Positions 1-64,000 of a stretch of 64,000 nucleotides of DNA are shown in pieces; the first letter of the stretch is position 1; each line of letters begins with the position of its first letter. The notes below the pieces were generated by a model, which worked only from the letters and a program-made list of their open reading frames with translations, had not been told where the DNA came from and made no database searches. The DNA comes from Marinilabiliaceae bacterium. Its GTDB lineage: Bacteria > Bacteroidota > Bacteroidia > Bacteroidales > Marinilabiliaceae. Made by a program: the position numbers and the translations under genes. The stretch is from assembly GCA_016342595.1 (NCBI GenBank), contig JAEINY010000001.1, forward strand, positions 62,001-126,000, read 5' to 3'.

Positions 1-2
1 AT

Positions 3-926
3 ACGAAAAAATGGCCTACCGTCTACCGTGCCTTGAAGCATGATTCGCCATTGGTGCGTGCCTCGGCAGCGGTATCGTTCTCTTACCAGCAATTGCCAGG
101 TATGGTGGATAGTTTATTGCCGCTCACCAGTGATGATTACCGGTTGGTACGCGTCTTAACAGCTGAGGCTTTATCGACTTTGCCCGATGAATTACTGGAG
201 GGTAAACGTACGCCGTCCTATACCAAAGCATTGAATGAATACATTACGTCTCGTACATCACGTCCGGATGACTGGGCAGCCCATGCCGCTTTGGGGAATT
301 ATTATTTCAACCGGAATGATTTCGACAAGGCGCTCACTCATTTTGACAATAGCTCTAAAATTTATCCTGAAAATATTGGGGCTTTTGTGAATAGTGGTTT
401 GATTCATTCCATGACCGGCCAGCCAGAGAAAGCGGAGCAGCAATTCAAAAAAGCCATTAAAGTTGATCCGGAGAATGAAGCGACTAATCTCAATTATGCC
501 TTGTTATTGGGCGAAATGGGTAAAATGGATGAAGCCGAGAAGATGTATCGAAAAGTATTGGCCATTAATGAAGAATCGGCTGTGGCGGCGTTTAACCTGA
601 GTGTGTTGGTGGCACCGAAAAATCCCAAAGAATCATTGGGGTTTGCTCAGACAGCCTGGGAATTACAAAATGATAATCCCAAATATGGATATACCTACGG
701 TTACTATCTGTTTGCACAAGGTCAGAAGCAACAAGCCTTAAGAACATTGGAAAGCGTTTTGAAATTGCATCCTGATTATGTAGACACGTATTTCTTGTTA
801 GCGGATCTTTATACCAAAAACGGCCAAGCTGACAAAGCCAAAGCGGTGCTGGGCAAAGGGGTGGCTAATGCCAATTTGCAGCAGCAAGTAAGGGTGCAGA
901 TGCAGCAGTTATTAAGTCAGAAGTAA
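3..926 (+). CDS. HEAT/TPR repeat protein, 3' part of a gene cut by the window edge
   Basis: The frame is open to the left edge, so the real start lies outside; the first possible start inside is a TTG at 33. The N-terminal visible part (KHDSPLVRASAAVSFS, RLVRVLTAEALSTL) has the look of HEAT repeats. From about residue 75 of the visible part it becomes classic TPR units (ALGNYYFNRNDFDKALTHF, AFVNSGLIHSMTGQPEKAEQQF and further copies). HEAT plus TPR at a C-terminus is known from Bacteroidota multihaem cytochrome proteins, where the haem domain is N-terminal. That part is outside the window, so the assignment is only a suggestion. The role is probably protein-protein interaction. It converges on the gene at 1120-1839. 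Confidence 0.75.
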   Translation, partial: TKKWPTVYRALKHDSPLVRASAAVSFSYQQLPGMVDSLLPLTSDDYRLVRVLTAEALSTLPDELLEGKRTPSYTKALNEYITSRTSRPDDWAAHAALGNYYFNRNDFDKALTHFDNSSKIYPENIGAFVNSGLIHSMTGQPEKAEQQFKKAIKVDPENEATNLNYALLLGEMGKMDEAEKMYRKVLAINEESAVAAFNLSVLVAPKNPKESLGFAQTAWELQNDNPKYGYTYGYYLFAQGQKQQALRTLESVLKLHPDYVDTYFLLADLYTKNGQADKAKAVLGKGVANANLQQQVRVQMQQLLSQK

Positions 927-952
927 GAGATATCCCCAGGCTTCAGCCTCTT

Positions 953-998
953 ATTCAGTGGGTGACTCAGACAATCATTACTTAGTCACCCGCTGAAT
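953..998. repeat. Imperfect hairpin, GTGACT/AGTCAC family, copy A
   Basis: ATTCAGTGGGTGACT is followed after 16 nt by AGTCACCCGCTGAAT, a 15-bp stem with one G/T wobble. It lies between two convergent genes and could end transcription from either side, although no strong T-run follows. Similar arms recur at 5401-5447, 5614-5656 and 6427-6472. Confidence 0.7.
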
Positions 999-1026
999 AC
1001 TGAACGGGTGACTCAGATAATATTTT

Positions 1027-1073
1027 TATTGAAGGGGTGACTAAACAGTAATGTTTTAGTCACCCCTTCAATA
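1027..1073. repeat. Perfect 19-bp hairpin, GTGACT/AGTCAC family, copy B
   Basis: TATTGAAGGGGTGACTAAA pairs perfectly with TTTAGTCACCCCTTCAATA across a 9-nt loop. A further partial copy (CGGGTGACTCAG at 1005) lies between copies A and B and can pair with the right arm of A. A direct repeat, AGATATCCcCAGGCTTC near 928 and AGATATCCaCAGGCTTC near 1082, brackets both hairpins. A bidirectional terminator is the simplest role. Confidence 0.7.
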
Positions 1074-1119
1074 TTAAGGTCAGATATCCACAGGCTTCCT
1101 CCTGGGGAATAAACGCGCA

Positions 1120-1839
1120 TTAATTCGAACCAACAGTTTCTTTTTCCCGAAGCCGGTTACGGACCCTTCGGTTATTCTCATCAATAATTACAGCCACCAC
1201 TTCCGCACAGGCTTTATAAGTAGCTGGCTGAGCCAAAGCCATGGCATTGAGATAGACTACCAGGCCATCATTAATCTGTTTGCACAATAGTTTATTCAGG
1301 CTGGTAGCCGATGCCAGTTTTTTATTCTCCAGCTTTTGATCCACGGCCTGCAAATAGGCTGTCTCAAAATCTTTTTGGTCATTTTGCAACACCGTGATTA
1401 ATTCCTCCAGGCCGGGTAAGTTTTGAATGGCCGTTGCAATAGCTATCTTCTTGAAATCTTCGAGCAAAGCATTGATGTTGGCACTTTCATCCGCGTAGGA
1501 GAGACCCGCGGTATCAATTCCATAATTATCCAAAACATCCATCACCGTTAAAGCATCTTTTTTAATGCTTTCCAGCGGCCAATGGGTTTTGGCCTGTACT
1601 TCGTAATAAATGACTCTTAACGAAGCATCCCTTTTTTCATCTTTGGGGGCCAATGTCGATCCTGTAGAGTTTTCATTAAGGGCTTGCTTCATCATTTCAT
1701 TATTGCCATGCAGGGCTGCAATTTGGGTGGTCATGTAAGGATCTGTGGTGAAATCGCGTTGCGAGAGATCGGCATAAATCCGGGTGGCTACCGTATTAAT
1801 TTCGGCATTCCTTGTGCGTTGTACAATTTTAGGGATCAT
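1120..1839 (-). CDS. Hypothetical protein, DUF6261-like
   Basis: A 239-residue predicted cytoplasmic, mostly helical protein with no signal peptide or membrane segment. Length and overall look (short basic N-terminus, long helices rich in A, L, N and K, a basic Arg-rich C-terminal stretch VRNRLREKE) fit the Bacteroidota family DUF6261. That family has no known function and my match is from memory of its style, not a search. The ATG at 1839 is preceded by a run of A and T. Transcription ends toward the two hairpins at 953-1073, and the 5' side opens into a 740-bp gene-free stretch. Confidence 0.6.
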   Translation of the reverse strand: MIPKIVQRTRNAEINTVATRIYADLSQRDFTTDPYMTTQIAALHGNNEMMKQALNENSTGSTLAPKDEKRDASLRVIYYEVQAKTHWPLESIKKDALTVMDVLDNYGIDTAGLSYADESANINALLEDFKKIAIATAIQNLPGLEELITVLQNDQKDFETAYLQAVDQKLENKKLASATSLNKLLCKQINDGLVVYLNAMALAQPATYKACAEVVAVIIDENNRRVRNRLREKETVGSN

Positions 1840-2010
1840 AGGTGTTTTTTTTTACTGGTTAATTACACTAGTCAAGTTAAAAAGATCTTGCGTAACATTC
1901 AAGTTGTTTTTTCTTTGGAGTTTAATTTTTGAGCATCTTTTTATTTGAAAACGCCATTTTGCGCTTAAACCAAGGGACAATGTCATTGCCTCATTTTTTT
2001 CGCTGAAACG

Positions 2011-2255
2011 GTCAAATACAAAGTAGATACACCTTTCTTATAAAAAGAAGGGGCATCAACCGAGTAGATAAGCCATTTTTTAGGCCGGAAAAGTTATCAA
2101 CAATGTAAATTGGATGACTTTTGAAAAAGAAAGGGTAAATACAGGGACGATGGGGCAAGATGCTTCGCAGAAGTGTTATCAACCTCGTACATGGGGTTTC
2201 AGTTGAAAAAAGGAGCCTGTTTACACTGTAAGTTGAAAGGAAAGGATTCTCTTAG
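2011..2255. repeat. Degenerate tandem array, period about 41-42 nt
   Basis: Units begin with an ATCAAC-like motif at 2055, 2096, 2138 (degenerate, AATACA), 2178 and about 2219, with a weaker one at 2011. Spacings are 41, 42, 40 and 41 nt. Shared pieces include GTAGATA (2023, 2064) and TTGAAAAA/GAAAGG in the second half of units. It lies in the 742-bp gene-free stretch 1840-2581. Confidence 0.5.
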
Positions 2256-2581
2256 TGGCCCTATTGACGTGCGGATAACTTGATCTTTAATAGATAAAAA
2301 GACGCTGATCCCGTTAATTATTGGGATGATGATTCAGGTGGATAATCAAAAAGGTAAATCATGACAATCAAAAAAAATCATAGGCATCTGTGTCAAACCA
2401 CATTTGTTATAGGATAGAAAAAAATAAGACGCACGTCACCCTATTTTCCAAATGAAGTGTCTTAGTATAGGATACCAATTGGTTATCTGCGTAGGACTCG
2501 TTTGAATTGTTAAAATTGAGTTAAAGTGGTTTATATTTAGTTGCATTTTATTACTTTCGAAAATCTTATAAACTAACCGTT
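2256..2581. other. Gene-free stretch upstream of the M16 peptidase gene
   Basis: Nothing coding was found on either strand here, nor at 1840-2010. There are short repeats of GGATAA (2273, 2340) and AATCA. The promoter of the M16 gene should lie near the 3' end, where TTACTTTCG at about 2552 is one mismatch from the TAnnTTTG -7 element, but no clear -33 box is visible. Confidence 0.35.
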
Positions 2582-5392
2582 ATGTATAAATTAATTTTTG
2601 GATTAACTGCTCTATGTTTGTCATGGAGTATGGCCTGGGGGCAGGCCGATTTAACAGCCCCAATGCCGATTGACCCGGCTGTGCGGATGGGGGTGCTGGA
2701 AAATGGCATGACTTATTACATTCGTCACAATGAGGAGCCCAAGGAGCGGGCCAGCTTTTACATCATTCAAAACGTAGGGGCTATCCTGGAAAAAGAGGAA
2801 CAGAATGGATTGGCGCACTTCCTGGAACACATGGCTTTTAATGGCACCGAACATTTTCATGGTAAAGGGATCATCAATACCCTGGAGCGTCATGGTGTGG
2901 CTTTTGGCCGTAACATCAATGCCTACACCAGCCTGGAAGAAACAGTATACAACCTCAGTAATGTACCTGTTGGACCGGAAGGACTGATGGATACTTGCTT
3001 ATTAGTGTTGAATGACTGGTCTAATTATCTCTTATTAACCGAAGAGGAGATCGATGCCGAGCGGGGGGTGATCTCAGAAGAGTGGCGGACACGTCGCGAT
3101 GCAGGTTTCAGAATGCGTGCCCTGATGGCACCGGAACTTTATAATCATTCAAAATATGCCGAACGTGATGTGATCGGTGATTTGGAGGTGATTAAGAACT
3201 TTGACTACCAAACATTACGAGACTTTTACCACGATTGGTACCGCACCGATTTGCAAGCCATTGCGATGGTAGGCGATTTTGATGTGGATGAGATGGAGCA
3301 AAAGGTGAAAGCAATGTTTGCTAAAATACCGGCGGTTAAAAAACCATTGGAGAGGTATGCTGTCGATATTCCTGCGCATAAAGAACCCTTGTATGTATTG
3401 GCTACTGATCAGGAAGCGACTCAATCGAGTGTGGCGATCTATATCAAATCAGAAGCGACGCCTGCCACTGAAAAAAATCATGTCTATTATCGTGACGGAT
3501 TACTTAAGAGTCTCTATGCTTCCATGATCCGGACACGCGTTAGCGAACTGCTGCAAAAAGGTAATCCTCCTTTTATTAATGCCAGTGCAGGTTTCAGTGG
3601 TTTAACACGTGGAACCGATATCTTTTATGTATCGGCTACGGCCAAAACCAACGAAGAAGAGTTGGCCTTGACAGGCATTTTAACCGAAGTGCTACGTGCC
3701 AAACGTTTTGGATTTACTAAGGGTGAATTGGAACGTGCCAAAACCAACATGCTGGTCGGTTATGAAAATGCCTTGAAGCGTAAGGATAAAACATCGCACG
3801 ATGCCTTTTGCAGTGAATTCAAGAAATATTATTTAGATGGCGAGCCCATGCCGGGCATTGACTACGAATATGAATTTGCCACTCAAATCATTCCTCAAAT
3901 TACCGTGGAGGAATTATCAGCTCTGGCAGCTGCTACCCTGAACGATGAGAACCGGGTAGTTATTATCAACGGCCCCCGGAAAGAGGGTGTTAAACATTTA
4001 AGCGAATCGGAAGCATTTGCGATCATCGAAAAATTGGAGAATAATAACTCTATTGAAGCCTATGTCGATGAGGTAGTGGCTTCTTCTTTGGTGGCCGATG
4101 AATTGGCAGAGGTGAAAGTGGTGGAAACACGGCGTTTGGAGGATATGAATGCTGTCGAGTGGACCTTTGAGAACCAGGCTAAAGTGGTGTATCGTTTTGC
4201 CAGCTACAATAAAGAGAAGGTTGCGTTGAATGCCTATAGTAAGGGTGGATCGTCATTGTTTAAAGATGAAGATGTGCCTTCTGCATCCATGGCTACTGAG
4301 TTTATGGGAGCTTATGGTGTGGGTGAGTTTGATGCCATTAATCTGAATAAAGTTTTAACCGGTAAGAGTGCTTCTGTGAATCCGTCACTGAACGGATTAT
4401 CGGAAGGATTTAGAGGAAGCTGTCGCACACAGGATTTTGAAACCATGATGCAACTGTTGTATCTCCAATTTGAACAACCGCGCTTCGATGAGGAAGCCTA
4501 CAATGCACTTTTGGCACGCTATAAGGCTTACATCGCTAATCAGGGTGAGAATCCTAAAAAAATTATGCAGGATAGTGTGACCTTGATTATGGCTGATTAT
4601 CATCCGCGTGCCCGCTTGATGAATGAGTCGTTCCTGAATGATATGTCGTTCCAGCGCATGAAGGAGATCTACCTGGATCGCTTCCAGGATGCTTCTGATT
4701 TTACGTTTTTCATTGTTGGGGATGTGCCGGAGGAAGAGGTGAAGATGATGGCTGCAAAGTACATTGGTAACATGAAATCTTCCAATCGTGTGGAGAACTG
4801 GATCGATCGCGAAGTAAATATTCCGGAAGGGGAAACGGTGAAAAATATTCCGTTGAAAATGAAGGAAGCCAAAGCAACTGTTATTATTAAATATAACGAT
4901 GAGATGGATTATATACCGGCTAACCGCTTGGTCATGGCTGTGATGGAAGGCGTGCTTGATTTGCGTTACACTGAATCCATCCGTGAAAAAGAAGGAGGTA
5001 CCTATGGTGTTGGGGTGCGCGCTTCTACCAGTCACTATCCAAAGGCCGAAGGTGCTGTTTCCATCAGTTTTGATTGTGATCCGGAGCGTGCTTCTGATCT
5101 GACCCCATTGGTATATGCTGAAATTGAGAAGCTGATGAAAGAGGGGCCCACGCAAGAGGATTTGGATAAAGTGACGAAGAACATCCTGAAAGGACGTGCC
5201 GAAAGCAAGGAGAACAATGGGTACTGGATGGGTGTGATTTCCAACTATTATATTCATGGTATAAATAGTGATCTGCCCGAAAACTATGAAACCATTGTGA
5301 ATAACTTAACGGTTAAGGATGTGAAGAAAGTCGCTAAAAAATTCTTTGTTAAAGCGGATAAAGTGCAATTGACATTTGAGCCGGCGGAATAG
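2582..5392 (+). CDS. Secreted M16 family zinc metallopeptidase (two-domain, PqqL/pitrilysin type)
   Basis: A 936-residue protein with a clear signal peptide (LIFGLTALCLSWSMAWGQ), so it acts in the envelope. The inverted zinc motif HxxEH is intact (H79-F-L-E82-H83), and the downstream acidic ligand fits E160 in EIDAERGVISEE. The length fits two M16 peptidase units plus M16C-type inactive halves. The late R/Y motif GGTYGVGVRAS, typical of the C-terminal domain, is present around residue 805. Likely job is degradation of peptides taken up or released in the periplasm. It is a single gene with a terminator at 5456. A second, cytoplasmic-type M16 gene lies at 56324-57544. Confidence 0.9.
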   Translation: MYKLIFGLTALCLSWSMAWGQADLTAPMPIDPAVRMGVLENGMTYYIRHNEEPKERASFYIIQNVGAILEKEEQNGLAHFLEHMAFNGTEHFHGKGIINTLERHGVAFGRNINAYTSLEETVYNLSNVPVGPEGLMDTCLLVLNDWSNYLLLTEEEIDAERGVISEEWRTRRDAGFRMRALMAPELYNHSKYAERDVIGDLEVIKNFDYQTLRDFYHDWYRTDLQAIAMVGDFDVDEMEQKVKAMFAKIPAVKKPLERYAVDIPAHKEPLYVLATDQEATQSSVAIYIKSEATPATEKNHVYYRDGLLKSLYASMIRTRVSELLQKGNPPFINASAGFSGLTRGTDIFYVSATAKTNEEELALTGILTEVLRAKRFGFTKGELERAKTNMLVGYENALKRKDKTSHDAFCSEFKKYYLDGEPMPGIDYEYEFATQIIPQITVEELSALAAATLNDENRVVIINGPRKEGVKHLSESEAFAIIEKLENNNSIEAYVDEVVASSLVADELAEVKVVETRRLEDMNAVEWTFENQAKVVYRFASYNKEKVALNAYSKGGSSLFKDEDVPSASMATEFMGAYGVGEFDAINLNKVLTGKSASVNPSLNGLSEGFRGSCRTQDFETMMQLLYLQFEQPRFDEEAYNALLARYKAYIANQGENPKKIMQDSVTLIMADYHPRARLMNESFLNDMSFQRMKEIYLDRFQDASDFTFFIVGDVPEEEVKMMAAKYIGNMKSSNRVENWIDREVNIPEGETVKNIPLKMKEAKATVIIKYNDEMDYIPANRLVMAVMEGVLDLRYTESIREKEGGTYGVGVRASTSHYPKAEGAVSISFDCDPERASDLTPLVYAEIEKLMKEGPTQEDLDKVTKNILKGRAESKENNGYWMGVISNYYIHGINSDLPENYETIVNNLTVKDVKKVAKKFFVKADKVQLTFEPAE

Positions 5393-5400
5393 TCCGTTAA

Positions 5401-5447
5401 ATTCATCCGCTGGCTTAAGGTTGTTTTGTATAGTCACCGGATGACTA
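5401..5447. repeat. Degenerate hairpin of the GTGACT/AGTCAC family
   Basis: The arm TCATCCGCTGGCT at 5403 faces AGTCACCGGATGA at about 5432, 11 of 13 positions pairing. It shares the AGTCAC core with the hairpins at 953-1073. It sits directly after the M16 stop codon and before the intrinsic terminator. Confidence 0.4.
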
Positions 5448-5455
5448 AGAGAAAT

Positions 5456-5488
5456 AGAGGTGGAAGGTAAACTTTCACCTCTTTTTTT
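5456..5488 (+). terminator. Intrinsic terminator of the M16 peptidase gene
   Basis: AGAGGTGGAAG and CTTTCACCTCT form a stem with one mismatch around a short loop, followed by seven T. It lies about 65 nt after the stop codon. Confidence 0.8.
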
Positions 5489-5613
5489 ATGTCCTTTTAA
5501 TCCATCTGGTGTAAATTCACCCGCTAACTAATAACAATATCAGATGATACTATCATGATTAAGCTTTAAACACACAAGAGAATGATTCTAAAAAAGAATT
5601 GGCAGGCGATCTG

Positions 5614-5656
5614 GTCAACCGCTGAATAAATAAGAAATAGTCATTCTGCGGTTGAC
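5614..5656. repeat. Hairpin of the GTGACT/AGTCAC family
   Basis: GTCAACCGCTGAAT faces ATTCTGCGGTTGAC across 15 nt, with 13 of 14 positions pairing. It has the same AGTCACCCGCTGAAT-like arm as copy A at 953. It lies in the 338-bp gap 5393-5730, which otherwise holds only the terminator and a possible promoter of the next gene (TAAATTTG at 5719). Confidence 0.5.
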
Positions 5657-5730
5657 TAAGAAGCTAATTCAGGTTATTATCGGATAACTTAAATTTGCTG
5701 TTTTGACAGGTGTCGATGTAAATTTGTGAT

Positions 5731-6405
5731 ATGACGAGGGGCGATCAAAAAATAATAAATTCTCACAGGCCGGGAAGTGCCATTGGCGCATTTCTTGTCT
5801 GCAGGCAATGGATATTGTCTGTTGTATTTTTATTATTGGCGATATGCCTGAGGGTTGACAATATAGTGGGACAGGAGGATGTCTCTAAAAATAATATCAT
5901 CCTGCGTCAGCGAATTGTGGATGGAGATACCTTACCGCATATTAATCTGGAGGAGGTATCGGTAGTACCGCCTTATCGGTTTAAAAACAAACGGCAGGTA
6001 AAGCGCTATTCCCGTTTGGTTCGAAATGTGAAAGTCACACTGCCCTATGCCCGTAAGGCGGCAGCTCAATTACAAAAGATGAACAACGAGTTGGCAACGA
6101 TTGATGGGGAGAAAGCCCGGAAGGAGTTTTTGAAAGATGCAGAAAAGGAGTTGTTTGATGAATTTGAAAAACCCTTACGTAAGTTAACGTTCTCACAGGG
6201 GAGGATGCTTATTAAATTGATCGATCGTGAAACAGGAGATACCAGTTATGCCTTGATCAAAGAATATAAAGGAGGTTTCACAGCTTTCTTCTGGCAGTCT
6301 GTGGCACGTGTTTTCGGCTCAAATCTAAAATCGGAGTACGATGAAGCCGGAGATGATCGAATGATTGAACACATCATTATTCTCATTGATAACGGAATGT
6401 TATAA
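5731..6405 (+). CDS. DUF4294 domain protein, exported
   Basis: A 224-residue protein. Residues about 26-46 (WILSVVFLLLAICLRV) form one hydrophobic segment ending at VGQ, read as a signal peptide or anchor. The rest matches the Bacteroidota family DUF4294 in length and motifs (DGDTLPHINLEEVSV, KNKRQVKRYSRLVRNVK, FSQGRMLIKLIDRETGDTSY, FFWQSVARVFGSNLK). Function is unknown; an envelope role is inferred from the signal. The ATG at 5731 lies only five bases after a good -7 box, so the mRNA may be leaderless or the true start may be slightly downstream. Confidence 0.75.
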   Translation: MTRGDQKIINSHRPGSAIGAFLVCRQWILSVVFLLLAICLRVDNIVGQEDVSKNNIILRQRIVDGDTLPHINLEEVSVVPPYRFKNKRQVKRYSRLVRNVKVTLPYARKAAAQLQKMNNELATIDGEKARKEFLKDAEKELFDEFEKPLRKLTFSQGRMLIKLIDRETGDTSYALIKEYKGGFTAFFWQSVARVFGSNLKSEYDEAGDDRMIEHIIILIDNGML

Positions 6406-6426
6406 GTATAGTCTTCGTGAATGAAT

Positions 6427-6472
6427 TCAGTGTCTGACTAACACCGTTTTTTTGTCAGGCGCTTGATAGACC
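6427..6472. repeat. Degenerate hairpin of the GTGACT/AGTCAC family
   Basis: ATTCAGTGTCTGAC faces GTCAGGCGCTTGAT, with about 11 of 14 positions pairing if G/T wobbles are allowed. It lies just after the DUF4294 stop codon, in the gap before hutU. Confidence 0.35.
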
Positions 6473-6573
6473 GGTAATTTTTTTCTGAAAGTATAATTTA
6501 TCATGGAAGTCATTTGTTATTCATTGTATTTTGCGATCAAAACAATATCGTTTAACACCTATAAGTATAAGTT

Positions 6574-8583
6574 ATGGAGTTAGATCAATTTAAATCTGCT
6601 ATTCTGGAAGGTATTCCTGAAGTATTACCTGCCAAAAAATTATATGATGCGGCCATTAATCATGCGCCGAAGCGTAAAGAGATACTGAACGAAGAGGAGA
6701 AGAAGCTGGCACTGAAGAATGCCTTACGCTATTTCCCGGAAGAACAACATGCTGAATTAGCCCCTGAGTTTTTAGCAGAGCTAAATACTTATGGACGTAT
6801 TTATATGTACCGCTTGCGTCCCGATTATGAGATGAAGGCGCGTCACCTGGATCAGTTCCCACATCAATCGCGTCAGGCAGCAGCCATTATGTTGATGATC
6901 TGTAATAACCTGGATAACGCTGTGGCACAGCACCCGCATGAGTTGATTACATACGGTGGAAATGGGGCTGTATTTCAGAATTGGGCGCAGTATCGTCTTA
7001 CGATGCAGTACCTGGCTACCATGACCGATATGCAAACATTGGTGATGTACAGTGGTCATCCCATGGGATTGTATCCATCTCATAAAGATGCGCCCCGCGT
7101 TGTGGTGACCAATGGGATGGTGATTCCGAATTACTCAAAACCGGATGATTGGGAGAAATTCAATGCATTGGGTGTTTCACAATATGGTCAGATGACAGCC
7201 GGTTCATTTATGTACATCGGTCCTCAGGGAATTGTGCACGGTACCACGATTACATTGATGAATGCCGGCCGTAAAATTTCTGATGGGAATAGTGATTTGC
7301 GAGGAAAGCTATTTGTCACTGCCGGTTTGGGTGGAATGTCAGGAGCACAACCTAAGGCCGGAAATATTGCAGGCTGCGTGAGTGTGACGGCTGAAGTGAA
7401 TCCTAAAGCAACACATACCCGTCATTCACAAGGTTGGGTGGATGAGGTGATTGATGATCTGGATGAGCTGGTAAAGCGGGTTGAGAGAGCCAGAACAGGT
7501 AAAGAAACGGTTTCCATCGCTTTCCAGGGCAATGTGGTTGATGTGTGGGAGAAATTTGCCAAAGAAGGTGTTCAGGTGGAATTGGGTTCGGATCAAACAT
7601 CTTTGCACAATCCCTGGGCTGGTGGTTATTATCCGGCGGGTGTTTCATTTGAGGAGTCCAATCGACTGATGGCTGAAGAACCGGAGCTCTTCAAAGAAAA
7701 AGTACAGGAAAGTTTGCGTCGTCATGTGGCTGCTATTAATAAATGTACGGCTAATGGTATGTATTTCTTCGATTATGGAAATGCGTTCTTGTTAGAGTCC
7801 AGTCGTGCCGGAGCTGATATATTGAATGAAAAAGGTGACTTCAAATATCCTTCCTATGTGCAGGATATTATGGGACCTATGTGTTTCGATTATGGATTTG
7901 GACCATTCCGTTGGGTGTGTGCCAGCAATGACCCGAGAGATCTGGAAATTTCCGATCAGATTGCAGCCGATGCTCTGGAAGAATTAAAAAAAGAATCACC
8001 TGCCGAAATTCAACAGCAGATGGCTGATAACATCCACTGGATAAAAGAAGCAGGAAAAAATAAGATGGTAGTTGGTTCGCAGGCACGTATTTTATATGCC
8101 GATGCTGATGGTCGTATTAAAATTGCTGCTGCCTTTAACCAAGCTATTAAAGAAGGGCGTATCTCAGCACCGATTGTATTGGGTCGCGATCACCATGATG
8201 TATCAGGAACCGATAGTCCATTCCGTGAAACATCTAATATTTATGATGGATCACGATTCACGGCTGATATGTCGGTGCAGAATGTGATTGGAGACTCCTT
8301 CAGAGGTGCCACCTGGGTATCTATTCACAACGGAGGTGGTGTAGGTTGGGGCGAAGTGATGAATGGTGGATTTGGAATGGTCATTGATGGATCTGATGAT
8401 GCTGATCGTCGCTTAAGAAATATGCTGTTATGGGATGTGAATAATGGTATTTCACGTCGCAGTTGGGCGCGCAATGATGAGGCTATTTTCGCAATTAAAC
8501 GGGCGATGGCTGCAAATCCGGAATTAAAAGTAACCTTGCCGAATCTAACTGATGATTCAATGATTGATCAGTTATTTAAATAA
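6574..8583 (+). CDS. hutU: Urocanate hydratase
   Basis: A 669-residue cytoplasmic NAD-dependent enzyme that converts urocanate to 4-imidazolone-5-propionate in histidine breakdown. Recognisable family segments include ITYGGNGAVFQNWAQYRL, GLGGMSGAQPKAG, the SDQTSLHNPWAGGYYP region and the C-terminal SIHNGGGVGWGEVMNGGFG. The length fits the longer (about 670-residue) class found in Bacteroidota rather than the 550-residue Gammaproteobacterial form. No other hut gene adjoins it, so it is transcribed alone, with its own terminator at 8608. Confidence 0.95.
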   Translation: MELDQFKSAILEGIPEVLPAKKLYDAAINHAPKRKEILNEEEKKLALKNALRYFPEEQHAELAPEFLAELNTYGRIYMYRLRPDYEMKARHLDQFPHQSRQAAAIMLMICNNLDNAVAQHPHELITYGGNGAVFQNWAQYRLTMQYLATMTDMQTLVMYSGHPMGLYPSHKDAPRVVVTNGMVIPNYSKPDDWEKFNALGVSQYGQMTAGSFMYIGPQGIVHGTTITLMNAGRKISDGNSDLRGKLFVTAGLGGMSGAQPKAGNIAGCVSVTAEVNPKATHTRHSQGWVDEVIDDLDELVKRVERARTGKETVSIAFQGNVVDVWEKFAKEGVQVELGSDQTSLHNPWAGGYYPAGVSFEESNRLMAEEPELFKEKVQESLRRHVAAINKCTANGMYFFDYGNAFLLESSRAGADILNEKGDFKYPSYVQDIMGPMCFDYGFGPFRWVCASNDPRDLEISDQIAADALEELKKESPAEIQQQMADNIHWIKEAGKNKMVVGSQARILYADADGRIKIAAAFNQAIKEGRISAPIVLGRDHHDVSGTDSPFRETSNIYDGSRFTADMSVQNVIGDSFRGATWVSIHNGGGVGWGEVMNGGFGMVIDGSDDADRRLRNMLLWDVNNGISRRSWARNDEAIFAIKRAMAANPELKVTLPNLTDDSMIDQLFK

Positions 8584-8607
8584 TTTTTTACTGGTGGTGT
8601 GTTTGAT

Positions 8608-8640
8608 AAAGGGGAGTGTCTTTTCGGAGTACTCCCTTTT
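8608..8640 (+). terminator. Terminator between hutU and the convergent thioredoxin gene
   Basis: AAAGGGGAGT and ACTCCCTTT pair with one bulged G, followed by T-rich sequence. The A-rich left flank lets it work for both convergent genes. Confidence 0.7.
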
Positions 8641-8643
8641 ACT

Positions 8644-8946
8644 CTATATAAGCATTGAATAAGGCCTTTCTATGGCTTCTTTTAGCTGTCCAATACTCGC
8701 ATTCCTGCTAAAGCGAAAATGCTCTTTCCCTTCAAAAAAAATCAATATTGTGGGTGCTGTAAAAACCTGGTATTGGGCGGCAATCTCAGGTTGTTGGTGA
8801 GTATTCACATATAGCATTTTCATCTTCGGAAATTGTTCAGCCAGTAAAACTTCAACTTTGGGCTTTAATACCTTGCATACATTACAAGCTTCGTGTGAGA
8901 AATAGACTAATACAGCTGTGTTTTTGTTCAATTGGTCATTCAGCAT
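8644..8946 (-). CDS. Thioredoxin-family protein
   Basis: A 100-residue single thioredoxin fold with the active-site pair C21-N-V-C24 (HEACNVCKVLKP) and the cis-Pro segment FTAPTILIFFEG. There is no signal peptide, so it is cytoplasmic. The CNVC site differs from the CGPC of classical thioredoxin, so it is a thioredoxin-like protein of unknown partner. It converges on hutU with about 60 bp between the stops and is separated from ispF by a terminator. Confidence 0.85.
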   Translation of the reverse strand: MLNDQLNKNTAVLVYFSHEACNVCKVLKPKVEVLLAEQFPKMKMLYVNTHQQPEIAAQYQVFTAPTILIFFEGKEHFRFSRNASIGQLKEAIERPYSMLI

Positions 8947-8979
8947 TGTAACTGTTTTTTGATGTGCATTAATGCTTTA

Positions 8980-9010
8980 AAAACGAAAAGGAGAACTTAA
9001 AAGTTCTCCT
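8980..9010 (-). terminator. Intrinsic terminator of ispF
   Basis: AGGAGAACTT and AAGTTCTCCT form a 10-bp palindrome. Read on the minus strand it is followed by TTTTCGTTTTT. It lies 29 bp after the ispF stop. Confidence 0.8.
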
Positions 9011-9038
9011 GATCATTTTATAAGATGTGAATGGTTTT

Positions 9039-9521
9039 CTATTTTGCGATAAGCACAGTAGCATAAGCAGCAATCCCTTCCTGCTTTCCTACAAAGCCCA
9101 ATTTTTCAGTCGTGGTTGCTTTAATGGCGATGTCTTCAATCTCAATTTTTAAGACATTTGCCAGTGTTTCCTGCATCATCGGAATGAGATCTTTAACCTT
9201 GGGTTGTTGCAGGGCAATGGTCGAATCAATATTACTAATCTCAAAGCCGCGATCACGAATAATATCAATTGTTCTGGTAAGTAATATTTTACTATCAATC
9301 CCTTTTAATGATGGATCATTATCCGGGAAATGATAACCAATATCTCTTAGATTAGCTGCACCCAACAAAGCATCGCATATGGCATGTATCAACACATCTC
9401 CATCCGAATGGCCTATGCTGCCTTTTGTATGTGGTACCTGAATTCCGCCTAACCAAAGCTCTTCCTTTTCTCCCAATTTGTGAACATCGTAACCAAAACC
9501 TACACGAATCTTCATCATCAA
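9039..9521 (-). CDS. ispF: 2-C-methyl-D-erythritol 2,4-cyclodiphosphate synthase
   Basis: A 160-residue enzyme of the MEP isoprenoid pathway that cyclises CDP-methylerythritol phosphate and releases CMP. The zinc ligands D12 and H14 (GFGYDVHKL) and H46 (SDGDVLIHAICDALLGA) are visible, as is the C-terminal ATTTEKLGFVGKQEGIA. The length is normal for the family. Three ATG codons in a row (9521, 9518, 9515) make the exact start uncertain; the third would be the usual one. The pathway gene ispE is present 50 kb away at 59465. Confidence 0.95.
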   Translation of the reverse strand: MMMKIRVGFGYDVHKLGEKEELWLGGIQVPHTKGSIGHSDGDVLIHAICDALLGAANLRDIGYHFPDNDPSLKGIDSKILLTRTIDIIRDRGFEISNIDSTIALQQPKVKDLIPMMQETLANVLKIEIEDIAIKATTTEKLGFVGKQEGIAAYATVLIAK

Positions 9522-9534
9522 TCAATTTGTTAGA

Positions 9535-10713
9535 TTATTTTCTTAATTCGTCCAAGTCAAATGATAATGAAAAGCGCATGGTGTTTGCTAGTGCATTGCC
9601 TTGCACAACAGGTATGATATAAGAAGCATCCAATGTAAACATGGTGAATTTAAGACCTAATCCTGCTGTGGCATATTTGCGGTTTCCTTTATTTTCATGC
9701 TGATGGTAATATCCGGCTCGCATTGCAAATTGCTTGTTATACCAGTATTCAGCACCTACTGAAACATTGATCTCTTGTAACTCTTCCTGGAAACCACCGG
9801 GAGCATCACCAAATGATTTGAAAATCCCGGACATAACTGAAATATCTTTATTGGGATCCTCTTCTCCTTCCTCCAGTATTTGGGGTGTAGGAACTAGGAG
9901 CTTATTGAAGTCAAGAACAAAAGCGATGGAATTGTACCGATCAATCTCGGTCGCATATCCGGCTCCAATTTTTAAGTTTGTTGGTAGGAACTGTTTATTG
10001 ATACCACCATCATAACTGATTTTTGATCCAATATTTGAAATGTTTACCCCGGCACTAATATCAGACTTTTTCTTACCGATTTTGGTTCGTGTTTTATAAT
10101 AAAATGCAATGTCCGCAGCAAAGGCGCTTCCAGGATCATTATAATCATTTCCGGTATAACCATTGGTCAGGTCCGACCGGATGTAACGAAATGCGACAGC
10201 TCCTGATACTTTATCGGATAAGACACGGGAATAGGCTGCGTCAATGGCAAACTCATTGGGTTTACCGTTGTTAATGACACCTCCCTCTAAATTAGTGTAT
10301 GCTATGTCTCCAAGGTCAAAATAACGGATAGAAGCACTTACTGTCTGCATTTTATCCAATCGAATGTAATATGCTCCATAAAACATGTTGATATCGTTTA
10401 CCAGTTTTCTGAGCCATGGTGTAAACGATACCGAAGCACCCATATCACCTTCAATGAAGGCATATTTAGCTGGGTTAAGGTATTGTGAGTTCATATCAGG
10501 CGAAGAAGCTACACCGGCATCCCCCATACCTCCACCGCGGGATTCCGGTGAAATGGTTAGGAAAGGTACTGCTGTTGAAATAGCTCTAGGTTTGTCCTCA
10601 GAATTCCCTTGCGCCACAATTGTTGTACATTGTAAGCTAATCAAAAAAAATAGTGCAAAGGTTGATAGATATTTACCTCTCATGTTGATATATTCCTTTA
10701 AAAAATTAATCAA
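9535..10713 (-). CDS. porV: Type IX secretion system outer-membrane protein PorV (LptO)
   Basis: A 392-residue beta-barrel of the FadL-like PorV/PorP family with signal peptide (LSTFALFFLISLQCTTIVAQ). The typical N-terminal segment AISTAVPFLTISPESRGGGMGDAGVA is visible in part, and strands alternate to the end. PorV is the shuttle that brings T9SS cargo from the translocon to the PorU sortase at the outer membrane. It lies 60 bp downstream of porU on the same strand, the order conserved in many T9SS-bearing Bacteroidota. Confidence 0.93.
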   Translation of the reverse strand: MINFLKEYINMRGKYLSTFALFFLISLQCTTIVAQGNSEDKPRAISTAVPFLTISPESRGGGMGDAGVASSPDMNSQYLNPAKYAFIEGDMGASVSFTPWLRKLVNDINMFYGAYYIRLDKMQTVSASIRYFDLGDIAYTNLEGGVINNGKPNEFAIDAAYSRVLSDKVSGAVAFRYIRSDLTNGYTGNDYNDPGSAFAADIAFYYKTRTKIGKKKSDISAGVNISNIGSKISYDGGINKQFLPTNLKIGAGYATEIDRYNSIAFVLDFNKLLVPTPQILEEGEEDPNKDISVMSGIFKSFGDAPGGFQEELQEINVSVGAEYWYNKQFAMRAGYYHQHENKGNRKYATAGLGLKFTMFTLDASYIIPVVQGNALANTMRFSLSFDLDELRK

Positions 10714-10773
10714 TTCAAGTTTAACGTGATCTGATGATCAAGTATATTTCTAAACTGCAAAGTTTAGTATTTA

Positions 10774-13700
10774 TTATTTAAGAATGACTATTTTTTTTGA
10801 GAAATGGCCGGTTTGATTCCCGTTAGTTTGACATTCACATTTTACTAGGTATAGACCTTGTCCAAGAGTGGCTGGTATTGGATAAGAGAATGGATTGACG
10901 GCAAATCCCAATGATGGGACTGATTTTTTATGCACATCAATTAGTTGACCATCTAACGTATATAATGATAGTTTTACTTGTATCAATTCATTGGGTGCAT
11001 CGTGTTCAAAACCTATCGTGAGTGTTTGTCCGGCAGTGACTGGATTAGGACTTAAGAAGCTGTTTTTTAATGCAAGGCTACCTGTGTTAACGACTTCAAT
11101 ATTCATATCAATTGTAGAAGAATTGTTTAAGTTATCCCAAGCTTTGATAGTTATAGTCTGTGTTCCTTCCTCCAAATTGTTTAATTGGTAGTTGAGCAAG
11201 CCTTGCTGATAACTCCCAGTCGAAGCAATATAGTATTTATTAAGTACGAAAGTGTTAGAGCGATCATTATTGATTACAAGTGTTATATCATGTCCGATAC
11301 CTGCGCCACTTGTGTTGATTCCATTGTCATCAAATAGATCTATTGTAAGCAAGGGATTGCTACTTGTAGTGATCCCATTTATATAGTTGGTATTATTAAT
11401 TTTTGCTTTAATAGTAGGACCGTCATTGTCTGTTGGGGGATTATTTGTCATGCCTCCAATTAACACCGATGTATTAGCACCAATAGCATAATTATTATCA
11501 GAGTCTATTCCAAAGAAACTTATTTTTCCATAATCTATGTTGTATCGAATATCTTTTGGGACAATAAAATCAACCTGGAAAGTACTATCTTCTATAGCTA
11601 CGTCACCAGTAAAAATCCTGTTTTCATAGGATTCATATTCAAAGGGAGTATTGCCTCCATTTCCCAGAGTTCGAATAGTTACAGGTTTGTCAAATACTTT
11701 TACAGAAGCCGTGCCGTTCTCAAACATCAAGCCTGATTGTTCCGGGATCATTACTTTTCCTTTAATACTAACATGCGACAGTGCATTTAGAGTGTCCCAG
11801 GCAGCTGTTTTATTAGATTCATTTATGGCAGTTGTGATGATTTTATTATCCGGGTAATTTAGCCTTAGGGCCGGATCACCTAACAAGGTAAAGTTTAGTT
11901 TGTTGATGTTACTATTAGATGCGACTTTCGTTAAACGAATGATATCTCCTAGCCTCAACTTTTTACCATTACTATCTTTTTCAAAAATGTATTTGTATAA
12001 ATTACTATTGATGTCGTAATTTTGATTAGACCAGGCAATTCGTGTAGTTGTTAACAATGCAATACCGCCTCCATTGGGATTAAGTAATACATATTCTCCG
12101 GCAGATTTATTGTGCCGGTCATCGTAGCGACTAAACTCGCAAGTGGCAGTTACAAAAAGAGGTAAGCGATCATAGTTGCTCCAAGCCTTAATATCAGGAA
12201 TGGTTACGATTTTTGTGCTAGCCAGTCCTGTTTCGCCGCCATGACCCGTATAGTTAAATATTAAGGTACCTTCATTGATGGTGTTATTTATAGCTTGATT
12301 AACCTCAGGGTATCTGGCGCCATTTGCCACTATTGTTTTTTGATAAGCATCCAAATAGATTTTAGTAAGGGTGAATTCGGGGTGATCCTTATTAACTTTT
12401 TGGGTCAGGCGATCAGCATCACGCATATGTACATTTCCATCTCCTTCGTCTCCAATAAAAGTAGCTTTGGTGCGCCAGTTGCTATTATTTTGATGGTATA
12501 AGTAGGATTCAATTTTATTCACCACATCATTAGCCTCCTTCAGGGTATTTACACACAATCGACCAATGCCAATATCTAGTTTGTTGAATTGGATATTTTC
12601 ACCTTCATTTTCATCTAAAAAACCATAAAAATCATCCGTGGAATAGGAATCTTTAACAACAATAGAATTAACAGACTGGTATGTTAGGATTTTATTAGTA
12701 TTTCCCTTGTCTTGTGATCGGTTGTCAAATGAACCATCACCAAACAGCAATAGGTATTTGAGTTTTGAATCTTTTTCATATATGTACTTAACAAAGTCCC
12801 TAATGGAACTAACATCTGGTTTACCTGAAGAGAATTCGTTATAGATCTGCTCGGGAAGAACTACTTCTGAGGAAAGATCTGAGTGTTCCTGATGAAAATT
12901 GGCTAAACGAAGGGCTTCAGATAAGAAGTCGGGATGTGTAATGATTAGCATGTCAGGGATATCAAGTCCATGCAAATTTTGATTTGCAACATGCTCTACA
13001 AAGGTTGGTTCATTAAAATTAGAATTAAGATTAATGGCTACAAATTCTTTTAATACTCCGGTAGAAGTAGTGAAAGAAGTTGAATTTCCAGTTGATTTAA
13101 TCCTTTGCTCTATTGGATTTGTATGTTGGGTAACATCCCAAACTATTGTAGTAGACGTTGTGTTATTTATTGTGAATTTGGTAATGTTTTCTGTTGCTGT
13201 AATTTCTTTGTTACGAAAGGTCAGAAAACTTTCATTTCCAAGCGTTAGTTTCTCCTTTGCATTCAAACAAATAAAATTCAGCCAACCTCCCCTTGAACTT
13301 GAAGAACCTTTGTAATTCAAACGAATATTTAAATCTTTCGAATCTGCATAAAATTCAGACTGTGCAACACCAGTTTTAGCAAAACTTCCAGTATAGTCTG
13401 AATAATCTACTGAAGGGATGTGAATTGATTGTAAGGCAGTATTGGAGTTATTAACGAATACTTCAAATTTAGATGAGATGTTAGATGATGCAATGACGTC
13501 AGTGTAAATTTTAACAGGAGTTGTTAAATCAATATTTTTAAATGTGAAACTATAATTTCTAGATAAGGTTATATCTTGTTTAAATTTATTGCCATACCAG
13601 GTTCTTCCAGAATTTAGTGTGTTATTTTTCTCCAGTTCATAGTAAGTATAGCTGTTAAAATCATCTGCTTGATGTGTGAATTTTAGGTATTCACTGTTGT

Positions 13701-14610
13701 CTGGTTCTATTCTTTTGCCTTCACCAACATCCTCTGTCAGATAATAATAGGTCTCATCGGAATAATCATGTAACTGATGAATAAATAGATCTTTAAATGG
13801 ATCATAAGACCAATTTACCGAACCTTGGGCATAAAAGAAAATCGCATTATCATAATGAAGGATAGCATTCTCCTCTAAATCATTTAGCCGAGGTTCGCTA
13901 TTTGCTTTTGGGAGCATTATTCCTCCATTACCAAATAGGTTAACGCTCTCAGCTTTTGTGAATCCCCACGTCTTGAGTGTAGAATAAGGAATTTTATAGA
14001 CACCTGTTTGGTCAATTTTAATCTTCACCCATTTACCGGAACTCAATACAGAGTTTTTAGTTGATTCGTTGGTTTTTGCTTTTAAGACTGGATGATAGTG
14101 TTTGGGTGTTTTAAGGGATACCGAGAATTCACTAATCTTATTCCTTAGTTTAGCATTATCATTATTTTGAAATGGAAAAATTTGTAATTCAAGAAAAGTT
14201 ACTTTCCGAATGGTTACAATTCTTTTTTTTACGATAGAAGGTAATGAGTACTTCTTTTTTCTGAGGTATAATTTTTCTGATTCAGTAAATTCGGTTGTTT
14301 TACTTGGAGATATTATAACGCTAATGCTGTCAATGTTATATTTATGATCAAGCTGATAGTTAAAGAGAATATATGGTAAATCAGTTGCAAAATCATTTCC
14401 CGATTGTTCGTCAAAATAAAAAACCTGATTGGAAGACAGGTGATTGTCGTAAATTAATTCTTTATTGTTCCAGGTAATTGATTGGATTGAACCTGCTGAT
14501 TGAGCAATACTTATTTCAATTATTATTACTGTAAATATAAGCGTAATCCAAAGCGATTTTATTCTACACATATTTCTGTTACAAATGCCAATAGTCTGGC
14601 GTTTCACCAA
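10774..14610 (-). CDS. porU: Type IX secretion system sortase PorU (gingipain-type C25 peptidase)
   Basis: A 1278-residue exported protein that removes the C-terminal sorting domain of T9SS cargo and attaches the cargo to the cell surface. A signal peptide (SLWITLIFTVIIIEISIAQ) follows Met14, so a start at 14571 is also plausible. The C25 peptidase domain holds the catalytic His790 (FNYTGHGGETG) and Cys824 (FVTATCEFSRYDDRHNKSAG). The C-terminal 85 residues (LSPNPVTAGQTLTIGF to KKIVILK) form a T9SS-type C-terminal domain, as PorU itself has. It is followed by porV and divergent from gldJ. Confidence 0.95.
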   Translation of the reverse strand: MVKRQTIGICNRNMCRIKSLWITLIFTVIIIEISIAQSAGSIQSITWNNKELIYDNHLSSNQVFYFDEQSGNDFATDLPYILFNYQLDHKYNIDSISVIISPSKTTEFTESEKLYLRKKKYSLPSIVKKRIVTIRKVTFLELQIFPFQNNDNAKLRNKISEFSVSLKTPKHYHPVLKAKTNESTKNSVLSSGKWVKIKIDQTGVYKIPYSTLKTWGFTKAESVNLFGNGGIMLPKANSEPRLNDLEENAILHYDNAIFFYAQGSVNWSYDPFKDLFIHQLHDYSDETYYYLTEDVGEGKRIEPDNSEYLKFTHQADDFNSYTYYELEKNNTLNSGRTWYGNKFKQDITLSRNYSFTFKNIDLTTPVKIYTDVIASSNISSKFEVFVNNSNTALQSIHIPSVDYSDYTGSFAKTGVAQSEFYADSKDLNIRLNYKGSSSSRGGWLNFICLNAKEKLTLGNESFLTFRNKEITATENITKFTINNTTSTTIVWDVTQHTNPIEQRIKSTGNSTSFTTSTGVLKEFVAINLNSNFNEPTFVEHVANQNLHGLDIPDMLIITHPDFLSEALRLANFHQEHSDLSSEVVLPEQIYNEFSSGKPDVSSIRDFVKYIYEKDSKLKYLLLFGDGSFDNRSQDKGNTNKILTYQSVNSIVVKDSYSTDDFYGFLDENEGENIQFNKLDIGIGRLCVNTLKEANDVVNKIESYLYHQNNSNWRTKATFIGDEGDGNVHMRDADRLTQKVNKDHPEFTLTKIYLDAYQKTIVANGARYPEVNQAINNTINEGTLIFNYTGHGGETGLASTKIVTIPDIKAWSNYDRLPLFVTATCEFSRYDDRHNKSAGEYVLLNPNGGGIALLTTTRIAWSNQNYDINSNLYKYIFEKDSNGKKLRLGDIIRLTKVASNSNINKLNFTLLGDPALRLNYPDNKIITTAINESNKTAAWDTLNALSHVSIKGKVMIPEQSGLMFENGTASVKVFDKPVTIRTLGNGGNTPFEYESYENRIFTGDVAIEDSTFQVDFIVPKDIRYNIDYGKISFFGIDSDNNYAIGANTSVLIGGMTNNPPTDNDGPTIKAKINNTNYINGITTSSNPLLTIDLFDDNGINTSGAGIGHDITLVINNDRSNTFVLNKYYIASTGSYQQGLLNYQLNNLEEGTQTITIKAWDNLNNSSTIDMNIEVVNTGSLALKNSFLSPNPVTAGQTLTIGFEHDAPNELIQVKLSLYTLDGQLIDVHKKSVPSLGFAVNPFSYPIPATLGQGLYLVKCECQTNGNQTGHFSKKIVILK

Positions 14611-14670
14611 GGTAATTATACTACATTATAAGTGGACAGTTACATTTTTACTAAAAAAAAACAATACTGC

Positions 14671-14690
14671 ACAAGAAATTTATATCTTTA
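14671..14690 (+). promoter_or_regulatory. Candidate promoter element upstream of gldJ
   Basis: CAAGAAATTTATATCTTT here is identical over 18 nt to a stretch upstream of dnaB (60439-60456). It ends in TATCTTTA, close to the -7 box TAnnTTTG. No good -33 box is seen. It lies about 190 bp before the gldJ ATG and in the divergent porU/gldJ gap. Confidence 0.35.
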
Positions 14691-14876
14691 ACGTTTATAA
14701 ATGTGAAAAATTGCATCGTTTAAAATATGATTGGTGCAACAAAAAAACTTGCGAAAAGGCTTAGTTTGGTATAACCTTTTTATAAATTTGCAGTATAACG
14801 TAGGCAGTTATTGCAGGTTTTAACTGACGTTTAAATTGTTCATAAATTGAAAAATAAAATACAAGATCATAAAGCT

Positions 14877-16376
14877 ATGAGATTTAACTCCGGAATTTTA
14901 TTGGCTGTATTTGCTTTTAGCTTAGCTACTCTAACATCATGTGGAGGTGGTAAAGGCAGCAAATCAGTTTCTTCTGTTACTGGTTGGGAATATAATAATC
15001 CTGATTTTGGTGGGTTTGAATATAAAGCCGGCTATGAACAAGAATCTGGGCCAGGATTAGTTTTTGTTGAAGGAGGTACCTTCATTATGGGACGAGTTGA
15101 GCAAGATGTATTATACGAATGGAATAATACACCTCGTCGCGTTACTGTACCGTCGTTTTATATGGACGAGACAGAAGTTAGAAATTCTGACTATAGGGAA
15201 TACTTGTATTGGATCCAAAGAGTATTTATTGATTATCCTGAGGTATATCGCAAGGCATTACCAGATACATTGGTATGGAGACGACCATTAGCTTATAATG
15301 AACCTCAAGTTGAAAACTATTTACGTCACCCTGCTTATGCTGAATATCCAGTTGTAGGTGTTAATTGGTTGCAAGCAAATGATTTCTGTCAATGGCGTAC
15401 GGATAGAGTTAATGAATTGATTATGATTCAAGAAGGTATTCTTGAACTGGATATCAATCAGCAAGGTGAGAATAATTTTAATACCGAAGCATATTTATTA
15501 GGGCAGTATGAAGGTATAGCCGGAAAAAAACCATTAGAAGATTTAGATCCAAATAAAGATACGCGTCGGGTACGATGGGATGATGGTATGTTGCTACCAC
15601 GTTACCGCCTGCCAACTGAGGCAGAGTGGGAATATGCTGCAGCTGGTTTGATTGGTAATTCATATGATGAGCGAATGACAGATCGTCGAATTTATCCTTG
15701 GGACGGTCACATTGTTCGTAATAAAGATAAGAATGAGCGGGGAAAAATGATGGCTAACTTTGTCCGTGGAAGAGGTGATATGATGGGTATGGCTGGTGAT
15801 TTAAATGATGAAGGTGATATTACTGTTGATGTGAAATCTTATTATCCGAATGATTACGGCTTATATTGTATGGCTGGAAATGTGAATGAGTGGGTAGCTG
15901 ATGTATATCGTCCATTATCTTTTGAGGATGTTGAAGAGTTTAGTCCTTTCCGTGGGAATGAGTTTAAGCAAAAAGTTCTGGATGAAGAGGGTTATGTTGT
16001 TGAGAAGGATAGCTTAGGTCGCATTCGGTATAGAGGTGAGACAGATAAAGATATTTTAGATCGTAAGAATTATCGTACAGCTGATAATAGGAACTTTTTA
16101 GATGGTGATGCGGTATCTAATATTACCACAACTAGCGAATGGTTAGATACAGAAGGCGATACCGGATCAATGTATTCTGGGACTTCTGATAGTCAGATGG
16201 GGAGTTTGGTTTCGGATCGCACACGTGTATATAAAGGTGGTGGCTGGAGAGACCGTGCATACTGGTTAAGTCCTGGAGCAAGACGCTTTTTGGATGAAAG
16301 AGAAAGTCGGGATGATTTAGGTTTCAGGTGTGCTATGACCAGAGTTGGTAGCCCTGTTCAAGGTAAGAAGAAGTAA
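14877..16376 (+). CDS. gldJ: Gliding motility / T9SS lipoprotein GldJ
   Basis: The start is placed at the ATG at 14877, giving 499 residues. It yields a lipoprotein signal (GILLAVFAFSLATLTSC) with the lipid-modified Cys in LTSC. An in-frame TTG at 14847 would add ten residues. From about residue 60 the protein is a formylglycine-generating-enzyme/sulfatase-modifying fold (FVEGGTFIMGRVEQD, RYRLPTEAEWEYAAAG, MAGNVNEWVADVYR, RVYKGGGWRDRAYWL, DDLGFRCAMTR). This fold is shared by GldJ and GldK. GldJ is needed for T9SS and gliding stability in related bacteria. The setting next to porU, porV and murF matches GldJ rather than GldK, since no gldLMN follows. Confidence 0.9.
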   Translation: MRFNSGILLAVFAFSLATLTSCGGGKGSKSVSSVTGWEYNNPDFGGFEYKAGYEQESGPGLVFVEGGTFIMGRVEQDVLYEWNNTPRRVTVPSFYMDETEVRNSDYREYLYWIQRVFIDYPEVYRKALPDTLVWRRPLAYNEPQVENYLRHPAYAEYPVVGVNWLQANDFCQWRTDRVNELIMIQEGILELDINQQGENNFNTEAYLLGQYEGIAGKKPLEDLDPNKDTRRVRWDDGMLLPRYRLPTEAEWEYAAAGLIGNSYDERMTDRRIYPWDGHIVRNKDKNERGKMMANFVRGRGDMMGMAGDLNDEGDITVDVKSYYPNDYGLYCMAGNVNEWVADVYRPLSFEDVEEFSPFRGNEFKQKVLDEEGYVVEKDSLGRIRYRGETDKDILDRKNYRTADNRNFLDGDAVSNITTTSEWLDTEGDTGSMYSGTSDSQMGSLVSDRTRVYKGGGWRDRAYWLSPGARRFLDERESRDDLGFRCAMTRVGSPVQGKKK

Positions 16377-16397
16377 AATAATTTTGCGTTATATAGG

Positions 16398-16430
16398 AGA
16401 GGTCGGCAGTTATGTCGACCTCTTTTTTTA
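16398..16430 (+). terminator. Intrinsic terminator of gldJ
   Basis: AGAGGTCG and CGACCTCT pair perfectly across a 10-nt loop, followed by seven T. It lies between gldJ and murF and contains the upstream ATG at 16412, which argues against that ATG as the murF start. Confidence 0.85.
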
Positions 16431-16441
16431 TTTTTGTTGTT

Positions 16442-17749
16442 ATGGAAGCAGTATTGGAGCAGATTTATGATTTATACTTGAGACATAGTGTAATATCCAC
16501 AGATAGTCGAAAGTGTCCTGTTGGAGCTATATATTTTGCCTTAAAAGGGGAGCGATTTGATGGTAATAAATTTGTTCTCGATGTTCTTAATAGAGGCGCA
16601 TCTCGCGCTGTTTCAGATGATAAATCTTTAATTGGAATTGATAATGTAATAATTGTCTCGGATGTTTTAAAGACACTTCAAAATCTGGCCCTATTTCATC
16701 GAAGGAAGTTAGGAATTCCAATTCTTGGGATTACGGGAACAAATGGTAAAACAACAACAAAGGAATTGGTTGCAACAGTTCTTCAAAAGAAGTTTAAGGT
16801 TGAAGCGACAAAAGGAAATCTGAATAATCACATTGGTGTTCCGCTTACCATTTTGTCAATGGATCAAAATGTTGAGTTTGGCGTTGTTGAAATGGGTGCA
16901 AATCATATTGGTGAAATTGATTTTTTATGTCGTATTGCAGAGCCTGATTTTGGTGTTATTACTAATGTAGGGAAGGCGCATTTAGAAGGTTTTGGTTCTT
17001 TTGAAGGTGTGAAAAGGGCAAAAGGGGAGTTGTATAATTTCCTTCGAGAAAAATCCGCTTTAGCATTCATTAATGCGGATAATGTTCAGCTTGAACAAAT
17101 GGGGGAGGGTCTATCTAATAAGTTTGAGTATGGGATAGAAAAGGGAGTTTTAAAAGGTTGTGTTCGGGATGTGAATAATCCTTTTTTATCGGTTAATTGG
17201 GGTTCTGAATCCATGGGTTGTAAGAACTCGCTGGAAACGCACTTGATTGGAGCTTACAATCTTGAAAATGTTCTATGCGCCATTGCAGTTGGAACTTATT
17301 TTGGGATTTCGTCTCAGGATATTAATGATGCCATTAGTAGTTACTATCCTACAAATAATAGGTCTCAGTTTATAAAAACCGCGACTAATAAGATTATTCT
17401 TGATGCATATAATGCCAATCCATCTAGTATGGTGGAAGCGTTGAATAATTTTACTAATATGGACCATATTAGTAAAGTTGCTATTTTGGGAGGTATGAAG
17501 GAGTTAGGTGAAGATAGTGTTTTAGAACATGAAAAGCTTATTGAGCATATTAGTGGATTAAGTATTTCTACTTTAATTCTAGTGGGAGATGAGTTTGCTG
17601 ATTTTACTATTTCAACTGTGTCGACGCTTAAATTTGATTCTTATGAATCGGTGAATCGTTTTCTGAAAAAATCACCGCTTAGTAACTCTCTATTTCTAAT
17701 TAAGGGCTCTAGAAGTAATCGATTGGAAAAGATAGTTCCCTTCTTATAG
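16442..17749 (+). CDS. murF: UDP-N-acetylmuramoyl-tripeptide--D-alanyl-D-alanine ligase
   Basis: The start is set at the ATG at 16442 (MEAVLEQIYDLY), because the earlier ATG at 16412 lies in the gldJ terminator; this gives 435 residues. The enzyme adds D-Ala-D-Ala to the muramoyl tripeptide in the cytoplasm. Visible motifs are STDSRKC near the N-terminus, the Mur ATP loop GITGTNGKTTTKE, the NLNNHIGVPLT segment, VVEMGANHIGEI and the C-terminal LDAYNANPSSM. It overlaps the convergent glycosyltransferase gene by six bases at the 3' end. Confidence 0.93.
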   Translation: MEAVLEQIYDLYLRHSVISTDSRKCPVGAIYFALKGERFDGNKFVLDVLNRGASRAVSDDKSLIGIDNVIIVSDVLKTLQNLALFHRRKLGIPILGITGTNGKTTTKELVATVLQKKFKVEATKGNLNNHIGVPLTILSMDQNVEFGVVEMGANHIGEIDFLCRIAEPDFGVITNVGKAHLEGFGSFEGVKRAKGELYNFLREKSALAFINADNVQLEQMGEGLSNKFEYGIEKGVLKGCVRDVNNPFLSVNWGSESMGCKNSLETHLIGAYNLENVLCAIAVGTYFGISSQDINDAISSYYPTNNRSQFIKTATNKIILDAYNANPSSMVEALNNFTNMDHISKVAILGGMKELGEDSVLEHEKLIEHISGLSISTLILVGDEFADFTISTVSTLKFDSYESVNRFLKKSPLSNSLFLIKGSRSNRLEKIVPFL

Positions 17750-18775
17750 CTTGAAATGTTTTAATTGACTAAAGCGTTTAATTTTTTTTACATAAAAAGC
17801 CCAAATAATGCTTTGAGGATATACTTCAGGGTGATTTAGTTTTGTATGGAATGATTTAAGTTTCTTGCGTTTCGTAATAAATAGTGGGAGTGATGAATAA
17901 AAAGATCTGTGGGCCCTAAAAACTGCAAAAAAGTGATTAGTTTCTCCTTTTGATAAAAAACGAATTGCGGCTATGCCATCCAGAATCATCCGTGTAAGAA
18001 GGATAATAAAGAAATAGCCACTGGATAGGTTTTTTACCATCATAAATAGGTTGTTTCGAAAGTTGAGGTAGGTTTTATGAGAATTTTGTTGCGATAAAGT
18101 CGCTCCGCCAACATGGAATACTTCTGAAGATGGAACAACCATTATTTGGTAGCCCATATTCTTTATCCGCCAGCATAAATCAATTTCTTCCATGTGCGCA
18201 AAGAAGTCTTCATCTAACCCTCCGGCTTCGAAATATAGTTCTGAATTAATAAGTAAAGAGGCACCGCTGGCCCAGAATACAGATAAGGTGTCTTCGTATT
18301 GATGTTTATCAATCTCGATATGGTCTAAAATTCTACCACGGCAAAAGGGATACCCAAATAAGTCAATATATCCACCACATGCTCCTGCATATTCGAAGGA
18401 TTCAGGGGAGTTGAAGGCCTTAATTTTAGGCATGCAGGCGCCGATTGAGCCATTTCTCTCCATGATTTTCACTAAGGGTTCCAGCCATCCAGGGCCAGGT
18501 GCTACATCGCTGTTTAGTAAGAGGAAGTATTTAGCGTTTACTTGTCGTAAGGCTTTGTTATAGCCGCCTGCAAATCCATAGTTTTTGTCTAGTTTTATGG
18601 TCTTTAACAGGGGATACTGGTCCTGTAAAAACTCAATACTATTATCACCGGAAGCATTATCTGCTACGATAATCTCAGTATCATGGTATGTCGTGTTTTG
18701 AATGACGGAAGGCAAGAACTTTTCAAGAAGTTTTTGACCATTCCAATTTAGAATAACAACAGCAACCTTAGTCAT
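17744..18775 (-). CDS. Family 2 glycosyltransferase
   Basis: A 343-residue GT-A type enzyme. The N-terminus VAVVILNWNGQKLLEKFLPS, the IVADNASGDNS stretch and the DxD-like LLLNSDVAPGPGWLEPL are typical of rhamnosyl- or WbbL-like GT2 enzymes. The basic C-terminus has one hydrophobic stretch (SGYFFIILLTRMILDGIAAI, about residue 250). It is last in the run mtaB, suhB-like, acyltransferase, this gene, suggesting envelope polysaccharide or lipid glycosylation. Acceptor and sugar cannot be told. Confidence 0.85.
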   Translation of the reverse strand: MTKVAVVILNWNGQKLLEKFLPSVIQNTTYHDTEIIVADNASGDNSIEFLQDQYPLLKTIKLDKNYGFAGGYNKALRQVNAKYFLLLNSDVAPGPGWLEPLVKIMERNGSIGACMPKIKAFNSPESFEYAGACGGYIDLFGYPFCRGRILDHIEIDKHQYEDTLSVFWASGASLLINSELYFEAGGLDEDFFAHMEEIDLCWRIKNMGYQIMVVPSSEVFHVGGATLSQQNSHKTYLNFRNNLFMMVKNLSSGYFFIILLTRMILDGIAAIRFLSKGETNHFFAVFRAHRSFYSSLPLFITKRKKLKSFHTKLNHPEVYPQSIIWAFYVKKIKRFSQLKHFKL

Positions 18776-18786
18776 AAACTATGCGA

Positions 18787-19677
18787 TTAATTAATGTGTT
18801 CAAAATGTCTGTTTTCTGCGTATTTCCATCTTTTGTGCGACCATAACCATAATTCCGGTCGTTCTTTTATAATTCTCTCAAGTGTGTCAATATGCTTATC
18901 AGTTATTTCGTATTGGGCAGTATTTTTGGCTGTCTCTGAGATCGGGATAATATTTACTTCGTAGTGGCCTCTTTTGATCTTATCCATGTGGAAAAATACT
19001 ACTGGAGAATCGGTTAGTTTTGCCATTTTTTCAGGGCCCAGAATAACAGGTGTATTTTGGTTTAAAAATGGTCTGCAGTATTGAATTTTGGCTTTAGAAG
19101 GTGATTGATCGGCAATGAGACCTAGTACAAACCTTTGATTCTTTTGCCGAAGTTTGACAATTTCTCTCACTGATGATTTCATTTCAAAGTTAGCATTACC
19201 CCATTTACTTCTTAGGATAAGCATGTGGTGGTCAAAATGTGGATTTTTAAGTCTGTGATATACATCGCACGCTAATGCTTCAATGTGTAAACTAAAGGAA
19301 GTGATCCATTCCCAATTACCGTAATGTCCCAGTATCGCAATCACATCTTTATCTTGCGAGTAATGCTTGTGAATTTGGTCAAGGTTTTTAAAGATGACGC
19401 GTTTCCGCATCTCCTTTTCCGACATGTTTTGGATTTTAATTATCTCCAGGATTAAATCACTAAAGTGACGATAGAAATCATTACGAATTTGATCAATTTC
19501 TTTGTCTGATAAATGGGGAAAGGAATATTTTAAATTATCGGTAATTACTTTCTTCCGATATCTGCCTATGCGAATAAACACATAAAGTATGTCAGCTATA
19601 AAATACAGTAGTTTTAAAGGCAACACGCTTAATAGCCAAAGGATGGAATAAGTCAGGTAAAAGCCCAGGGCTTGCAT
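18787..19677 (-). CDS. Lipid A biosynthesis-type (LpxL/HtrB) acyltransferase
   Basis: A 296-residue membrane-bound enzyme with an N-terminal hydrophobic segment (LGFYLTYSILWLLSVLPLKLLYF). The catalytic block AILGHYGNWEWI holds the His-x4-Glu pair of the lauroyl/myristoyl acyltransferase family. Further family segments are LGLIADQSPSKAK and the C-terminal RPELWLWSHKRWKY. It transfers an acyl chain to a lipid A precursor or related amino lipid at the inner membrane. It overlaps the upstream phosphatase gene by one base (TAATG-like junction at 19677), so the two are translationally coupled. Confidence 0.88.
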   Translation of the reverse strand: MQALGFYLTYSILWLLSVLPLKLLYFIADILYVFIRIGRYRKKVITDNLKYSFPHLSDKEIDQIRNDFYRHFSDLILEIIKIQNMSEKEMRKRVIFKNLDQIHKHYSQDKDVIAILGHYGNWEWITSFSLHIEALACDVYHRLKNPHFDHHMLILRSKWGNANFEMKSSVREIVKLRQKNQRFVLGLIADQSPSKAKIQYCRPFLNQNTPVILGPEKMAKLTDSPVVFFHMDKIKRGHYEVNIIPISETAKNTAQYEITDKHIDTLERIIKERPELWLWSHKRWKYAENRHFEHIN

Positions 19678-20474
19678 TAGTTATTCATTAATCGTTTAAC
19701 ATGTGACTGAAACTCTTTATAGGTGTGCTCGTTCGCAGCAACAATTTCTCTTCCAAACAGGAAATTGTTGTTGCCCGAAAAGTCGCTCACTTTACCTCCG
19801 GCTTGCGTTACCAAAAATGCTCCGGCAGCAACATCCCATGGTTTAAGATTGTATTCGTAAAAAGATTCAAAACGGCCACATGCAACATAGGCTAAGTCTG
19901 TGGCGGCCGATCCCATCCTTCTAACTCCCTGGGTGTTATTCATGAAAAATTGAAGTGACTGAATAAATTCGTCCATCCGGCTGTAGTTAGAGTACGGAAA
20001 ACCTGTAGCAATCAGACTTTCAGATAGAGAATTTACTGAAGATGTTGAAATAACGTTACCATTACAAAATGCTTCTCCACCCTTCCATGAATAAAAGCAC
20101 TCTTCAAGACCTAACTCATAAACAACTCCGATAACGGTTTCGTTATTTTCCTGAAGGGCTACACTAATGGCAAATGGTGATAAGCCATGAATAAAGTTAG
20201 TTGTTCCGTCAATTGGATCAATGATCCAGGAGAATTGGTCGCCCTGTTTTAAATCGGTGTGTTCTTCCGCGATGAAACCTGAATTTGGAACGAGCTCACC
20301 AAGTTGTTTGATAAGCTGTTCTTCTGATGCTTTATCGACATGAGTTACCAGGTCATTTTTACCTTTTGATTCAATGTCAAGCCTGTTTTTTTGACGCTCA
20401 CTTTTGATGAATTCACCTGTTTTGCGAACAATGGTTATGACTTTCTGACATAGTATTTCGTAATTCATGTCCAT
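19677..20474 (-). CDS. suhB: Inositol monophosphatase family protein
   Basis: A 265-residue Mg-dependent phosphatase of the SuhB/IMPase family. Metal-site motifs are present in order: GKNDLVTHVDKASEE, IAEEHT (Glu ligand), WIIDPIDGTTNFIHG and near the C-terminus LKPWDVAAGAFLVTQAGG. The substrate may be myo-inositol phosphate or another sugar phosphate. It lies four bases after mtaB and is coupled to the acyltransferase gene. Confidence 0.9.
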   Translation of the reverse strand: MDMNYEILCQKVITIVRKTGEFIKSERQKNRLDIESKGKNDLVTHVDKASEEQLIKQLGELVPNSGFIAEEHTDLKQGDQFSWIIDPIDGTTNFIHGLSPFAISVALQENNETVIGVVYELGLEECFYSWKGGEAFCNGNVISTSSVNSLSESLIATGFPYSNYSRMDEFIQSLQFFMNNTQGVRRMGSAATDLAYVACGRFESFYEYNLKPWDVAAGAFLVTQAGGKVSDFSGNNNFLFGREIVAANEHTYKEFQSHVKRLMNN

Positions 20475-20478
20475 TAAA

Positions 20479-21795
20479 TTAGAGTTTAGTTGCTACCATA
20501 CTAAAACCATCCGGATTTAAATGGGTAAGTTGAACATTGACTATTTTGTTAGTTAATGTTTTGTTATATGGCAATTCAGCTTTTATATAATTGGCTGTAT
20601 ATCCTGTCATAAATCCATCTTTATCGGCGCCTTCAAGGAGGATCTCAGCAGTTGTGTTGATATGTTCCCGGTAGAATTGTTTCGTTTTTTTATCTGATAA
20701 AAGATGTAGCGATTGGCTGCGTCTTTTGCGTTCTTCTATAGGAACTATCATGTCGATTTTTAGAGCCTGTGTGTTAGGGCGCTCAGAGTAGGTGAATACA
20801 TGTAGTTGAGAAATGTCAAGATCCGCCAGAAATTGATGCGTTGTATTGAAGTCTTGCTCAGTTTCACCTCTGACACCAACAATTACATCTACACCAATGA
20901 ATGCATGAGGCATTAAATTTTTGATTTGTTTAACCCGATTAGAGAAAAGCTCAGTGTTGTATTTGCGCTTCATTAGTTTTAAAACTGCATCTGACCCCGA
21001 TTGAAGCGGGATGTGAAAATGAGGCATAAACTTTTTTGAAGAAGCCACGAATTGAATAATCTCATTCGTTAAAAGATTGGGTTCAATAGAAGAGATTCGA
21101 AAACGTTCAATTCCATCAAGTTTATCCAGTTCTTGAATTAGTTCGAAAAAAGATTCACCGTTTTGTTTTCCGAAATCACCGATGTTTACACCAGTCAGAA
21201 TGATTTCTTTAGCTCCATCTTTAGCTGCTTTTTGGGCTTGATGTATTGTGTTTTTAACAGTATCACTTCTGCTGCGTCCACGAGCAAATGGAATAGTGCA
21301 ATAGGAACAAAAGTAATCACATCCATCCTGCACTTTTAAAAAGCAACGGGTGCGATCGCCAAATGAGTAAGAAGGTTTAAATTCTGAAATTGTTGCAATT
21401 TTTCCGGCATAAACTTCCGCTTCCTGTCGCTTGGCAGTATTATTAAGATAACTGATGATATCAAATTTCTCATTGGAACCTAATACGAGATCGACACCTT
21501 CGATGTGTGCAATGGTATCCGGTTTTAGTTGTGCAAAACACCCGGTGACAACAATGAATGCATCCGGATTGGTACGAATGGCCTTTTTTATGACCTGACG
21601 ACATTTTTTATCAGCTAATTCCGTTACTGAGCACGTGTTGAAAACATACACATCTGCTTTATCAGAAAACGGGACTTTCTTGTATCCCAATTCCATCATG
21701 CTTCGCGCAATAGTAGATGTTTCACTGAAATTTAACTTGCAACCAAAAGTATGAAATGCAACTTTTTTATTTTCAAATACCGACTGATCAATCAT
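20479..21795 (-). CDS. mtaB: tRNA (t6A37) methylthiotransferase MtaB
   Basis: The start is set at ATG 21795 (MIDQSVFENKKVAFHTFGCKLN), giving 438 residues; the open frame runs 25 codons further but the extension is Cys/Pro-rich and unlike the family. The N-terminal UPF0004 domain has the three Cys for its own iron-sulfur cluster (FGCKLN, FNTCSVTE, VTGCFAQ). The radical-SAM motif CDYFCSYCTIP follows near residue 150 and a TRAM domain ends the protein. It makes ms2t6A at position 37 of ANN-decoding tRNAs. First gene of a four-gene operon. Confidence 0.93.
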   Translation of the reverse strand: MIDQSVFENKKVAFHTFGCKLNFSETSTIARSMMELGYKKVPFSDKADVYVFNTCSVTELADKKCRQVIKKAIRTNPDAFIVVTGCFAQLKPDTIAHIEGVDLVLGSNEKFDIISYLNNTAKRQEAEVYAGKIATISEFKPSYSFGDRTRCFLKVQDGCDYFCSYCTIPFARGRSRSDTVKNTIHQAQKAAKDGAKEIILTGVNIGDFGKQNGESFFELIQELDKLDGIERFRISSIEPNLLTNEIIQFVASSKKFMPHFHIPLQSGSDAVLKLMKRKYNTELFSNRVKQIKNLMPHAFIGVDVIVGVRGETEQDFNTTHQFLADLDISQLHVFTYSERPNTQALKIDMIVPIEERKRRSQSLHLLSDKKTKQFYREHINTTAEILLEGADKDGFMTGYTANYIKAELPYNKTLTNKIVNVQLTHLNPDGFSMVATKL

Positions 21796-21924
21796 TTCCC
21801 CTCTATATTTTAAAGTGCAAAAATAGCAAAAAAATGGACTCATAGCGCGATTGTCTGGGGAGTTGGCCACCGAAATGACCTCGTAAATGATAATGGCGTA
21901 ATATTGAATGCCCCAAAGACCTGT

Positions 21925-22300
21925 CTGAAAAAATTCTGAGACCGCTTCAACCTCGTGATGATGGCCCTGAAAAATTTTAGCTTGTCATTGATCGCCTCAT
22001 TTTTATTTTGAAATTTTTCAGACTCTCATTCATGTGTCAGCAGCCTGCTCTGAAAAAATCCAGGCACTTGTTCCACTGCATTTTGGACTCGCTGAAATAG
22101 TTTAGGAACTTTTATATGTGTTCTTTTCCTGAGATCAACTTATTTTGGTACCCATTCTGTCATGGAGATCCACCCTGAAAAATTCCAGATACTTCTTCAA
22201 CGTTGTGATGTACCTTCTGAAAAATTTCAGATAGCCTTATGCAACATGTTTATCATCCTGGAAATTTCCTGGCAGGTCTTCATCGCCTAATAACTCGATC
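21925..22300. repeat. Degenerate tandem array, 42-nt period
   Basis: A CTGAAAAATTTCAGA-like near-palindrome starts at 21925, 21967, about 22008 (TTGAAATTTTTCAGA), 22050, 22092, 22175, 22217 and 22258 (CTGGAAATTTCCTGG). Spacings are 42, 41, 42, 42, 83 (one eroded unit), 42 and 41. Second halves also repeat (CTTCAACCTCGTGATG, CTTCAACGTTGTGATG). It fills most of the 648-bp gap 21796-22443; the flanks hold nothing else but the stem-loop at 22390. Confidence 0.7.
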
Positions 22301-22389
22301 AGTTAATTATGCGATGCCATTTCATGGTCTGGGCGAATACACTGGAAGTTGGCGCTTTGTTTGGCCAGGGCCAGAAGTCATTGTAAAGA

Positions 22390-22420
22390 AACCGGATTTT
22401 AGAATGACTAAAATCCGGTT
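22390..22420 (-). terminator. Stem-loop at the 3' end of the PhoH-like gene
   Basis: AACCGGATTTTAG and CTAAAATCCGGTT form a perfect 13-bp stem with a 5-nt loop, 24 bp after the stop codon on the minus strand. The following T-run is short. Confidence 0.65.
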
Positions 22421-22443
22421 AAACTATAAGTGGTTAATGCTTT

Positions 22444-23763
22444 TTAAAGCAGATCAGATGCTAATTCTGCCAGGTAGCTTCTTTCGCCTTTCATCAGGTT
22501 GACATGGGCGAATAGTTCCTGACCTTTCATTTTATCTGTCAGGTAGGCTAATCCATTGGATTGCATATCCAAATATGGAGAATCAATCTGTTGAACGTCG
22601 CCGGTGAAAACTATTTTGGTGCCTTCACCTGCTCTGGTAATAATTGTTTTCACTTCATGAGGTGTGAGGTTCTGTGCTTCATCAACAATGAAAAAGGCAT
22701 CGGATAAACTTCTTCCTCTGATATAGGCAAGAGGAGTAATAATTAGTCGCTCATCTTTTAACATCTCATCAATGATTGAAATCTCTCTGCTGGATGATTT
22801 AAACCGACTTTTAATGACAGCTAAATTGTCAAATAAGGGCAACATGTAAGGGCCAATTTTTTCATTAACATCGCCGGGTAAGAAGCCCAAATCTTTATTG
22901 GCCAATGCGACAATTGGTCGTGCCAGTAATATTTGACCATATTGTTTATGTTGCTGCAATGCGGCTGCAAGGGCCAATAGCGTTTTACCTGTTCCAGCTT
23001 TTCCAGTCAGAGAGATCAGTTTTATTTCCGGATTTAATAATGCATGAAGAGAGAAGGTTTGTTCTGCATTTCTGGGCTCAATACCAAATGCACCTTGTTT
23101 TTCAACACGCTTAACGAGTTCGTCGGCAGGATCATTGTATGCCAATACACTTTGATTGTCATTTCGTAAGACAAAATATTGATTGGCAGGCAAATCGTCT
23201 TGAATGGGAAATTGGCTTCGTGGAATGCCTTGAAATTGATATAAGTCTTCGATTATTTTTTTGTCAAACGCCTCATATATTTTGACACCTTTATTAAGGA
23301 TGTCGATATTTTTAACTTTATCTGTTTCATAGTCTTCAGAAGCAAGCCCCAGTGATTTGGCTTTTAGTCGAAGGTTAATATCTTTTGTGATTAGCGCTGA
23401 TTGACGTTCAGGAAATTGATTTTTAATGTGAAGTGCAATTGCCAGGATGCGATGGTCGGCAGTTACTTCATTGAATGACTCTGTCATCTCCTTGGGGAAT
23501 TTTTTACCGGTCGCAATAAAAAGTTTTCCTTTTTCAGGTCCTAGCTGAATGCCTTCTTTAAAGAGTTTTTCGCCAGCCAGCTTATCTATTTCACGGGCAA
23601 ACTCCCTGGCTTGAAAGTTTATCAGGTCATTTCCCTTTTTAAATTTATCCAACTCTTCCAAAACAACTATTGGAATGATTACGTCATTTTCCTGAAAGTT
23701 GTATATACATTTGTGGTCGTGTAACAGGACGTTGGTGTCCAGGATAAAAATTTTATTTGCCAT
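22444..23763 (-). CDS. PIN domain plus PhoH-like ATPase (PhoH2 type)
   Basis: The start is set at ATG 23763 (MANKIFILDTNVLLHD), giving 439 residues; an upstream ATG at 23826 lies in the AT-rich divergent promoter gap. Residues 1-130 are a PIN RNase domain (FILDTNVLLHD, then VVLEELDKFK and TKDINLRLKA with acidic site residues). Residues from about 230 are a PhoH ATPase with Walker A (LTGKAGTGKTLLALA) and Walker B (FFIVDEAQNLTPHE). PhoH2 proteins couple RNA unwinding to cleavage. It is divergent from folC. Confidence 0.88.
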   Translation of the reverse strand: MANKIFILDTNVLLHDHKCIYNFQENDVIIPIVVLEELDKFKKGNDLINFQAREFAREIDKLAGEKLFKEGIQLGPEKGKLFIATGKKFPKEMTESFNEVTADHRILAIALHIKNQFPERQSALITKDINLRLKAKSLGLASEDYETDKVKNIDILNKGVKIYEAFDKKIIEDLYQFQGIPRSQFPIQDDLPANQYFVLRNDNQSVLAYNDPADELVKRVEKQGAFGIEPRNAEQTFSLHALLNPEIKLISLTGKAGTGKTLLALAAALQQHKQYGQILLARPIVALANKDLGFLPGDVNEKIGPYMLPLFDNLAVIKSRFKSSSREISIIDEMLKDERLIITPLAYIRGRSLSDAFFIVDEAQNLTPHEVKTIITRAGEGTKIVFTGDVQQIDSPYLDMQSNGLAYLTDKMKGQELFAHVNLMKGERSYLAELASDLL

Positions 23764-23841
23764 AATAGAGGGGTTTTGTTCTCTTAAATATATATAAAAA
23801 TTATGGCAGTTGTATAGATAAATCACAATATTTAACTTGAT

Positions 23842-25131
23842 ATGACATACCAGGAAACACTCGATTTTTTGTTTAGTCAGTTACCCATGTATCAACGAAT
23901 TGGTAAGGCTGCTTATAAAGCTGATCTTGAAACAACTCTTAAATTAGATGCTGCATTTGATAATCCGCATAAATCATATAAAACAATTCATGTAGCAGGA
24001 ACCAATGGTAAAGGTTCGGTTTCACATTCGTTGGCTTCAGTGCTTCAGGAGGCAGGTTATAAGGTGGGCTTGTATACGTCTCCTCATTTGAGAGATTTTA
24101 GAGAGCGTATCCGGATAAATGGTGATATGATCACTGAAAATGCGGTTATTCAATTTGTTGAGGGTAATAAAAACTTGTTGGATGATTTGAAGCCTTCTTT
24201 CTTTGAAATGACCGTGGCGATGGCCTTTGATTATTTTCGAAAAAAAGCCGTTGATGTAGCTGTGATTGAAGTGGGAATGGGGGGCAGGTTGGATTCTACC
24301 AATATTATTGAACCGGAAGTGTCTGTAATTACTAATATTGGAATGGATCATACTGCCTTTTTAGGAACAAGCAAAGAAGATATTGCCGGGGAGAAAGGTG
24401 GTATTATTAAGGCAAATGTACCGGTGGTTATTGGGCAAACCCAACCAGAAACTCAAAGTGTTTTTGAGAAACTGGCAAATGAAAAAGGCACATCTATTGA
24501 ATTTGCTGATCAAAAGTATCGCATTTCAGTTGCGACATATTCGGTAGATGAGCAACAGGTCCTTCAGATTTATAAGAATGAAACATTATTGTTTCCAGAT
24601 CTTCGTTTAGGTTTGTTAGGCCAATATCAACAAAAAAACGTATTGACTGTTTTGTCTGCCATTGACAAAATGAAAGAAAAGGGTTTTGAAATTTCTAGGC
24701 AGGATATTTATAAGGGACTTGAAAATGTGAGTAAAAATACGGGCTTGATAGGACGTTGGTATTATCTTGGATTTAATCCGCGAATCGTTTGCGATACCGG
24801 GCATAATCAGGATGGAATAGAAGCTATTATTAAGCAAATTGAAAATACAGCACATCGAGAATTGCATTTTATTTTGGGAATGGTCAATGATAAAGATCAC
24901 GATACGGTTTTGAGTCTGTTGCCAAAGAATGCACAGTATTATTTTACCCGTGCATCCATTCCCCGAAGTTTAGCAGAAGATGAGCTAAAATTGAAGGCCA
25001 AAAAGCATGGTTTGCATGGAGAAACTTATGAAAATCCCATTTTGGCATTGACAGCGGCGAAAAAAAATGCCGATAGCAACGATTTGATTTTTATCGGTGG
25101 TAGTACTTTTGTGGTGGCTGACGTTTTGTAA
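23842..25131 (+). CDS. folC: Bifunctional folylpolyglutamate / dihydrofolate synthase
   Basis: A 429-residue Mur-ligase-family enzyme that joins glutamate to dihydropteroate or folate. The P-loop HVAGTNGKGSVSHSLAS, the family segment YTSPHLRDFRERIRING, and VIEVGMGGRLDSTNIIEP with TNIGMDHTAFLG are in the usual order. The C-terminal domain has DTGHNQDGIEAI. Length is normal. It is followed by the tRNA-Val cluster. Confidence 0.93.
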   Translation: MTYQETLDFLFSQLPMYQRIGKAAYKADLETTLKLDAAFDNPHKSYKTIHVAGTNGKGSVSHSLASVLQEAGYKVGLYTSPHLRDFRERIRINGDMITENAVIQFVEGNKNLLDDLKPSFFEMTVAMAFDYFRKKAVDVAVIEVGMGGRLDSTNIIEPEVSVITNIGMDHTAFLGTSKEDIAGEKGGIIKANVPVVIGQTQPETQSVFEKLANEKGTSIEFADQKYRISVATYSVDEQQVLQIYKNETLLFPDLRLGLLGQYQQKNVLTVLSAIDKMKEKGFEISRQDIYKGLENVSKNTGLIGRWYYLGFNPRIVCDTGHNQDGIEAIIKQIENTAHRELHFILGMVNDKDHDTVLSLLPKNAQYYFTRASIPRSLAEDELKLKAKKHGLHGETYENPILALTAAKKNADSNDLIFIGGSTFVVADVL

Positions 25132-25145
25132 AAAGTGATTTTTTA

Positions 25146-25177
25146 TTTGGTGGTAATAAAAAAGAAATCTACATTTG
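25146..25177 (+). promoter_or_regulatory. Bacteroidota-type promoter of the tRNA-Val cluster
   Basis: TTTG at 25146 and TACATTTG at 25170 are 20 nt apart, matching the -33/-7 pattern of the phylum's housekeeping sigma factor. The first tRNA begins 19 nt after the -7 box. Confidence 0.8.
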
Positions 25178-25196
25178 CATCGCTTTTCAAAGGAAA

Positions 25197-25274
25197 GGGC
25201 GATTAGCTCAGTTGGTTCAGAGCACTTGGTTTACACCCAAGGGGTCGGGGGTTCGACTCCCTCATCGCCCACCA
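25197..25274 (+). tRNA. tRNA-Val (TAC), copy 1, CCA encoded
   Basis: The acceptor stem GGGCGAT/ATCGCCC, D-arm GCTCAG, anticodon arm CTTGG-TTTACAC-CCAAG with anticodon TAC, and T-arm GTTCGACTC fold as a cloverleaf. The discriminator A is at 25271 and CCA is encoded at 25272-25274. Confidence 0.97.
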
Positions 25275-25296
25275 TTTTTTTAGTGAAAAGTCTTTA

Positions 25297-25371
25297 GGGC
25301 GATTAGCTCAGTTGGTTTAGAGCACTTGGTTTACACCCAAGGGGTCGGGGGTTCGACTCCCTCATCGCCCA
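25297..25371 (+). tRNA. tRNA-Val (TAC), copy 2
   Basis: Same as copy 1 except for one D-loop change (TTGGTTTAG for TTGGTTCAG). CCA is not encoded (ACTG follows). Confidence 0.97.
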
Positions 25372-25391
25372 CTGATTAGAGTGAATGTTTA

Positions 25392-25466
25392 GGGCTGTTA
25401 GCTCAGTTGGTTCAGAGCACTTGGTTTACACCCAAGGGGTCGGGGGTTCGACTCCCTCACAGCCCA
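25392..25466 (+). tRNA. tRNA-Val (TAC), copy 3, altered acceptor stem
   Basis: The acceptor stem is GGGCTGT/ACAGCCC instead of GGGCGAT/ATCGCCC. Two base pairs have changed with full compensation, while the rest of the gene equals copy 1. CCA is not encoded. Confidence 0.97.
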
Positions 25467-25480
25467 CTTAATACCTGAAA

Positions 25481-25555
25481 GGGCGATTAGCTCAGTTGGT
25501 TCAGAGCACTTGGTTTACACCCAAGGGGTCGGGGGTTCGACTCCCTCATCGCCCA
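25481..25555 (+). tRNA. tRNA-Val (TAC), copy 4
   Basis: Identical to copy 1 from acceptor stem to discriminator; CCA is not encoded. Last of the cluster, directly before the terminator. Confidence 0.97.
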
Positions 25556-25560
25556 CTGAA

Positions 25561-25592
25561 AGAGAAGAACGAAAGTTCTTCTCTTTTTTTTT
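25561..25592 (+). terminator. Intrinsic terminator of the tRNA-Val cluster
   Basis: AGAGAAGAAC and GTTCTTCTCT pair perfectly around a GAAA tetraloop, followed by eight or more T. Confidence 0.95.
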
Positions 25593-25677
25593 GTTATAAT
25601 AAGTTAGATTAGTTCTAAAAAATGAGAAAAATTTGTGCTTTTATTTAGAGAATTTAATCTGTAATAAAAAACTTACC

Positions 25678-25702
25678 TACATTTGTAATGTATAAATTAC
25701 AA
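25678..25702 (+). promoter_or_regulatory. rex -7 box overlapped by a probable Rex operator
   Basis: TACATTTG (25678-25685) fits the -7 consensus. TTGTAATGTATAAATTACAA (25683-25702) is a near-palindrome with arms TTGTAAT/ATTACAA. It resembles the known Rex site TTGTGAAnnnnTTCACAA. Overlap with the -7 box suggests that Rex represses its own gene. Confidence 0.6.
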
Positions 25703-25712
25703 AACATTCGCA

Positions 25713-26372
25713 ATGTCTCAAGGAAAAAGTAAAAAGAACTATCTGGTTCCAGAGCCAGCTCTCAGGCGTATGCCTTGTTATTTGGCATATTTGAAGCTTG
25801 CCAGGAAAGAGGGATTGAAACATATTTCATCTACATTAATTGCCCGCGATATGGGAGTAGATCCCACGCAAGTAACCAAAGACCTTTCTTATACTAGTAT
25901 TGTTGGTAAAACTCGCGTCGGATACGAGGTGGAACCATTAATTGATGAGTTGGAAAGTTTTTTAGGTTTTACAGTTGTGGATGAAGCCTATTTGTTTGGT
26001 GTCGGAAGCTTAGGTCGTGCATTATTACATGATCATGGACTCAAGCAGTTTGGATTGAAGGTGGTCGCTGCATTTGATGTAAATCCGGATGTGGTGGGCC
26101 GAAAGATAGGGGGAGTGCCCATCTATCATTTTGATGAATTCAAAAACATGTCTAATAGCGGTGTGCAAATTGGTATTCTTACTGTGCCAGTTGATAAATC
26201 GCAGTATGTAGCATCTTCAATGATTGAAGGAGGAATAAAGGCCATTTGGAACTTTACACCAGTTCGTATTAAGGTAGATGATGATGTAGTGGTTCAGAAC
26301 ACCTCATTGTATGCTCATTTAGCGGTCATGTTTAACCGCCTGAAGAGCAATAATGCTAAAATGTTAAAGTGA
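25713..26372 (+). CDS. rex: Redox-sensing transcriptional repressor Rex
   Basis: A 219-residue DNA-binding NADH sensor. The N-terminal winged helix (ALRRMPCYLAYLKLARKEG, ISSTLIARDMGVDPTQVTKDLSY) is followed by a Rossmann domain with the NAD motif GVGSLGRALLHDHG and AAFDVNPDVVGRKIGGVPI. In this family a high NADH/NAD ratio releases it from DNA and turns on fermentative or respiratory genes. Its 3' end overlaps the convergent histidine-kinase gene by 17 bases. Confidence 0.95.
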   Translation: MSQGKSKKNYLVPEPALRRMPCYLAYLKLARKEGLKHISSTLIARDMGVDPTQVTKDLSYTSIVGKTRVGYEVEPLIDELESFLGFTVVDEAYLFGVGSLGRALLHDHGLKQFGLKVVAAFDVNPDVVGRKIGGVPIYHFDEFKNMSNSGVQIGILTVPVDKSQYVASSMIEGGIKAIWNFTPVRIKVDDDVVVQNTSLYAHLAVMFNRLKSNNAKMLK

Positions 26373-27717
26373 ATTTTGTTTCTTTATCGGGTTCTGAATA
26401 GGCGGAGATATTACCCCCGTGAAGGCGCAGGATTTGTTTTGAAAGGCTTAAACCAATACCGGACCCTTGTGGTTTTGTGGTGAAGAAGGGGATGAAAATT
26501 TTATCCAGAACATTGGGAAGGATGCCCTGGCCATTATCTGTTACCTGAATTGTAATTCGTCCACGTTTGTTGAGGAATGCATACAATTCAATCTTTGGAG
26601 AAGGGTGTCCGTCCAGCGCTTGGATTGCATTTTTAACCAGGTTAATAATTACTTGCTCAATTAGCTTTTCATCAGCTGACAATTCAAGAGATTCTGGTTC
26701 TATTCTAACATTGCAAAGGATGTTTTTAGCTTTCATCTCTTCTTCCAATAGTAGCCTTATGTTGGTGAAAAGCGTTTGAATTGCAAATATTGAGAATACG
26801 GGGGTTGGAATTTTTGTTAGGTCACGATAGGTATTCACGAAATGTAGCAAGCCATCTGTGCGCTTGTGAATAGTTTCCAGTGCACCATCCACTTCTTTTA
26901 TAGTTTCAAGGTCATCTGCATCGATATTTTTTCCTTCAAGGTTAATGGATAAGTCTTTCAATATCATCGATATGGTTGATGATAGAGATGAAATAGGTGT
27001 AATGGAATTCATGATCTCATGAGTCAGAACGCGGATCAACTTTTGCCACGATTCCATTTCTTTTTCTTCCAACTCATCCTGAATATTCTTAATGGATGTA
27101 AGTAGGATGGTTCGGTTATGAATCTTAAACTCAGTAGCGTAAATCGCTAATTGTAATAGCTCATCTTTCTCTTGAACGCGGATAAGAGTGTTTTCTCCAT
27201 GTCTAATGGACAGGAGTTTCTGAACCAGTTCGGGGCTAAAATCTTTAAGAGATTGAATGTTATTTAGTGATCGTACCTGGAATAGTTTTTTTGTGGCATT
27301 ATTAATTAATTCAACTTTTCCATCTTTGCTATAGGCAATTAGAGAAATACCAATGTGTTGAATGACGGTTTGAAGGTAGTAGTAGTTTTCTTCTTTTTCC
27401 GCCCGAACTTCCTGAAAATCTTTAATTACTTCATTAAAGGATTTTTTTAGTTTGTCAAAGGATGAATCCAGACTTTCCACTTGAAAAGTGCGTGTAAAGT
27501 CAGAGTAACGTATGGATTCCAGGAAATTGTTAAGAACCCTGTTTGTGCGGTCGACATAATGAATCATGGCTACTATCTGAAAGGCAATTAGTAAGCCAAT
27601 CAGCACTAACGTCATTGTAAGTTCGGTTGTAAAATAAAGATAGAAAAATGTGAACATGGACCCAGCTAATAATAGAGTCCTGATGATAAAGTTAATTCTA
27701 AAATTATTATAAACCAT
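26356..27717 (-). CDS. Membrane sensor histidine kinase (NtrB-like)
   Basis: A 453-residue kinase. Two N-terminal membrane segments (IIRTLLLAGSMFTFFYLYF, MTLVLIGLLIAFQIVAMI) are followed by a PAS-like region with YLQTVIQHIGISLIAYS. The H-box is LIRVLTHEIMNSITPISSL and the ATPase N/G boxes are VIINLVKNAIQAL, VTDNGQGI and GSGIGLSLSKQI. There is almost no periplasmic loop, so it probably senses a membrane or cytoplasmic signal. It overlaps the regulator gene upstream by 11 bases; the pair is divergent from an ABC exporter. Confidence 0.92.
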   Translation of the reverse strand: MVYNNFRINFIIRTLLLAGSMFTFFYLYFTTELTMTLVLIGLLIAFQIVAMIHYVDRTNRVLNNFLESIRYSDFTRTFQVESLDSSFDKLKKSFNEVIKDFQEVRAEKEENYYYLQTVIQHIGISLIAYSKDGKVELINNATKKLFQVRSLNNIQSLKDFSPELVQKLLSIRHGENTLIRVQEKDELLQLAIYATEFKIHNRTILLTSIKNIQDELEEKEMESWQKLIRVLTHEIMNSITPISSLSSTISMILKDLSINLEGKNIDADDLETIKEVDGALETIHKRTDGLLHFVNTYRDLTKIPTPVFSIFAIQTLFTNIRLLLEEEMKAKNILCNVRIEPESLELSADEKLIEQVIINLVKNAIQALDGHPSPKIELYAFLNKRGRITIQVTDNGQGILPNVLDKIFIPFFTTKPQGSGIGLSLSKQILRLHGGNISAYSEPDKETKFTLTF

Positions 27718-29083
27718 GTTTTTCTAGTCTCCTATAAAGTGAGGTGCGGGTTAATCCTAAGTCGGCAGCTGCTTTTGAAACATTTCCACGATTGATACGA
27801 AGAACCTTCTCAATTATTTGTTTTTCGATTTCTTCCAGGTCAAAAGTGTCAAATTCAAATCCTTCTGATGACGTAGGCATTGAGGTTAATTGGAAATCTG
27901 CCTCTTCCAGATTGGGAGATTCGCTCATAATGACAGTCCTTTCCAGAATGTGCTGAAATTCTCTGACATTTCCAGGCCATGGATAGTTAGTTAATTTCTT
28001 AATAGCCTTGGCAGATAGTTTATTGACTTTCTTTTTATATTTTTTTGAGAAGATTTTTAGAAAATGATCAGCTAAAACGGGAATGTCTTCTGGACGTTCA
28101 CGTAATGGCGGAAGTTCAATTTCTACTGTGTTGATACGATATATTAAATCCTGCCGATATTTGTCCTCCGCTGCCATTTGTTTTAAATTCATATTGGTGG
28201 CACAAATAAGACGGATATCAATTGGTTTAGGTTTGTTGGCCCCAACGCGGGTTACTTCTCGTCGTTCCAATACGGTTAATAATTTTGCTTGAAGAGGGAG
28301 TGATAAGTTTCCAATCTCATCAAGGAAAATGGTACCTCCGGATGCTAATTCAAACCTTCCGGGCCGATCGGCTTTAGCATCGGTAAAGGCCCCTTTAACG
28401 TGTCCAAATAATTCACTTTCAAATAGACTTTCGCTCAATGCGCCAAGGTCAACGCTGATGAAGCTTTCGTTTTGGCGAAGCGAACTTCGGTGCAGGGCTC
28501 TTGCAACAAGTTCTTTACCCGTTCCGTTTTCACCAAGTATTAAAATGTTTGCATCGGTTTGAGCGACTTTTTTAATGGTGTTAAAAACTGTTTGCATGCC
28601 AGGCGAAACGCCTATAAAATCAGCAAATGGTTGATCCAAAATAGTGTTTATCTCTCGCTGCTTGCTTTTTAGCTCACTAACTTCATTTCTTGACTGTCGA
28701 AGTTTGATCGCAGATGATATGGTAGCTAATAATTTTTCGTTTTGCCAGGGCTTTAAAATGAAATCCGTTGCCCCGGATTTTATGGCTTTAACTGATTTTT
28801 CAACGTCACCATATGCAGTAATGAATAGAACAACGGCGGAGGAATCTATTTCCAGGATCTTATTAAGCCAATGAAAACCTTCCTGACCACTAATCGCATC
28901 TTTGGTAAAATTCATATCTAATAATATGACATCGAAAGTGTCATCTGCCATTAGATTTGGGATTTTGTTGGGGTCTGTTGACGTGACAATGTGCTCGATA
29001 TGTGGCTTTAATAGAAGTTTTAGTGCAAATAGAATATCTGCGTTGTCGTCTACAGCTAATATGCGTCCGTTTTTCTTTGTCAT
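27707..29083 (-). CDS. Sigma-54-dependent response regulator (NtrC family)
   Basis: A 458-residue three-domain regulator. The receiver domain has the acidic pocket D12-D13 and phospho-acceptor D56 (VILLDMNF). The AAA+ domain has Walker A GENGTGKELVAR, the sigma-54 contact loop GAFTDA (usually GAFTGA, a variant I recall from this phylum), and arginine fingers further on. The C-terminus is a Fis-type HTH (GNVSKAAADLGLTRTSLYRRLEKHGL). It should activate sigma-54 promoters, most likely including the divergent exporter genes, although no perfect -24/-12 site was found in the gap. Confidence 0.93.
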   Translation of the reverse strand: MTKKNGRILAVDDNADILFALKLLLKPHIEHIVTSTDPNKIPNLMADDTFDVILLDMNFTKDAISGQEGFHWLNKILEIDSSAVVLFITAYGDVEKSVKAIKSGATDFILKPWQNEKLLATISSAIKLRQSRNEVSELKSKQREINTILDQPFADFIGVSPGMQTVFNTIKKVAQTDANILILGENGTGKELVARALHRSSLRQNESFISVDLGALSESLFESELFGHVKGAFTDAKADRPGRFELASGGTIFLDEIGNLSLPLQAKLLTVLERREVTRVGANKPKPIDIRLICATNMNLKQMAAEDKYRQDLIYRINTVEIELPPLRERPEDIPVLADHFLKIFSKKYKKKVNKLSAKAIKKLTNYPWPGNVREFQHILERTVIMSESPNLEEADFQLTSMPTSSEGFEFDTFDLEEIEKQIIEKVLRINRGNVSKAAADLGLTRTSLYRRLEKHGL

Positions 29084-29455
29084 TATTCAGTATTTTTCGA
29101 AATAAATATACCACTTTCTATATTATTAGCGGCATTCTATTGTTCGGAATCGAACGTTTTTTTCAGTGTGGAGTATAAACAAAAAAAGTGCCGATTTTGT
29201 ATTTGGCTTGAAAATAAGCAAATAAGGGGTGTGGCATGAAAAGTGAGATGTTTTGTTATATACAAGTGTATGAATAAAATGAGTTTGGTGAGGTTGTAGT
29301 TTAAGTATTATAAAACAGAGAGTTGTATTTTTTTTATTTGTAAAGGCTACGTTAGTGATGTTTCGAACAGGTGAATTGTTTATGTGTGGTGTAAATAGTT
29401 AGCTGTCCGATATCGTGCAGTAGTTGTATCAAAATCGAACGCTATTATTTTTAAT
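29084..29455. other. Divergent regulatory gap between the NtrC-type regulator and the ABC exporter
   Basis: No gene is visible. GTTCGGAATCGAAC (29143-29156) is a small inverted repeat, and CGAAC occurs again near 29365 and 29436. TTGGCTTGAAAATAAGCA near 29199 is similar to a sigma-54 site but its GG-GC spacing is one base too long. Confidence 0.4.
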
Positions 29456-30139
29456 ATGATTCATGCCCGTAACATAGTAAAGACATTCAGAAGTGAAGGC
29501 TTTGAAAATGTAGTTCTGCGAAATGTCAATGTGGATATTGAGAGTGGTGAGTTTGTTGCTGTTCTTGGTCCGTCCGGGAGTGGAAAAACATCATTGCTAA
29601 ATATTCTAGGTTTAGTGGATGTGCCTACTTCAGGTGAGTTTTTCTATTTAGGGCATGAAATAACGAAGTTAAAGGAGCGTCAGCGTATTAATCTTCGACG
29701 GGGTAGTGTGGGATTTGTTTTCCAACATTTTGGTTTAATTGATGAATTAACGGCAGGGGAAAATATTGAACTTCCATTGCAGTATCTTAAATATACTAAA
29801 AAAGAACGTGTTAAAAAGGTAAATGAGGTACTGGAGAAAATGAATATTGCACACCGTAAAAAATATTTTCCCAGACAGTTATCTGGATTACAGCAGCAAT
29901 TAGTTTCCATTGGGCGTGCTTTGGCTATTGATCCCGATTTGATCTTGGCTGATGAACCCACCGGTAGCTTAAATTCTTCAGATGGCGGAAAAATACTTGA
30001 ACTTTTATCGTCACTTAATGAGCAAGGGAATACTATTTTAATGGCGACTCATTCGGCGGCTGATGCAGAGAAGGCACAGCGAGTGATTCAGATTTTTGAC
30101 GGGCATATTGTGACTGAGAATATAAAAAACAGATTGTAG
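29456..30139 (+). CDS. ABC transporter ATP-binding protein (MacB/LolD-like)
   Basis: A 227-residue ATPase with Walker A GPSGSGKTSLLN, Q-loop VFQHFGLIDE, Walker B LILADEPTGSLN and switch His in ATHS. The signature is LSGLQQQ rather than the usual LSGGQQQ, an odd substitution at the conserved second Gly. It is followed after five bases by the permease, so the two form one exporter. The NtrC/kinase pair upstream is the probable regulator. Confidence 0.9.
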   Translation: MIHARNIVKTFRSEGFENVVLRNVNVDIESGEFVAVLGPSGSGKTSLLNILGLVDVPTSGEFFYLGHEITKLKERQRINLRRGSVGFVFQHFGLIDELTAGENIELPLQYLKYTKKERVKKVNEVLEKMNIAHRKKYFPRQLSGLQQQLVSIGRALAIDPDLILADEPTGSLNSSDGGKILELLSSLNEQGNTILMATHSAADAEKAQRVIQIFDGHIVTENIKNRL

Positions 30140-30144
30140 GCATT

Positions 30145-32568
30145 ATGATAAGTCATCACATAAAGGTAGCTGTACGCAATATAAAAAAGCAAGGATGGTA
30201 TGCGGCAATTAATATCACTGGGCTTTCTATTGGAGTGGCACTGAGTGTGATGATTTTGCTATTGGTAAAATATGAATTGAGTTATGATTCTCAGTTTTCA
30301 GAGAGTGAATTAATTTACCGTTACACTACAAAAGGTGTAATTGGAACCGATCTAATTAATGAGGCCCCAACCCCAATGCCGCTTGGTAGTTTTTTAGCGG
30401 AATTTGAGGAGGTTAAGGTGGTGGCACGTATTTATCTTGGGTCTAATAAGTTAATTGCCTATGATGAAACTAAGTTTGGCGAAGAGAAGTTCTTTTTCGG
30501 GGATTCGTTATTTTTTCGGGTGTTCGATTTGCCTGTAGTGGCCGGTAAATTCGATCTGACTTCTGCTGGAAATGTTGTTATAACACGTTCTACGGCAAAG
30601 AAATATTTTGGATATGCTGATCCTATTGGGAAGGAAATTAGTAGAGAGGATTATAATTTCCGGGTGGTTGGTATTTGTGAAGATATGCCCGACGCATCGC
30701 ATTTTCATTTTGATTTTATGGCATCCATGGGATCCATCGATGAGATTCTGTGTCAGAAAGGGGACTCGTTATTGGCTCAAAGTTGGAATGAGGATTGGTT
30801 AGATTTAAAATGCTACACGTATCTAAAATTTCATCCTGCTATAGAACTTAAAGAATTTGAATCAAAAATTAATAAGGAAAAATCTGGTTTTGTAGAGGCT
30901 CAATTGCGAAAAATTGTGGATCAAGATCATCAAAAAACCATTATGCTTGATTTTTTTCTGCAACCGATTGAAGATATTCATTTATTTTCCGATTTGGACA
31001 ACGAACTGGAGAATAATTCAAATTTGATATATATTAATTTATTAATTTTTGCTGCGGCTCTGATTCTGCTTATTACATGTGTTAATTTTGTGAATTTGAC
31101 CACCTCTCGGGCCAATAAACGATTCCATGAAGTAGGGTTGCGAAAATTACTGGGAGCTCTTAAATATCAGCTTGTTATTCAGTTTTTAACGGAAGCGATT
31201 CTATACAGTGTAAGTGCCATGTTTTTAGGATTGGTGTTGCTGGAGATATTATTGCCGTTATTGAATGCCTTCTTTGGGTTGAATATTAGTTTTTTACGCG
31301 TTCACAATTTTAAAGATCTATTTTGGATTTTATTTATTGTGGTGGTGATAGGTATATTAATTGGTAGTTACCCGGCCTTCTTTTTTTCAGGAATGCGGTC
31401 TAATCATGTTGCTTCAGGAAATAATAAACTCGGTAAGCTTGGTTTTGTATTCAGGGGCCTTTTTGTTTCATGTCAAATTGCGGTGACTGTTTTTTTAATC
31501 ACTATAGCAGCGGGAATGTGGTGGCAAATTAATTTTGTGCGTACTGCTTACTTGGGTTATATTCCCGATAATATTCTGGTAGTTAAGCGTGCAAGAGCTC
31601 TTGGTGAGCATGCAATTGCTTTTAAAGCTGATGTTAAAAAAGTTGATGGAGTTAGGAATATAGCAGGATGTTGGAATATTCCAGGAGATGAACTTCCAGT
31701 TACACCTTTCGAAATCACTACAAATGGCAAAGAGAAGATCGTGAAATTATCTTTTATCATTACAGATGATGAGTATTTTGAAACGTTAGGACTTTCTTTA
31801 AAAGCGGGGCGATTCTTAGGTGATAGTCGATCTGATACAATGGGGGTGTTGTTGAATATGAGTGCAGTAAATGAGTTTAAAATTAAAAAACCGTTAGGAG
31901 AAAGGCTCGGCTTCTTTGGTGTGAATGATTGGGATATGACTGTTGTTGGTATATTGCGAGATTATCATTTTCAATCCTTACATCATAAAATTCAACCTCA
32001 AGCCATATTTATGACGCCTGAGGTTGGTACTTTGCCTTATCTACTGGTTGCTTTTGAAGAAGAAGTCAGTAGCGGAGCCGTAGATGAACTTGAAGTTATC
32101 TGGGAAAAGTATACCAACGGTTCGCCTTTTGAATGGGAACGGCTCGAAGATAGATTGAGTGCCTTTTATGATGAAGATGTCAGAATAGCAAAAATCACAT
32201 CTGTCATTGCAATATTGGCTTTGTTTATGACTGTTTTAGGTATTATTGCACTTTCATCATTTGTTTCCGAATTCAAAGCCGGTCCTATTAGTATTAAAAA
32301 AGTATTAGGCGCATCAAGTCAGACAATCATGTTAAGTGTGTTTTCTGTTTTTGGGGTTTATACAATTATTGGAGTATTGGTGGCGATTGTTCCAACCTAT
32401 TTGACGCTCAGTATATGGGGGCAGAGATTTGCATATTTTGATTCAATTAATATTGGTTACTTTTTATTGATAGCACTTATTATGATTGGAGTTGTTTTTG
32501 CCGCCATTTTTTATCAGACCTATAAGGTGGCCTTCAATCGACCTCTACACGTTTGGCAATACCTTTAA
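30145..32568 (+). CDS. ABC transporter permease, FtsX/MacB family
   Basis: An 807-residue permease. One membrane segment near residue 25 (GLSIGVALSVMILLLVKYELS) is followed by a MacB-type periplasmic core (about 50-270). Then come three membrane segments around residues 290-400, a second periplasmic domain, and three more at the C-terminus (IAILALFMTVLGIIALSSFV onward). The eight-segment tandem form is common in Bacteroidota. Likely role is mechanical transfer or export of a peptide, lipid or drug with an outer-membrane partner not encoded here. Confidence 0.88.
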   Translation: MISHHIKVAVRNIKKQGWYAAINITGLSIGVALSVMILLLVKYELSYDSQFSESELIYRYTTKGVIGTDLINEAPTPMPLGSFLAEFEEVKVVARIYLGSNKLIAYDETKFGEEKFFFGDSLFFRVFDLPVVAGKFDLTSAGNVVITRSTAKKYFGYADPIGKEISREDYNFRVVGICEDMPDASHFHFDFMASMGSIDEILCQKGDSLLAQSWNEDWLDLKCYTYLKFHPAIELKEFESKINKEKSGFVEAQLRKIVDQDHQKTIMLDFFLQPIEDIHLFSDLDNELENNSNLIYINLLIFAAALILLITCVNFVNLTTSRANKRFHEVGLRKLLGALKYQLVIQFLTEAILYSVSAMFLGLVLLEILLPLLNAFFGLNISFLRVHNFKDLFWILFIVVVIGILIGSYPAFFFSGMRSNHVASGNNKLGKLGFVFRGLFVSCQIAVTVFLITIAAGMWWQINFVRTAYLGYIPDNILVVKRARALGEHAIAFKADVKKVDGVRNIAGCWNIPGDELPVTPFEITTNGKEKIVKLSFIITDDEYFETLGLSLKAGRFLGDSRSDTMGVLLNMSAVNEFKIKKPLGERLGFFGVNDWDMTVVGILRDYHFQSLHHKIQPQAIFMTPEVGTLPYLLVAFEEEVSSGAVDELEVIWEKYTNGSPFEWERLEDRLSAFYDEDVRIAKITSVIAILALFMTVLGIIALSSFVSEFKAGPISIKKVLGASSQTIMLSVFSVFGVYTIIGVLVAIVPTYLTLSIWGQRFAYFDSINIGYFLLIALIMIGVVFAAIFYQTYKVAFNRPLHVWQYL

Positions 32569-32724
32569 TTTTAAGTAATTTTAAGTCCAATTTCCCTTTT
32601 TTTCGATGTATTTATTTAACGATTTTTTTTTCTGTTAGCTAGAAAAGGTAAATAATTTGCTTTTTATCTACTTAAAGGAGCAATATCAAGTAGGTAAATG
32701 AACGGTGTTTTTTAAAAAAATCAA

Positions 32725-32732
32725 TATATTTG
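32725..32732 (+). promoter_or_regulatory. Candidate -7 box of secDF
   Basis: TATATTTG fits TAnnTTTG and lies 54 bp before the start codon; no clean TTTG is found at the -33 distance. Confidence 0.4.
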
Positions 32733-32786
32733 CGCGATTAAGACGTAAAATGTACCAAATCGAATAAAATAAAAAATTACTAACAG

Positions 32787-35771
32787 ATGCAGAACAAAGG
32801 AGCGATAAGACTATTTGCCATTCTCCTGGCTTTAGTTAGTTTATATCAACTATTTTTCACTTACAAAACACGCAGTGTTGAAGCAGATGCTAAAGTATTT
32901 GCCAATGGAGATTCGCAAAAGGAATACGTTTATCTGGACTCTATTGCTAATGAAACGGTATATAGTTTCTTGTGGGTAGCAAGAGATTATACTTACAGAG
33001 AGTGTAAAGAGCGTGAGATCAATTTTGGTCTTGACTTGAAGGGTGGGATGAACTTGATTTTAGAGGTAAAAGTGGCGGATGTTGTAAAGGCTTTGTCCAA
33101 TTACAATACTGATCCCACTTTCCAGCAGGCCTTAAAAGCGGCCGAAGAGGCAGGGAAAACTTCAGGTAAAGATTTTGTGTCTTTATTTGGTGAGAAATTT
33201 GAGGAACTGGATCCTAATGCACAGCTTTCTACTATATTCAATACCATTGAGCTAAAAGGTCAGGTTGAGTATAATACACCTAATGCGGAAGTTTTAAAAG
33301 TGGTTAGGGCAGAAGCTGAAAGTGCAATTGATAATGCATTTAATATCCTTCGCACGCGTATTGATCGTTTTGGTGTAACACAGCCAAACATTCAGAAACT
33401 TGAGAAAGCAGGTCGTGTTCTTGTTGAACTTCCTGGTGTTACAGAGCCTCAGCGTGTTCGTCAGTTATTGCAGGGGACAGCTAGTTTGGAGTTTTGGGAG
33501 ACTTATGATGTGAGTGAGATCGCTCAGTCGTTGGGACAAGCTAATATGAAAGTGGCTGAAATGGAAGCTGCTAAAGCTCCGGTTGCTAAAAAACAAGAGG
33601 AAGCTGTAGCTACTGAAGAAGAGTCGGGTGATGAATTGGCGTTGTTAGATGAAATCAAATCCGATAGTTTAGCAACCGATTCTCTACGTCCGGAAATGAA
33701 GTCATTATTCTCTTATCTTCGACCAACAGGTCAAAGAGGTGCTAGAGTCGGTTTAGCTTTGTCTAAAGATACTGGTCGAGTGAACAGCTATTTTAATAAT
33801 CCGGTGATTAGAAGTCTGTTTCCTAAAAACCTGAAATTCTTCTGGTCAGTAAAACCGGTTGAAGTGGATGAGCAATCTCTACCATATTATCAACAGGTAT
33901 TTGGAACGGATTTTAGTGCTAAGGAATCAGCTTTTGAATTAATTGCCATCAAGGTAAGTACGCATGATGGTCGTCCTCCATTGGAAGGTGATGTCATTAC
34001 GAATGCCAGAAAATCAACAACAGCACAGGGAGCATTTGAAGTTAGTATGAACATGAATGCTGAAGGTTCAAAAACCTGGGCGCGATTGACAAAGGCCAAC
34101 ATTGGTAAATCCATTGCCATTGTATTAGATGGTTATGTGTATAGTTATCCAAATGTTAACACTGAAATAAAAGGTGGAAGTAGTTCTATCACAGGTGGTT
34201 TTTCGGTTCAAGAAGCAGATGACCTTGCAAACATTTTGAAGTCAGGTAAATTACCTGCACCGGCTCGTATTGTTGAAGATACAGTGGTTGGTCCTTCTCT
34301 TGGTAAAGAAGCTGTTAATAGTGGGTTAACATCTTTCATTTGGGCATTTATTGTAGTGTTATTGTGGATGTTGTTCTATTATGGTTTCCGTGCTGGTTGG
34401 GTTGCCGATTTTGCATTGATCTCAAATATGTTCTTTATTCTAGGGGTGTTAGCTTCTTTTGGAGCGGTATTAACATTGCCTGGTATCGCTGGTATTGTTC
34501 TGACAATTGGTATGTCGGTTGATGCCAATGTATTAATCTACGAGCGTATTCGCGAAGAGATGAAATCTGGTAAAGGTGTGAAACTGGCTGTTCAGGATGG
34601 TTATAAAAATGCATTTTCAGCCATTACTGATGCTAACGTTACTACATTCCTGACCGCTTTAATCTTGTTCTCATTTGGAACCGGTCCAATCAAAGGATTT
34701 GCAACAACATTGATGATTGGTATTGCAACTTCATTCTTCTCAGCGGTTTTCATTACACGTTTGATTTTTGAGAAAATGTTGAGCAAGAAGTCAGAATTGA
34801 GTTTTGCTACTGGTATTACTAAAAACTGGTATCAAAATGTGAGTATTAAATTTCTTGAAAAGAAAAAAGTATTCTTTATCATTTCAGGTATTGCTATTTT
34901 AGTGTCAATTGGTTCTTTAGCAACTCAGGGATTGAAACTGGGTATTGATTTTTCAGGAGGTAGGACTTTTGTTGTGCGTTTCGAGAACGCTGTGTCTTCG
35001 GTTGATGTGCAAAAAGTTATGACTGATCAGTTTGAAGGAGCTCATGTTGAAGTGAAGTTGTTTGGAAGTGATGGGAATCAGGTTCGAATTGCTACTAATT
35101 ACATGATCGATGATAACTCTGAGGATGTTGATAATGCTGTTGAAGAAAAACTTTATGTGGGCTTGAAATCATTCGTTGGAAAAGAGGTTTCTAAAGAGGA
35201 ATTCCTTTCGGATTACAGAATGAGTTCACAGAAAGTAGGGCCAACAATTGCAAGTGATATTAAGAAGAATGCAGGTTTGGCTATTCTTTTCAGTTTAATT
35301 GTTATTTTCCTCTATATTATTGCTCGATTCCGTAATTGGGAGTTTGGATTAGGTGCGTTGATGGCTCTGGTGCATGATGTGTTAATCGTGTTAGGAATCT
35401 TTTCTATGACATATACATTCATGCCATTCTCAATGGAAATAGACCAGGCATTTATTGCAGCTATCCTGACGGTAATTGGATATTCAATTAACGATACAGT
35501 TGTTGTGTTTGACCGTATTCGTGAATATTTAGGTCTATATCCTAAACGTAATCGTGACGAGGTTGTAAACTCTGCTCTGAATTCTACGATTAGCCGTACA
35601 ATGAATACATCATTAACAACGTTCGTTGTGTTATTGGTAATTTTCCTTTTTGGAGGTGAAGTTATCCGTGGATTCGTATTTGCTCTGATGATTGGTGTAT
35701 TAGTGGGTACATATTCATCATTGTTTATTGCTACTCCTGTTGCTCACAACTTGATTAATAAAAAGAAATAA
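32787..35771 (+). CDS. secDF: Protein translocase subunit SecDF (fused)
   Basis: A 994-residue fusion of SecD and SecF, the proton-driven RND-type helper of the Sec channel in the inner membrane. The SecD part has INFGLDLKGGMNLILEV, a large periplasmic P1 region (with an acidic low-complexity insert near residues 270-300) and a membrane block with TIGMSVDANVLIYERIREE. The SecF part begins near residue 680 (GLKLGIDFSGGRTFVV) and ends with ILTVIGYSINDTVVVFDRIRE. Terminated by the stem-loop at 35795. Confidence 0.96.
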   Translation: MQNKGAIRLFAILLALVSLYQLFFTYKTRSVEADAKVFANGDSQKEYVYLDSIANETVYSFLWVARDYTYRECKEREINFGLDLKGGMNLILEVKVADVVKALSNYNTDPTFQQALKAAEEAGKTSGKDFVSLFGEKFEELDPNAQLSTIFNTIELKGQVEYNTPNAEVLKVVRAEAESAIDNAFNILRTRIDRFGVTQPNIQKLEKAGRVLVELPGVTEPQRVRQLLQGTASLEFWETYDVSEIAQSLGQANMKVAEMEAAKAPVAKKQEEAVATEEESGDELALLDEIKSDSLATDSLRPEMKSLFSYLRPTGQRGARVGLALSKDTGRVNSYFNNPVIRSLFPKNLKFFWSVKPVEVDEQSLPYYQQVFGTDFSAKESAFELIAIKVSTHDGRPPLEGDVITNARKSTTAQGAFEVSMNMNAEGSKTWARLTKANIGKSIAIVLDGYVYSYPNVNTEIKGGSSSITGGFSVQEADDLANILKSGKLPAPARIVEDTVVGPSLGKEAVNSGLTSFIWAFIVVLLWMLFYYGFRAGWVADFALISNMFFILGVLASFGAVLTLPGIAGIVLTIGMSVDANVLIYERIREEMKSGKGVKLAVQDGYKNAFSAITDANVTTFLTALILFSFGTGPIKGFATTLMIGIATSFFSAVFITRLIFEKMLSKKSELSFATGITKNWYQNVSIKFLEKKKVFFIISGIAILVSIGSLATQGLKLGIDFSGGRTFVVRFENAVSSVDVQKVMTDQFEGAHVEVKLFGSDGNQVRIATNYMIDDNSEDVDNAVEEKLYVGLKSFVGKEVSKEEFLSDYRMSSQKVGPTIASDIKKNAGLAILFSLIVIFLYIIARFRNWEFGLGALMALVHDVLIVLGIFSMTYTFMPFSMEIDQAFIAAILTVIGYSINDTVVVFDRIREYLGLYPKRNRDEVVNSALNSTISRTMNTSLTTFVVLLVIFLFGGEVIRGFVFALMIGVLVGTYSSLFIATPVAHNLINKKK

Positions 35772-35794
35772 CAGACTTTTAAAGTTTTACAGTG

Positions 35795-35826
35795 AGCCCT
35801 CTGATGACAATCAGGGGGCTTTTTTG
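35795..35826 (+). terminator. Intrinsic terminator of secDF
   Basis: AGCCCTCTGAT and ATCAGGGGGCT form an 11-bp stem with one G/T wobble, then seven T. Confidence 0.9.
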
Positions 35827-35958
35827 TAGGCTTAAAATGAATTAGATTCTTTGTGAAGGAAATATTTTGATCCATGACAACTATTTCTTCTTAACCGGTT
35901 GTATTAATGACTTTCATCGTTGCTATTTTATTATCTTTGAAGTTGCAAAAATTAATGT

Positions 35959-36372
35959 ATGATGACTTTTTTATTTGGTATATCAGGAAGTGAGTTTATC
36001 ATTGTGGTACTTGTGGTATTATTGTTATTTGGATCGAAGAAAATACCCGATTTTGCACGTATGTTGGGTAAGGGAATGAATGAGTTTCGCCGGGCGACGG
36101 ATGAAATAAAACGTGAGTTTAAGGAAAATACTCAGGATATCAACGAAGAAATAACAGACTCAAGGCAATATCTGGATCGTGAAATGACTGCGATTAATGA
36201 TAAGTTCAAAGAGGAAGCGAAAGATCTTGATCCTTATAACCTGGATAAAAAGGATGAAGAACAGAAGGAAGAAGAATCCAATCCTACTGGTGATAATGAA
36301 AATAATTCAAGCACTAAAAAAGAGGGAAAGAGATCGGGTTCCGTATCACGTGAGGATGAAATTATCGATTAA
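35959..36372 (+). CDS. tatA: Sec-independent translocase subunit TatA/TatB-like
   Basis: A 137-residue protein with one N-terminal membrane helix (EFIIVVLVVLLLFGSKKIPDFARMLG), the FG-x-KKIP hinge and an amphipathic helix, then an acidic, lysine-rich tail. The longer tail (usual TatA is 60-90 residues) leans toward TatB or the Bacteroidota form of TatA. TatC is not in the window. A TATCTTTG -7-like box lies at 35932. First gene of a run that continues through caxA-like, lolD and two more genes. Confidence 0.88.
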   Translation: MMTFLFGISGSEFIIVVLVVLLLFGSKKIPDFARMLGKGMNEFRRATDEIKREFKENTQDINEEITDSRQYLDREMTAINDKFKEEAKDLDPYNLDKKDEEQKEEESNPTGDNENNSSTKKEGKRSGSVSREDEIID

Positions 36373-36390
36373 TTATTATACCTGTTTTTT

Positions 36391-37320
36391 ATGGCCGTAT
36401 TTTTTTTGATTGCTGGATTTGTATTGCTTTTTTTCAGTGGGGATTGGTTGGTGAAGTCCAGTGTTCAATTAGCCAGACATTTTAAGGTTTCTACTTTAGT
36501 TATTGGAATTACAGTTGTCGCATTCGGTACTTCCGCGCCCGAACTATTGGTGAGTTTAAAAGCTGTATTTGATGGTTCACCCGATATCTCCATTGGAAAT
36601 GTGGTGGGGTCCAATATTGCCAATATTGCGTTAGTACTCGGTTTGGTTGGAATAGTTTTTCCAATTAAAGTAAAGAAAAAAGGCGTTTGGTTGGATTGGC
36701 TAATTATGCTTGTCGCTTCTGTTGGTTTGTTAATCGCTAGCTTAAATAAAGTCATTGGTTTCACTGAAGGAATTGTTTTTCTTGTTTTATTAGGGCTTTA
36801 TTTGATTTGGTCCATTTACAACAGTCGAAGACAAAGAAAAAAAGAAGTTGAAATTAAAGCTCCGGAGCTGAGTCTTATTAAATCAATTGGTTTGTTTCTT
36901 TTGGCTGCGCTTGGACTTTACTTTGGTGCTGATTGGTTAGTGAATGGAGCCAAGATTTTGGCTTTAAAATTTGGTATTAGTGAGCGTGTCATTGGTATTT
37001 CAGTAGTAGCATTTGGAACAAGTGTGCCAGAGCTGGCTACCTCTTTAATGGCAGCTATTAAAAAGGAAACGGATATATCTATTGGCAACATTATTGGCTC
37101 TAATATTTTTAATATATGGGCAATTCTTGGAATTACTGCTTCCATGAAATCCATTAATGTAAATGATGATATTCTGAATGGAGATTATTGGTGGATGATT
37201 GGTTTAGCAATATTGTTGTTCTTGTTCATCCTGCCTTTGGCTAAAGGTGTTATTAATCGTTGGAAAGGAGCTGTCTTATTACTTATATATATCCTCTATA
37301 TTTACTTGTTATTTGTTTAA
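36391..37320 (+). CDS. Calcium/sodium antiporter (CaxA/YrbG family)
   Basis: A 309-residue inner-membrane exchanger with about ten hydrophobic segments and two alpha-repeats carrying the ion-binding motifs (AFGTSAPELLVSL ... GNVVGSNIANIALVLG, and AFGTSVPELATSL ... GNIIGSNIFNIWAILG). Length fits the YrbG group. It is 18 bases after tatA and 9 before lolD. Confidence 0.93.
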   Translation: MAVFFLIAGFVLLFFSGDWLVKSSVQLARHFKVSTLVIGITVVAFGTSAPELLVSLKAVFDGSPDISIGNVVGSNIANIALVLGLVGIVFPIKVKKKGVWLDWLIMLVASVGLLIASLNKVIGFTEGIVFLVLLGLYLIWSIYNSRRQRKKEVEIKAPELSLIKSIGLFLLAALGLYFGADWLVNGAKILALKFGISERVIGISVVAFGTSVPELATSLMAAIKKETDISIGNIIGSNIFNIWAILGITASMKSINVNDDILNGDYWWMIGLAILLFLFILPLAKGVINRWKGAVLLLIYILYIYLLFV

Positions 37321-37329
37321 TATTGGCTT

Positions 37330-37998
37330 ATGGTATCTTGTCATCTGATAAAAAAGAATTATGGTCCCTTAGAAGTTTTAAAGGGCATTAACCTTAACAT
37401 TCAAGCAGGGGAAGTGGTCTCAATTGTGGGGGCAAGTGGAGCAGGCAAGACTACTTTATTGCAAATATTGGGATCTTTGGATAAGCCATCATCAGGTGAG
37501 GTATTAATCGATGGGATTAATTTATCCAAGTTAAATGAAAAGCAACTAGCTCATTTCAGGAATACGAAAATTGGTTTTGTCTTTCAGTTTCATCAATTGC
37601 TACCAGAATTTACAGCACTTGAGAATGCTACTTTACCGGCACTGATTAAGGGTAAAAGTAAAAATCAGGCAGATAAGAAAGCCCGGGAACTGATGCTTTT
37701 TTTAGGCTTAGGTGATCGATTAGGACATAAACCTTCGGAATTGAGTGGTGGTGAGAAGCAAAGGGTTGCAATTGCACGGGCTCTGATTAATGAACCGGCT
37801 GTTGTTTTTGCTGATGAACCTTCTGGTAACCTAGATTCGCATAATCAGGAAGAGCTGCAAAAGCTATTTTTTGACCTTCGAAATGAGTTCAATCAAACTT
37901 TCGTTATTGTGACACATGATTACCATTTGGCGAAAATGTGCGATCGGGTAATTGAAATGAAAGATGGATTAATACACGATCAGGCAAGTGAAAATTGA
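37330..37998 (+). CDS. lolD: Lipoprotein-releasing-type ABC transporter ATP-binding protein LolD
   Basis: A 222-residue ATPase with Walker [14 protein letters not shown]-loop [15 protein letters not shown], canonical signature [15 protein letters not shown], Walker [13 protein letters not shown] and switch ThrHis. LolD with LolCE passes lipoproteins from the inner membrane to LolA. No LolC or LolE lies beside it, so the LolD name rests on sequence style only. Its end overlaps the next gene by 11 bases. Confidence 0.85.
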
Positions 37999-38752
37999 AG
38001 AAATTAAAATATTTCTGGATGAGAAAGTTGTGCTTTATAATCAACCAGAGTTCATAGTAAATGATCCCATTTCTATTCCACATTTATTCTCCAACAAACA
38101 GGATATTGAAATTGCAGGTTTCTTAACAGCGACTATTGCCTGGGGGAGGCGTGATTCGATTTTAAAGAGTGCCAGGAAATTGATGGAGTTATTAGAAGAG
38201 ACGCCATCAGATTTTATTCTTCATGCCAGTGAAGATGAATGGGAACGGTTTAATGACTTTTATTATCGGACCTTCTCATCAGTAGATTGCCTTTATTTTC
38301 TGATGGCCTTGAAACGCATTTATATGGATCATGGTGGACTGGAGGAGTTGTTTGTAGAAGGTTATAGGCGAGGTGGTGTGAAAAATGCATTAAGTCACTT
38401 TAGAGATGTTTTTTTGAGTTTTGATGCCCCTCAGCGTTCAGCCAAACATGTAGCTAACATCAATAAAGGGGCTTCGGCGAAAAGATTGAATATGTTTTTG
38501 CGATGGATGGTACGTTCCGATGGGAGAGGTGTTGATTTTGGTATTTGGGATCGGATTTTGCCTGAAGACTTGTTTTTACCGCTGGATGTTCATTCAGGAA
38601 ATATAGCACGAAGGTTGAACCTGTTAAAGCGCAAACAAAACGATTTCAAGGCCGTTGAAGAAATTACTTCCGTCTTGAGGCATTTCGACCCCAAAGATCC
38701 TGTGAAATATGATTTCGCTTTATTTGGATTAGGTGTTAATGAAGCATTTTAG
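37988..38752 (+). CDS. TIGR02757 family protein of unknown function
   Basis: A 254-residue cytoplasmic protein with a GTG start at 37988 that overlaps the lolD stop. Family features remembered for TIGR02757 are visible: [28 protein letters not shown] in part, the [19 protein letters not shown] segment and the end [15 protein letters not shown]. The family occurs mainly in Bacteroidota, with no proven function; a helix-hairpin-helix, DNA-glycosylase-like fold has been suggested for similar sequences. Confidence 0.8.
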
Positions 38753-38755
38753 GCG

Positions 38756-39475
38756 ATGGGAGATAATTGCTTTCAATTCAAACAATTTAAGATAAATCAG
38801 GATATAGCAGCCATGAAAGTAGGGACAGATGGTGTTCTGCTAGGTGCCTGGGTTGGTTTGACTGATGTACAGAATATCCTGGATGTTGGTACCGGAACAG
38901 GTTTGATAGCCCTAATGATTGCTCAGCGACATGGAAATAGTAAAATTACAGCAATTGATATTGATCCAGAGGCCTGCAGTCAAGCTGCTGAAAATTTTAC
39001 AATGTCTCATTGGAGTGATCGTCTGGATGTTGTTAATGTATCAATTCAGTCGTTTCGTCAAAATCAAAATGAAGCTTTTGATTTAATAGTTTGTAATCCA
39101 CCGTTTTTTCAGAACTCCTTTAAATCTGATTGCTCCAAAAGAAATTTGGCTCGGCATACTGATTCTCTTTCAGCTGAAGAATTGATTCGAAGTGCATCGA
39201 TGTTAAGCACTGACTGCGGACGTTTAGCGGTAATTTTACCAGAGGAGCAAGCTGAAAGATTTATCGAGCTTAGTCATAAATATTTTTATAACCTCGTTCG
39301 ATCTTTACACGTTAAACCGAATAAGATGAAACCAATCAAACGTCGGTTGTTGGAATTTAAGAAGCATTTTGCTGGAGAATTTCAAGAAAATGAGATTTTT
39401 ATAGAAACAACAGTAAGACATTTCTATTCTAATGAATACAAGGAATTGACAAAAGAATTTTATTTGGCCTTTTGA
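38756..39475 (+). CDS. trmN6: tRNA1(Val) (adenine37-N6)-methyltransferase, TrmN6/YfiC family
   Basis: A 239-residue class I SAM methyltransferase. The typical start FQFKQFKINQDIAAMKVGTDGVLLGAW, the SAM motif ILDVGTGTGLIALMIA and the catalytic N-P-P-F motif (LIVCNPPFFQNS) identify the YfiC group, which makes m6A37 in tRNA1(Val). It is the last gene of the tatA-led run, three bases after the TIGR02757 gene. The genome's four tRNA-Val(TAC) genes at 25197 would be its expected substrates. Confidence 0.88.
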   Translation: MGDNCFQFKQFKINQDIAAMKVGTDGVLLGAWVGLTDVQNILDVGTGTGLIALMIAQRHGNSKITAIDIDPEACSQAAENFTMSHWSDRLDVVNVSIQSFRQNQNEAFDLIVCNPPFFQNSFKSDCSKRNLARHTDSLSAEELIRSASMLSTDCGRLAVILPEEQAERFIELSHKYFYNLVRSLHVKPNKMKPIKRRLLEFKKHFAGEFQENEIFIETTVRHFYSNEYKELTKEFYLAF

Positions 39476-39545
39476 TTTTTGGTACTTATGCTGTTTGCTA
39501 GTTTAGAAATTAAATCTTACTTTTAAATTAGAAATGCTGTAAGGG

Positions 39546-40118
39546 ATGAAAAGGAAACGTTATTTGGACACCGAGCTGTTGGAAGGAATTTACAATAGAG
39601 ACAGCCGTATTGTTAAGTATATTATGGATATGGTCTGGCAGCCAGTCAAAGAGTACGTCTTAGCAAACAGTGGAAATAAACACGATGCAATGAACCTCAT
39701 ACAGGAAGGTATTCTTTCGATCTACTCACGGCATGAAAAGCCGCAATTATCCTGTAGTTTTACTACTTATTTTTATTCTATTTGTAAGAATATGTGGTTG
39801 AATGAACTTCGAAGGAAGAAAAAAGTGAATGAAGTTGTTGTTGAGTTTGATTGTATGATTCAGGAAAATGAAATTGCCGAGAAACAATTGTATGAAAAAA
39901 GAAGACAATTGTATCTCCGATATTTTAGTCAAATAGGAAAAGTCTGTCAGGATGTATTACGATTAATGTCAAAGGGATTTTCGAATGAGGATATAACTGT
40001 TGAATTGGCATTTAGTTCTGTGCAGTATACGAAAAACAGAAAATCTACCTGTAATAAACGATTGGTTGAGTTGATTAAGAATGACCCGGAATATAAAGAA
40101 TTGAGATATGGATTATAA
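39546..40118 (+). CDS. ECF-type RNA polymerase sigma factor
   Basis: A 190-residue sigma-70 family protein. Region 2 lies at about residues 20-90 (helices around NLIQEGILSIYSRHE and SFTTYFYSICKNMWLNELRRKK, the latter the region 2.4 helix). Region 4 lies at 130-185 (VLRLMSKGFSNEDITVELAFSS, VQYTKNRKSTCNKRL as recognition helix). It overlaps the next gene by 11 bases, the usual arrangement of a sigma factor with its membrane regulator. It is the first gene of the sigma/TPR/CHAT module. Confidence 0.88.
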   Translation: MKRKRYLDTELLEGIYNRDSRIVKYIMDMVWQPVKEYVLANSGNKHDAMNLIQEGILSIYSRHEKPQLSCSFTTYFYSICKNMWLNELRRKKKVNEVVVEFDCMIQENEIAEKQLYEKRRQLYLRYFSQIGKVCQDVLRLMSKGFSNEDITVELAFSSVQYTKNRKSTCNKRLVELIKNDPEYKELRYGL

Positions 40119-40842
40119 TCATAAAATATTGGGGCTTTTTTCAGGAGACTTACAGTCTGATGAAAGAAAAGAACTAAGTTTAGCCTGTGCAAACGAGGCA
40201 GCGGTTCAGGAAGATCTTAAGCTGCAACAGGAGCTGTTATTCGCCATCAGTAATGGCGAGGATGATGTGGTTGATTTCAGAAATCAATTGAAGGAAATTG
40301 GTGACAATTTTCTTGATGATAATGAAAAGCCCCGACGTCTTATTCCGGCTTATTGGGCTGCAGTAGCTTCGGTTATTATCATTGTCGGATTAGTGAGTTA
40401 TCTGGGCTTATTCTCCAATGAATATTACACTGGTGATTATGCCTTCTCTAAATATTATGAACCTTTCGGGTCGTCCATGACTGTGCGTGGTGAAGGGCGT
40501 TCTTCTCAATTGGAAAATGCGGTCACTTTTTATCAGAAAGGTAAATTGACTGAGTCATTACAAATTTTTGAAAAACTCAAATCAGATAACAGAGAATTAG
40601 CTAGTTTCTTTTCCGGACTGTGTTACCTTGAATTAGGTATGATTGATAAAGCCTCAGATGAATTAACAGGCATTAAGAAAGAGGCTGTATTTTATGCCGA
40701 ACATATTGATTGGTATCTGGCCCTTTGTTACCTCAAACAAGGGCAATCGGATAAAGCCAAAGATCTTCTGAAGGATATGGCAGCTGGTAATAATCAGTAT
40801 TCAGAAAAAGCTAAAGATATTCTGGATAAGATAAAGAGTTAA
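40108..40842 (+). CDS. Single-pass membrane protein with periplasmic TPRs, candidate anti-sigma factor
   Basis: A 244-residue protein. Residues 1-85 are a soluble helical part (DERKELSLACANEAAVQEDL) before KPRR, then one membrane helix (LIPAYWAAVASVIIIVGLVSYLGLF, about 88-110). The C-terminal half has two or three TPR-like units (LENAVTFYQKGKLTESLQIFE, FFSGLCYLELGMIDKASDEL, WYLALCYLKQGQSDKAKDLL). Positive charges before the helix place the N-terminus inside and the TPRs outside. Overlap with the sigma gene and this topology suggest an anti-sigma or co-sensor, but no classical zinc anti-sigma motif is seen. Its stop overlaps that of the convergent CHAT gene. Confidence 0.8.
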   Translation: MDYNHKILGLFSGDLQSDERKELSLACANEAAVQEDLKLQQELLFAISNGEDDVVDFRNQLKEIGDNFLDDNEKPRRLIPAYWAAVASVIIIVGLVSYLGLFSNEYYTGDYAFSKYYEPFGSSMTVRGEGRSSQLENAVTFYQKGKLTESLQIFEKLKSDNRELASFFSGLCYLELGMIDKASDELTGIKKEAVFYAEHIDWYLALCYLKQGQSDKAKDLLKDMAAGNNQYSEKAKDILDKIKS

Positions 40843-43800
40843 TGTTGTTTTTTACTTCGAATGTAGATCCATATAAATATAAGGAATACTATAAATGTCG
40901 TTAGGCTAATGAACCAGCCGAGCGGCATTTTTTGTCTTAACGCGGAGGTGTCTCCACTTAATATATAATTAGCCCAGTAATAAGGATGAGACCGAATGGC
41001 ATCGCTGGAATGAATGTAATTTAGTTTGGCATTCTGTAGGGCATGATCCTTAGTTAATACATCTTTTAAGCCGCTATAAAACAACTTGGTTAATTCTGAT
41101 CCGGATACATCATTGACAGGCCAGAGGGTCATTAATTGACTTTTGGCACCCGAAAACATGAAAGCCCTGGCTATGCTAATCAAACCTTCACCATTTTTTT
41201 TACGTCCCCTTCCTGTGTTGCATGAACTTAATACCACCATCGGGGATTGTATGTTGTAGTTATAGAGTTCATAAGCTCTCAATATATCACTGGAATCATT
41301 GCGGGCTGCAAATACCAACTGGGAATTAAGTGGTTGAGAATCGTCGATTAGCGAATGCATAGCCAGATGTAAAATATTATTGTTTGCTAAATGGGTTATG
41401 AAGTTGGCTTTGGAGGCCTCATCGTCCAGCAAGAGATCAGAATGAAATAGTTTACTGATGTATTTAACTTCTGATCTGGCAGCATTTAAAGGGAGCAGGT
41501 TTTTATTAATGTTACGTTTGATCGATAGTAAAGTAGAGTCGTGTAGTTGTTGATTGCCGTAATAGTTAGGTGCAAATGCCAACACTTGATTAAACTTGGT
41601 AGTGTTAGAATGATGATCCGGTAAAAGTGCAGCATTATAGGCATATGAAATAGCATTTTGCCGGATTAACCACGGAAACTCTTTGAATAGTGGTTTGTTG
41701 GAAACAGGAATTTGTGTTAATAAAACTTCAAAAGGTAAGTACGCTAAATCGGAATGCGGCACAATAATCAAATCCCTGTTGTGAATAACAGATGATAAAT
41801 TTCCCAGTAGGATGGAATAGAGGTGATTGGACGATGCTATAAATTGCTTGATTTCTTCTAGTTTTCGATTGCCAATAAAGGGTGTGGATACTTCTTCTGT
41901 AACAAGTTTTAAATCTTTATAAAATGTGCTATCAATTTTTTGATTGAAGAATAAAAACTGTTCAGCTGTAAATACATACTGATACAATTTATTGTCCGTT
42001 AAATAGTAATCAATTAAAACCTGATTCTCCCCCAGATTGTTTTGGAGTTCTTTGCTGGTAATGTGTTGTGGTGAGTATTTTAGTTGGTAATATTTGGGAT
42101 AGTTAGATTGAATGTGGTGATTAATACTGTCAAACTTCTGCATGTAAAGATCCACATAGCCATTTAGATGGTTGAGAATGCTGGTATCGGGTTGAGCCTG
42201 GCGGCTTTCTGTTTCAAATTCATTTTGGTAAAACTTGAGTTTGCCTTTGATGTTGTTTTCTTCCCGAATCGTTTGCTCTGGAATGCCGGCACGTATTTTC
42301 CATTTGCGGTCATTGACACCCAGTAGCAGTGAATAGGCTTTGCCTTTTTGTGAGTAAGTAAAAGCTTTCTCCAGATACCCATCTCCCGGTAGCTCTTTGT
42401 TGAGAGCTGTAGTAATTTCCATACCCAACTTTGTATAGTCAAAGTAACTATCTCCAGTAGCCATTTGGTCCCGGTCGAATTGCAAACCCGAACGTACCTG
42501 ATCAATGAGTAAATCCGCTTGTTGCAAATGCTTAAAAGCTTGTTGTAATTTGCATAATTTTCCCGTTTGTAGGTACTCGGCATAAAGAGTACGGGTATAA
42601 TTGAGGTTGATACGTTTAAATAGACGTTTTATATCTGATTGAATGTGTGAAGTTAGAATGTATCCATACTTTTCATTCATTTCGTTGTACACTGTATTTA
42701 ATAATAGTTCAGCTTTTGAATAGTCCCTTAAATTTAGATAACAATTGCACATGTCATTGGAATTGTCCCAAAATTCATAGCGTCCATAAAGTTCCTGGTT
42801 TTTCACAAGGTTATCAATTAACTGAAAATTTTGGAGGGCTTTTTTAAAGTTTCCCAATTGGTAATACGTCCAGGCAAGTTGATTGATGAAGATTTTGTCA
42901 GAGTTGGTATGTGGAGCTTGATTTAACTTATACGCAATAATAGCAGAGTCCAAGTATCTATAAGCTTGGTCATATTGTTTTGTTTTTGATAAGATTCTTG
43001 CGGTATTGGTATAATAGAAATGGGTTTTGTTGTCTCCCTTTATTTTGCTTTCTTCTATAGCTAGTTTTGCATGTGCAATGCTTAATTCAATTTGATCATT
43101 TTTCTCATAGATACGTGATATTTTTGATTGAACTGCAGGCCTTTTATTATTATATCTGCTTGACCTACTTATTAATGATAAGGCCTTATTAAAGTGACTT
43201 AGGGCTTTTTGATGATGTCCATCAAAAAATGCTTTCTCACCTAATTTCAAATAGAAGAAGCCGAAGTCGTTCTTGTTTTTTGGTAGTTGAGATTGGTGAA
43301 AGTCTTCAAGTTTCTGGGATATTGAAATATAACCTATCTGACTTTCCGTTTTATGATAGTGATCTAATAGGATTGAATAAAGAAAGGTATTGTGATAGCT
43401 TATTTCTTGATTAAACGGATATGAGAGGACTTCTTTATTAAAGAATTCTGCTTCTTCAAATCTTTTTAGATATAAGCTTAAAGTTTGTATTATAGATCCG
43501 GCAGTGATATTAAAATTCTCGTAATTTTTACTCTGTGCTAAAAGTTCTTTTTCGATTTCGTATGAGAGTTTGTAGTAAAATAATGCTTTTTGCGAGTTAT
43601 TTTCATTTTTGTAGCAAATTGCTAAGTTGTGGTAAACTTTTGTTTTTATGCTATCTGGTAAAGGGTTGAGTGAATCTTTTTTAAGTATTTCGTGGAAAAT
43701 TGTTTTGGATATATTGTATTTATTGAAGTTTAAGAAGAATGTTGCCTTGTAAAACTGAATGATATTAACTGCTAAATCAAAAGATTCATTAGATTTTACA

Positions 43801-44054
43801 CTATTAATGAATTCAACGGCTTCATCATATTTGCCTAGCTGTGCATATGCTTTTATTAGTGTGGAAAAAAGAATCATGGATTCTCTTGTGGAATAATTAG
43901 TTGCAGGTATTTCTTTGTGATTCTCAATAAGGAGTTCGTAATTACCTGTATTATAAAGCCGGATTAGTTTGATGAAATTATCTTGATTATTCTCACAATA
44001 ACAATGTGTTGTTAATGTACATAAAACCAGTGTTATAAATATAACTCTTCTCAT
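40839..44054 (-). CDS. Secreted, membrane-anchored TPR-CHAT protease
   Basis: A 1071-residue protein with a signal peptide (VIFITLVLCTLTTHCYC). About 600 residues of TPR-like helices follow (for example ALSHFNKALSL, AYRYLDSAIIAY, KALQNFQLI). The CHAT (caspase-like) domain spans about 720-1030, with catalytic His900 (ILHLAMHS) and Cys945 (VVLSSCNTGRG) both present. A final membrane helix (WFISLTTFIVFLIFIWIYI) anchors it, so the protease faces the periplasm. It converges on the sigma/TPR pair and is divergent from the peptide genes, with 95 bp between. TPR-CHAT proteins are known as regulated proteases; this one's target is inferred, not shown. Confidence 0.9.
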   Translation of the reverse strand: MRRVIFITLVLCTLTTHCYCENNQDNFIKLIRLYNTGNYELLIENHKEIPATNYSTRESMILFSTLIKAYAQLGKYDEAVEFINSVKSNESFDLAVNIIQFYKATFFLNFNKYNISKTIFHEILKKDSLNPLPDSIKTKVYHNLAICYKNENNSQKALFYYKLSYEIEKELLAQSKNYENFNITAGSIIQTLSLYLKRFEEAEFFNKEVLSYPFNQEISYHNTFLYSILLDHYHKTESQIGYISISQKLEDFHQSQLPKNKNDFGFFYLKLGEKAFFDGHHQKALSHFNKALSLISRSSRYNNKRPAVQSKISRIYEKNDQIELSIAHAKLAIEESKIKGDNKTHFYYTNTARILSKTKQYDQAYRYLDSAIIAYKLNQAPHTNSDKIFINQLAWTYYQLGNFKKALQNFQLIDNLVKNQELYGRYEFWDNSNDMCNCYLNLRDYSKAELLLNTVYNEMNEKYGYILTSHIQSDIKRLFKRINLNYTRTLYAEYLQTGKLCKLQQAFKHLQQADLLIDQVRSGLQFDRDQMATGDSYFDYTKLGMEITTALNKELPGDGYLEKAFTYSQKGKAYSLLLGVNDRKWKIRAGIPEQTIREENNIKGKLKFYQNEFETESRQAQPDTSILNHLNGYVDLYMQKFDSINHHIQSNYPKYYQLKYSPQHITSKELQNNLGENQVLIDYYLTDNKLYQYVFTAEQFLFFNQKIDSTFYKDLKLVTEEVSTPFIGNRKLEEIKQFIASSNHLYSILLGNLSSVIHNRDLIIVPHSDLAYLPFEVLLTQIPVSNKPLFKEFPWLIRQNAISYAYNAALLPDHHSNTTKFNQVLAFAPNYYGNQQLHDSTLLSIKRNINKNLLPLNAARSEVKYISKLFHSDLLLDDEASKANFITHLANNNILHLAMHSLIDDSQPLNSQLVFAARNDSSDILRAYELYNYNIQSPMVVLSSCNTGRGRKKNGEGLISIARAFMFSGAKSQLMTLWPVNDVSGSELTKLFYSGLKDVLTKDHALQNAKLNYIHSSDAIRSHPYYWANYILSGDTSALRQKMPLGWFISLTTFIVFLIFIWIYIRSKKQH

Positions 44055-44149
44055 TGTTTTAAAAAAAAATGAAAAAAAAGTTTAGAAAAAGGTGTTACGA
44101 TTCTGGCTTTTTGCAATTAACAGGTATAAATCAATAAATAATAAAGGCC

Positions 44150-44281
44150 ATGAAAACGAAACGTATCAATACCAAACGAGGACAATTTAAGAAGTTTACA
44201 GCAAAAGAGCACACTTTTCTGAAGAAGATTGTGGGTGGTGAGGAAGATACACAAACAGGTTATGAAAAAATAAAGTGGTAA
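44150..44281 (+). CDS. Double-glycine leader peptide precursor, copy 1
   Basis: A 43-codon gene starting at ATG 44150. The N-terminal 30 residues are basic and end in HTFLKKIVGG, a double-glycine leader with hydrophobic residues at -4 (Ile) and -7 (Leu). The predicted core is EEDTQTGYEKIKW, 13 residues with a C-terminal Trp and no Cys, Ser or many Thr for ring formation. It is 40/43 identical to the second copy at 44404. An exporter with a C39 peptidase, the enzyme class that cuts after GG, is encoded 2.6 kb downstream. Signal, bacteriocin or toxin are all possible. Confidence 0.85.
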   Translation: MKTKRINTKRGQFKKFTAKEHTFLKKIVGGEEDTQTGYEKIKW

Positions 44282-44403
44282 TAATATTGATGATTTGGCT
44301 TTAAGATTTTTTGACTACTACTTAGAGTGATCAGTATGCAAAAACAAAATTTTACTAGATAATATGGAATTTAATTAATATAAACCAAAACCTAATAAGA
44401 GCC

Positions 44404-44535
44404 ATGAAAACGAAACGTATTAATACCAAAAAAGGACAATTTAAGAAGTTTACAGCAAAAGAGCACACTTTTCTGAAGAAGATTGTGGGTGGTGAAGAAG
44501 ACACACAAACTAGTTATGATAAAATAAAATGGTAA
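44404..44535 (+). CDS. Double-glycine leader peptide precursor, copy 2
   Basis: 43 codons from ATG 44404. It differs from copy 1 at R10K, G37S and E39D only, and about half of the roughly nine or ten base changes are silent, so both copies look maintained. The predicted core is EEDTQTSYDKIKW. Each copy has its own upstream stretch of about 100-120 bp, and the bases just before the ATG are alike (AAAGGCC and AAGAGCC), so they may be separately transcribed. Confidence 0.85.
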   Translation: MKTKRINTKKGQFKKFTAKEHTFLKKIVGGEEDTQTSYDKIKW

Positions 44536-44591
44536 TGATTTTGCATTATTGATATTGTCAGCATAAAGATATTTTCCCGATTACTAAAACC

Positions 44592-44607
44592 GATCTGAAC
44601 GCAGATC
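44592..44607. other. Small hairpin between peptide copy 2 and the first winged-HTH gene
   Basis: GATCTG-AACG-CAGATC is a 6-bp stem with a 4-nt loop. No T-run follows, so it may be an RNA structure or operator rather than a terminator. Confidence 0.3.
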
Positions 44608-44705
44608 AAAGCTTGGTGAGAAGAAGATGATGGGGACAGTGCTATAAGGACTTCGATCAGTCTCCATGTCTTCTCTTCATTTTTCATCCTCAAAAACAAT
44701 GCACT

Positions 44706-44981
44706 TTGTCTATTAAAGAGATTAATCGTACAATCGCGTGGATTGATCAGGAGATTCGCGAACAACAAACCGGAACACCTGATCAGTTGGCTGGCAAACT
44801 GAAAATGTCAGTCAGGTTGTTGTATTATTATGTGGATATGATGAAATTGCTAGGGGCGCCCATTGAGTATTCACAAGAGAATAATAGCTTCATTTATTTG
44901 CGTAGTGGTTATTTCTATCAGGGGTATAAGTGGATTGAAGATAATCAGGAAGTGCCTGAATCATCCAAGCGTCAAATCTAA
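44706..44981 (+). CDS. Small winged-helix (HTH_11-like) protein, copy 1
   Basis: A 91-residue protein. A helix (EINRTIAWIDQEIREQQTG) leads into TPDQLAGKLKMSVRLLYYYVDMMKLLGAPIEY, which has the helix-turn-helix and wing pattern of the DeoR/HTH_11 group (residues about 24-65). A wing strand NSFIYLRSGYF follows. No ligand domain is present. The best start is TTG at 44706, since no ATG lies in frame before the HTH. The same TTG-TCT codons start the paralogue at 45318. As a DNA-binding regulator it may control the peptide genes next to it; alternatively it could be an immunity protein, for which there is no direct evidence. Confidence 0.75.
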   Translation: MSIKEINRTIAWIDQEIREQQTGTPDQLAGKLKMSVRLLYYYVDMMKLLGAPIEYSQENNSFIYLRSGYFYQGYKWIEDNQEVPESSKRQI

Positions 44982-45317
44982 ACGACATCGTTTTTTTAAT
45001 TAGCATTCTAGCTTATCAACCCGGTCACCAATCAGTAGTGGTCCGGGATTTTTTATGCCAAAGTATTTGGTTCGTATATTGAGGTTTTGTGATTTCAGGA
45101 TGGAGATTTTAATGATTTTCAAGTTTGTTGTATTATTCTCTGTCATCATAAATCCACTTGGTATTGTTGATAAAAAGGAAAAGTATCCCAAAACTTGAAT
45201 TGATCTTTCGAATTGCATAACTTTATCGTAGTAAAAAATAATGGGGTAGACTTTCTATCCAATTTGTTGAAGTGTTGGTTTCTTCTTGTTTAGTATTTAC
45301 CTCAAAATTTGTGTGTT

Positions 45318-45587
45318 TTGTCTTCAATAGAGATTAATCGTACCATCGAGTGGATCGATCAGGAGATTCGCGAACAAAGAACCGGCACGCCCAATCAACT
45401 GGCCGGTAAGCTAAAGATGTCTGTTCGCTTATTGTATTATTACCTGGACATGATGAAGCTATTGGGGGCACCCATTGATTATTCGCAAAAATCAAAAACT
45501 TTTATTTATCTCAAAAGTGGTTATTTTTACCAAGGCCATAAATGGGTGGAAGGCAGTCAGAAACTTGTTGATAGGTCTGAAGATTAA
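45318..45587 (+). CDS. Small winged-helix (HTH_11-like) protein, copy 2
   Basis: An 89-residue paralogue of the protein at 44706, with 63 of 77 aligned residues identical. The HTH core KLKMSVRLLYYYLDMMKLLGAPI is almost unchanged, while the last 15 residues differ. The start is taken at TTG 45318, which aligns exactly with the TTG of copy 1; a further in-frame TTG lies at 45309. The 336-bp gap between the two paralogues has no supported gene. It is 69 bp before the hlyD-like gene. Confidence 0.75.
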   Translation: MSSIEINRTIEWIDQEIREQRTGTPNQLAGKLKMSVRLLYYYLDMMKLLGAPIDYSQKSKTFIYLKSGYFYQGHKWVEGSQKLVDRSED

Positions 45588-45656
45588 CTAATGCACCTTT
45601 ATTGGTCACGTAATCTTTATTATTTATTTTTTTTTCATTAGATTCGACTTTGTTTA

Positions 45657-46832
45657 ATGCAAGCTATGTCGAAATCTGAACTTGAAAAAGGCCTGTCTAC
45701 TTCTCATCGGTATAAAGCTTATTCTGCCTACTATTATCGAGGCACTGTTTTGTATTGGCTGATTCTTATTATTTTTTTTGTTTCGGTATTATCACTACCA
45801 TTTCTCAAGGTGGATGTTAGCGTTCAAAGTCAAGGTGTGATACGTACCTTAAATCAGGTGAGTCCTATTCATTCTCCCCTCACAGCACAAATTATATCCA
45901 TACTGGTGCAAGAAAATAGTCTGGTTTATGCAGGCGATACGCTGGTGTGGCTCAATCGCTCGGGCATTGATCATGAATTAGTGCATGTTGATCAACAACT
46001 TAAAATGCATGAGATTTTTCTTCGAGACCTGGATTTGCTCCTAACAGCCCAACAGATAAAACCTGAAGTTCTTTCTTCTTTATATCAAAAGGAGTGGGCC
46101 GATTTCAAAAGTGATCAAAACCAGAAGAAGCGAAAGCTGGAAAAAGTGAGAGTAGATTATAATCGGTCATTTGGGTTGTATCAGGAAGGGGTAATCCCCA
46201 ATGTGAACTTTCTGGAAGACTCCTTTCGATTACAGGCAGCGATTGACGATTTGGAAGTCGCTAAAACCGGTCAGTTTGCAAACTGGGAGAAAGATCGAAA
46301 AGATTATTTCCAGGTAGTTAATGAATTAAGTGCAAAGCTGGAGAATTTGCATCAAAAGCGAAATAAGCATTTTATAATTGCACCGTTTACAGGTTTTATT
46401 CTTGATTTTAATGGGAAAGGAGTCGGGAGTTTTATGCAGGAGAATGAATTGATTGCGCGCTTATCACCACGTGAAAAACTTTTGGCAGAGTGTTATGTGC
46501 GACCATCTGATATTGGATTAATTAGCGATAGCATGGTTGTTCAATTTCAAGTGGGGGCATTCCCTTATAATGAATGGGGATTGGCTACCGGGAAGGTGGT
46601 AAGCATAGCAAAAGATGTTGTAGAGATGGAAGGCAACTGGTACTATAAGGTGCGTTGTCAGCTAAATCAAAACTTTCTGGAACTCAAGAATGGTGTGAGG
46701 GGGTCATTTAAAAAGGGGATGGATCTAACCGGGCGTTTTATTGTGACTAAGCGTTCACTATATCAATTGTTATTTGATAATGTGGATGATTGGTTGAATC
46801 CGAAAATTGTACAAAAAGAACTAGATAAATGA
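45657..46832 (+). CDS. HlyD-family membrane fusion protein of a peptide exporter
   Basis: A 391-residue protein. One membrane helix (VLYWLILIIFFVSVLSLPFL, about residues 30-50) is followed by the lipoyl/barrel half (VSPIHSPLTAQIISILVQENSLVYAGDTLVWL), a long helical hairpin (about 105-230) and the second half (HFIIAPFTGFILDF). It links the inner-membrane ABC exporter to an outer-membrane channel, which is not encoded nearby. Its stop overlaps the exporter start (ATGA, 46829-46832), showing translational coupling. A second ATG at 45666 is also a possible start. Confidence 0.93.
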   Translation: MQAMSKSELEKGLSTSHRYKAYSAYYYRGTVLYWLILIIFFVSVLSLPFLKVDVSVQSQGVIRTLNQVSPIHSPLTAQIISILVQENSLVYAGDTLVWLNRSGIDHELVHVDQQLKMHEIFLRDLDLLLTAQQIKPEVLSSLYQKEWADFKSDQNQKKRKLEKVRVDYNRSFGLYQEGVIPNVNFLEDSFRLQAAIDDLEVAKTGQFANWEKDRKDYFQVVNELSAKLENLHQKRNKHFIIAPFTGFILDFNGKGVGSFMQENELIARLSPREKLLAECYVRPSDIGLISDSMVVQFQVGAFPYNEWGLATGKVVSIAKDVVEMEGNWYYKVRCQLNQNFLELKNGVRGSFKKGMDLTGRFIVTKRSLYQLLFDNVDDWLNPKIVQKELDK

Positions 46833-48985
46833 AGTTATCTGTTGGGCAGTTTGATAGAAGTGATTGTGGCGCAGCATGCCTGGCTTCTGTCACCCGTTAT
46901 TATCATTTGAAACTGCCGGTTTGGAAAATCCGGCAGTTGGCCGGTACTAATCGCATTGGCACCAGTGCATATGGCTTGGTAAAAGCGGCTGAGCAGATTG
47001 GTTTAGAAGCCAAAGGTGTGGAGTTGGAATCGGCAGATCTGGTTGAGATTCCTTTGCCCGCCATTGTTCATCTGAAATTGAAAAATGGGGGTCACCATTT
47101 TGTAGTGATTTATAAAGTGACCAAACGGAAAGTGAAAATCATGGATCCTGCGCAAGGGCGAATGATTCAGCTTTCGATGGATGATTTTTTGGCTCAATGG
47201 ACGGGCATCGCCATATTATTGATTCCAGGGTTGGAATTTCAGGGAGGCAATGAGAAAAAGTCAAATTTTTCGCGCTTCGCGGATTTGATAAAGCCACATC
47301 GAAAAGTCTTTCTTCAATCGGGGGTAGGAGCATTAGCTTTTACTGTTATGGGATTATCCACTGCTATCTATATTCAGAAGTTGACTGATTTTGTGTTGGT
47401 CGGGCACAATCGAAATTTACTGCACCTGATGGGTGTCATTATGTTGGGTATTTTATTTTTTCAAGTGATAATTGGGGCGCTGCAATCGATATTTGTATTG
47501 CGTGTGGGACAGAATATCGACAGTGTTTTAATTACGGGTTATTATAATCATTTACTACGGTTGCCGCAACGGTTTTTTGATAGCATGCGTGTAGGTGAGT
47601 TAATTTCCAGGGTGAATGATGCGGTGAAAATCAGAAGTTTTATTAATCAGGTGGCAGTTGAAGCAGTTGTGGATGGTCTTATTATTATCATGGCATTTCT
47701 GCTTATGTTGGCGGTTAATTGGAAGTTAGCGCTTTTTACCTATACGGTATTGCCCGTTTATGGCCTGATTTATTTTTTTACCAATTTCTTTAATCGCAAG
47801 GTGGAGCGAAAGCAAATGGAACAAACGGCTGAGCTAGAAACTCAATTGGTAGAATCGTTGCGATCGGTAAAAACCATTAAACAGATGGGGGCAGAAACCT
47901 ATTTTTCTAATCAGGCTGAAGGGAAATTACTTAAAGTATTGGATCAGGTTTATCAGTCCGGTAAAACCAATATTTTTTCCTCCTCTTCTATGATGATGAT
48001 TAATAGATTACTCACAGTTGCTATTTTATGGATGGGGGCTGGTTTTGTGATTGATAGTTATTTAACACCCGGTGAGTTAATGTCATTTTTTGCTATCACC
48101 GGTTTTTTTACCGGACCCGTTTCCAGGTTGTTAGCTATGAATAAAAGTGTTCAAGGCGCTTTGATTGCCTCTGATCGTTTGTTTGAAATATTAGATCTAG
48201 AACGGGAAACTAATGTGAAAGAAAAATTGAAATTATCTAAGGATGATTTGGGAGATATCTCTTTTCAGAAGGTTCAATTCTCATATACACTGGAGCAAGA
48301 TCTGTTTGATGATTTATCCTTTACTATTAAGAAGGGGCAAATTACCGCTTTGTTGGGTGATAGTGGTTCAGGTAAATCGACCATCGGACATTTAATTCAG
48401 GGATTGTATCAAATAACCGGCGGTAAAATTTCCATTGGACAATGTGATCTTCGTTATGTGGATCCAGTTGATTTAAGGGGCATGGTGGGTGTGGTTTCAC
48501 AACAAATAGAATTGTTTGCAGGAAATGTCATTGAAAATATTGCACTGGGCGATGTGCGTCCGGATATGAACCGGTTGAATGCCATTATTCATCAATTGAA
48601 ATTAGATGATATGATTGATGTTTTGCCCGAAGGATTGTATACCTGGTTGGGGGAGAATGCCAATCAATTATCAGGAGGGCAGCGCCAGCGATTGGCTATT
48701 GCGCGAGTGATGTATCTTAGTCCTGAAATATACATTTTCGATGAGGCCACTTCTTTCTTGGATGATCGCACAGAAAAGGTTATTAAGCAGTTGATGTTGC
48801 AACTTCAAAAGGATGGAAAAACAATCATCATGGTGGCGCATCGTATGAGTATTATTGATATCGCCGATCATATTTTTGTGTTTCGACAAGGGCAAGTAGA
48901 AGAGTCTGGGACTTATCAACAACTCATCCAAAATAAAGGTCGTTTTTCGGAAATGGTACAACATCATGTGGCAGTTCCCGTGTGA
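46829..48985 (+). CDS. Peptidase-containing ABC exporter (C39 type, PCAT)
   Basis: A 718-residue exporter. Residues 1-135 are a C39 cysteine peptidase with Cys13 (DRSDCGAACLASV), His89/His90 (GGHHFVVIY) and Asp106 (KIMDPAQG), so it should be active on double-glycine leaders. Six membrane helices span about 155-440. The ATPase has Walker A LLGDSGSGKST, signature LSGGQRQRLAIARV and Walker B IYIFDEATSFLD. The two small GG peptides at 44150 and 44404 are the obvious substrates. No lanthipeptide, radical-SAM or other modifying enzyme is present in the cluster. Confidence 0.95.
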   Translation: MKLSVGQFDRSDCGAACLASVTRYYHLKLPVWKIRQLAGTNRIGTSAYGLVKAAEQIGLEAKGVELESADLVEIPLPAIVHLKLKNGGHHFVVIYKVTKRKVKIMDPAQGRMIQLSMDDFLAQWTGIAILLIPGLEFQGGNEKKSNFSRFADLIKPHRKVFLQSGVGALAFTVMGLSTAIYIQKLTDFVLVGHNRNLLHLMGVIMLGILFFQVIIGALQSIFVLRVGQNIDSVLITGYYNHLLRLPQRFFDSMRVGELISRVNDAVKIRSFINQVAVEAVVDGLIIIMAFLLMLAVNWKLALFTYTVLPVYGLIYFFTNFFNRKVERKQMEQTAELETQLVESLRSVKTIKQMGAETYFSNQAEGKLLKVLDQVYQSGKTNIFSSSSMMMINRLLTVAILWMGAGFVIDSYLTPGELMSFFAITGFFTGPVSRLLAMNKSVQGALIASDRLFEILDLERETNVKEKLKLSKDDLGDISFQKVQFSYTLEQDLFDDLSFTIKKGQITALLGDSGSGKSTIGHLIQGLYQITGGKISIGQCDLRYVDPVDLRGMVGVVSQQIELFAGNVIENIALGDVRPDMNRLNAIIHQLKLDDMIDVLPEGLYTWLGENANQLSGGQRQRLAIARVMYLSPEIYIFDEATSFLDDRTEKVIKQLMLQLQKDGKTIIMVAHRMSIIDIADHIFVFRQGQVEESGTYQQLIQNKGRFSEMVQHHVAVPV

Positions 48986-49061
48986 TTTTAACTCTACATT
49001 GCATTTCGTAAATCCCTTGTAAAACATTTTCTTTGCACTCTCTTATTGAAAGTAAAGTAGC

Positions 49062-50417
49062 ATGGATATATCGGGATTGTGGAAGCGTTGTTCCAATCAT
49101 TATTGGTCAAATCTGAAGTTGGCTACACCTGTTGTATTAGCACAAGCTGGACAGATGTTGGTGGGGCTAGCTGATACGCTGATGGTAGGGCGGATTGGAG
49201 CCACTCCTTTGGCGGCTGTATCCTTCGCCAATAGTATTTTTATTAATATTCTGGTGTTTGGAATCGGTATCTCCTATGCATTGACTCCATTAGTAGGAAA
49301 AGCATTTGGGAAGGGAGATCAGGAATCATGTAAATATTGGTTACGTCAGGGCGTTATTACGAACTTGATAATCGGCGTTCTGTTGGCTCTTTTTGCAGGT
49401 GGTATTGCTTTCTTTATGCCCTTTATGGGACAAGATCAGGCGGTAGTTGATGCAGCCATACCATATTTTCTTCTATTGGTCTTATCAATAGTACCCTTTC
49501 AGGTATTTGCCGGTTATAAACAATTCGCCGAAGGACTGAGTAATACCAAAGTAGCCATGTTGATCACCTTAGGAGGTAACCTGGTGAATGTGGGATTGAA
49601 TTTCGTGTTAATTTATGGATATCTGGGGATGCCGGAAATGGGGCTTGTAGGAGCAGGCTGGGGAACATTATTATCCAGAGTTTTTATGGCTGTTGCTTTT
49701 GTTTGGGTGTTTAATCGCTTTCAGTATTTTAAGCAATATTATCATGCAACCGGGCCTTATATATCACGTGCAGCATTTGTCCGACTATTTAAATTGGGCC
49801 TTCCGATTGGTCTGCAATTTGTAATCGAAGTTTTTGCCTTTAGCCTGGGTAGTATCATGATGGGCTGGATTAATGCAACCAGCTTGGCAGCTCATCAAAT
49901 TGTGTTGAGTTTAGCGAGTATGACTTATATGATGTCCTCCGGATTGGCTTCAGCTACTACCATAAAGGTGAGTATCTTCCGGGGGAGAAAAGAATCAATT
50001 AATATTCAGGATAGTGCCTTCGCTTCTGTTCATCTGGTTATTGTGTTTATGAGTGTGATGGGAGTCTTGTTTGTGATGCTTCGTCAATGGATACCTCATT
50101 TATTCATCGCTGATCAGGAGGTTATATCAGTGGCCGCTGGCTTGATGCTGGTGGCGGGCATATTTCAAATATTTGATGGGGTGCAAGTGGTATCTTTAGG
50201 AATACTACGAGGATTAGAAGATGTTGTAGTACCAGCCATTGGTGCAGGTGTAACTTATCTTTTGGTGGCTATTCCGGTGAGTTACTTGTGTGCTTTTAAA
50301 TTTGAAATTGGCCCTATGGGGATTTGGATTGGTTATTTAGTGGGATTATCTGTAGCTGGTGTTTTTTTATTGTCACGATTTAGGTGGTTATACAAAAAGC
50401 GATACGCTGAGAAATAG
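49062..50417 (+). CDS. MATE family efflux transporter
   Basis: A 451-residue inner-membrane protein with about twelve hydrophobic segments. The start LKLATPVVLAQAGQMLVGLADTLMVGRIG and the mid-protein GLPIGLQFVIEVFAFSLGSIMMGW are typical of the NorM/MATE group, which uses Na+ or H+ to export drugs. It lies 77 bp after the peptide exporter, so it might be co-transcribed with it and could protect against a toxic product, but MATE genes are also common alone. Confidence 0.93.
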   Translation: MDISGLWKRCSNHYWSNLKLATPVVLAQAGQMLVGLADTLMVGRIGATPLAAVSFANSIFINILVFGIGISYALTPLVGKAFGKGDQESCKYWLRQGVITNLIIGVLLALFAGGIAFFMPFMGQDQAVVDAAIPYFLLLVLSIVPFQVFAGYKQFAEGLSNTKVAMLITLGGNLVNVGLNFVLIYGYLGMPEMGLVGAGWGTLLSRVFMAVAFVWVFNRFQYFKQYYHATGPYISRAAFVRLFKLGLPIGLQFVIEVFAFSLGSIMMGWINATSLAAHQIVLSLASMTYMMSSGLASATTIKVSIFRGRKESINIQDSAFASVHLVIVFMSVMGVLFVMLRQWIPHLFIADQEVISVAAGLMLVAGIFQIFDGVQVVSLGILRGLEDVVVPAIGAGVTYLLVAIPVSYLCAFKFEIGPMGIWIGYLVGLSVAGVFLLSRFRWLYKKRYAEK

Positions 50418-50447
50418 GAGTTGAGAAAGTATCTTAAAAAATTAAAT

Positions 50448-51167
50448 ATGAAAATTGAGGTGATAGGATCGGCCACTCAGGTGAACGAAGAATGTGTTAA
50501 AGGCAAGACAGCTGTTGTGATAGATGTGTTAAGAGCAACTTCTGTGATGGTTACTGCGTTAGCAAATGGAGCTAAACAGGTTATTCCTGTGGTATCCCCC
50601 AAGGAGGCTTTTGCAATGAAAGAAAAGTTGGGTAGTGATGTTATATTGGGGGGTGAACGTGATGCATTACCTATTTCAGGATTTGATTATGGAAACTCTC
50701 CTTTGCAATATACTTCAGATGTGGTTGCCGGAAAAAACATTGTGATGACAACCACCAATGGAACCTTAGCTATTAATAACGCAGCAGATGCAGACCAATT
50801 AATCATTGCGTCGTTCATAAATGCTGAAGCAGTGGTTAAGTTTATAAAGGGAAACGAAGATGTTGCCTTGATCTGCTCGGGCACGGACGGCCAGTTTACC
50901 TTGGAAGACGCTCTGTGTGCTGGCTATCTGATTGAGCAATTGCAAATGCAGAATGAAGATGTAAATCTCACTGATATGGCAGTGGCCATGCATCAACTCT
51001 ATAAGTCAAATCAGAAGAAAATTGTCACTATCGCTTCGCAGGGAAAACATTATCAGAATTTACTGAGAAAAGGGTTTGTGAAAGATTTGGAGTATTGTTT
51101 TCGAACAGGCTTATTCGCAAATGTGCCGCTAAGAGTGGGAGGGGTACTAAAAAACACAACATGCTAA
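50448..51167 (+). CDS. comB: 2-phosphosulfolactate phosphatase family protein (ComB-like)
   Basis: The start is set at ATG 50448 (MKIEVIGSATQVNEE), giving 239 residues; an upstream TTG at 50421 would add nine. Family motifs visible are AVVIDVLRATSVMVTALANGA, LGGERDALPISGFDYGNSP, MTTTNGTLAI and LICSGTDGQFTLEDALCAG. In methanogens and Bacillus-like organisms ComB removes phosphate from 2-phosphosulfolactate. No other sulfolactate or coenzyme M gene is nearby, so the true substrate here is unknown. Confidence 0.85.
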   Translation: MKIEVIGSATQVNEECVKGKTAVVIDVLRATSVMVTALANGAKQVIPVVSPKEAFAMKEKLGSDVILGGERDALPISGFDYGNSPLQYTSDVVAGKNIVMTTTNGTLAINNAADADQLIIASFINAEAVVKFIKGNEDVALICSGTDGQFTLEDALCAGYLIEQLQMQNEDVNLTDMAVAMHQLYKSNQKKIVTIASQGKHYQNLLRKGFVKDLEYCFRTGLFANVPLRVGGVLKNTTC

Positions 51168-51196
51168 GGATTTAACATGTTGTGTATTAATTTTTA
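51154..51196 (+). terminator. Stem-loop terminator of the comB-like gene
   Basis: ACACAACATG and CATGTTGTGT pair perfectly across 12 nt, with the stop codon inside the loop; TATTAATTTTT follows. Confidence 0.7.
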
Positions 51197-51364
51197 GTCC
51201 ATTATCCGGTTGATAACGACATGAACAGCAATGCCTCCAATCATTAGTAACCCTGAAAATACTAATGGTAAATTACTAACGGGTGTGTTGATGGTGTATA
51301 TGCCCAAAATCACAACGCCCAGGATAATGAGAAGAATTCCGAAATTTTTCAAGAATGTATTCAT
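51194..51364 (-). CDS. Small two-helix membrane protein
   Basis: The start is taken at ATG 51364 (MNTFLKNFGILLIILG), giving 56 residues; 17 more codons are open upstream. Two hydrophobic segments (FGILLIILGVVILGIY and LPLVFSGLLMIGGIAVHVVI) make up almost all of it. Similar tiny membrane proteins are common in Bacteroidota genomes, with no known function. It converges on the comB-like gene, sharing its terminator. Confidence 0.6.
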   Translation of the reverse strand: MNTFLKNFGILLIILGVVILGIYTINTPVSNLPLVFSGLLMIGGIAVHVVINRIMD

Positions 51365-51483
51365 GGTGATAAACTTTAGGTTATCTAAATATACGAAACT
51401 ATTGGGATAAATCAAAGATAAGAACCTCGATTAGGGGTGTATTAAGTTTGGTATCAAGCCAGATTGGAAGCGCTTAAGGCCTT

Positions 51484-51672
51484 GTAAAGCTCCACAAAAG
51501 TGTTGCAATAACACCTCCGGCCACTGCACAAACTCCTAAGGGCGATGCAGAGAGGCGCAAGAGTGCCACAATGTCAGCAGGAAGTGGTACTCAAAGGCAC
51601 AAGGGCGCTGTACAGAAGCAGAAGACCGGTGCAGAATCACAGAAAAGTGACACAAAGTCAGATGAAAGTGGG
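51484..51672. repeat. Degenerate tandem array, exact 21-nt period
   Basis: A G(T/C)G core with AAG before it recurs at 51500, 51542, 51563, 51584, 51605, 51626 (CCG), 51647 and 51668; the unit at 51521 is eroded. Units also share ACA(G/A)A and CAG/CAC pieces in the same place. The rest of the 475-bp gap 51365-51839 holds only the mutS -7-like box TATATTTG at 51791. Confidence 0.7.
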
Positions 51673-51839
51673 TTATGGTTAATTAGGGAGAGGTGACACA
51701 GGTTCGTTTTCTAAATGTGGTTTCCCTGATACCTGGAAAGTGTGTTTACAAGTGTTGCTAAATATTCTTTTTAAGACCTTCTGATATTTTTATATTTGCA
51801 CGGCCCTTTGATGGCTGAAATCAATTAAATTCTTGAGCA

Positions 51840-54470
51840 TTGGCAAAAGCAAAATCGAAAACTAAGGATATCGTTCAAACTCCACTGATGAAACAATACT
51901 ACGGCATTAAGGAGAAATACCCGGATGCAGTATTGTTGTTCAGAGTGGGTGATTTTTATGAAACATTTTCTGATGATGCCATTAAGGCCTCTGAAATATT
52001 AGGAATAACACTTACCCGTCGGGCAAATGGAGCGGCCTCTTATGTGGAGTTGGCTGGATTTCCACATCACGCTTTGGATACGTATCTTCCTAAATTAGTC
52101 AGGGCCGGACAGCGTGTGGCGGTATGTGATCAATTAGAAGATCCTAAAATGACCAAGAAAATTGTGAAACGAGGCGTTACTGAATTAGTAACGCCTGGTG
52201 TCGCGATTAATGACAATATTCTGGAACATAAGGAGAATAATTTCCTGGCCAGTGTTCACATTGATAAGAAAGTTGCCGGAGTAGCCTTTTTGGATATTTC
52301 AACAGGTGAATTCCTGACCTCAGAAGGATCGTTTGAGTATGTGGAGAAATTGTTATCTAATTTCAAACCCAAGGAAGTGTTGTTTGAAAAAGGAAAACGT
52401 AATGTGTTTCATGAGGTATTCGGCGAAAAGTATTACACCTATGCATTCGATGATTGGGCTTTTGCACCTGATTCGGCACATGACCGTTTGATGAAACATT
52501 TTGAAACCAATTCTATGAAAGGTTTCGGCGTGCATAATCTTACGTACGGCATTACTGCAGCCGGAGCCATCATTCATTATCTGGATCTGACCCAGCACCA
52601 TAAGGTGAGTCACATTACATCACTGGGGCGAATTGATGAAGATAAATATGTGTGGTTGGATAAATTCACCATTCGCAACCTGGAGCTGTTTGGTTCTTTA
52701 AATGATGGTGGGCGTTCTTTATCAGATGTGATTGATAAAACAATCAGCCCGATGGGATCTCGTATGCTCAAACGTTGGGTGGCTTTACCGCTCAAAGATG
52801 TGAAGCCCATTGAAGATCGATTGGGAGTGGTTGAATATTTCTTCAAAGAGCCGGAGCTAAAACAAAATATTGAAGAATCATTGCATGCTATTGGGGACAT
52901 GGAGCGATTGGTGGCAAAAGTAGCTGCCGGCCGTATTTCGCCACGTGAAGTTATTCAGTTAAAAACAGCCCTTTATGCCATTGATCCCATTAAAGAAGGA
53001 TGCTTAGATGCACAATATGATCCGCTTCAACATATGGGGGATCAATTAAACGGGTGTGTGACCATTCGTGAGCGTATCGAGCGTGAAATTAATCCCGAAT
53101 CGCCATCGGTCATTAATAAAGGGAAGGTGATTCGTGAAGGAGTGAATGAGGAATTGGATGATCTGCGTAAGATTGCCTATGAAGGAAAAGATTACCTGGC
53201 TAGCCTACAGCAGCGATTGGCTGAGGAAACAGGTATTCCAAGTATTAAAATCAGTTTTAACAATGTATTTGGTTATTACATCGAGGTTCGAAATACTCAT
53301 AAAGATAAAGTGCCACAAGAGTGGATTCGTAAGCAGACGCTTGTAAATGCCGAACGCTACATTACTCAGGAATTAAAAGATTACGAAGCCAAAATACTCG
53401 GCGCTGAGGAGAAAATTCAATCCATAGAGTTGCGTTTATATAATGAGCTAATCATTGCTTTGGCAGAGTTTATTCAGGCCATTCAGTTAAATGCAAATAT
53501 ACTGGCGAAAATTGATGTACTTGTCTCCTTTAATACCTTGTCGATACAAAATAAATTTGCACGACCCGTCATTAATGATTCTCTGGAGATAAATATAGAA
53601 GCAGGACGCCACCCGGTTATCGAAAAGCAATTGCCGGTAGGTGAGGAGTATGTTCCCAATGATGTCTTTCTAAGCAACGATAAACAGCAGGTGATTATTA
53701 TTACAGGTCCTAATATGGCCGGTAAATCGGCACTTTTACGACAAACTGCCCTTATTGTATTGATGGCTCAAATTGGATGCTATGTGCCTGCTGAGGCAGC
53801 TTCAATTGGAGTGGTGGATAAAATATTTACCCGTGTGGGGGCTTCCGATAATATTAGTTTGGGAGAATCGACTTTTATGGTGGAGATGAATGAAGCGGCC
53901 AGTATTTTGAATAATCTGACGCCTCGGAGTCTGGTATTGTTTGATGAGTTGGGGCGCGGTACCAGTACATATGATGGTATTTCCATTGCCTGGTCCATCG
54001 TAGAGTATATCCATGAGCATAAAAATGCAGGTGCAAAGACACTTTTTGCCACCCATTATCATGAATTAAATGAGATGGAAAAAACCTATAAGCGTTGTAA
54101 GAATTATAATGTGTCGGTAAAAGAGGTGGATAATAAGGTGATTTTCTTGCGTAAATTGGTGAAGGGTGGAAGTGAACACAGTTTTGGTATTCATGTGGCC
54201 CGTATGGCAGGAATGCCAAAAAGTGTGGTGAAGCGAGCCAATGCCATTTTAGGAGAAATGGAGAATACACATCGTAAAGGAGAGCTTTCCAAACCCATGG
54301 ATGACATCTCCAATCAGCGTGATGGCATGCAGCTCAGTTTCTTCCAGCTGGATGACCCGGTTTTAAAGCAAATCAGGGATGAAATCATGACCATTGATGT
54401 GGATAATCTCACCCCGGTGGAAGCCTTAAATAAATTGAATGACATAAAGCGATGGATAGGAGTAAAATAG
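51840..54470 (+). CDS. mutS: DNA mismatch repair protein MutS
   Basis: An 876-residue protein. The mismatch-binding N-terminal domain holds the GxFYE-type motif ([16 protein letters not shown]). The connector and lever domains follow, then the ATPase with Walker [32 protein letters not shown] and Walker [17 protein letters not shown]. Length is normal for MutS1. The start is a TTG at 51840: an in-frame stop lies two codons upstream and no ATG is available. A TATATTTG box at 51791 is a good -7 element. Ends before tRNA-Gly. Confidence 0.97.
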
Positions 54471-54513
54471 GGTCTTCCGGTGAAAAAAAGTTACATAAAA
54501 CGTGTTTTTTTGT

Positions 54514-54544
54514 TTTGGAGATAAAAAAATAAGATCTATATTTG
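54514..54544 (+). promoter_or_regulatory. Promoter of the tRNA-Gly/tRNA-Leu operon
   Basis: TTTG at 54514 and TATATTTG at 54537 are separated by 19 nt, an exact match to the Bacteroidota -33/-7 consensus. The first tRNA starts 42 nt after the -7 box. Confidence 0.85.
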
Positions 54545-54585
54545 CATCGCAATTGAGGGAAACGCCCACAGTTAATGCAAATAAC

Positions 54586-54658
<73 letters not shown>

Positions 54659-54665
54659 CAAGGAT

Positions 54666-54749
54666 GCCCGAGTGGTGGAATTGGTAGACACGCAGGACTT
54701 AAAATCCTGTGGCCATTAGGCCGTGCGGGTTCAAGTCCCGCCTCGGGTA
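54666..54749 (+). tRNA. tRNA-Leu (TAA)
   Basis: A class II tRNA with acceptor stem GCCCGAG/CTCGGGT (G1-U72 wobble), anticodon arm CAGGA-CTTAAAA-TCCTG with anticodon TAA, a long variable arm (TGGCCATTAGGCCGT) and T-arm GTTCAAGTC. It lies 7 nt after tRNA-Gly. Confidence 0.96.
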
Positions 54750-54752
54750 CGA

Positions 54753-54790
54753 AAAGGGGATAAATCCACTGGATTTATCCCCTTTCTCGT
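54753..54790 (+). terminator. Stem-loop after tRNA-Leu
   Basis: AAAGGGGATAAATCC and GGATTTATCCCCTTT form a perfect 15-bp stem with a 3-nt loop. Only a short T-run follows, but it is the evident end of the tRNA transcript. Confidence 0.8.
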
Positions 54791-54792
54791 AT

Positions 54793-54822
54793 TTTGAAAA
54801 TCAGTTGTTTTTTCTATTTTTG
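54793..54822 (+). promoter_or_regulatory. Promoter of the small RHH-like gene
   Basis: TTTG at 54793 and TATTTTTG at 54815 are 18 nt apart, a near-consensus Bacteroidota promoter 29 bp before the ATG at 54851. Confidence 0.6.
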
Positions 54823-54850
54823 TCCCCCGTAATAACATCTTCATTGCCTG

Positions 54851-55102
54851 ATGGCCAAGAAAAAGAAGAAAAATAAAAATATCATCATTAATCGTGAAGC
54901 AGCATTGAAGCGTAAACACAAGGCTGCCTTTCTTTTAAATGACAAGGAGAACGATGCGGTGACGGCTTACTGCGAAAAGTATAAAATTGGCAATAAGTCA
55001 AAGTTTATGCGGGAAGCGGTGATGCGGGTGGTGATGGAACAATTTCTGGAGGATTATCCCACTTTATTTGAAAAGCAGGATTTGGATCGTTTAATTGTTT
55101 AA
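54851..55102 (+). CDS. Small basic protein, ribbon-helix-helix-like
   Basis: An 83-residue protein. The first 25 residues are very Lys-rich (AKKKKKNKN, KRKHK). Then comes a strand and two helices (KAAFLLNDKENDAVTAYCEKY, then NKSKFMREAVMRVVMEQFLE) in the pattern of MetJ/Arc DNA-binding proteins, although I do not recognise a named family. It may be a nucleic-acid-binding regulator. It has its own promoter after the tRNA operon. Confidence 0.65.
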   Translation: MAKKKKKNKNIIINREAALKRKHKAAFLLNDKENDAVTAYCEKYKIGNKSKFMREAVMRVVMEQFLEDYPTLFEKQDLDRLIV

Positions 55103-55115
55103 CGAAGGTGCAAGG

Positions 55116-55619
55116 CTAGATTACTTGCAACGCTTCTCTTATTATTTTCGTCCATTGGGTAACTCGTCCATCGGTTAAATCAGGCTCATTATCCTCATCC
55201 AGGGCCAAACCAACGAAATGATCATCAATCACTGCTTCTGACTCAGAAAAATCGTATCCTTCAATAGACCATGGACCAATAATATTTGTTTCTTTTTCTG
55301 ACAAGAGTTGATGCAATTTGCCCATGCCGTTGCAAAATGTATCTGGATAGGTATGTTGATCACCACATCCAAAGAGGGCGATTGTTTTGTCGCTTAAATC
55401 AAGCGTAAGTAAGAGGTCCACAAATAATTCGAAATCATCCTGCAGATTACCCACTCCCCAGGTAGAGGTGCCCAGAATCAGAAGGTCGTAAGATAAAATT
55501 TTCTCCGCCGTTAGATAAGTGACCGAAATGCAATCCGAGCCCGGTATTTGATGTTGTATTTTATCGGCAACAAATTGGGTGTTGCCCAACGATGAGCCAT
55601 AAAAAATGCCTGTTTTCAT
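55116..55619 (-). CDS. fldA: Flavodoxin
   Basis: A 167-residue FMN electron carrier. The phosphate loop near the start (IFYGSSLGNTQFVADKI), the LILGTSTWGVGNLQDD segment and the ALFGCGDQHTYPDTFCNG segment that contact FMN are all present. Length fits the long-chain flavodoxins, which replace ferredoxin under iron shortage. Downstream of the O-methyltransferase gene with a 57-bp gap. Confidence 0.95.
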   Translation of the reverse strand: MKTGIFYGSSLGNTQFVADKIQHQIPGSDCISVTYLTAEKILSYDLLILGTSTWGVGNLQDDFELFVDLLLTLDLSDKTIALFGCGDQHTYPDTFCNGMGKLHQLLSEKETNIIGPWSIEGYDFSESEAVIDDHFVGLALDEDNEPDLTDGRVTQWTKIIREALQVI

Positions 55620-55676
55620 GTTTTCTGCTTTGTTGTTTGATACTAAACAGATTGAAGGCCTTTATTGTTTGGTGTG

Positions 55677-56321
55677 CTATTTCTTGCGGATTAAAAACAG
55701 ACCATCCCGGAAGGGGAGAATGACTTTCTCTACCCGGTCATCTTCACTCACCCGTTTGTTGAATTCCAGGATTCCTTTGGTGTAGGTGTCGTTAGCTTGT
55801 ATAGGTGCAGCCACTTTACCATCCCACAGGATATTATCGGCTAAGATAAAACCGCCTGGATTGAGTTTATCAAAAACCATTTCATAATAGAGTAGATATT
55901 CTCGTTTATCGGCGTCCATGAATATAAGATCATAGGTTTTGGCAAGTGATGGGATGATATCGGTTGATTTACCTATGTGCAGGGTGATGGTATCAGATAG
56001 ATTCGCTTCTTCAAAGACTCCCTGCAAAAAAGGTTCTAATTCATCATTAATTTCAATGGTGTCGATGTGTGCATTTTCTTTTGTTAGGCCTTCAGCCATA
56101 CTAATGGCCGAATATCCGGTAAAGGTGCCCAATTCTAAAATATTTTGTGGATTGATCATCCGGCAAATCATTTTTAAGAGCTGACCTTGCAAGTGCCCGC
56201 TCAACATGCGGGGCTGTAACATTTTTATGTGTGTTTGACGATTGAGTTTTTTTAGAATATCACTTTCCGCATCAATGTGATTGAGTATGTATTGTTCCAG
56301 GTCGATGGAAATATCAGTCAT
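55677..56321 (-). CDS. O-methyltransferase (class I, catechol/caffeoyl-CoA type)
   Basis: A 214-residue SAM-dependent enzyme. The SAM motif ILELGTFTGYSAISMAEGL, the acidic TIEINDELEPF, the metal site LIFMDADKREYLLYYEMV and ILADNILWDGKV match the O-methyltransferase 3 family (cation-dependent). The substrate is unknown. Its start lies two bases after the stop of the M16 peptidase gene, so both are in one operon. Confidence 0.9.
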   Translation of the reverse strand: MTDISIDLEQYILNHIDAESDILKKLNRQTHIKMLQPRMLSGHLQGQLLKMICRMINPQNILELGTFTGYSAISMAEGLTKENAHIDTIEINDELEPFLQGVFEEANLSDTITLHIGKSTDIIPSLAKTYDLIFMDADKREYLLYYEMVFDKLNPGGFILADNILWDGKVAAPIQANDTYTKGILEFNKRVSEDDRVEKVILPFRDGLFLIRKK

Positions 56322-56323
56322 TT

Positions 56324-57544
56324 TTACAAGTAAATAAGGTATGAGAGTTTTTTTGAATCAAGGATTTCGTTGGCAATGTCCATCAGATCTTTGGCGGTGA
56401 TGGCATCTATTTTCTTATACACTTTTTCTAAGGGATCCACCTGGTTATATAAAAGGTAGCTTTTACCCATTGATAACATGAGGTTTTCACGGTTATCAGA
56501 AGAAATGGTCATTTGTCCTTTGAGTTGGCGAGTGGCTTTGTAAAGCTGCAGTGATCCCAAAGGTTTATTTTTTAGAATTTTTAGTTCCCGGTCTATGATA
56601 TTGAGCGAGCGGTGAAGGTTTTCCTCATCAGTTCCGAAATATATAGAAAAAACTCCGGTTCCAAAATAGGGTGTGAAGGCTGACTCTACATTGTAAGCAA
56701 TGCCATTTTTTTCACGTAATGCCATGTTTAACCTGGAGTTCATACCGGGCCCGCCTAAGATATTATTCAAGAGATGCAGACCAAGTCGCTTGGGATGATT
56801 GTAGTCGTAGGCTACATTTCCCAGCATAATATGGCTTTGATGTGTCTGTTTCTCGATGGTTATGGATTCAGGGGAATAAGGTGCAACAGCTGCACGTTTA
56901 TATTGACGTAAGTTTGTAGGGATTTGTCCAAGGTAGCGCTCGCACCATTTCACCATGCGTTTGAAGGAAACATCACCCACAGAGCAGAACACCATTTGAT
57001 CGGTGTTGTAATTGCGTTGGATGAATTGTTGAATGTGTTCCTTTTTGAATGTTTTAAGGCGTTCAGGCGTCCCGAGGATATTGCGTCCCATGGGATCGTT
57101 TTTGAACAGCATCTCTTCAAACTCATCAAAAATCAATTCAGCCGGGCTATCTTTGTACGAATTGATTTCATCAACGATAACTTCTATTTCTTTAGTCAAT
57201 TCTTTATCCGGGAAGATCGAATTAAAGGTGATGTCGTGAATTAATTCAATGGCCCGCTCAAAATCCTGTTTTAGAAAAGAAGCATAGATGCAGGTGTCTT
57301 CCTTACTTGTAAAAGCATTGAGTTCACCGCCCACATCATCGAGGCGACTTAATATATGAAAGGCTTTCCGCTTTTTAGTGCCTTTGAAGATGACATGCTC
57401 AATGAAGTGGGCCATGCCATGTTCCTCTTCCAATTCATCACGTGACCCGGCATTTATAGTAATGCCACAATATCCCACTGGTGAGTTATCAGGCATATGG
57501 AGGATGCGAATTCCGTTTTCTAAAGTATGTGTCTGAAAATTCAT
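56324..57544 (-). CDS. M16 family zinc peptidase, single-unit processing-peptidase type
   Basis: The start is set at ATG 57544 (MNFQTHTLENGIRIL), giving 406 residues; the frame stays open for 62 codons upstream, but these run through the tRNA-Phe promoter and into the tRNA gene. The zinc motif is H46-F-I-E49-H50 (GMAHFIEHVIFKG), with downstream acidic residues in EIEVIVDEINSYKD. The C-terminal half has the YNVESAFTPY pattern. No signal peptide, so it is probably cytoplasmic, similar to the YmxG/PqqL-like group. First gene before the O-methyltransferase. Confidence 0.92.
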   Translation of the reverse strand: MNFQTHTLENGIRILHMPDNSPVGYCGITINAGSRDELEEEHGMAHFIEHVIFKGTKKRKAFHILSRLDDVGGELNAFTSKEDTCIYASFLKQDFERAIELIHDITFNSIFPDKELTKEIEVIVDEINSYKDSPAELIFDEFEEMLFKNDPMGRNILGTPERLKTFKKEHIQQFIQRNYNTDQMVFCSVGDVSFKRMVKWCERYLGQIPTNLRQYKRAAVAPYSPESITIEKQTHQSHIMLGNVAYDYNHPKRLGLHLLNNILGGPGMNSRLNMALREKNGIAYNVESAFTPYFGTGVFSIYFGTDEENLHRSLNIIDRELKILKNKPLGSLQLYKATRQLKGQMTISSDNRENLMLSMGKSYLLYNQVDPLEKVYKKIDAITAKDLMDIANEILDSKKLSYLIYL

Positions 57545-57631
57545 GAAAAAAAATTGAACTGCAAAAATACTAAACCTCAGGGAAATTCGGGAATGAAGTA
57601 AGGAATAGAACTGTTTTTTTTTGAAAAAAAT

Positions 57632-57661
57632 TTTGACGGAATAAAACTTTGCGTATATTTG
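57632..57661 (+). promoter_or_regulatory. Promoter of tRNA-Phe copy 1
   Basis: TTTG at 57632 and TATATTTG at 57654 are 18 nt apart. The tRNA begins 61 nt after the -7 box. Confidence 0.75.
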
Positions 57662-57722
57662 CACCGCGATTCTGAAACGGATACGCCGAAAGCCCCGAAA
57701 CGCGGGGAGTTTGAAAAGGTTT

Positions 57723-57798
<76 letters not shown>

Positions 57799-57945
57799 GT
57801 CAAAAGTCAAAATCACTTGTTGTTTTTACTTTTATGAAGACTGATTTTAGGGTTTGTTAGGGATATCTATTAAGGGTGGATGTTTCTAAAAAAGGGTAAA
57901 GGGTTATTGTTTATTACACGTTATTTTTGTTCGCAAAGATAACAA

Positions 57946-58018
<73 letters not shown>

Positions 58019-58020
58019 CA

Positions 58021-58054
58021 AAAAAGGGAAGGACGCAAGTCTTTCCCTTTTTTT
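58021..58054 (+). terminator. Intrinsic terminator after tRNA-Phe copy 2
   Basis: AAAAAGGGAAGGAC and GTCTTTCCCTTTTT pair with one wobble around GCAA, then T. Confidence 0.92.
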
Positions 58055-58322
58055 GTACCTATAATTATGGTAGTTCTTTTGTAATTTATGAGTGATTGTT
58101 CTGTTATTCCTAACAAATCCACAAAACCTTTGTTAATCACTTGCACAATTAGGTCATGTAAGCTTTCTGTGATCTCATCTACTAAGGTTTAAATGAAAAT
58201 CAATAGACCTATTTCTTAAATGCAGACCTTAGTAGTGTATGATAAGCGCCTGCCAAATACCTTATTTTAATATAAATCAATCGGCAATTAGAATACGGGC
58301 GCTATGAATTGTAGTATATCAC
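58055..58322. other. Gene-free stretch with inverted repeats
   Basis: CTACTAAGGT (58179-58188) and ACCTTAGTAG (58226-58235) are a perfect 10-bp inverted repeat 37 nt apart. Further left, AGTGATT near 58090 and TAACAAA near 58113 face TTTGTTAATCACT near 58126, which could form a bulged stem. No coding frame is visible. Confidence 0.4.
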
Positions 58323-59000
58323 CTAAAGTGTGTTGTAATACTCAAGAGCTTGAATGATTTCAGTTTCCTCTTTTAACTTTAGTTTATTTGCATTGATGTA
58401 CTTAGTCATCTCTTTTTGCATATTCGGTAATAACTTTATGAATTGTTTGTGATTTTTGAACACTTTGGGAGGATGGTCATTAAAAGTGATCATGAAAACC
58501 GGAGGTTTCGTAATAAATTTGGCAGGTTCGGCTTTTTTGAATGCTTCAGCCTTTTTTGCATGAAGGAGGATAATTTTGTGGTGTTTGTAAAGACTGCATT
58601 TTAAATTAAACCGAGGTATTAGATATCCACTCTTCTTTGAATTACCTTCAGTGTAATTGCTATAAATGAAATCATGGTTGCTATATGTGAATTTTTTAAA
58701 AGCTCTTTCTTTGGGGATGTTATAGGCAAGGCCGTCTTTTTCAATTTCAAAATTATCTGTAAATGCATTGTATCGGAGGGGAGCATTTTTAATCAATTGA
58801 CCGTCTTCTAAAAGAATTTGCCCTTTTAAGAAATTGTCATGCAAATAAGGCGATCCCTCATAAGTGCCTGCTATATTGTGTCCATCTTTTATTTTTTCCA
58901 GGTGAAAATCATTCCACAAAGCATGTATCTCATAGGGTAATCCAACTTGTGAATAACAAAGAATGGGTGCGAAGATTAGTAATAAAATCAATTTTTTCAT
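58323..59000 (-). CDS. Secreted protein of unknown function
   Basis: A 225-residue protein with a clear signal peptide (KLILLLIFAPILCYSQ), cleaved near residue 17. The mature part is rich in K, F and N and has no motif I recognise; short segments such as LEDGQLIKNAPLRYNAFTDN resemble strand-turn repeats seen in Bacteroidota periplasmic proteins. It stands alone between the tRNA-Phe pair and a repeat array. Confidence 0.7.
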   Translation of the reverse strand: MKKLILLLIFAPILCYSQVGLPYEIHALWNDFHLEKIKDGHNIAGTYEGSPYLHDNFLKGQILLEDGQLIKNAPLRYNAFTDNFEIEKDGLAYNIPKERAFKKFTYSNHDFIYSNYTEGNSKKSGYLIPRFNLKCSLYKHHKIILLHAKKAEAFKKAEPAKFITKPPVFMITFNDHPPKVFKNHKQFIKLLPNMQKEMTKYINANKLKLKEETEIIQALEYYNTL

Positions 59001-59091
59001 ATGTAGAGTAGTTAATGGTTAAGCCCCCTTTAAATAGAGCTTTATACTTTTCGGAATCTAATATATTAATTTTTTTTAAAGTCATCGATCC

Positions 59092-59433
59092 TCACCAGTA
59101 AGCGAACATATTTTATCGGTAAGCGCGCAATTTTTTTTCATAGCGATGAGTCATGATCAGTAAGCGCGCAATTTTCTGTGTCTGGCGAGATGTCATTATT
59201 CATTGGCGGGCGATCAACACTCGGTAGCGAGGACTTTACTGTGTGTTTAATTCTTCGCCAATGCATGTAAAGAGTTCGCTACAAAAAATGAATTGCCCGC
59301 CAGCTGTTGGGAACTGCCCGCTACAGAAAATAATTCCTCGCCAGCAGGTGTTGATTCCTCGCCAGGCGATGGTCATCCTTCGCTACCGGAAATAATTGCC
59401 CGCCAGTAGCAGGGGATCGTTCGCTACGAAATG
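59092..59433. repeat. Phased 20-21-nt array with a central change of orientation
   Basis: A GCG-centred motif recurs at 59101, 59122, 59142, 59163, 59184, 59205 and 59226 in the form (T)AGCG or TGGCG. After a 30-nt centre it recurs at 59256, 59277, 59298, 59319, 59339, 59360, 59381, 59401 and 59422 in the reverse-complement form CGCTA(C) or CGCCA(G). Spacing is 20 or 21 nt throughout. CGCTAC units are followed by AAAATAATT-like sequence and CGCCAG units by GGTGTTGAT-like sequence. It fills the 464-bp gap 59001-59464. Confidence 0.85.
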
Positions 59434-59464
59434 AAGTTTGTAAATATGAGAGTATTCAATGGTT

Positions 59465-60289
59465 TTACAATTCCCCCACCCAACAATAATGTTCTTGAAA
59501 GGCATCCATTGCTGGCGCTTCTTTGAAAATGCCAAATACACTGGAGCCACTGCCCGACATGGCGGCATAAAGCGCACCTTGTTGGTAAAGCTGTTCTTTG
59601 AGTTCACCTATCAATGGGTATTTGGTAAACACACTCTTTTCAAAATCGTTTTTAATGCAGTCTTTCCACTCTTCAATGGGTCGATGGATGTCCTCTTTGA
59701 GGGAGGTGGCCGAATGAGCCGGAACAATACCGGCATAAGCTTCTGGCGTGGAGACATGGATATCCGGTTTGATCAGGGCCAGGTGATAACCGGATAGATC
59801 GAGTTCAATGGGTTCCAATATTTCACCGATTCCGGTCGCCAACGCCGGATGGTTATCAATGAAAAACGGACAGTCGGCACCCAACTGAACAGCATACTGT
59901 TTCAGGTCATTCGATGATATATTCAATTTAAAAAAGTCATTTAATAACTTTAGCATACAGGCACCGTCGGCTGAACCACCTCCCAAGCCGGCACCAAAGG
60001 GGATTTGCTTGTGCAGGTGAATCTGAACGGGCGTTAGTGTGTGATCTTGCTTAATAAGATTTAAGGCTTTAATGCAGATGTTATTCTCAGCCGGTGTATC
60101 TACCGTGATGCCCGAATTGCTCCAGGTATAAGGGGTTGTATTGTTTTCCAGATGAACCACTTCTAATGCTTCTTTTATTGGAATGGGGAAAAATACCGTT
60201 TCAATGTTGTGATACCCATCCGGACGTTTCTTCACTACATTGAGTCCGATATTAATTTTTGCATTTGGAAAACAGATCATAACGCTCAC
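59465..60289 (-). CDS. ispE: 4-diphosphocytidyl-2-C-methyl-D-erythritol kinase
   Basis: A 274-residue GHMP kinase of the MEP isoprenoid pathway. The N-terminal FPNAKINIGLNVVKKRPDGYHNIET, the ATP loop IPFGAGLGGGSADGACML and the C-terminal AAMSGSGSSVFGIF motifs are all in place. Length is normal. Its substrate is passed on to IspF, encoded at 9039. Confidence 0.95.
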   Translation of the reverse strand: MSVMICFPNAKINIGLNVVKKRPDGYHNIETVFFPIPIKEALEVVHLENNTTPYTWSNSGITVDTPAENNICIKALNLIKQDHTLTPVQIHLHKQIPFGAGLGGGSADGACMLKLLNDFFKLNISSNDLKQYAVQLGADCPFFIDNHPALATGIGEILEPIELDLSGYHLALIKPDIHVSTPEAYAGIVPAHSATSLKEDIHRPIEEWKDCIKNDFEKSVFTKYPLIGELKEQLYQQGALYAAMSGSGSSVFGIFKEAPAMDAFQEHYCWVGEL

Positions 60290-60438
60290 TTTTATTTTGA
60301 CAGTACAAAATAAATGCTTTTTCTGTAATTAACATGGCATCTATTGCGATTGCTGCGGAGGAAGATGTTGAGATTAATGCACTGTCGTTAGATTTTCAAA
60401 TATTTATAAATACACCAGATTAAAATCAAAAGAAGGCG

Positions 60439-60457
60439 CAAGAAATTTATATCTTTG
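60439..60457 (+). promoter_or_regulatory. Candidate dnaB promoter element
   Basis: CAAGAAATTTATATCTTTG ends in TATCTTTG, a consensus -7 box, 30 bp before the dnaB start. The first 18 nt are identical to the element upstream of gldJ at 14672. Confidence 0.5.
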
Positions 60458-60486
60458 TCCTCCCGCTAATTTTTTTCTAAAAGTAT

Positions 60487-62046
60487 ATGGCAGAGCAAAA
60501 ATATTCTAACCGTAAGAAACCGAGTGTGGGTGTGGAAATGGGTAAACTTCCCCCGCAAGTAGTAGAACTGGAAGAGGCAGTATTGGGAGCGTTATTACTG
60601 GAAAAGGAAGCTTTTGTTCATGTGTCGGAGTTACTCAAACCCGAGCACTTCTATAAAGAGGCCCATCAGCATATCTATAAAGCCATCATGAACCTGGAAG
60701 GGCAAGAACAGCCGGTCGACATGTTGACGGTGACCCAGGAGATTAAGAAAATGGATAAGCTCGAAGAGGTGGGCGGTGCGTTTTACGTTACACAGCTAAC
60801 GAGTCGGGTGGCTTCGGCAGCTCACATCGAATTCCATGCGCGTATCATTTGGCAGAAGTTTTTACAGCGTCAGATGATTCATATTTCCAGTGATCTTCAA
60901 ACAAAAGCTTATGAGGATTCAGTGGATGTAAATGATCTGTTGGAAGAGGCGGAGAGTACTTTCTTCATGTTGTCACAAGGCAGTATGAAGCGCGATGTGA
61001 TCCAAATCAATCCGGTGATTCAGGACGCCATCGATAAGATCAAGGATGCGGCCGCCAAAGGAGATGGTTTGAGTGGAGTCCCGTCTGGTTTTACCAAGCT
61101 GGATCAATTAACGTCCGGGTGGCAAGGGTCTGCATTGATCATTGTGGCGGCTCGTCCGGCGATGGGTAAAACAGCCTTTATTTTATCCATGACGCGCCTG
61201 ATGGCGATTAATTTTAATATTCCGGTGGCCATATTCTCTCTGGAGATGTCCAACCTGGAATTGGTCAATCGATTGATTGTGACCGAAACCGAATTATCGG
61301 CGGACAAGATTAAAAAAGGGAAACTGGAGCCCTATGAGTGGGAGCAGTTGGATGAAAAGATCGGCCCCTTGTTTGATGCGCCCATCTATGTAGATGATAC
61401 GGCGGCTCTGTCGGTATTTGAATTGCGTGCCAAATGCAGACGCTTAAAGAAGCAACACGATATAAAAATGGTCATCATTGACTACTTGCAGTTAATGAAT
61501 GCGGGTGGTATGAATGCGGGCAGTCGTCAGGAAGAGGTGAGTTTGATTTCCCGGTCACTGAAAGGATTAGCCAAGGAGTTGGATATACCGGTGATGGCCC
61601 TTTCTCAGCTAAACAGGGGTGTGGAATCCCGGGCTGGTGCTGAAGGAAAGCGGCCTCAGCTATCCGATTTGCGTGAATCGGGTGCCATTGAGCAGGATGC
61701 CGATATGGTGTGTTTCATTCACCGTCCTGAGTATTATCGGATCACGGAAGATGAACAAGGTAACTCTTTGCTTGGCATTGCTGAAATTATTGTGGCCAAG
61801 CACAGGGCGGGTCCAACGGCTGATATCCGCTTACGATTCCGTCAGGAATTGGCACGTTTTCAGGATGTGGAAGAGGATATGTTTGGAGCAGATGATGATG
61901 CCTTTGGGCAGATGCCGGCTCATCAAACTTTTTCATCAAAAATGAATGCAGGTGAACCAGCTGCTTTACCTGCGAATGGGGGTGGCGGTCAACTGCCGGA
62001 TTTCCCGAATGCAGCACCTGGATTTAGTAAAGACATGCCCTTCTAA
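60487..62046 (+). CDS. dnaB: Replicative DNA helicase DnaB
   Basis: A 519-residue hexameric helicase of the replication fork. The N-terminal domain (LPPQVVELEEAVLGALLLEKEAF) is followed by the RecA-like motor with Walker A IVAARPAMGKTAFIL, Walker B VIIDYLQLM, ALSQLNRGVE and the arginine finger region near DMVCFIHRPEYY. A Gly/Pro-rich, loosely conserved tail follows residue 470, as often seen in this phylum. No intein is present. Ends with a strong terminator. Confidence 0.97.
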   Translation: MAEQKYSNRKKPSVGVEMGKLPPQVVELEEAVLGALLLEKEAFVHVSELLKPEHFYKEAHQHIYKAIMNLEGQEQPVDMLTVTQEIKKMDKLEEVGGAFYVTQLTSRVASAAHIEFHARIIWQKFLQRQMIHISSDLQTKAYEDSVDVNDLLEEAESTFFMLSQGSMKRDVIQINPVIQDAIDKIKDAAAKGDGLSGVPSGFTKLDQLTSGWQGSALIIVAARPAMGKTAFILSMTRLMAINFNIPVAIFSLEMSNLELVNRLIVTETELSADKIKKGKLEPYEWEQLDEKIGPLFDAPIYVDDTAALSVFELRAKCRRLKKQHDIKMVIIDYLQLMNAGGMNAGSRQEEVSLISRSLKGLAKELDIPVMALSQLNRGVESRAGAEGKRPQLSDLRESGAIEQDADMVCFIHRPEYYRITEDEQGNSLLGIAEIIVAKHRAGPTADIRLRFRQELARFQDVEEDMFGADDDAFGQMPAHQTFSSKMNAGEPAALPANGGGGQLPDFPNAAPGFSKDMPF

Positions 62047-62089
62047 GCAAGTAATAACTGTTGTTTAAGTAATCATCTTATATAATATT

Positions 62090-62116
62090 AAAAACCCCGT
62101 TCAAAACGGGGTTTTT
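62090..62116 (+). terminator. Intrinsic terminator of dnaB
   Basis: AAAAACCCCGTT and AACGGGGTTTTT form a 12-bp stem with a 3-nt loop and T-rich end. Confidence 0.93.
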
Positions 62117-62307
62117 AATGCTCTAAAATTACAATTGTTGAATAAATGGTGTTTCGTGACACTTCATTTTTGGGACAAACTGATGTCACTAGGGTTACAA
62201 ATGTAAAATTTATCTTGAATAAAACAACTGATATTAACAGGTGTCAATCAATTATTTCAGGTCATATAAATATTTAGAGTGATGGATGAGGTTCAGGTGT
62301 GGAATTG

Positions 62308-63009
62308 TTATAATATCTTTAATAATTCTTTTAAAGTGCTTATTTCATGCATAACCAACATATCATGTTTTATTTGTTTGGAGTTGAAAAAAATATGATC
62401 TAAACCCGCTTTTTGCGCTCCTTTAATGTCAGCTTCCAGGCTGTCTCCTATGACCATACTTTCTTTCGGGCTTGCATGAGAGCTTTTAATGGCATATTCG
62501 AAGAAGTAAGGATGAGGTTTCTGAACCCCTATTTGATCGGAGATATAGGTGCGATTGAAAAAGTATTCCAGGCCACTGTTTTTTAGCTTTTTTAGTTGCA
62601 CTTCAAGAAAGCCATTGGTGATTATGTATAGTTTATAGCGCGATTTAAGGGTTTCTAATACCTCTCGTGTGTCCGGAAATAACTTTGTTTTAGTTGGGCT
62701 GATGGTGATATATTGCCTGGCAAAATCCGCAGCCACTTGTGGATCATCAAACCCAACTTCGCTAAAGGGACGACGGAATCGCTCCACATTTAAAAATTGC
62801 TTTTTAATAGTTCCACGTCTGTATTGTTTCCACAATTCAATGTTATGAACGGTGTAACGCGTATGGAAATCTTCAAAATCATTAAAAAAACGGGTGAGTT
62901 GAAAGGTTTCAAAGAGCTCTGTTAAGGTTTCCTTTGAATTGGCTTCAAAGTCCCACAGCGTATGATCTAAGTCGAAGAATAGATGCTTGTATTTTAGTGT
63001 TGTTTGCAT
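62308..63009 (-). CDS. HAD-family nucleotidase, YjjG type
   Basis: A 233-residue phosphatase. Motif I is D13-L-D15-H-T (FFDLDHTLWDFEANS), motif II lies in LYIITNGFLEVQ, and motifs III and IV in VGVQKPHPYFF and MVIGDSLEADIKGAQKAG. The FEANS and long helical cap agree with YjjG-like enzymes, which clean up noncanonical pyrimidine nucleotides. Substrate is inferred from family. A terminator for the upstream gene separates it from the lipoprotein gene. Confidence 0.9.
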   Translation of the reverse strand: MQTTLKYKHLFFDLDHTLWDFEANSKETLTELFETFQLTRFFNDFEDFHTRYTVHNIELWKQYRRGTIKKQFLNVERFRRPFSEVGFDDPQVAADFARQYITISPTKTKLFPDTREVLETLKSRYKLYIITNGFLEVQLKKLKNSGLEYFFNRTYISDQIGVQKPHPYFFEYAIKSSHASPKESMVIGDSLEADIKGAQKAGLDHIFFNSKQIKHDMLVMHEISTLKELLKIL

Positions 63010-63010
63010 G

Positions 63011-63049
63011 GTGTAAAAATCCCTTATCTTCCTGGTGGAAGATAAGGGA
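63011..63049 (-). terminator. Intrinsic terminator of the coiled-coil lipoprotein gene
   Basis: CCCTTATCTTCC and GGAAGATAAGGG form a perfect 12-bp stem with a TGGT loop. On the minus strand ATTTTTAC follows. It is directly before the HAD gene start. Confidence 0.85.
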
Positions 63050-63113
63050 ATTGATTTTATTATTTCTTAATCAAGGATTAAATTTCATCCCAATTGGCAA
63101 TGTCACGCTTGGT

Positions 63114-63989
63114 TTAGTTAACCTGAACAACCAGAAACTTTGAAACACTCCAGAATTTTTCTTGATCTATAATTTTTAAAGTCATAGCGCCTTCTTCATT
63201 CTTTTCAAGTGTATAAGAGCTTTCGGGGTGATTTGTCAGGATCTTGGCTTTTGATTTAAATAAAGGAATGGAATCCACCTCGCGCACATCAATGGCAGTA
63301 AAATATTCCTCTGAGAAGTTTTCGGCAAGCACTTTCTTTTTCCCCACTAAAGGAAGACCTTCCGTGGAGAGAATATTTTGTTCTTTCAACTCTTTTTTAG
63401 TGCCGAATACATAGTAAGCCCGATTTAATTGTTCAGTGGTTTCTTCCAGTTTTTGTTCAGATGCTGCACGTGCTGATTTCAAAGAGTCAATAGCTTGTTG
63501 CAATCCATCTACCGTGAAATTGAGCCCGGCTATTTCATAGTTTTTATTCTCCAGCATCTCATTGAGCTTGATAATCTCCAGCGTTTTGTCTTTGAGTTGT
63601 TTGTTTAACCGGGACACCAGCTTGTTTAAATTCGAATTGTTGGTACCCGACTTCTTCAATTCTTTTTCCAGTTCACTAATCTTCTCTTTGTTTTTAATCA
63701 TCAGGTCGTAAATCAACTGGATGTCCTGGTTGATTTGATCTTCAATGCGCGTATCATTTCCTGTTTCACTGGCCATGTTTAAGCTAATGATTTGCTCTTT
63801 TTCCTTAATGGCTTGCAAATTTTCATCAATCTCCACAATGGTTGAAACGAGTTCATTCATCTGGCGGTCTTTTTCAAGGGTGGCCATCAATAATGAATCA
63901 TTTTGATTTTTCAGTTCCTTGTTTTCACCCATGTTACAGGCGGTGAAAAGGAGTATCATCAGAAAGGGAATTGTTTGTTTCATAATCAA
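63114..63989 (-). CDS. Coiled-coil lipoprotein of unknown function
   Basis: A 291-residue protein with a lipoprotein signal (PFLMILLFTAC, lipid-modified Cys18). Residues about 25-190 are one long coiled coil rich in E, K, N and L (IEDQINQDIQLIYDLM, LVSRLNKQLKDKTLEIIKL, LEETTEQLNRAYYVFG). The last 100 residues are probably a small beta domain ending WSVSKFLVVQVN. Similar Bacteroidota lipoproteins exist without a known function. The start is the ATG at 63989; a second Met two codons later is equally good. Confidence 0.8.
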   Translation of the reverse strand: MIMKQTIPFLMILLFTACNMGENKELKNQNDSLLMATLEKDRQMNELVSTIVEIDENLQAIKEKEQIISLNMASETGNDTRIEDQINQDIQLIYDLMIKNKEKISELEKELKKSGTNNSNLNKLVSRLNKQLKDKTLEIIKLNEMLENKNYEIAGLNFTVDGLQQAIDSLKSARAASEQKLEETTEQLNRAYYVFGTKKELKEQNILSTEGLPLVGKKKVLAENFSEEYFTAIDVREVDSIPLFKSKAKILTNHPESSYTLEKNEEGAMTLKIIDQEKFWSVSKFLVVQVN

Positions 63990-64000
63990 GATTTTTAAGG

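Follow-up and report, generated by a model that had tools for sequence, protein, structure and literature searches.

Short double-glycine peptides with a constant leader and a changing core beside a C39-peptidase exporter in Marinilabiliaceae: candidate linear signals of a putative sigma-factor regulon

Do two very short genes in front of a peptide exporter encode secreted peptides, and if they do, are these peptides signals, toxins or substrates of a modifying enzyme? The question is raised by a window of 64,000 nt (the whole stretch of DNA analysed here, in whose coordinates all positions are given) from a Marinilabiliaceae bacterium (GCA_016342595.1, contig JAEINY010000001.1, 62,001-126,000, forward strand). 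Two open reading frames of 43 codons lie on the plus strand: precursor 1 at 44150-44281, with a 30-residue leader and the core EEDTQTGYEKIKW, and precursor 2 at 44404-44535, with the core EEDTQTSYDKIKW; both leaders end in FLKKIVGG. With 40 of 43 residues identical, they are indeed the twin double-glycine precursors that a sequence-only reading of this DNA had described. They are followed on the same strand by two small winged-helix (wHTH) proteins with TTG starts, the first (44706-44981) without a GG tail and the second (45309-45587) with another in-frame TTG three codons later, by an HlyD-family membrane-fusion protein (45657-46832; Pfam HlyD_3, 1.1e-10; TIGR01843, 1.9e-29, below its cut-off) and by a C39-peptidase ABC exporter, or PCAT (46829-48985; Pfam Peptidase_C39, 1.5e-35). 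The N-terminal C39 domain of this exporter, followed by ABC membrane and ATPase domains, carries Cys13, His90 and Asp106, which align with PCAT1 (4ry2), the closest among solved structures (phmmer, E 2.6e-140); the HlyD protein and the retained Cys, His and Asp that had been proposed are thus both borne out.

The precursor genes are more than chance frames, because 16 further homologous precursors are found in 15 other related genomes. The resulting family of 18 consists of the two in the own genome, 14 in the sister genus g359 and two in one further genome (G700), and was reached only by a search with a five-row alignment. A search with a single precursor over 295 genomes of the order matched, beyond the own genome, 26 genomes at E 0.07-1, which I read as chance, many of these matches lying in long frames or containing stops; two extra matches of the alignment search, at E 0.03 and within frames of 392 and 505 aa, were likewise discarded. 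Neither window precursor matched a Pfam or NCBIfam model (NCBIfam at E 1: no family for either), including TIGR04149, the GG-Bacteroidales natural product precursor model. In g359, 14 genomes of which have the precursor, the order precursor, wHTH, HlyD, PCAT is identical in all 13 loci fetched, and in these loci, as in the window, a GG-leader peptide gene adjoins the exporter. The exception is G700, which has two precursors, both at contig ends, and one wHTH, with no HlyD or PCAT visible beside the precursors; its best exporter is 29% identical among the 18 of 51 candidates scored.

Across the 18 precursors, mean pairwise identity drops from 67% over the final 18 residues of the leader to 28% for the core, and to 16% for its middle part. 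Apart from G700, the genomes therefore contain what the sequence-only reading had predicted, a family of small peptides beside related exporters, with conserved leaders and variable cores. PCAT leaders typically carry hydrophobic residues at positions -12, -7 and -4 before the GG; the window leader has Leu at -7 and Ile at -4, with Lys, which is not hydrophobic, at -12, while the first precursor of G700 has Leu at -12 and Met at -7. The cores are 13-20 residues long, net negative in 15 of the 18 precursors, neutral in two and +1 in one, and free of Cys in 17.

A conserved leader with a changing core is more in line with a chemical signal than with a standard toxin, and on the strength of the genes I consider it probable, though far from certain, that the products are PCAT-exported linear peptides under a sigma regulon, serving as signals rather than as bacteriocins. 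The earlier judgement, which rated a signal no less likely than a bacteriocin, is reasonable, because the cores are hydrophilic and have no Cys pairs, and no modifying or immunity gene was recognised in the conserved cluster. The combination of a PCAT, a GG precursor and an HlyD protein is nevertheless classical bacteriocin gear, the best NCBIfam model for the exporter is TIGR01193 (bacteriocin_ABC, below its cut-off), and the paralogous clusters L099, L102 and L109 carry longer, more hydrophobic GG peptides. One could therefore take the cores for unmodified class II-type bacteriocins or toxins, with the twin copies as a two-peptide toxin; against this stand their shortness, their mostly negative charge, the near absence of Cys and the immunity gene that was not recognised in the cluster, where a small type might escape recognition, and I hold such a function to be unlikely. 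The two bacteroidetocins described in the available text of PMC6671954 differ as well, having 42-residue cores with four Cys and a thiol oxidoreductase gene in their regions. At 13-20 residues, and with 17 of 18 free of Cys, the cores do not have the length of about 40 residues or the Cys pairs of bacteroidetocins and class IIa bacteriocins, and no thiol oxidoreductase gene was recognised among the ten genes scanned (39546-50417). In the same ten genes Pfam named no lanthionine, radical-SAM or cyclase gene, in agreement with the sequence-only reading, and no modifying enzyme of the kind that goes with lanthipeptides, sactipeptides or graspetides. No receptor came to light.

The small wHTH proteins are predicted to be DNA-binding regulators. 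An AlphaFold model of the first (mean pLDDT 86.7) shows three helices and then four strands, and its Foldseek matches, among those listed, are mostly DNA-binding winged helices, with weak E-values (0.09 or worse) and a consistent fold. The twins had been called 82% identical, which stands over the first 75 aligned residues (83%) and fails over 85 (75%); because the C-terminus is divergent, the figure is valid only without it. RREs have a winged-helix fold too, and Lys, Asp, Glu and Thr, all usable by RiPP enzymes, are present in the cores. It is conceivable on these grounds, yet very improbable, that an enzyme encoded elsewhere modifies the precursors as RiPPs and that the wHTH proteins bind leaders in the manner of RREs instead of DNA: no PqqD-type match appears among the Pfam families shown and no RRE among the 50 listed Foldseek matches, helices precede strands in the model, and Pfam recognised no modifying enzyme beside the cluster.

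Throughout the phylum, relatives of the wHTH proteins are often encoded close to C39 exporters, and many have at their end a GG leader followed by about 10-30 residues, which joins a putative regulator to an apparently exportable peptide; the window clade has separate genes for the two. Because many relatives carry both in one polypeptide, the wHTH appears to be linked in function to GG peptides. Among 18 members selected because they have tails, all keep the second Gly and at least 90% the first. The frequencies come from two sets, namely 28 proteins (L163-L190) from stretches fetched for a phylum-wide wHTH match, with matches in long frames of about 200-400 aa excluded, and 44 proteins from 40 stretches chosen among 115 places listed, in which L343 contributes three near-identical paralogs and several contigs are cut; in these searches part of the candidates was scored per genome. 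The leader motif occurs in 17/28 and 12/44 proteins, respectively, vs 0.6% of shuffled tails, and these frequencies are biased upwards because the profile included tailed members and the motif was framed after some tails had been seen. One motif-positive protein (L172) ends at the GG itself. A C39 exporter lies within the fetched stretch for 17 proteins of the first set and 18 of the second (raw counts, with an iterated profile that took the place of the one-seed C39 profile used first), and only 4 of the 44 rows of the second set showed a relative of the window's HlyD. A broader count, in which 47 of 62 wHTH proteins are near a C39 exporter, includes loci fetched for the exporter or the precursor, and I rely on the two smaller sets. 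Seen from the exporter, 3 of 12 loci whose exporters are about 50% identical showed no wHTH, and a scan of genome contigs with poorly conserved exporter stretches gave 16 distant relatives, most in other phyla.

The tails of these fusions look like the leaders that stand-alone precursors carry in the same clusters, and domain-sized GG leaders have a precedent in the available text of PMC2887384, so the wHTH of the fused proteins may have lost any regulatory role and turned into a bulky leader, like nitrile hydratase and Nif11 domains. I regard this as unlikely, since a mere leader would not explain the stand-alone wHTH without GG that is kept in the window clade, in all 13 fetched g359 loci.

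What would switch these genes on? A promoter-like block, GGTGTTACG-N14-CAATTAAC, lies at 44091-44121 on the plus strand, 28 nt before the ATG of precursor 1, and is conserved in the intergenic region between CHAT and precursor genes in the window and 14 relatives. Its pattern has one match in the window and none in 100 shuffles; the own genome has five sites, with none in a backward control. Calls were kept at one mismatch at most, because the two-mismatch backward control gave 0-2 matches per genome. The block recurs before precursor genes, wHTH genes and others: among 71 sites, 15 precede a precursor and 10 a wHTH gene, the label being given to a family member that starts within 400 nt, not strictly to the first gene. 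Such recurrence suggests co-regulation. Since 27 sites lie in front of genes from four other protein families and 16 in front of something else, the putative regulon extends beyond the peptides. In the paralogous clusters L101 and L102 the block precedes the wHTH-GG gene with one mismatch, while L099, L107 and L114 have only stray 4-mismatch matches and L103, L109, L110 and L112 none, so not all exporters of paralogous clusters belong to the regulon.

LytTR half-sites are spaced about 22 bp, and the block halves GTGTTACG and GCAATTAAC have a comparable spacing of about 22 bp; moreover, in G722 and G747 the block stands in front of the gene for a LytTR-only protein (Pfam 1.6e-18), and in G730 a form with two mismatches does. 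I initially read the block as a LytTR-type direct-repeat operator, and downgraded this after the search for LytTR proteins, the co-occurrence with a sigma factor and the survey of sites. The own genome (G000) and G700 have the block, but no close LytTR-only protein was found there (best 31% and 35%, in longer frames), and only 22-28 nt separate the end of the block from the precursor ATG, whereas AgrA repeats have their centre near -60 relative to the start of transcription (available text of PMC4227749). An operator of this kind thus seems rather unlikely, and a sigma promoter remains the preferred reading.

The candidate reader is a sigma factor at 39546-40118 on the plus strand (Pfam Sigma70_r2, 4.6e-8), followed on that strand by a membrane TPR protein (40108-40842; hydrophobic stretch at about 84-102). 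A Sigma70_r2 domain next to a TPR protein with a hydrophobic stretch might represent an ECF sigma/anti-sigma pair, although no anti-sigma model matched this putative partner. In all 14 genomes compared, the sigma factor and the block are either both present or both absent (7 with, 7 without; few genera), an agreement that is not independent because the seven positive genomes represent three genera. In 4 of the 13 g359 loci (L193-L196) the fetched stretch has no sigma gene; of the four genomes concerned (G722, G730, G736 and G747), the two searched, G722 and G730, have it elsewhere. Between this pair and the precursors, and divergent to the latter, lies a TPR-CHAT caspase-like protein (40839-44054, minus strand; Pfam CHAT, 5.9e-50), whose gene is also a neighbour of the precursors in L191 and in each of the 13 fetched g359 loci. 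Because of its signal-like N-terminus and C-terminal hydrophobic stretch, an extracytoplasmic location is suggested; it belongs to the system only by neighbourhood.

From gene order, conservation, motifs and co-occurrence, which are plain in the DNA, I infer that the peptides are cut, exported and used as signals, that the wHTH proteins bind DNA, that the sigma factor reads the block and that the CHAT protein acts on this pathway. The C39 domain of the adjacent PCAT would recognise the two 43-aa precursors through their leaders and is predicted to cut them after GG, the 13-residue acidic cores leaving through the PCAT with the HlyD protein, most likely to act as signals and not as killers. Transcription would start at the block, most likely a core promoter used by the neighbouring sigma factor. 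The membrane TPR protein may restrain this factor and the TPR-CHAT protease might set it free, while the small wHTH proteins would act as DNA-binding regulators. A closed loop can be imagined, quite unlikely as a whole, in which the TPR part of the TPR-CHAT protein senses the core on the far side of the inner membrane; the protease then cuts the TPR anti-sigma and frees the sigma factor for the block before precursor and wHTH genes. In the same scenario, export by the PCAT in the wider relatives, where regulator and peptide form one protein, would cut the transcription factor from its own peptide and could so inform the genome of transport or density.

Signalling by peptides is well established in Gram-positive bacteria; for Bacteroidota, a linear PCAT-exported signal peptide is not described in the literature searched (titles and the starts of abstracts, with most subscription papers outside). 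The fusion of a predicted DNA-binding domain to a GG peptide, which several families of this phylum show, is unusual. The constant leader and changing core make the peptide family precisely testable, and the block common to precursor and wHTH genes names a candidate sigma factor that is open to direct test.

With known PCAT export (PCAT1, ComA, LahT) the window shares the C39-ABC architecture, the catalytic triad and a GG-leader substrate beside the exporter; it differs in its very short acidic cores, its HlyD and wHTH partners and a block common to other genes. Streptococcal pheromones of the ComC/BlpC type have a dedicated PCAT, as the window peptides do. They are also short GG peptides with a promoter element common to several targets (available text of PMC5295010), but in the window cluster no histidine kinase/response regulator pair was recognised, and a sigma/TPR/CHAT module adjoins instead. 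Bacteroidetocins, as far as the available text of PMC6671954 goes, are likewise from Bacteroidota, with a GG leader and a C39 exporter, and are toxins whose thiol oxidoreductase and TM gene have no recognised counterpart in the window. The NHLP/Nif11 precursors (available text of PMC2887384) resemble the wHTH-GG relatives in that a whole domain precedes the GG site and a tail that varies, with an ABC exporter nearby, the domain here being a short winged helix of about 90 residues that is a stand-alone protein in the window clade. Unlike CASP/Craspase (Csx29 TPR-CHAT, Csx30 and CASP-sigma; available text of PMC10028731), the window has no recognised CRISPR gene and an apparently extracytoplasmic CHAT protein, but in both a TPR-CHAT protease adjoins a sigma factor and its possible inhibitor.

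At 44150-48985 of the window (C36:62001-126000 of a 6.76 Mb genome in 461 contigs), two genes for 43-aa double-glycine (GG) precursors, two small winged-helix (wHTH) genes, an HlyD-type gene and the gene of a C39-peptidase ABC exporter (PCAT) all run in one direction, the last two overlapping by 4 bp. The exporter matches the solved structure PCAT1 (4ry2) near full length, over residues 4-709 of 718 (E 2.6e-140). Its Cys, His and Asp fall in line with those of PCAT1, so that the C39 catalytic residues are retained, as the sequence-only reading had claimed. The two precursors are separated by 9 base and 3 residue differences, two of the latter in the core, and neither matched Pfam or NCBIfam at E 1.

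With an alignment of five precursors as query against 149 related genomes, I found 18 genomes with matches at an E value of 0.1 or below, and 16 of these are convincing: the window's own genome and G700 with two copies each, and 14 genomes of the sister genus g359 with one each. The matches in the remaining two genomes (E 0.03) sit in long frames and were dropped as precursors. Reading of open reading frames gave 18 precursors in total, in which a conserved leader is followed by variable cores, a pattern that the sequence-only reading had proposed to look for; mean pairwise identity is 67% in the last 18 leader residues, against 28% in the core and 16% in mid-core. The cores are 13-20 residues long, are Cys-free in 17 of 18 cases, start with Asp or Glu in all but one (which starts with Gly) and close with short motifs, for example KIKW, KIKL, KVQI or KKIDV.

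In 13 fetched loci, from the 14 g359 genomes that bear a precursor, the gene order is CHAT (divergent), precursor, wHTH, HlyD, C39-ABC and MATE, though the flanking CHAT and MATE genes may be shared through synteny alone among such close relatives and are not established members of the system. An exception to this order is G700, in which both precursors lie at contig ends, one contig running into a wHTH gene and then into genes other than HlyD or PCAT. The best exporter found there is 29% identical (18 of 51 candidates scored), and either the assembly is broken at these points or the exporter is missing.

The AlphaFold model of the window wHTH protein is a confident winged helix, and the Foldseek matches listed are mostly DNA-binding regulators, with E values no better than 0.09. 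Exporters about 50% identical to the window's define another type of cluster, with one example in the own genome (C108), and a wHTH protein is present in 9 of 12 such loci. The length of these proteins is mostly 101-119 residues (143 in one), and in most a GG or AG site lies 11-26 residues before the C-terminus; the C108 member is modelled with a well-folded domain and a poorly ordered tail. Among 18 wHTH proteins from these clusters and other loci, selected for having tails, the second Gly never varies and the first is kept in at least 90%. In 28 proteins from stretches retrieved around phylum-wide wHTH matches, a C39 exporter within the stretch and a leader motif were each found in 17, and in 44 drawn from the family and order in 18 and 12, respectively, proportions that lean upwards because the search profile included tailed members; shuffled tails carried the motif in 0.6%. 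Relatives of the window's HlyD turned up in only 4 of the 44. Pfam and NCBIfam name no family for wHTH-GG proteins, and a class IIb bacteriocin model there matches 3 of 17 members weakly (best E 0.0099). Since the wHTH domain and the GG peptide form one protein in many relatives but come from separate genes in the window, they are inferred to work together. Within titles and abstract beginnings, a coverage that most subscription papers fall outside, I found no description of a fusion between a winged helix and a GG peptide, or of the window precursor family.

Small wHTH genes also occur near other GG precursors, which contain Cys in loci L323 and L326 and are aromatic in L325; none of the three stretches yielded a C39 exporter, and these are possibly other natural-product systems. 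A tail-less wHTH gene about 54% identical to the window's (L100:6612-6899) lies on the own-genome contig C115, which is 15 kb long and has no C39 exporter. The neighbours of this gene, judged by eye, are an ECF-like sigma gene and genes of outer-membrane transport.

The CHAT/precursor intergenic stretch holds a promoter-like block (44091-44121) whose sequence is conserved between the window and 14 relatives. The pattern TGTTACG-N(13-18)-CAATTAAC has 5 sites in the own genome, 10, 5 and 1 in three g359 genomes, and none in the backward control; at up to one mismatch, the block is present in 10/10 g359 genomes and 0/13 other genomes compared, with controls at 0. Counting genes that start within 400 nt, 71 distinct sites precede a precursor (15), a wHTH gene (10, five with the GG motif), a LytTR-only gene (2), four other protein families (27) or something else (16), one being too short to tell. 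The end of the block lies 22-28 nt upstream of the precursor ATG, a spacing that would suit a core promoter. The four other families comprise proteins of about 224 aa without a Pfam match (L264, L265, L269 and others; 12 sites) and 115-aa, 161-aa and DUF6261-like 240-aa proteins (15 sites), the Pfam scan covering the first 100 residues for three of them. In L278 (genome G722), two block-bearing wHTH genes, one GG-tailed and one shortened, lie about 11.7 kb apart, each followed by a gene for a 323-345 aa protein, one of which starts with a GG-leader-like stretch.

A candidate reader of the block is the sigma factor encoded about 4 kb upstream (39546..40118). In a search of 14 genomes, which included the own genome with this gene, G700, G692, G716, G708, G722 and G730 each gave one ortholog (57-65% identity); the other seven gave none, save a 26% match in G029. 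The block at up to one mismatch has no site in these seven genomes, and presence and absence of the two agree in 14/14 genomes, an agreement that is suggestive only, as the positives represent three genera. The gene of its putative partner, a membrane TPR protein (40108..40842 in the window), adjoins the sigma gene in G700, G722 and G730 as in the own genome, and likewise in loci L104-L106. Alternatively, the block may be a LytTR operator, a weaker reading, as searches of G000 and G700 turned up no close LytTR-only gene.

Most likely, judging from sequence, the PCAT would cut and export short linear peptides as signals, under the control of wHTH regulators and a sigma promoter. The literature consulted comprised PMC6671954, PMC10028731, PMC4227749, PMC5295010, PMC5552118, PMC2887384 and PMC10986499. 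CASP includes a TPR-CHAT protease whose substrate is an inhibitor of a sigma factor (PMC10028731). Similarly, the window's TPR-CHAT protein (40839..44054, minus strand) is encoded beside the sigma factor and the membrane TPR protein, and this module (39546-44054) resembles the sigma/inhibitor/protease logic of CASP, without CRISPR; it recalls CASP by analogy, rather than by membership.
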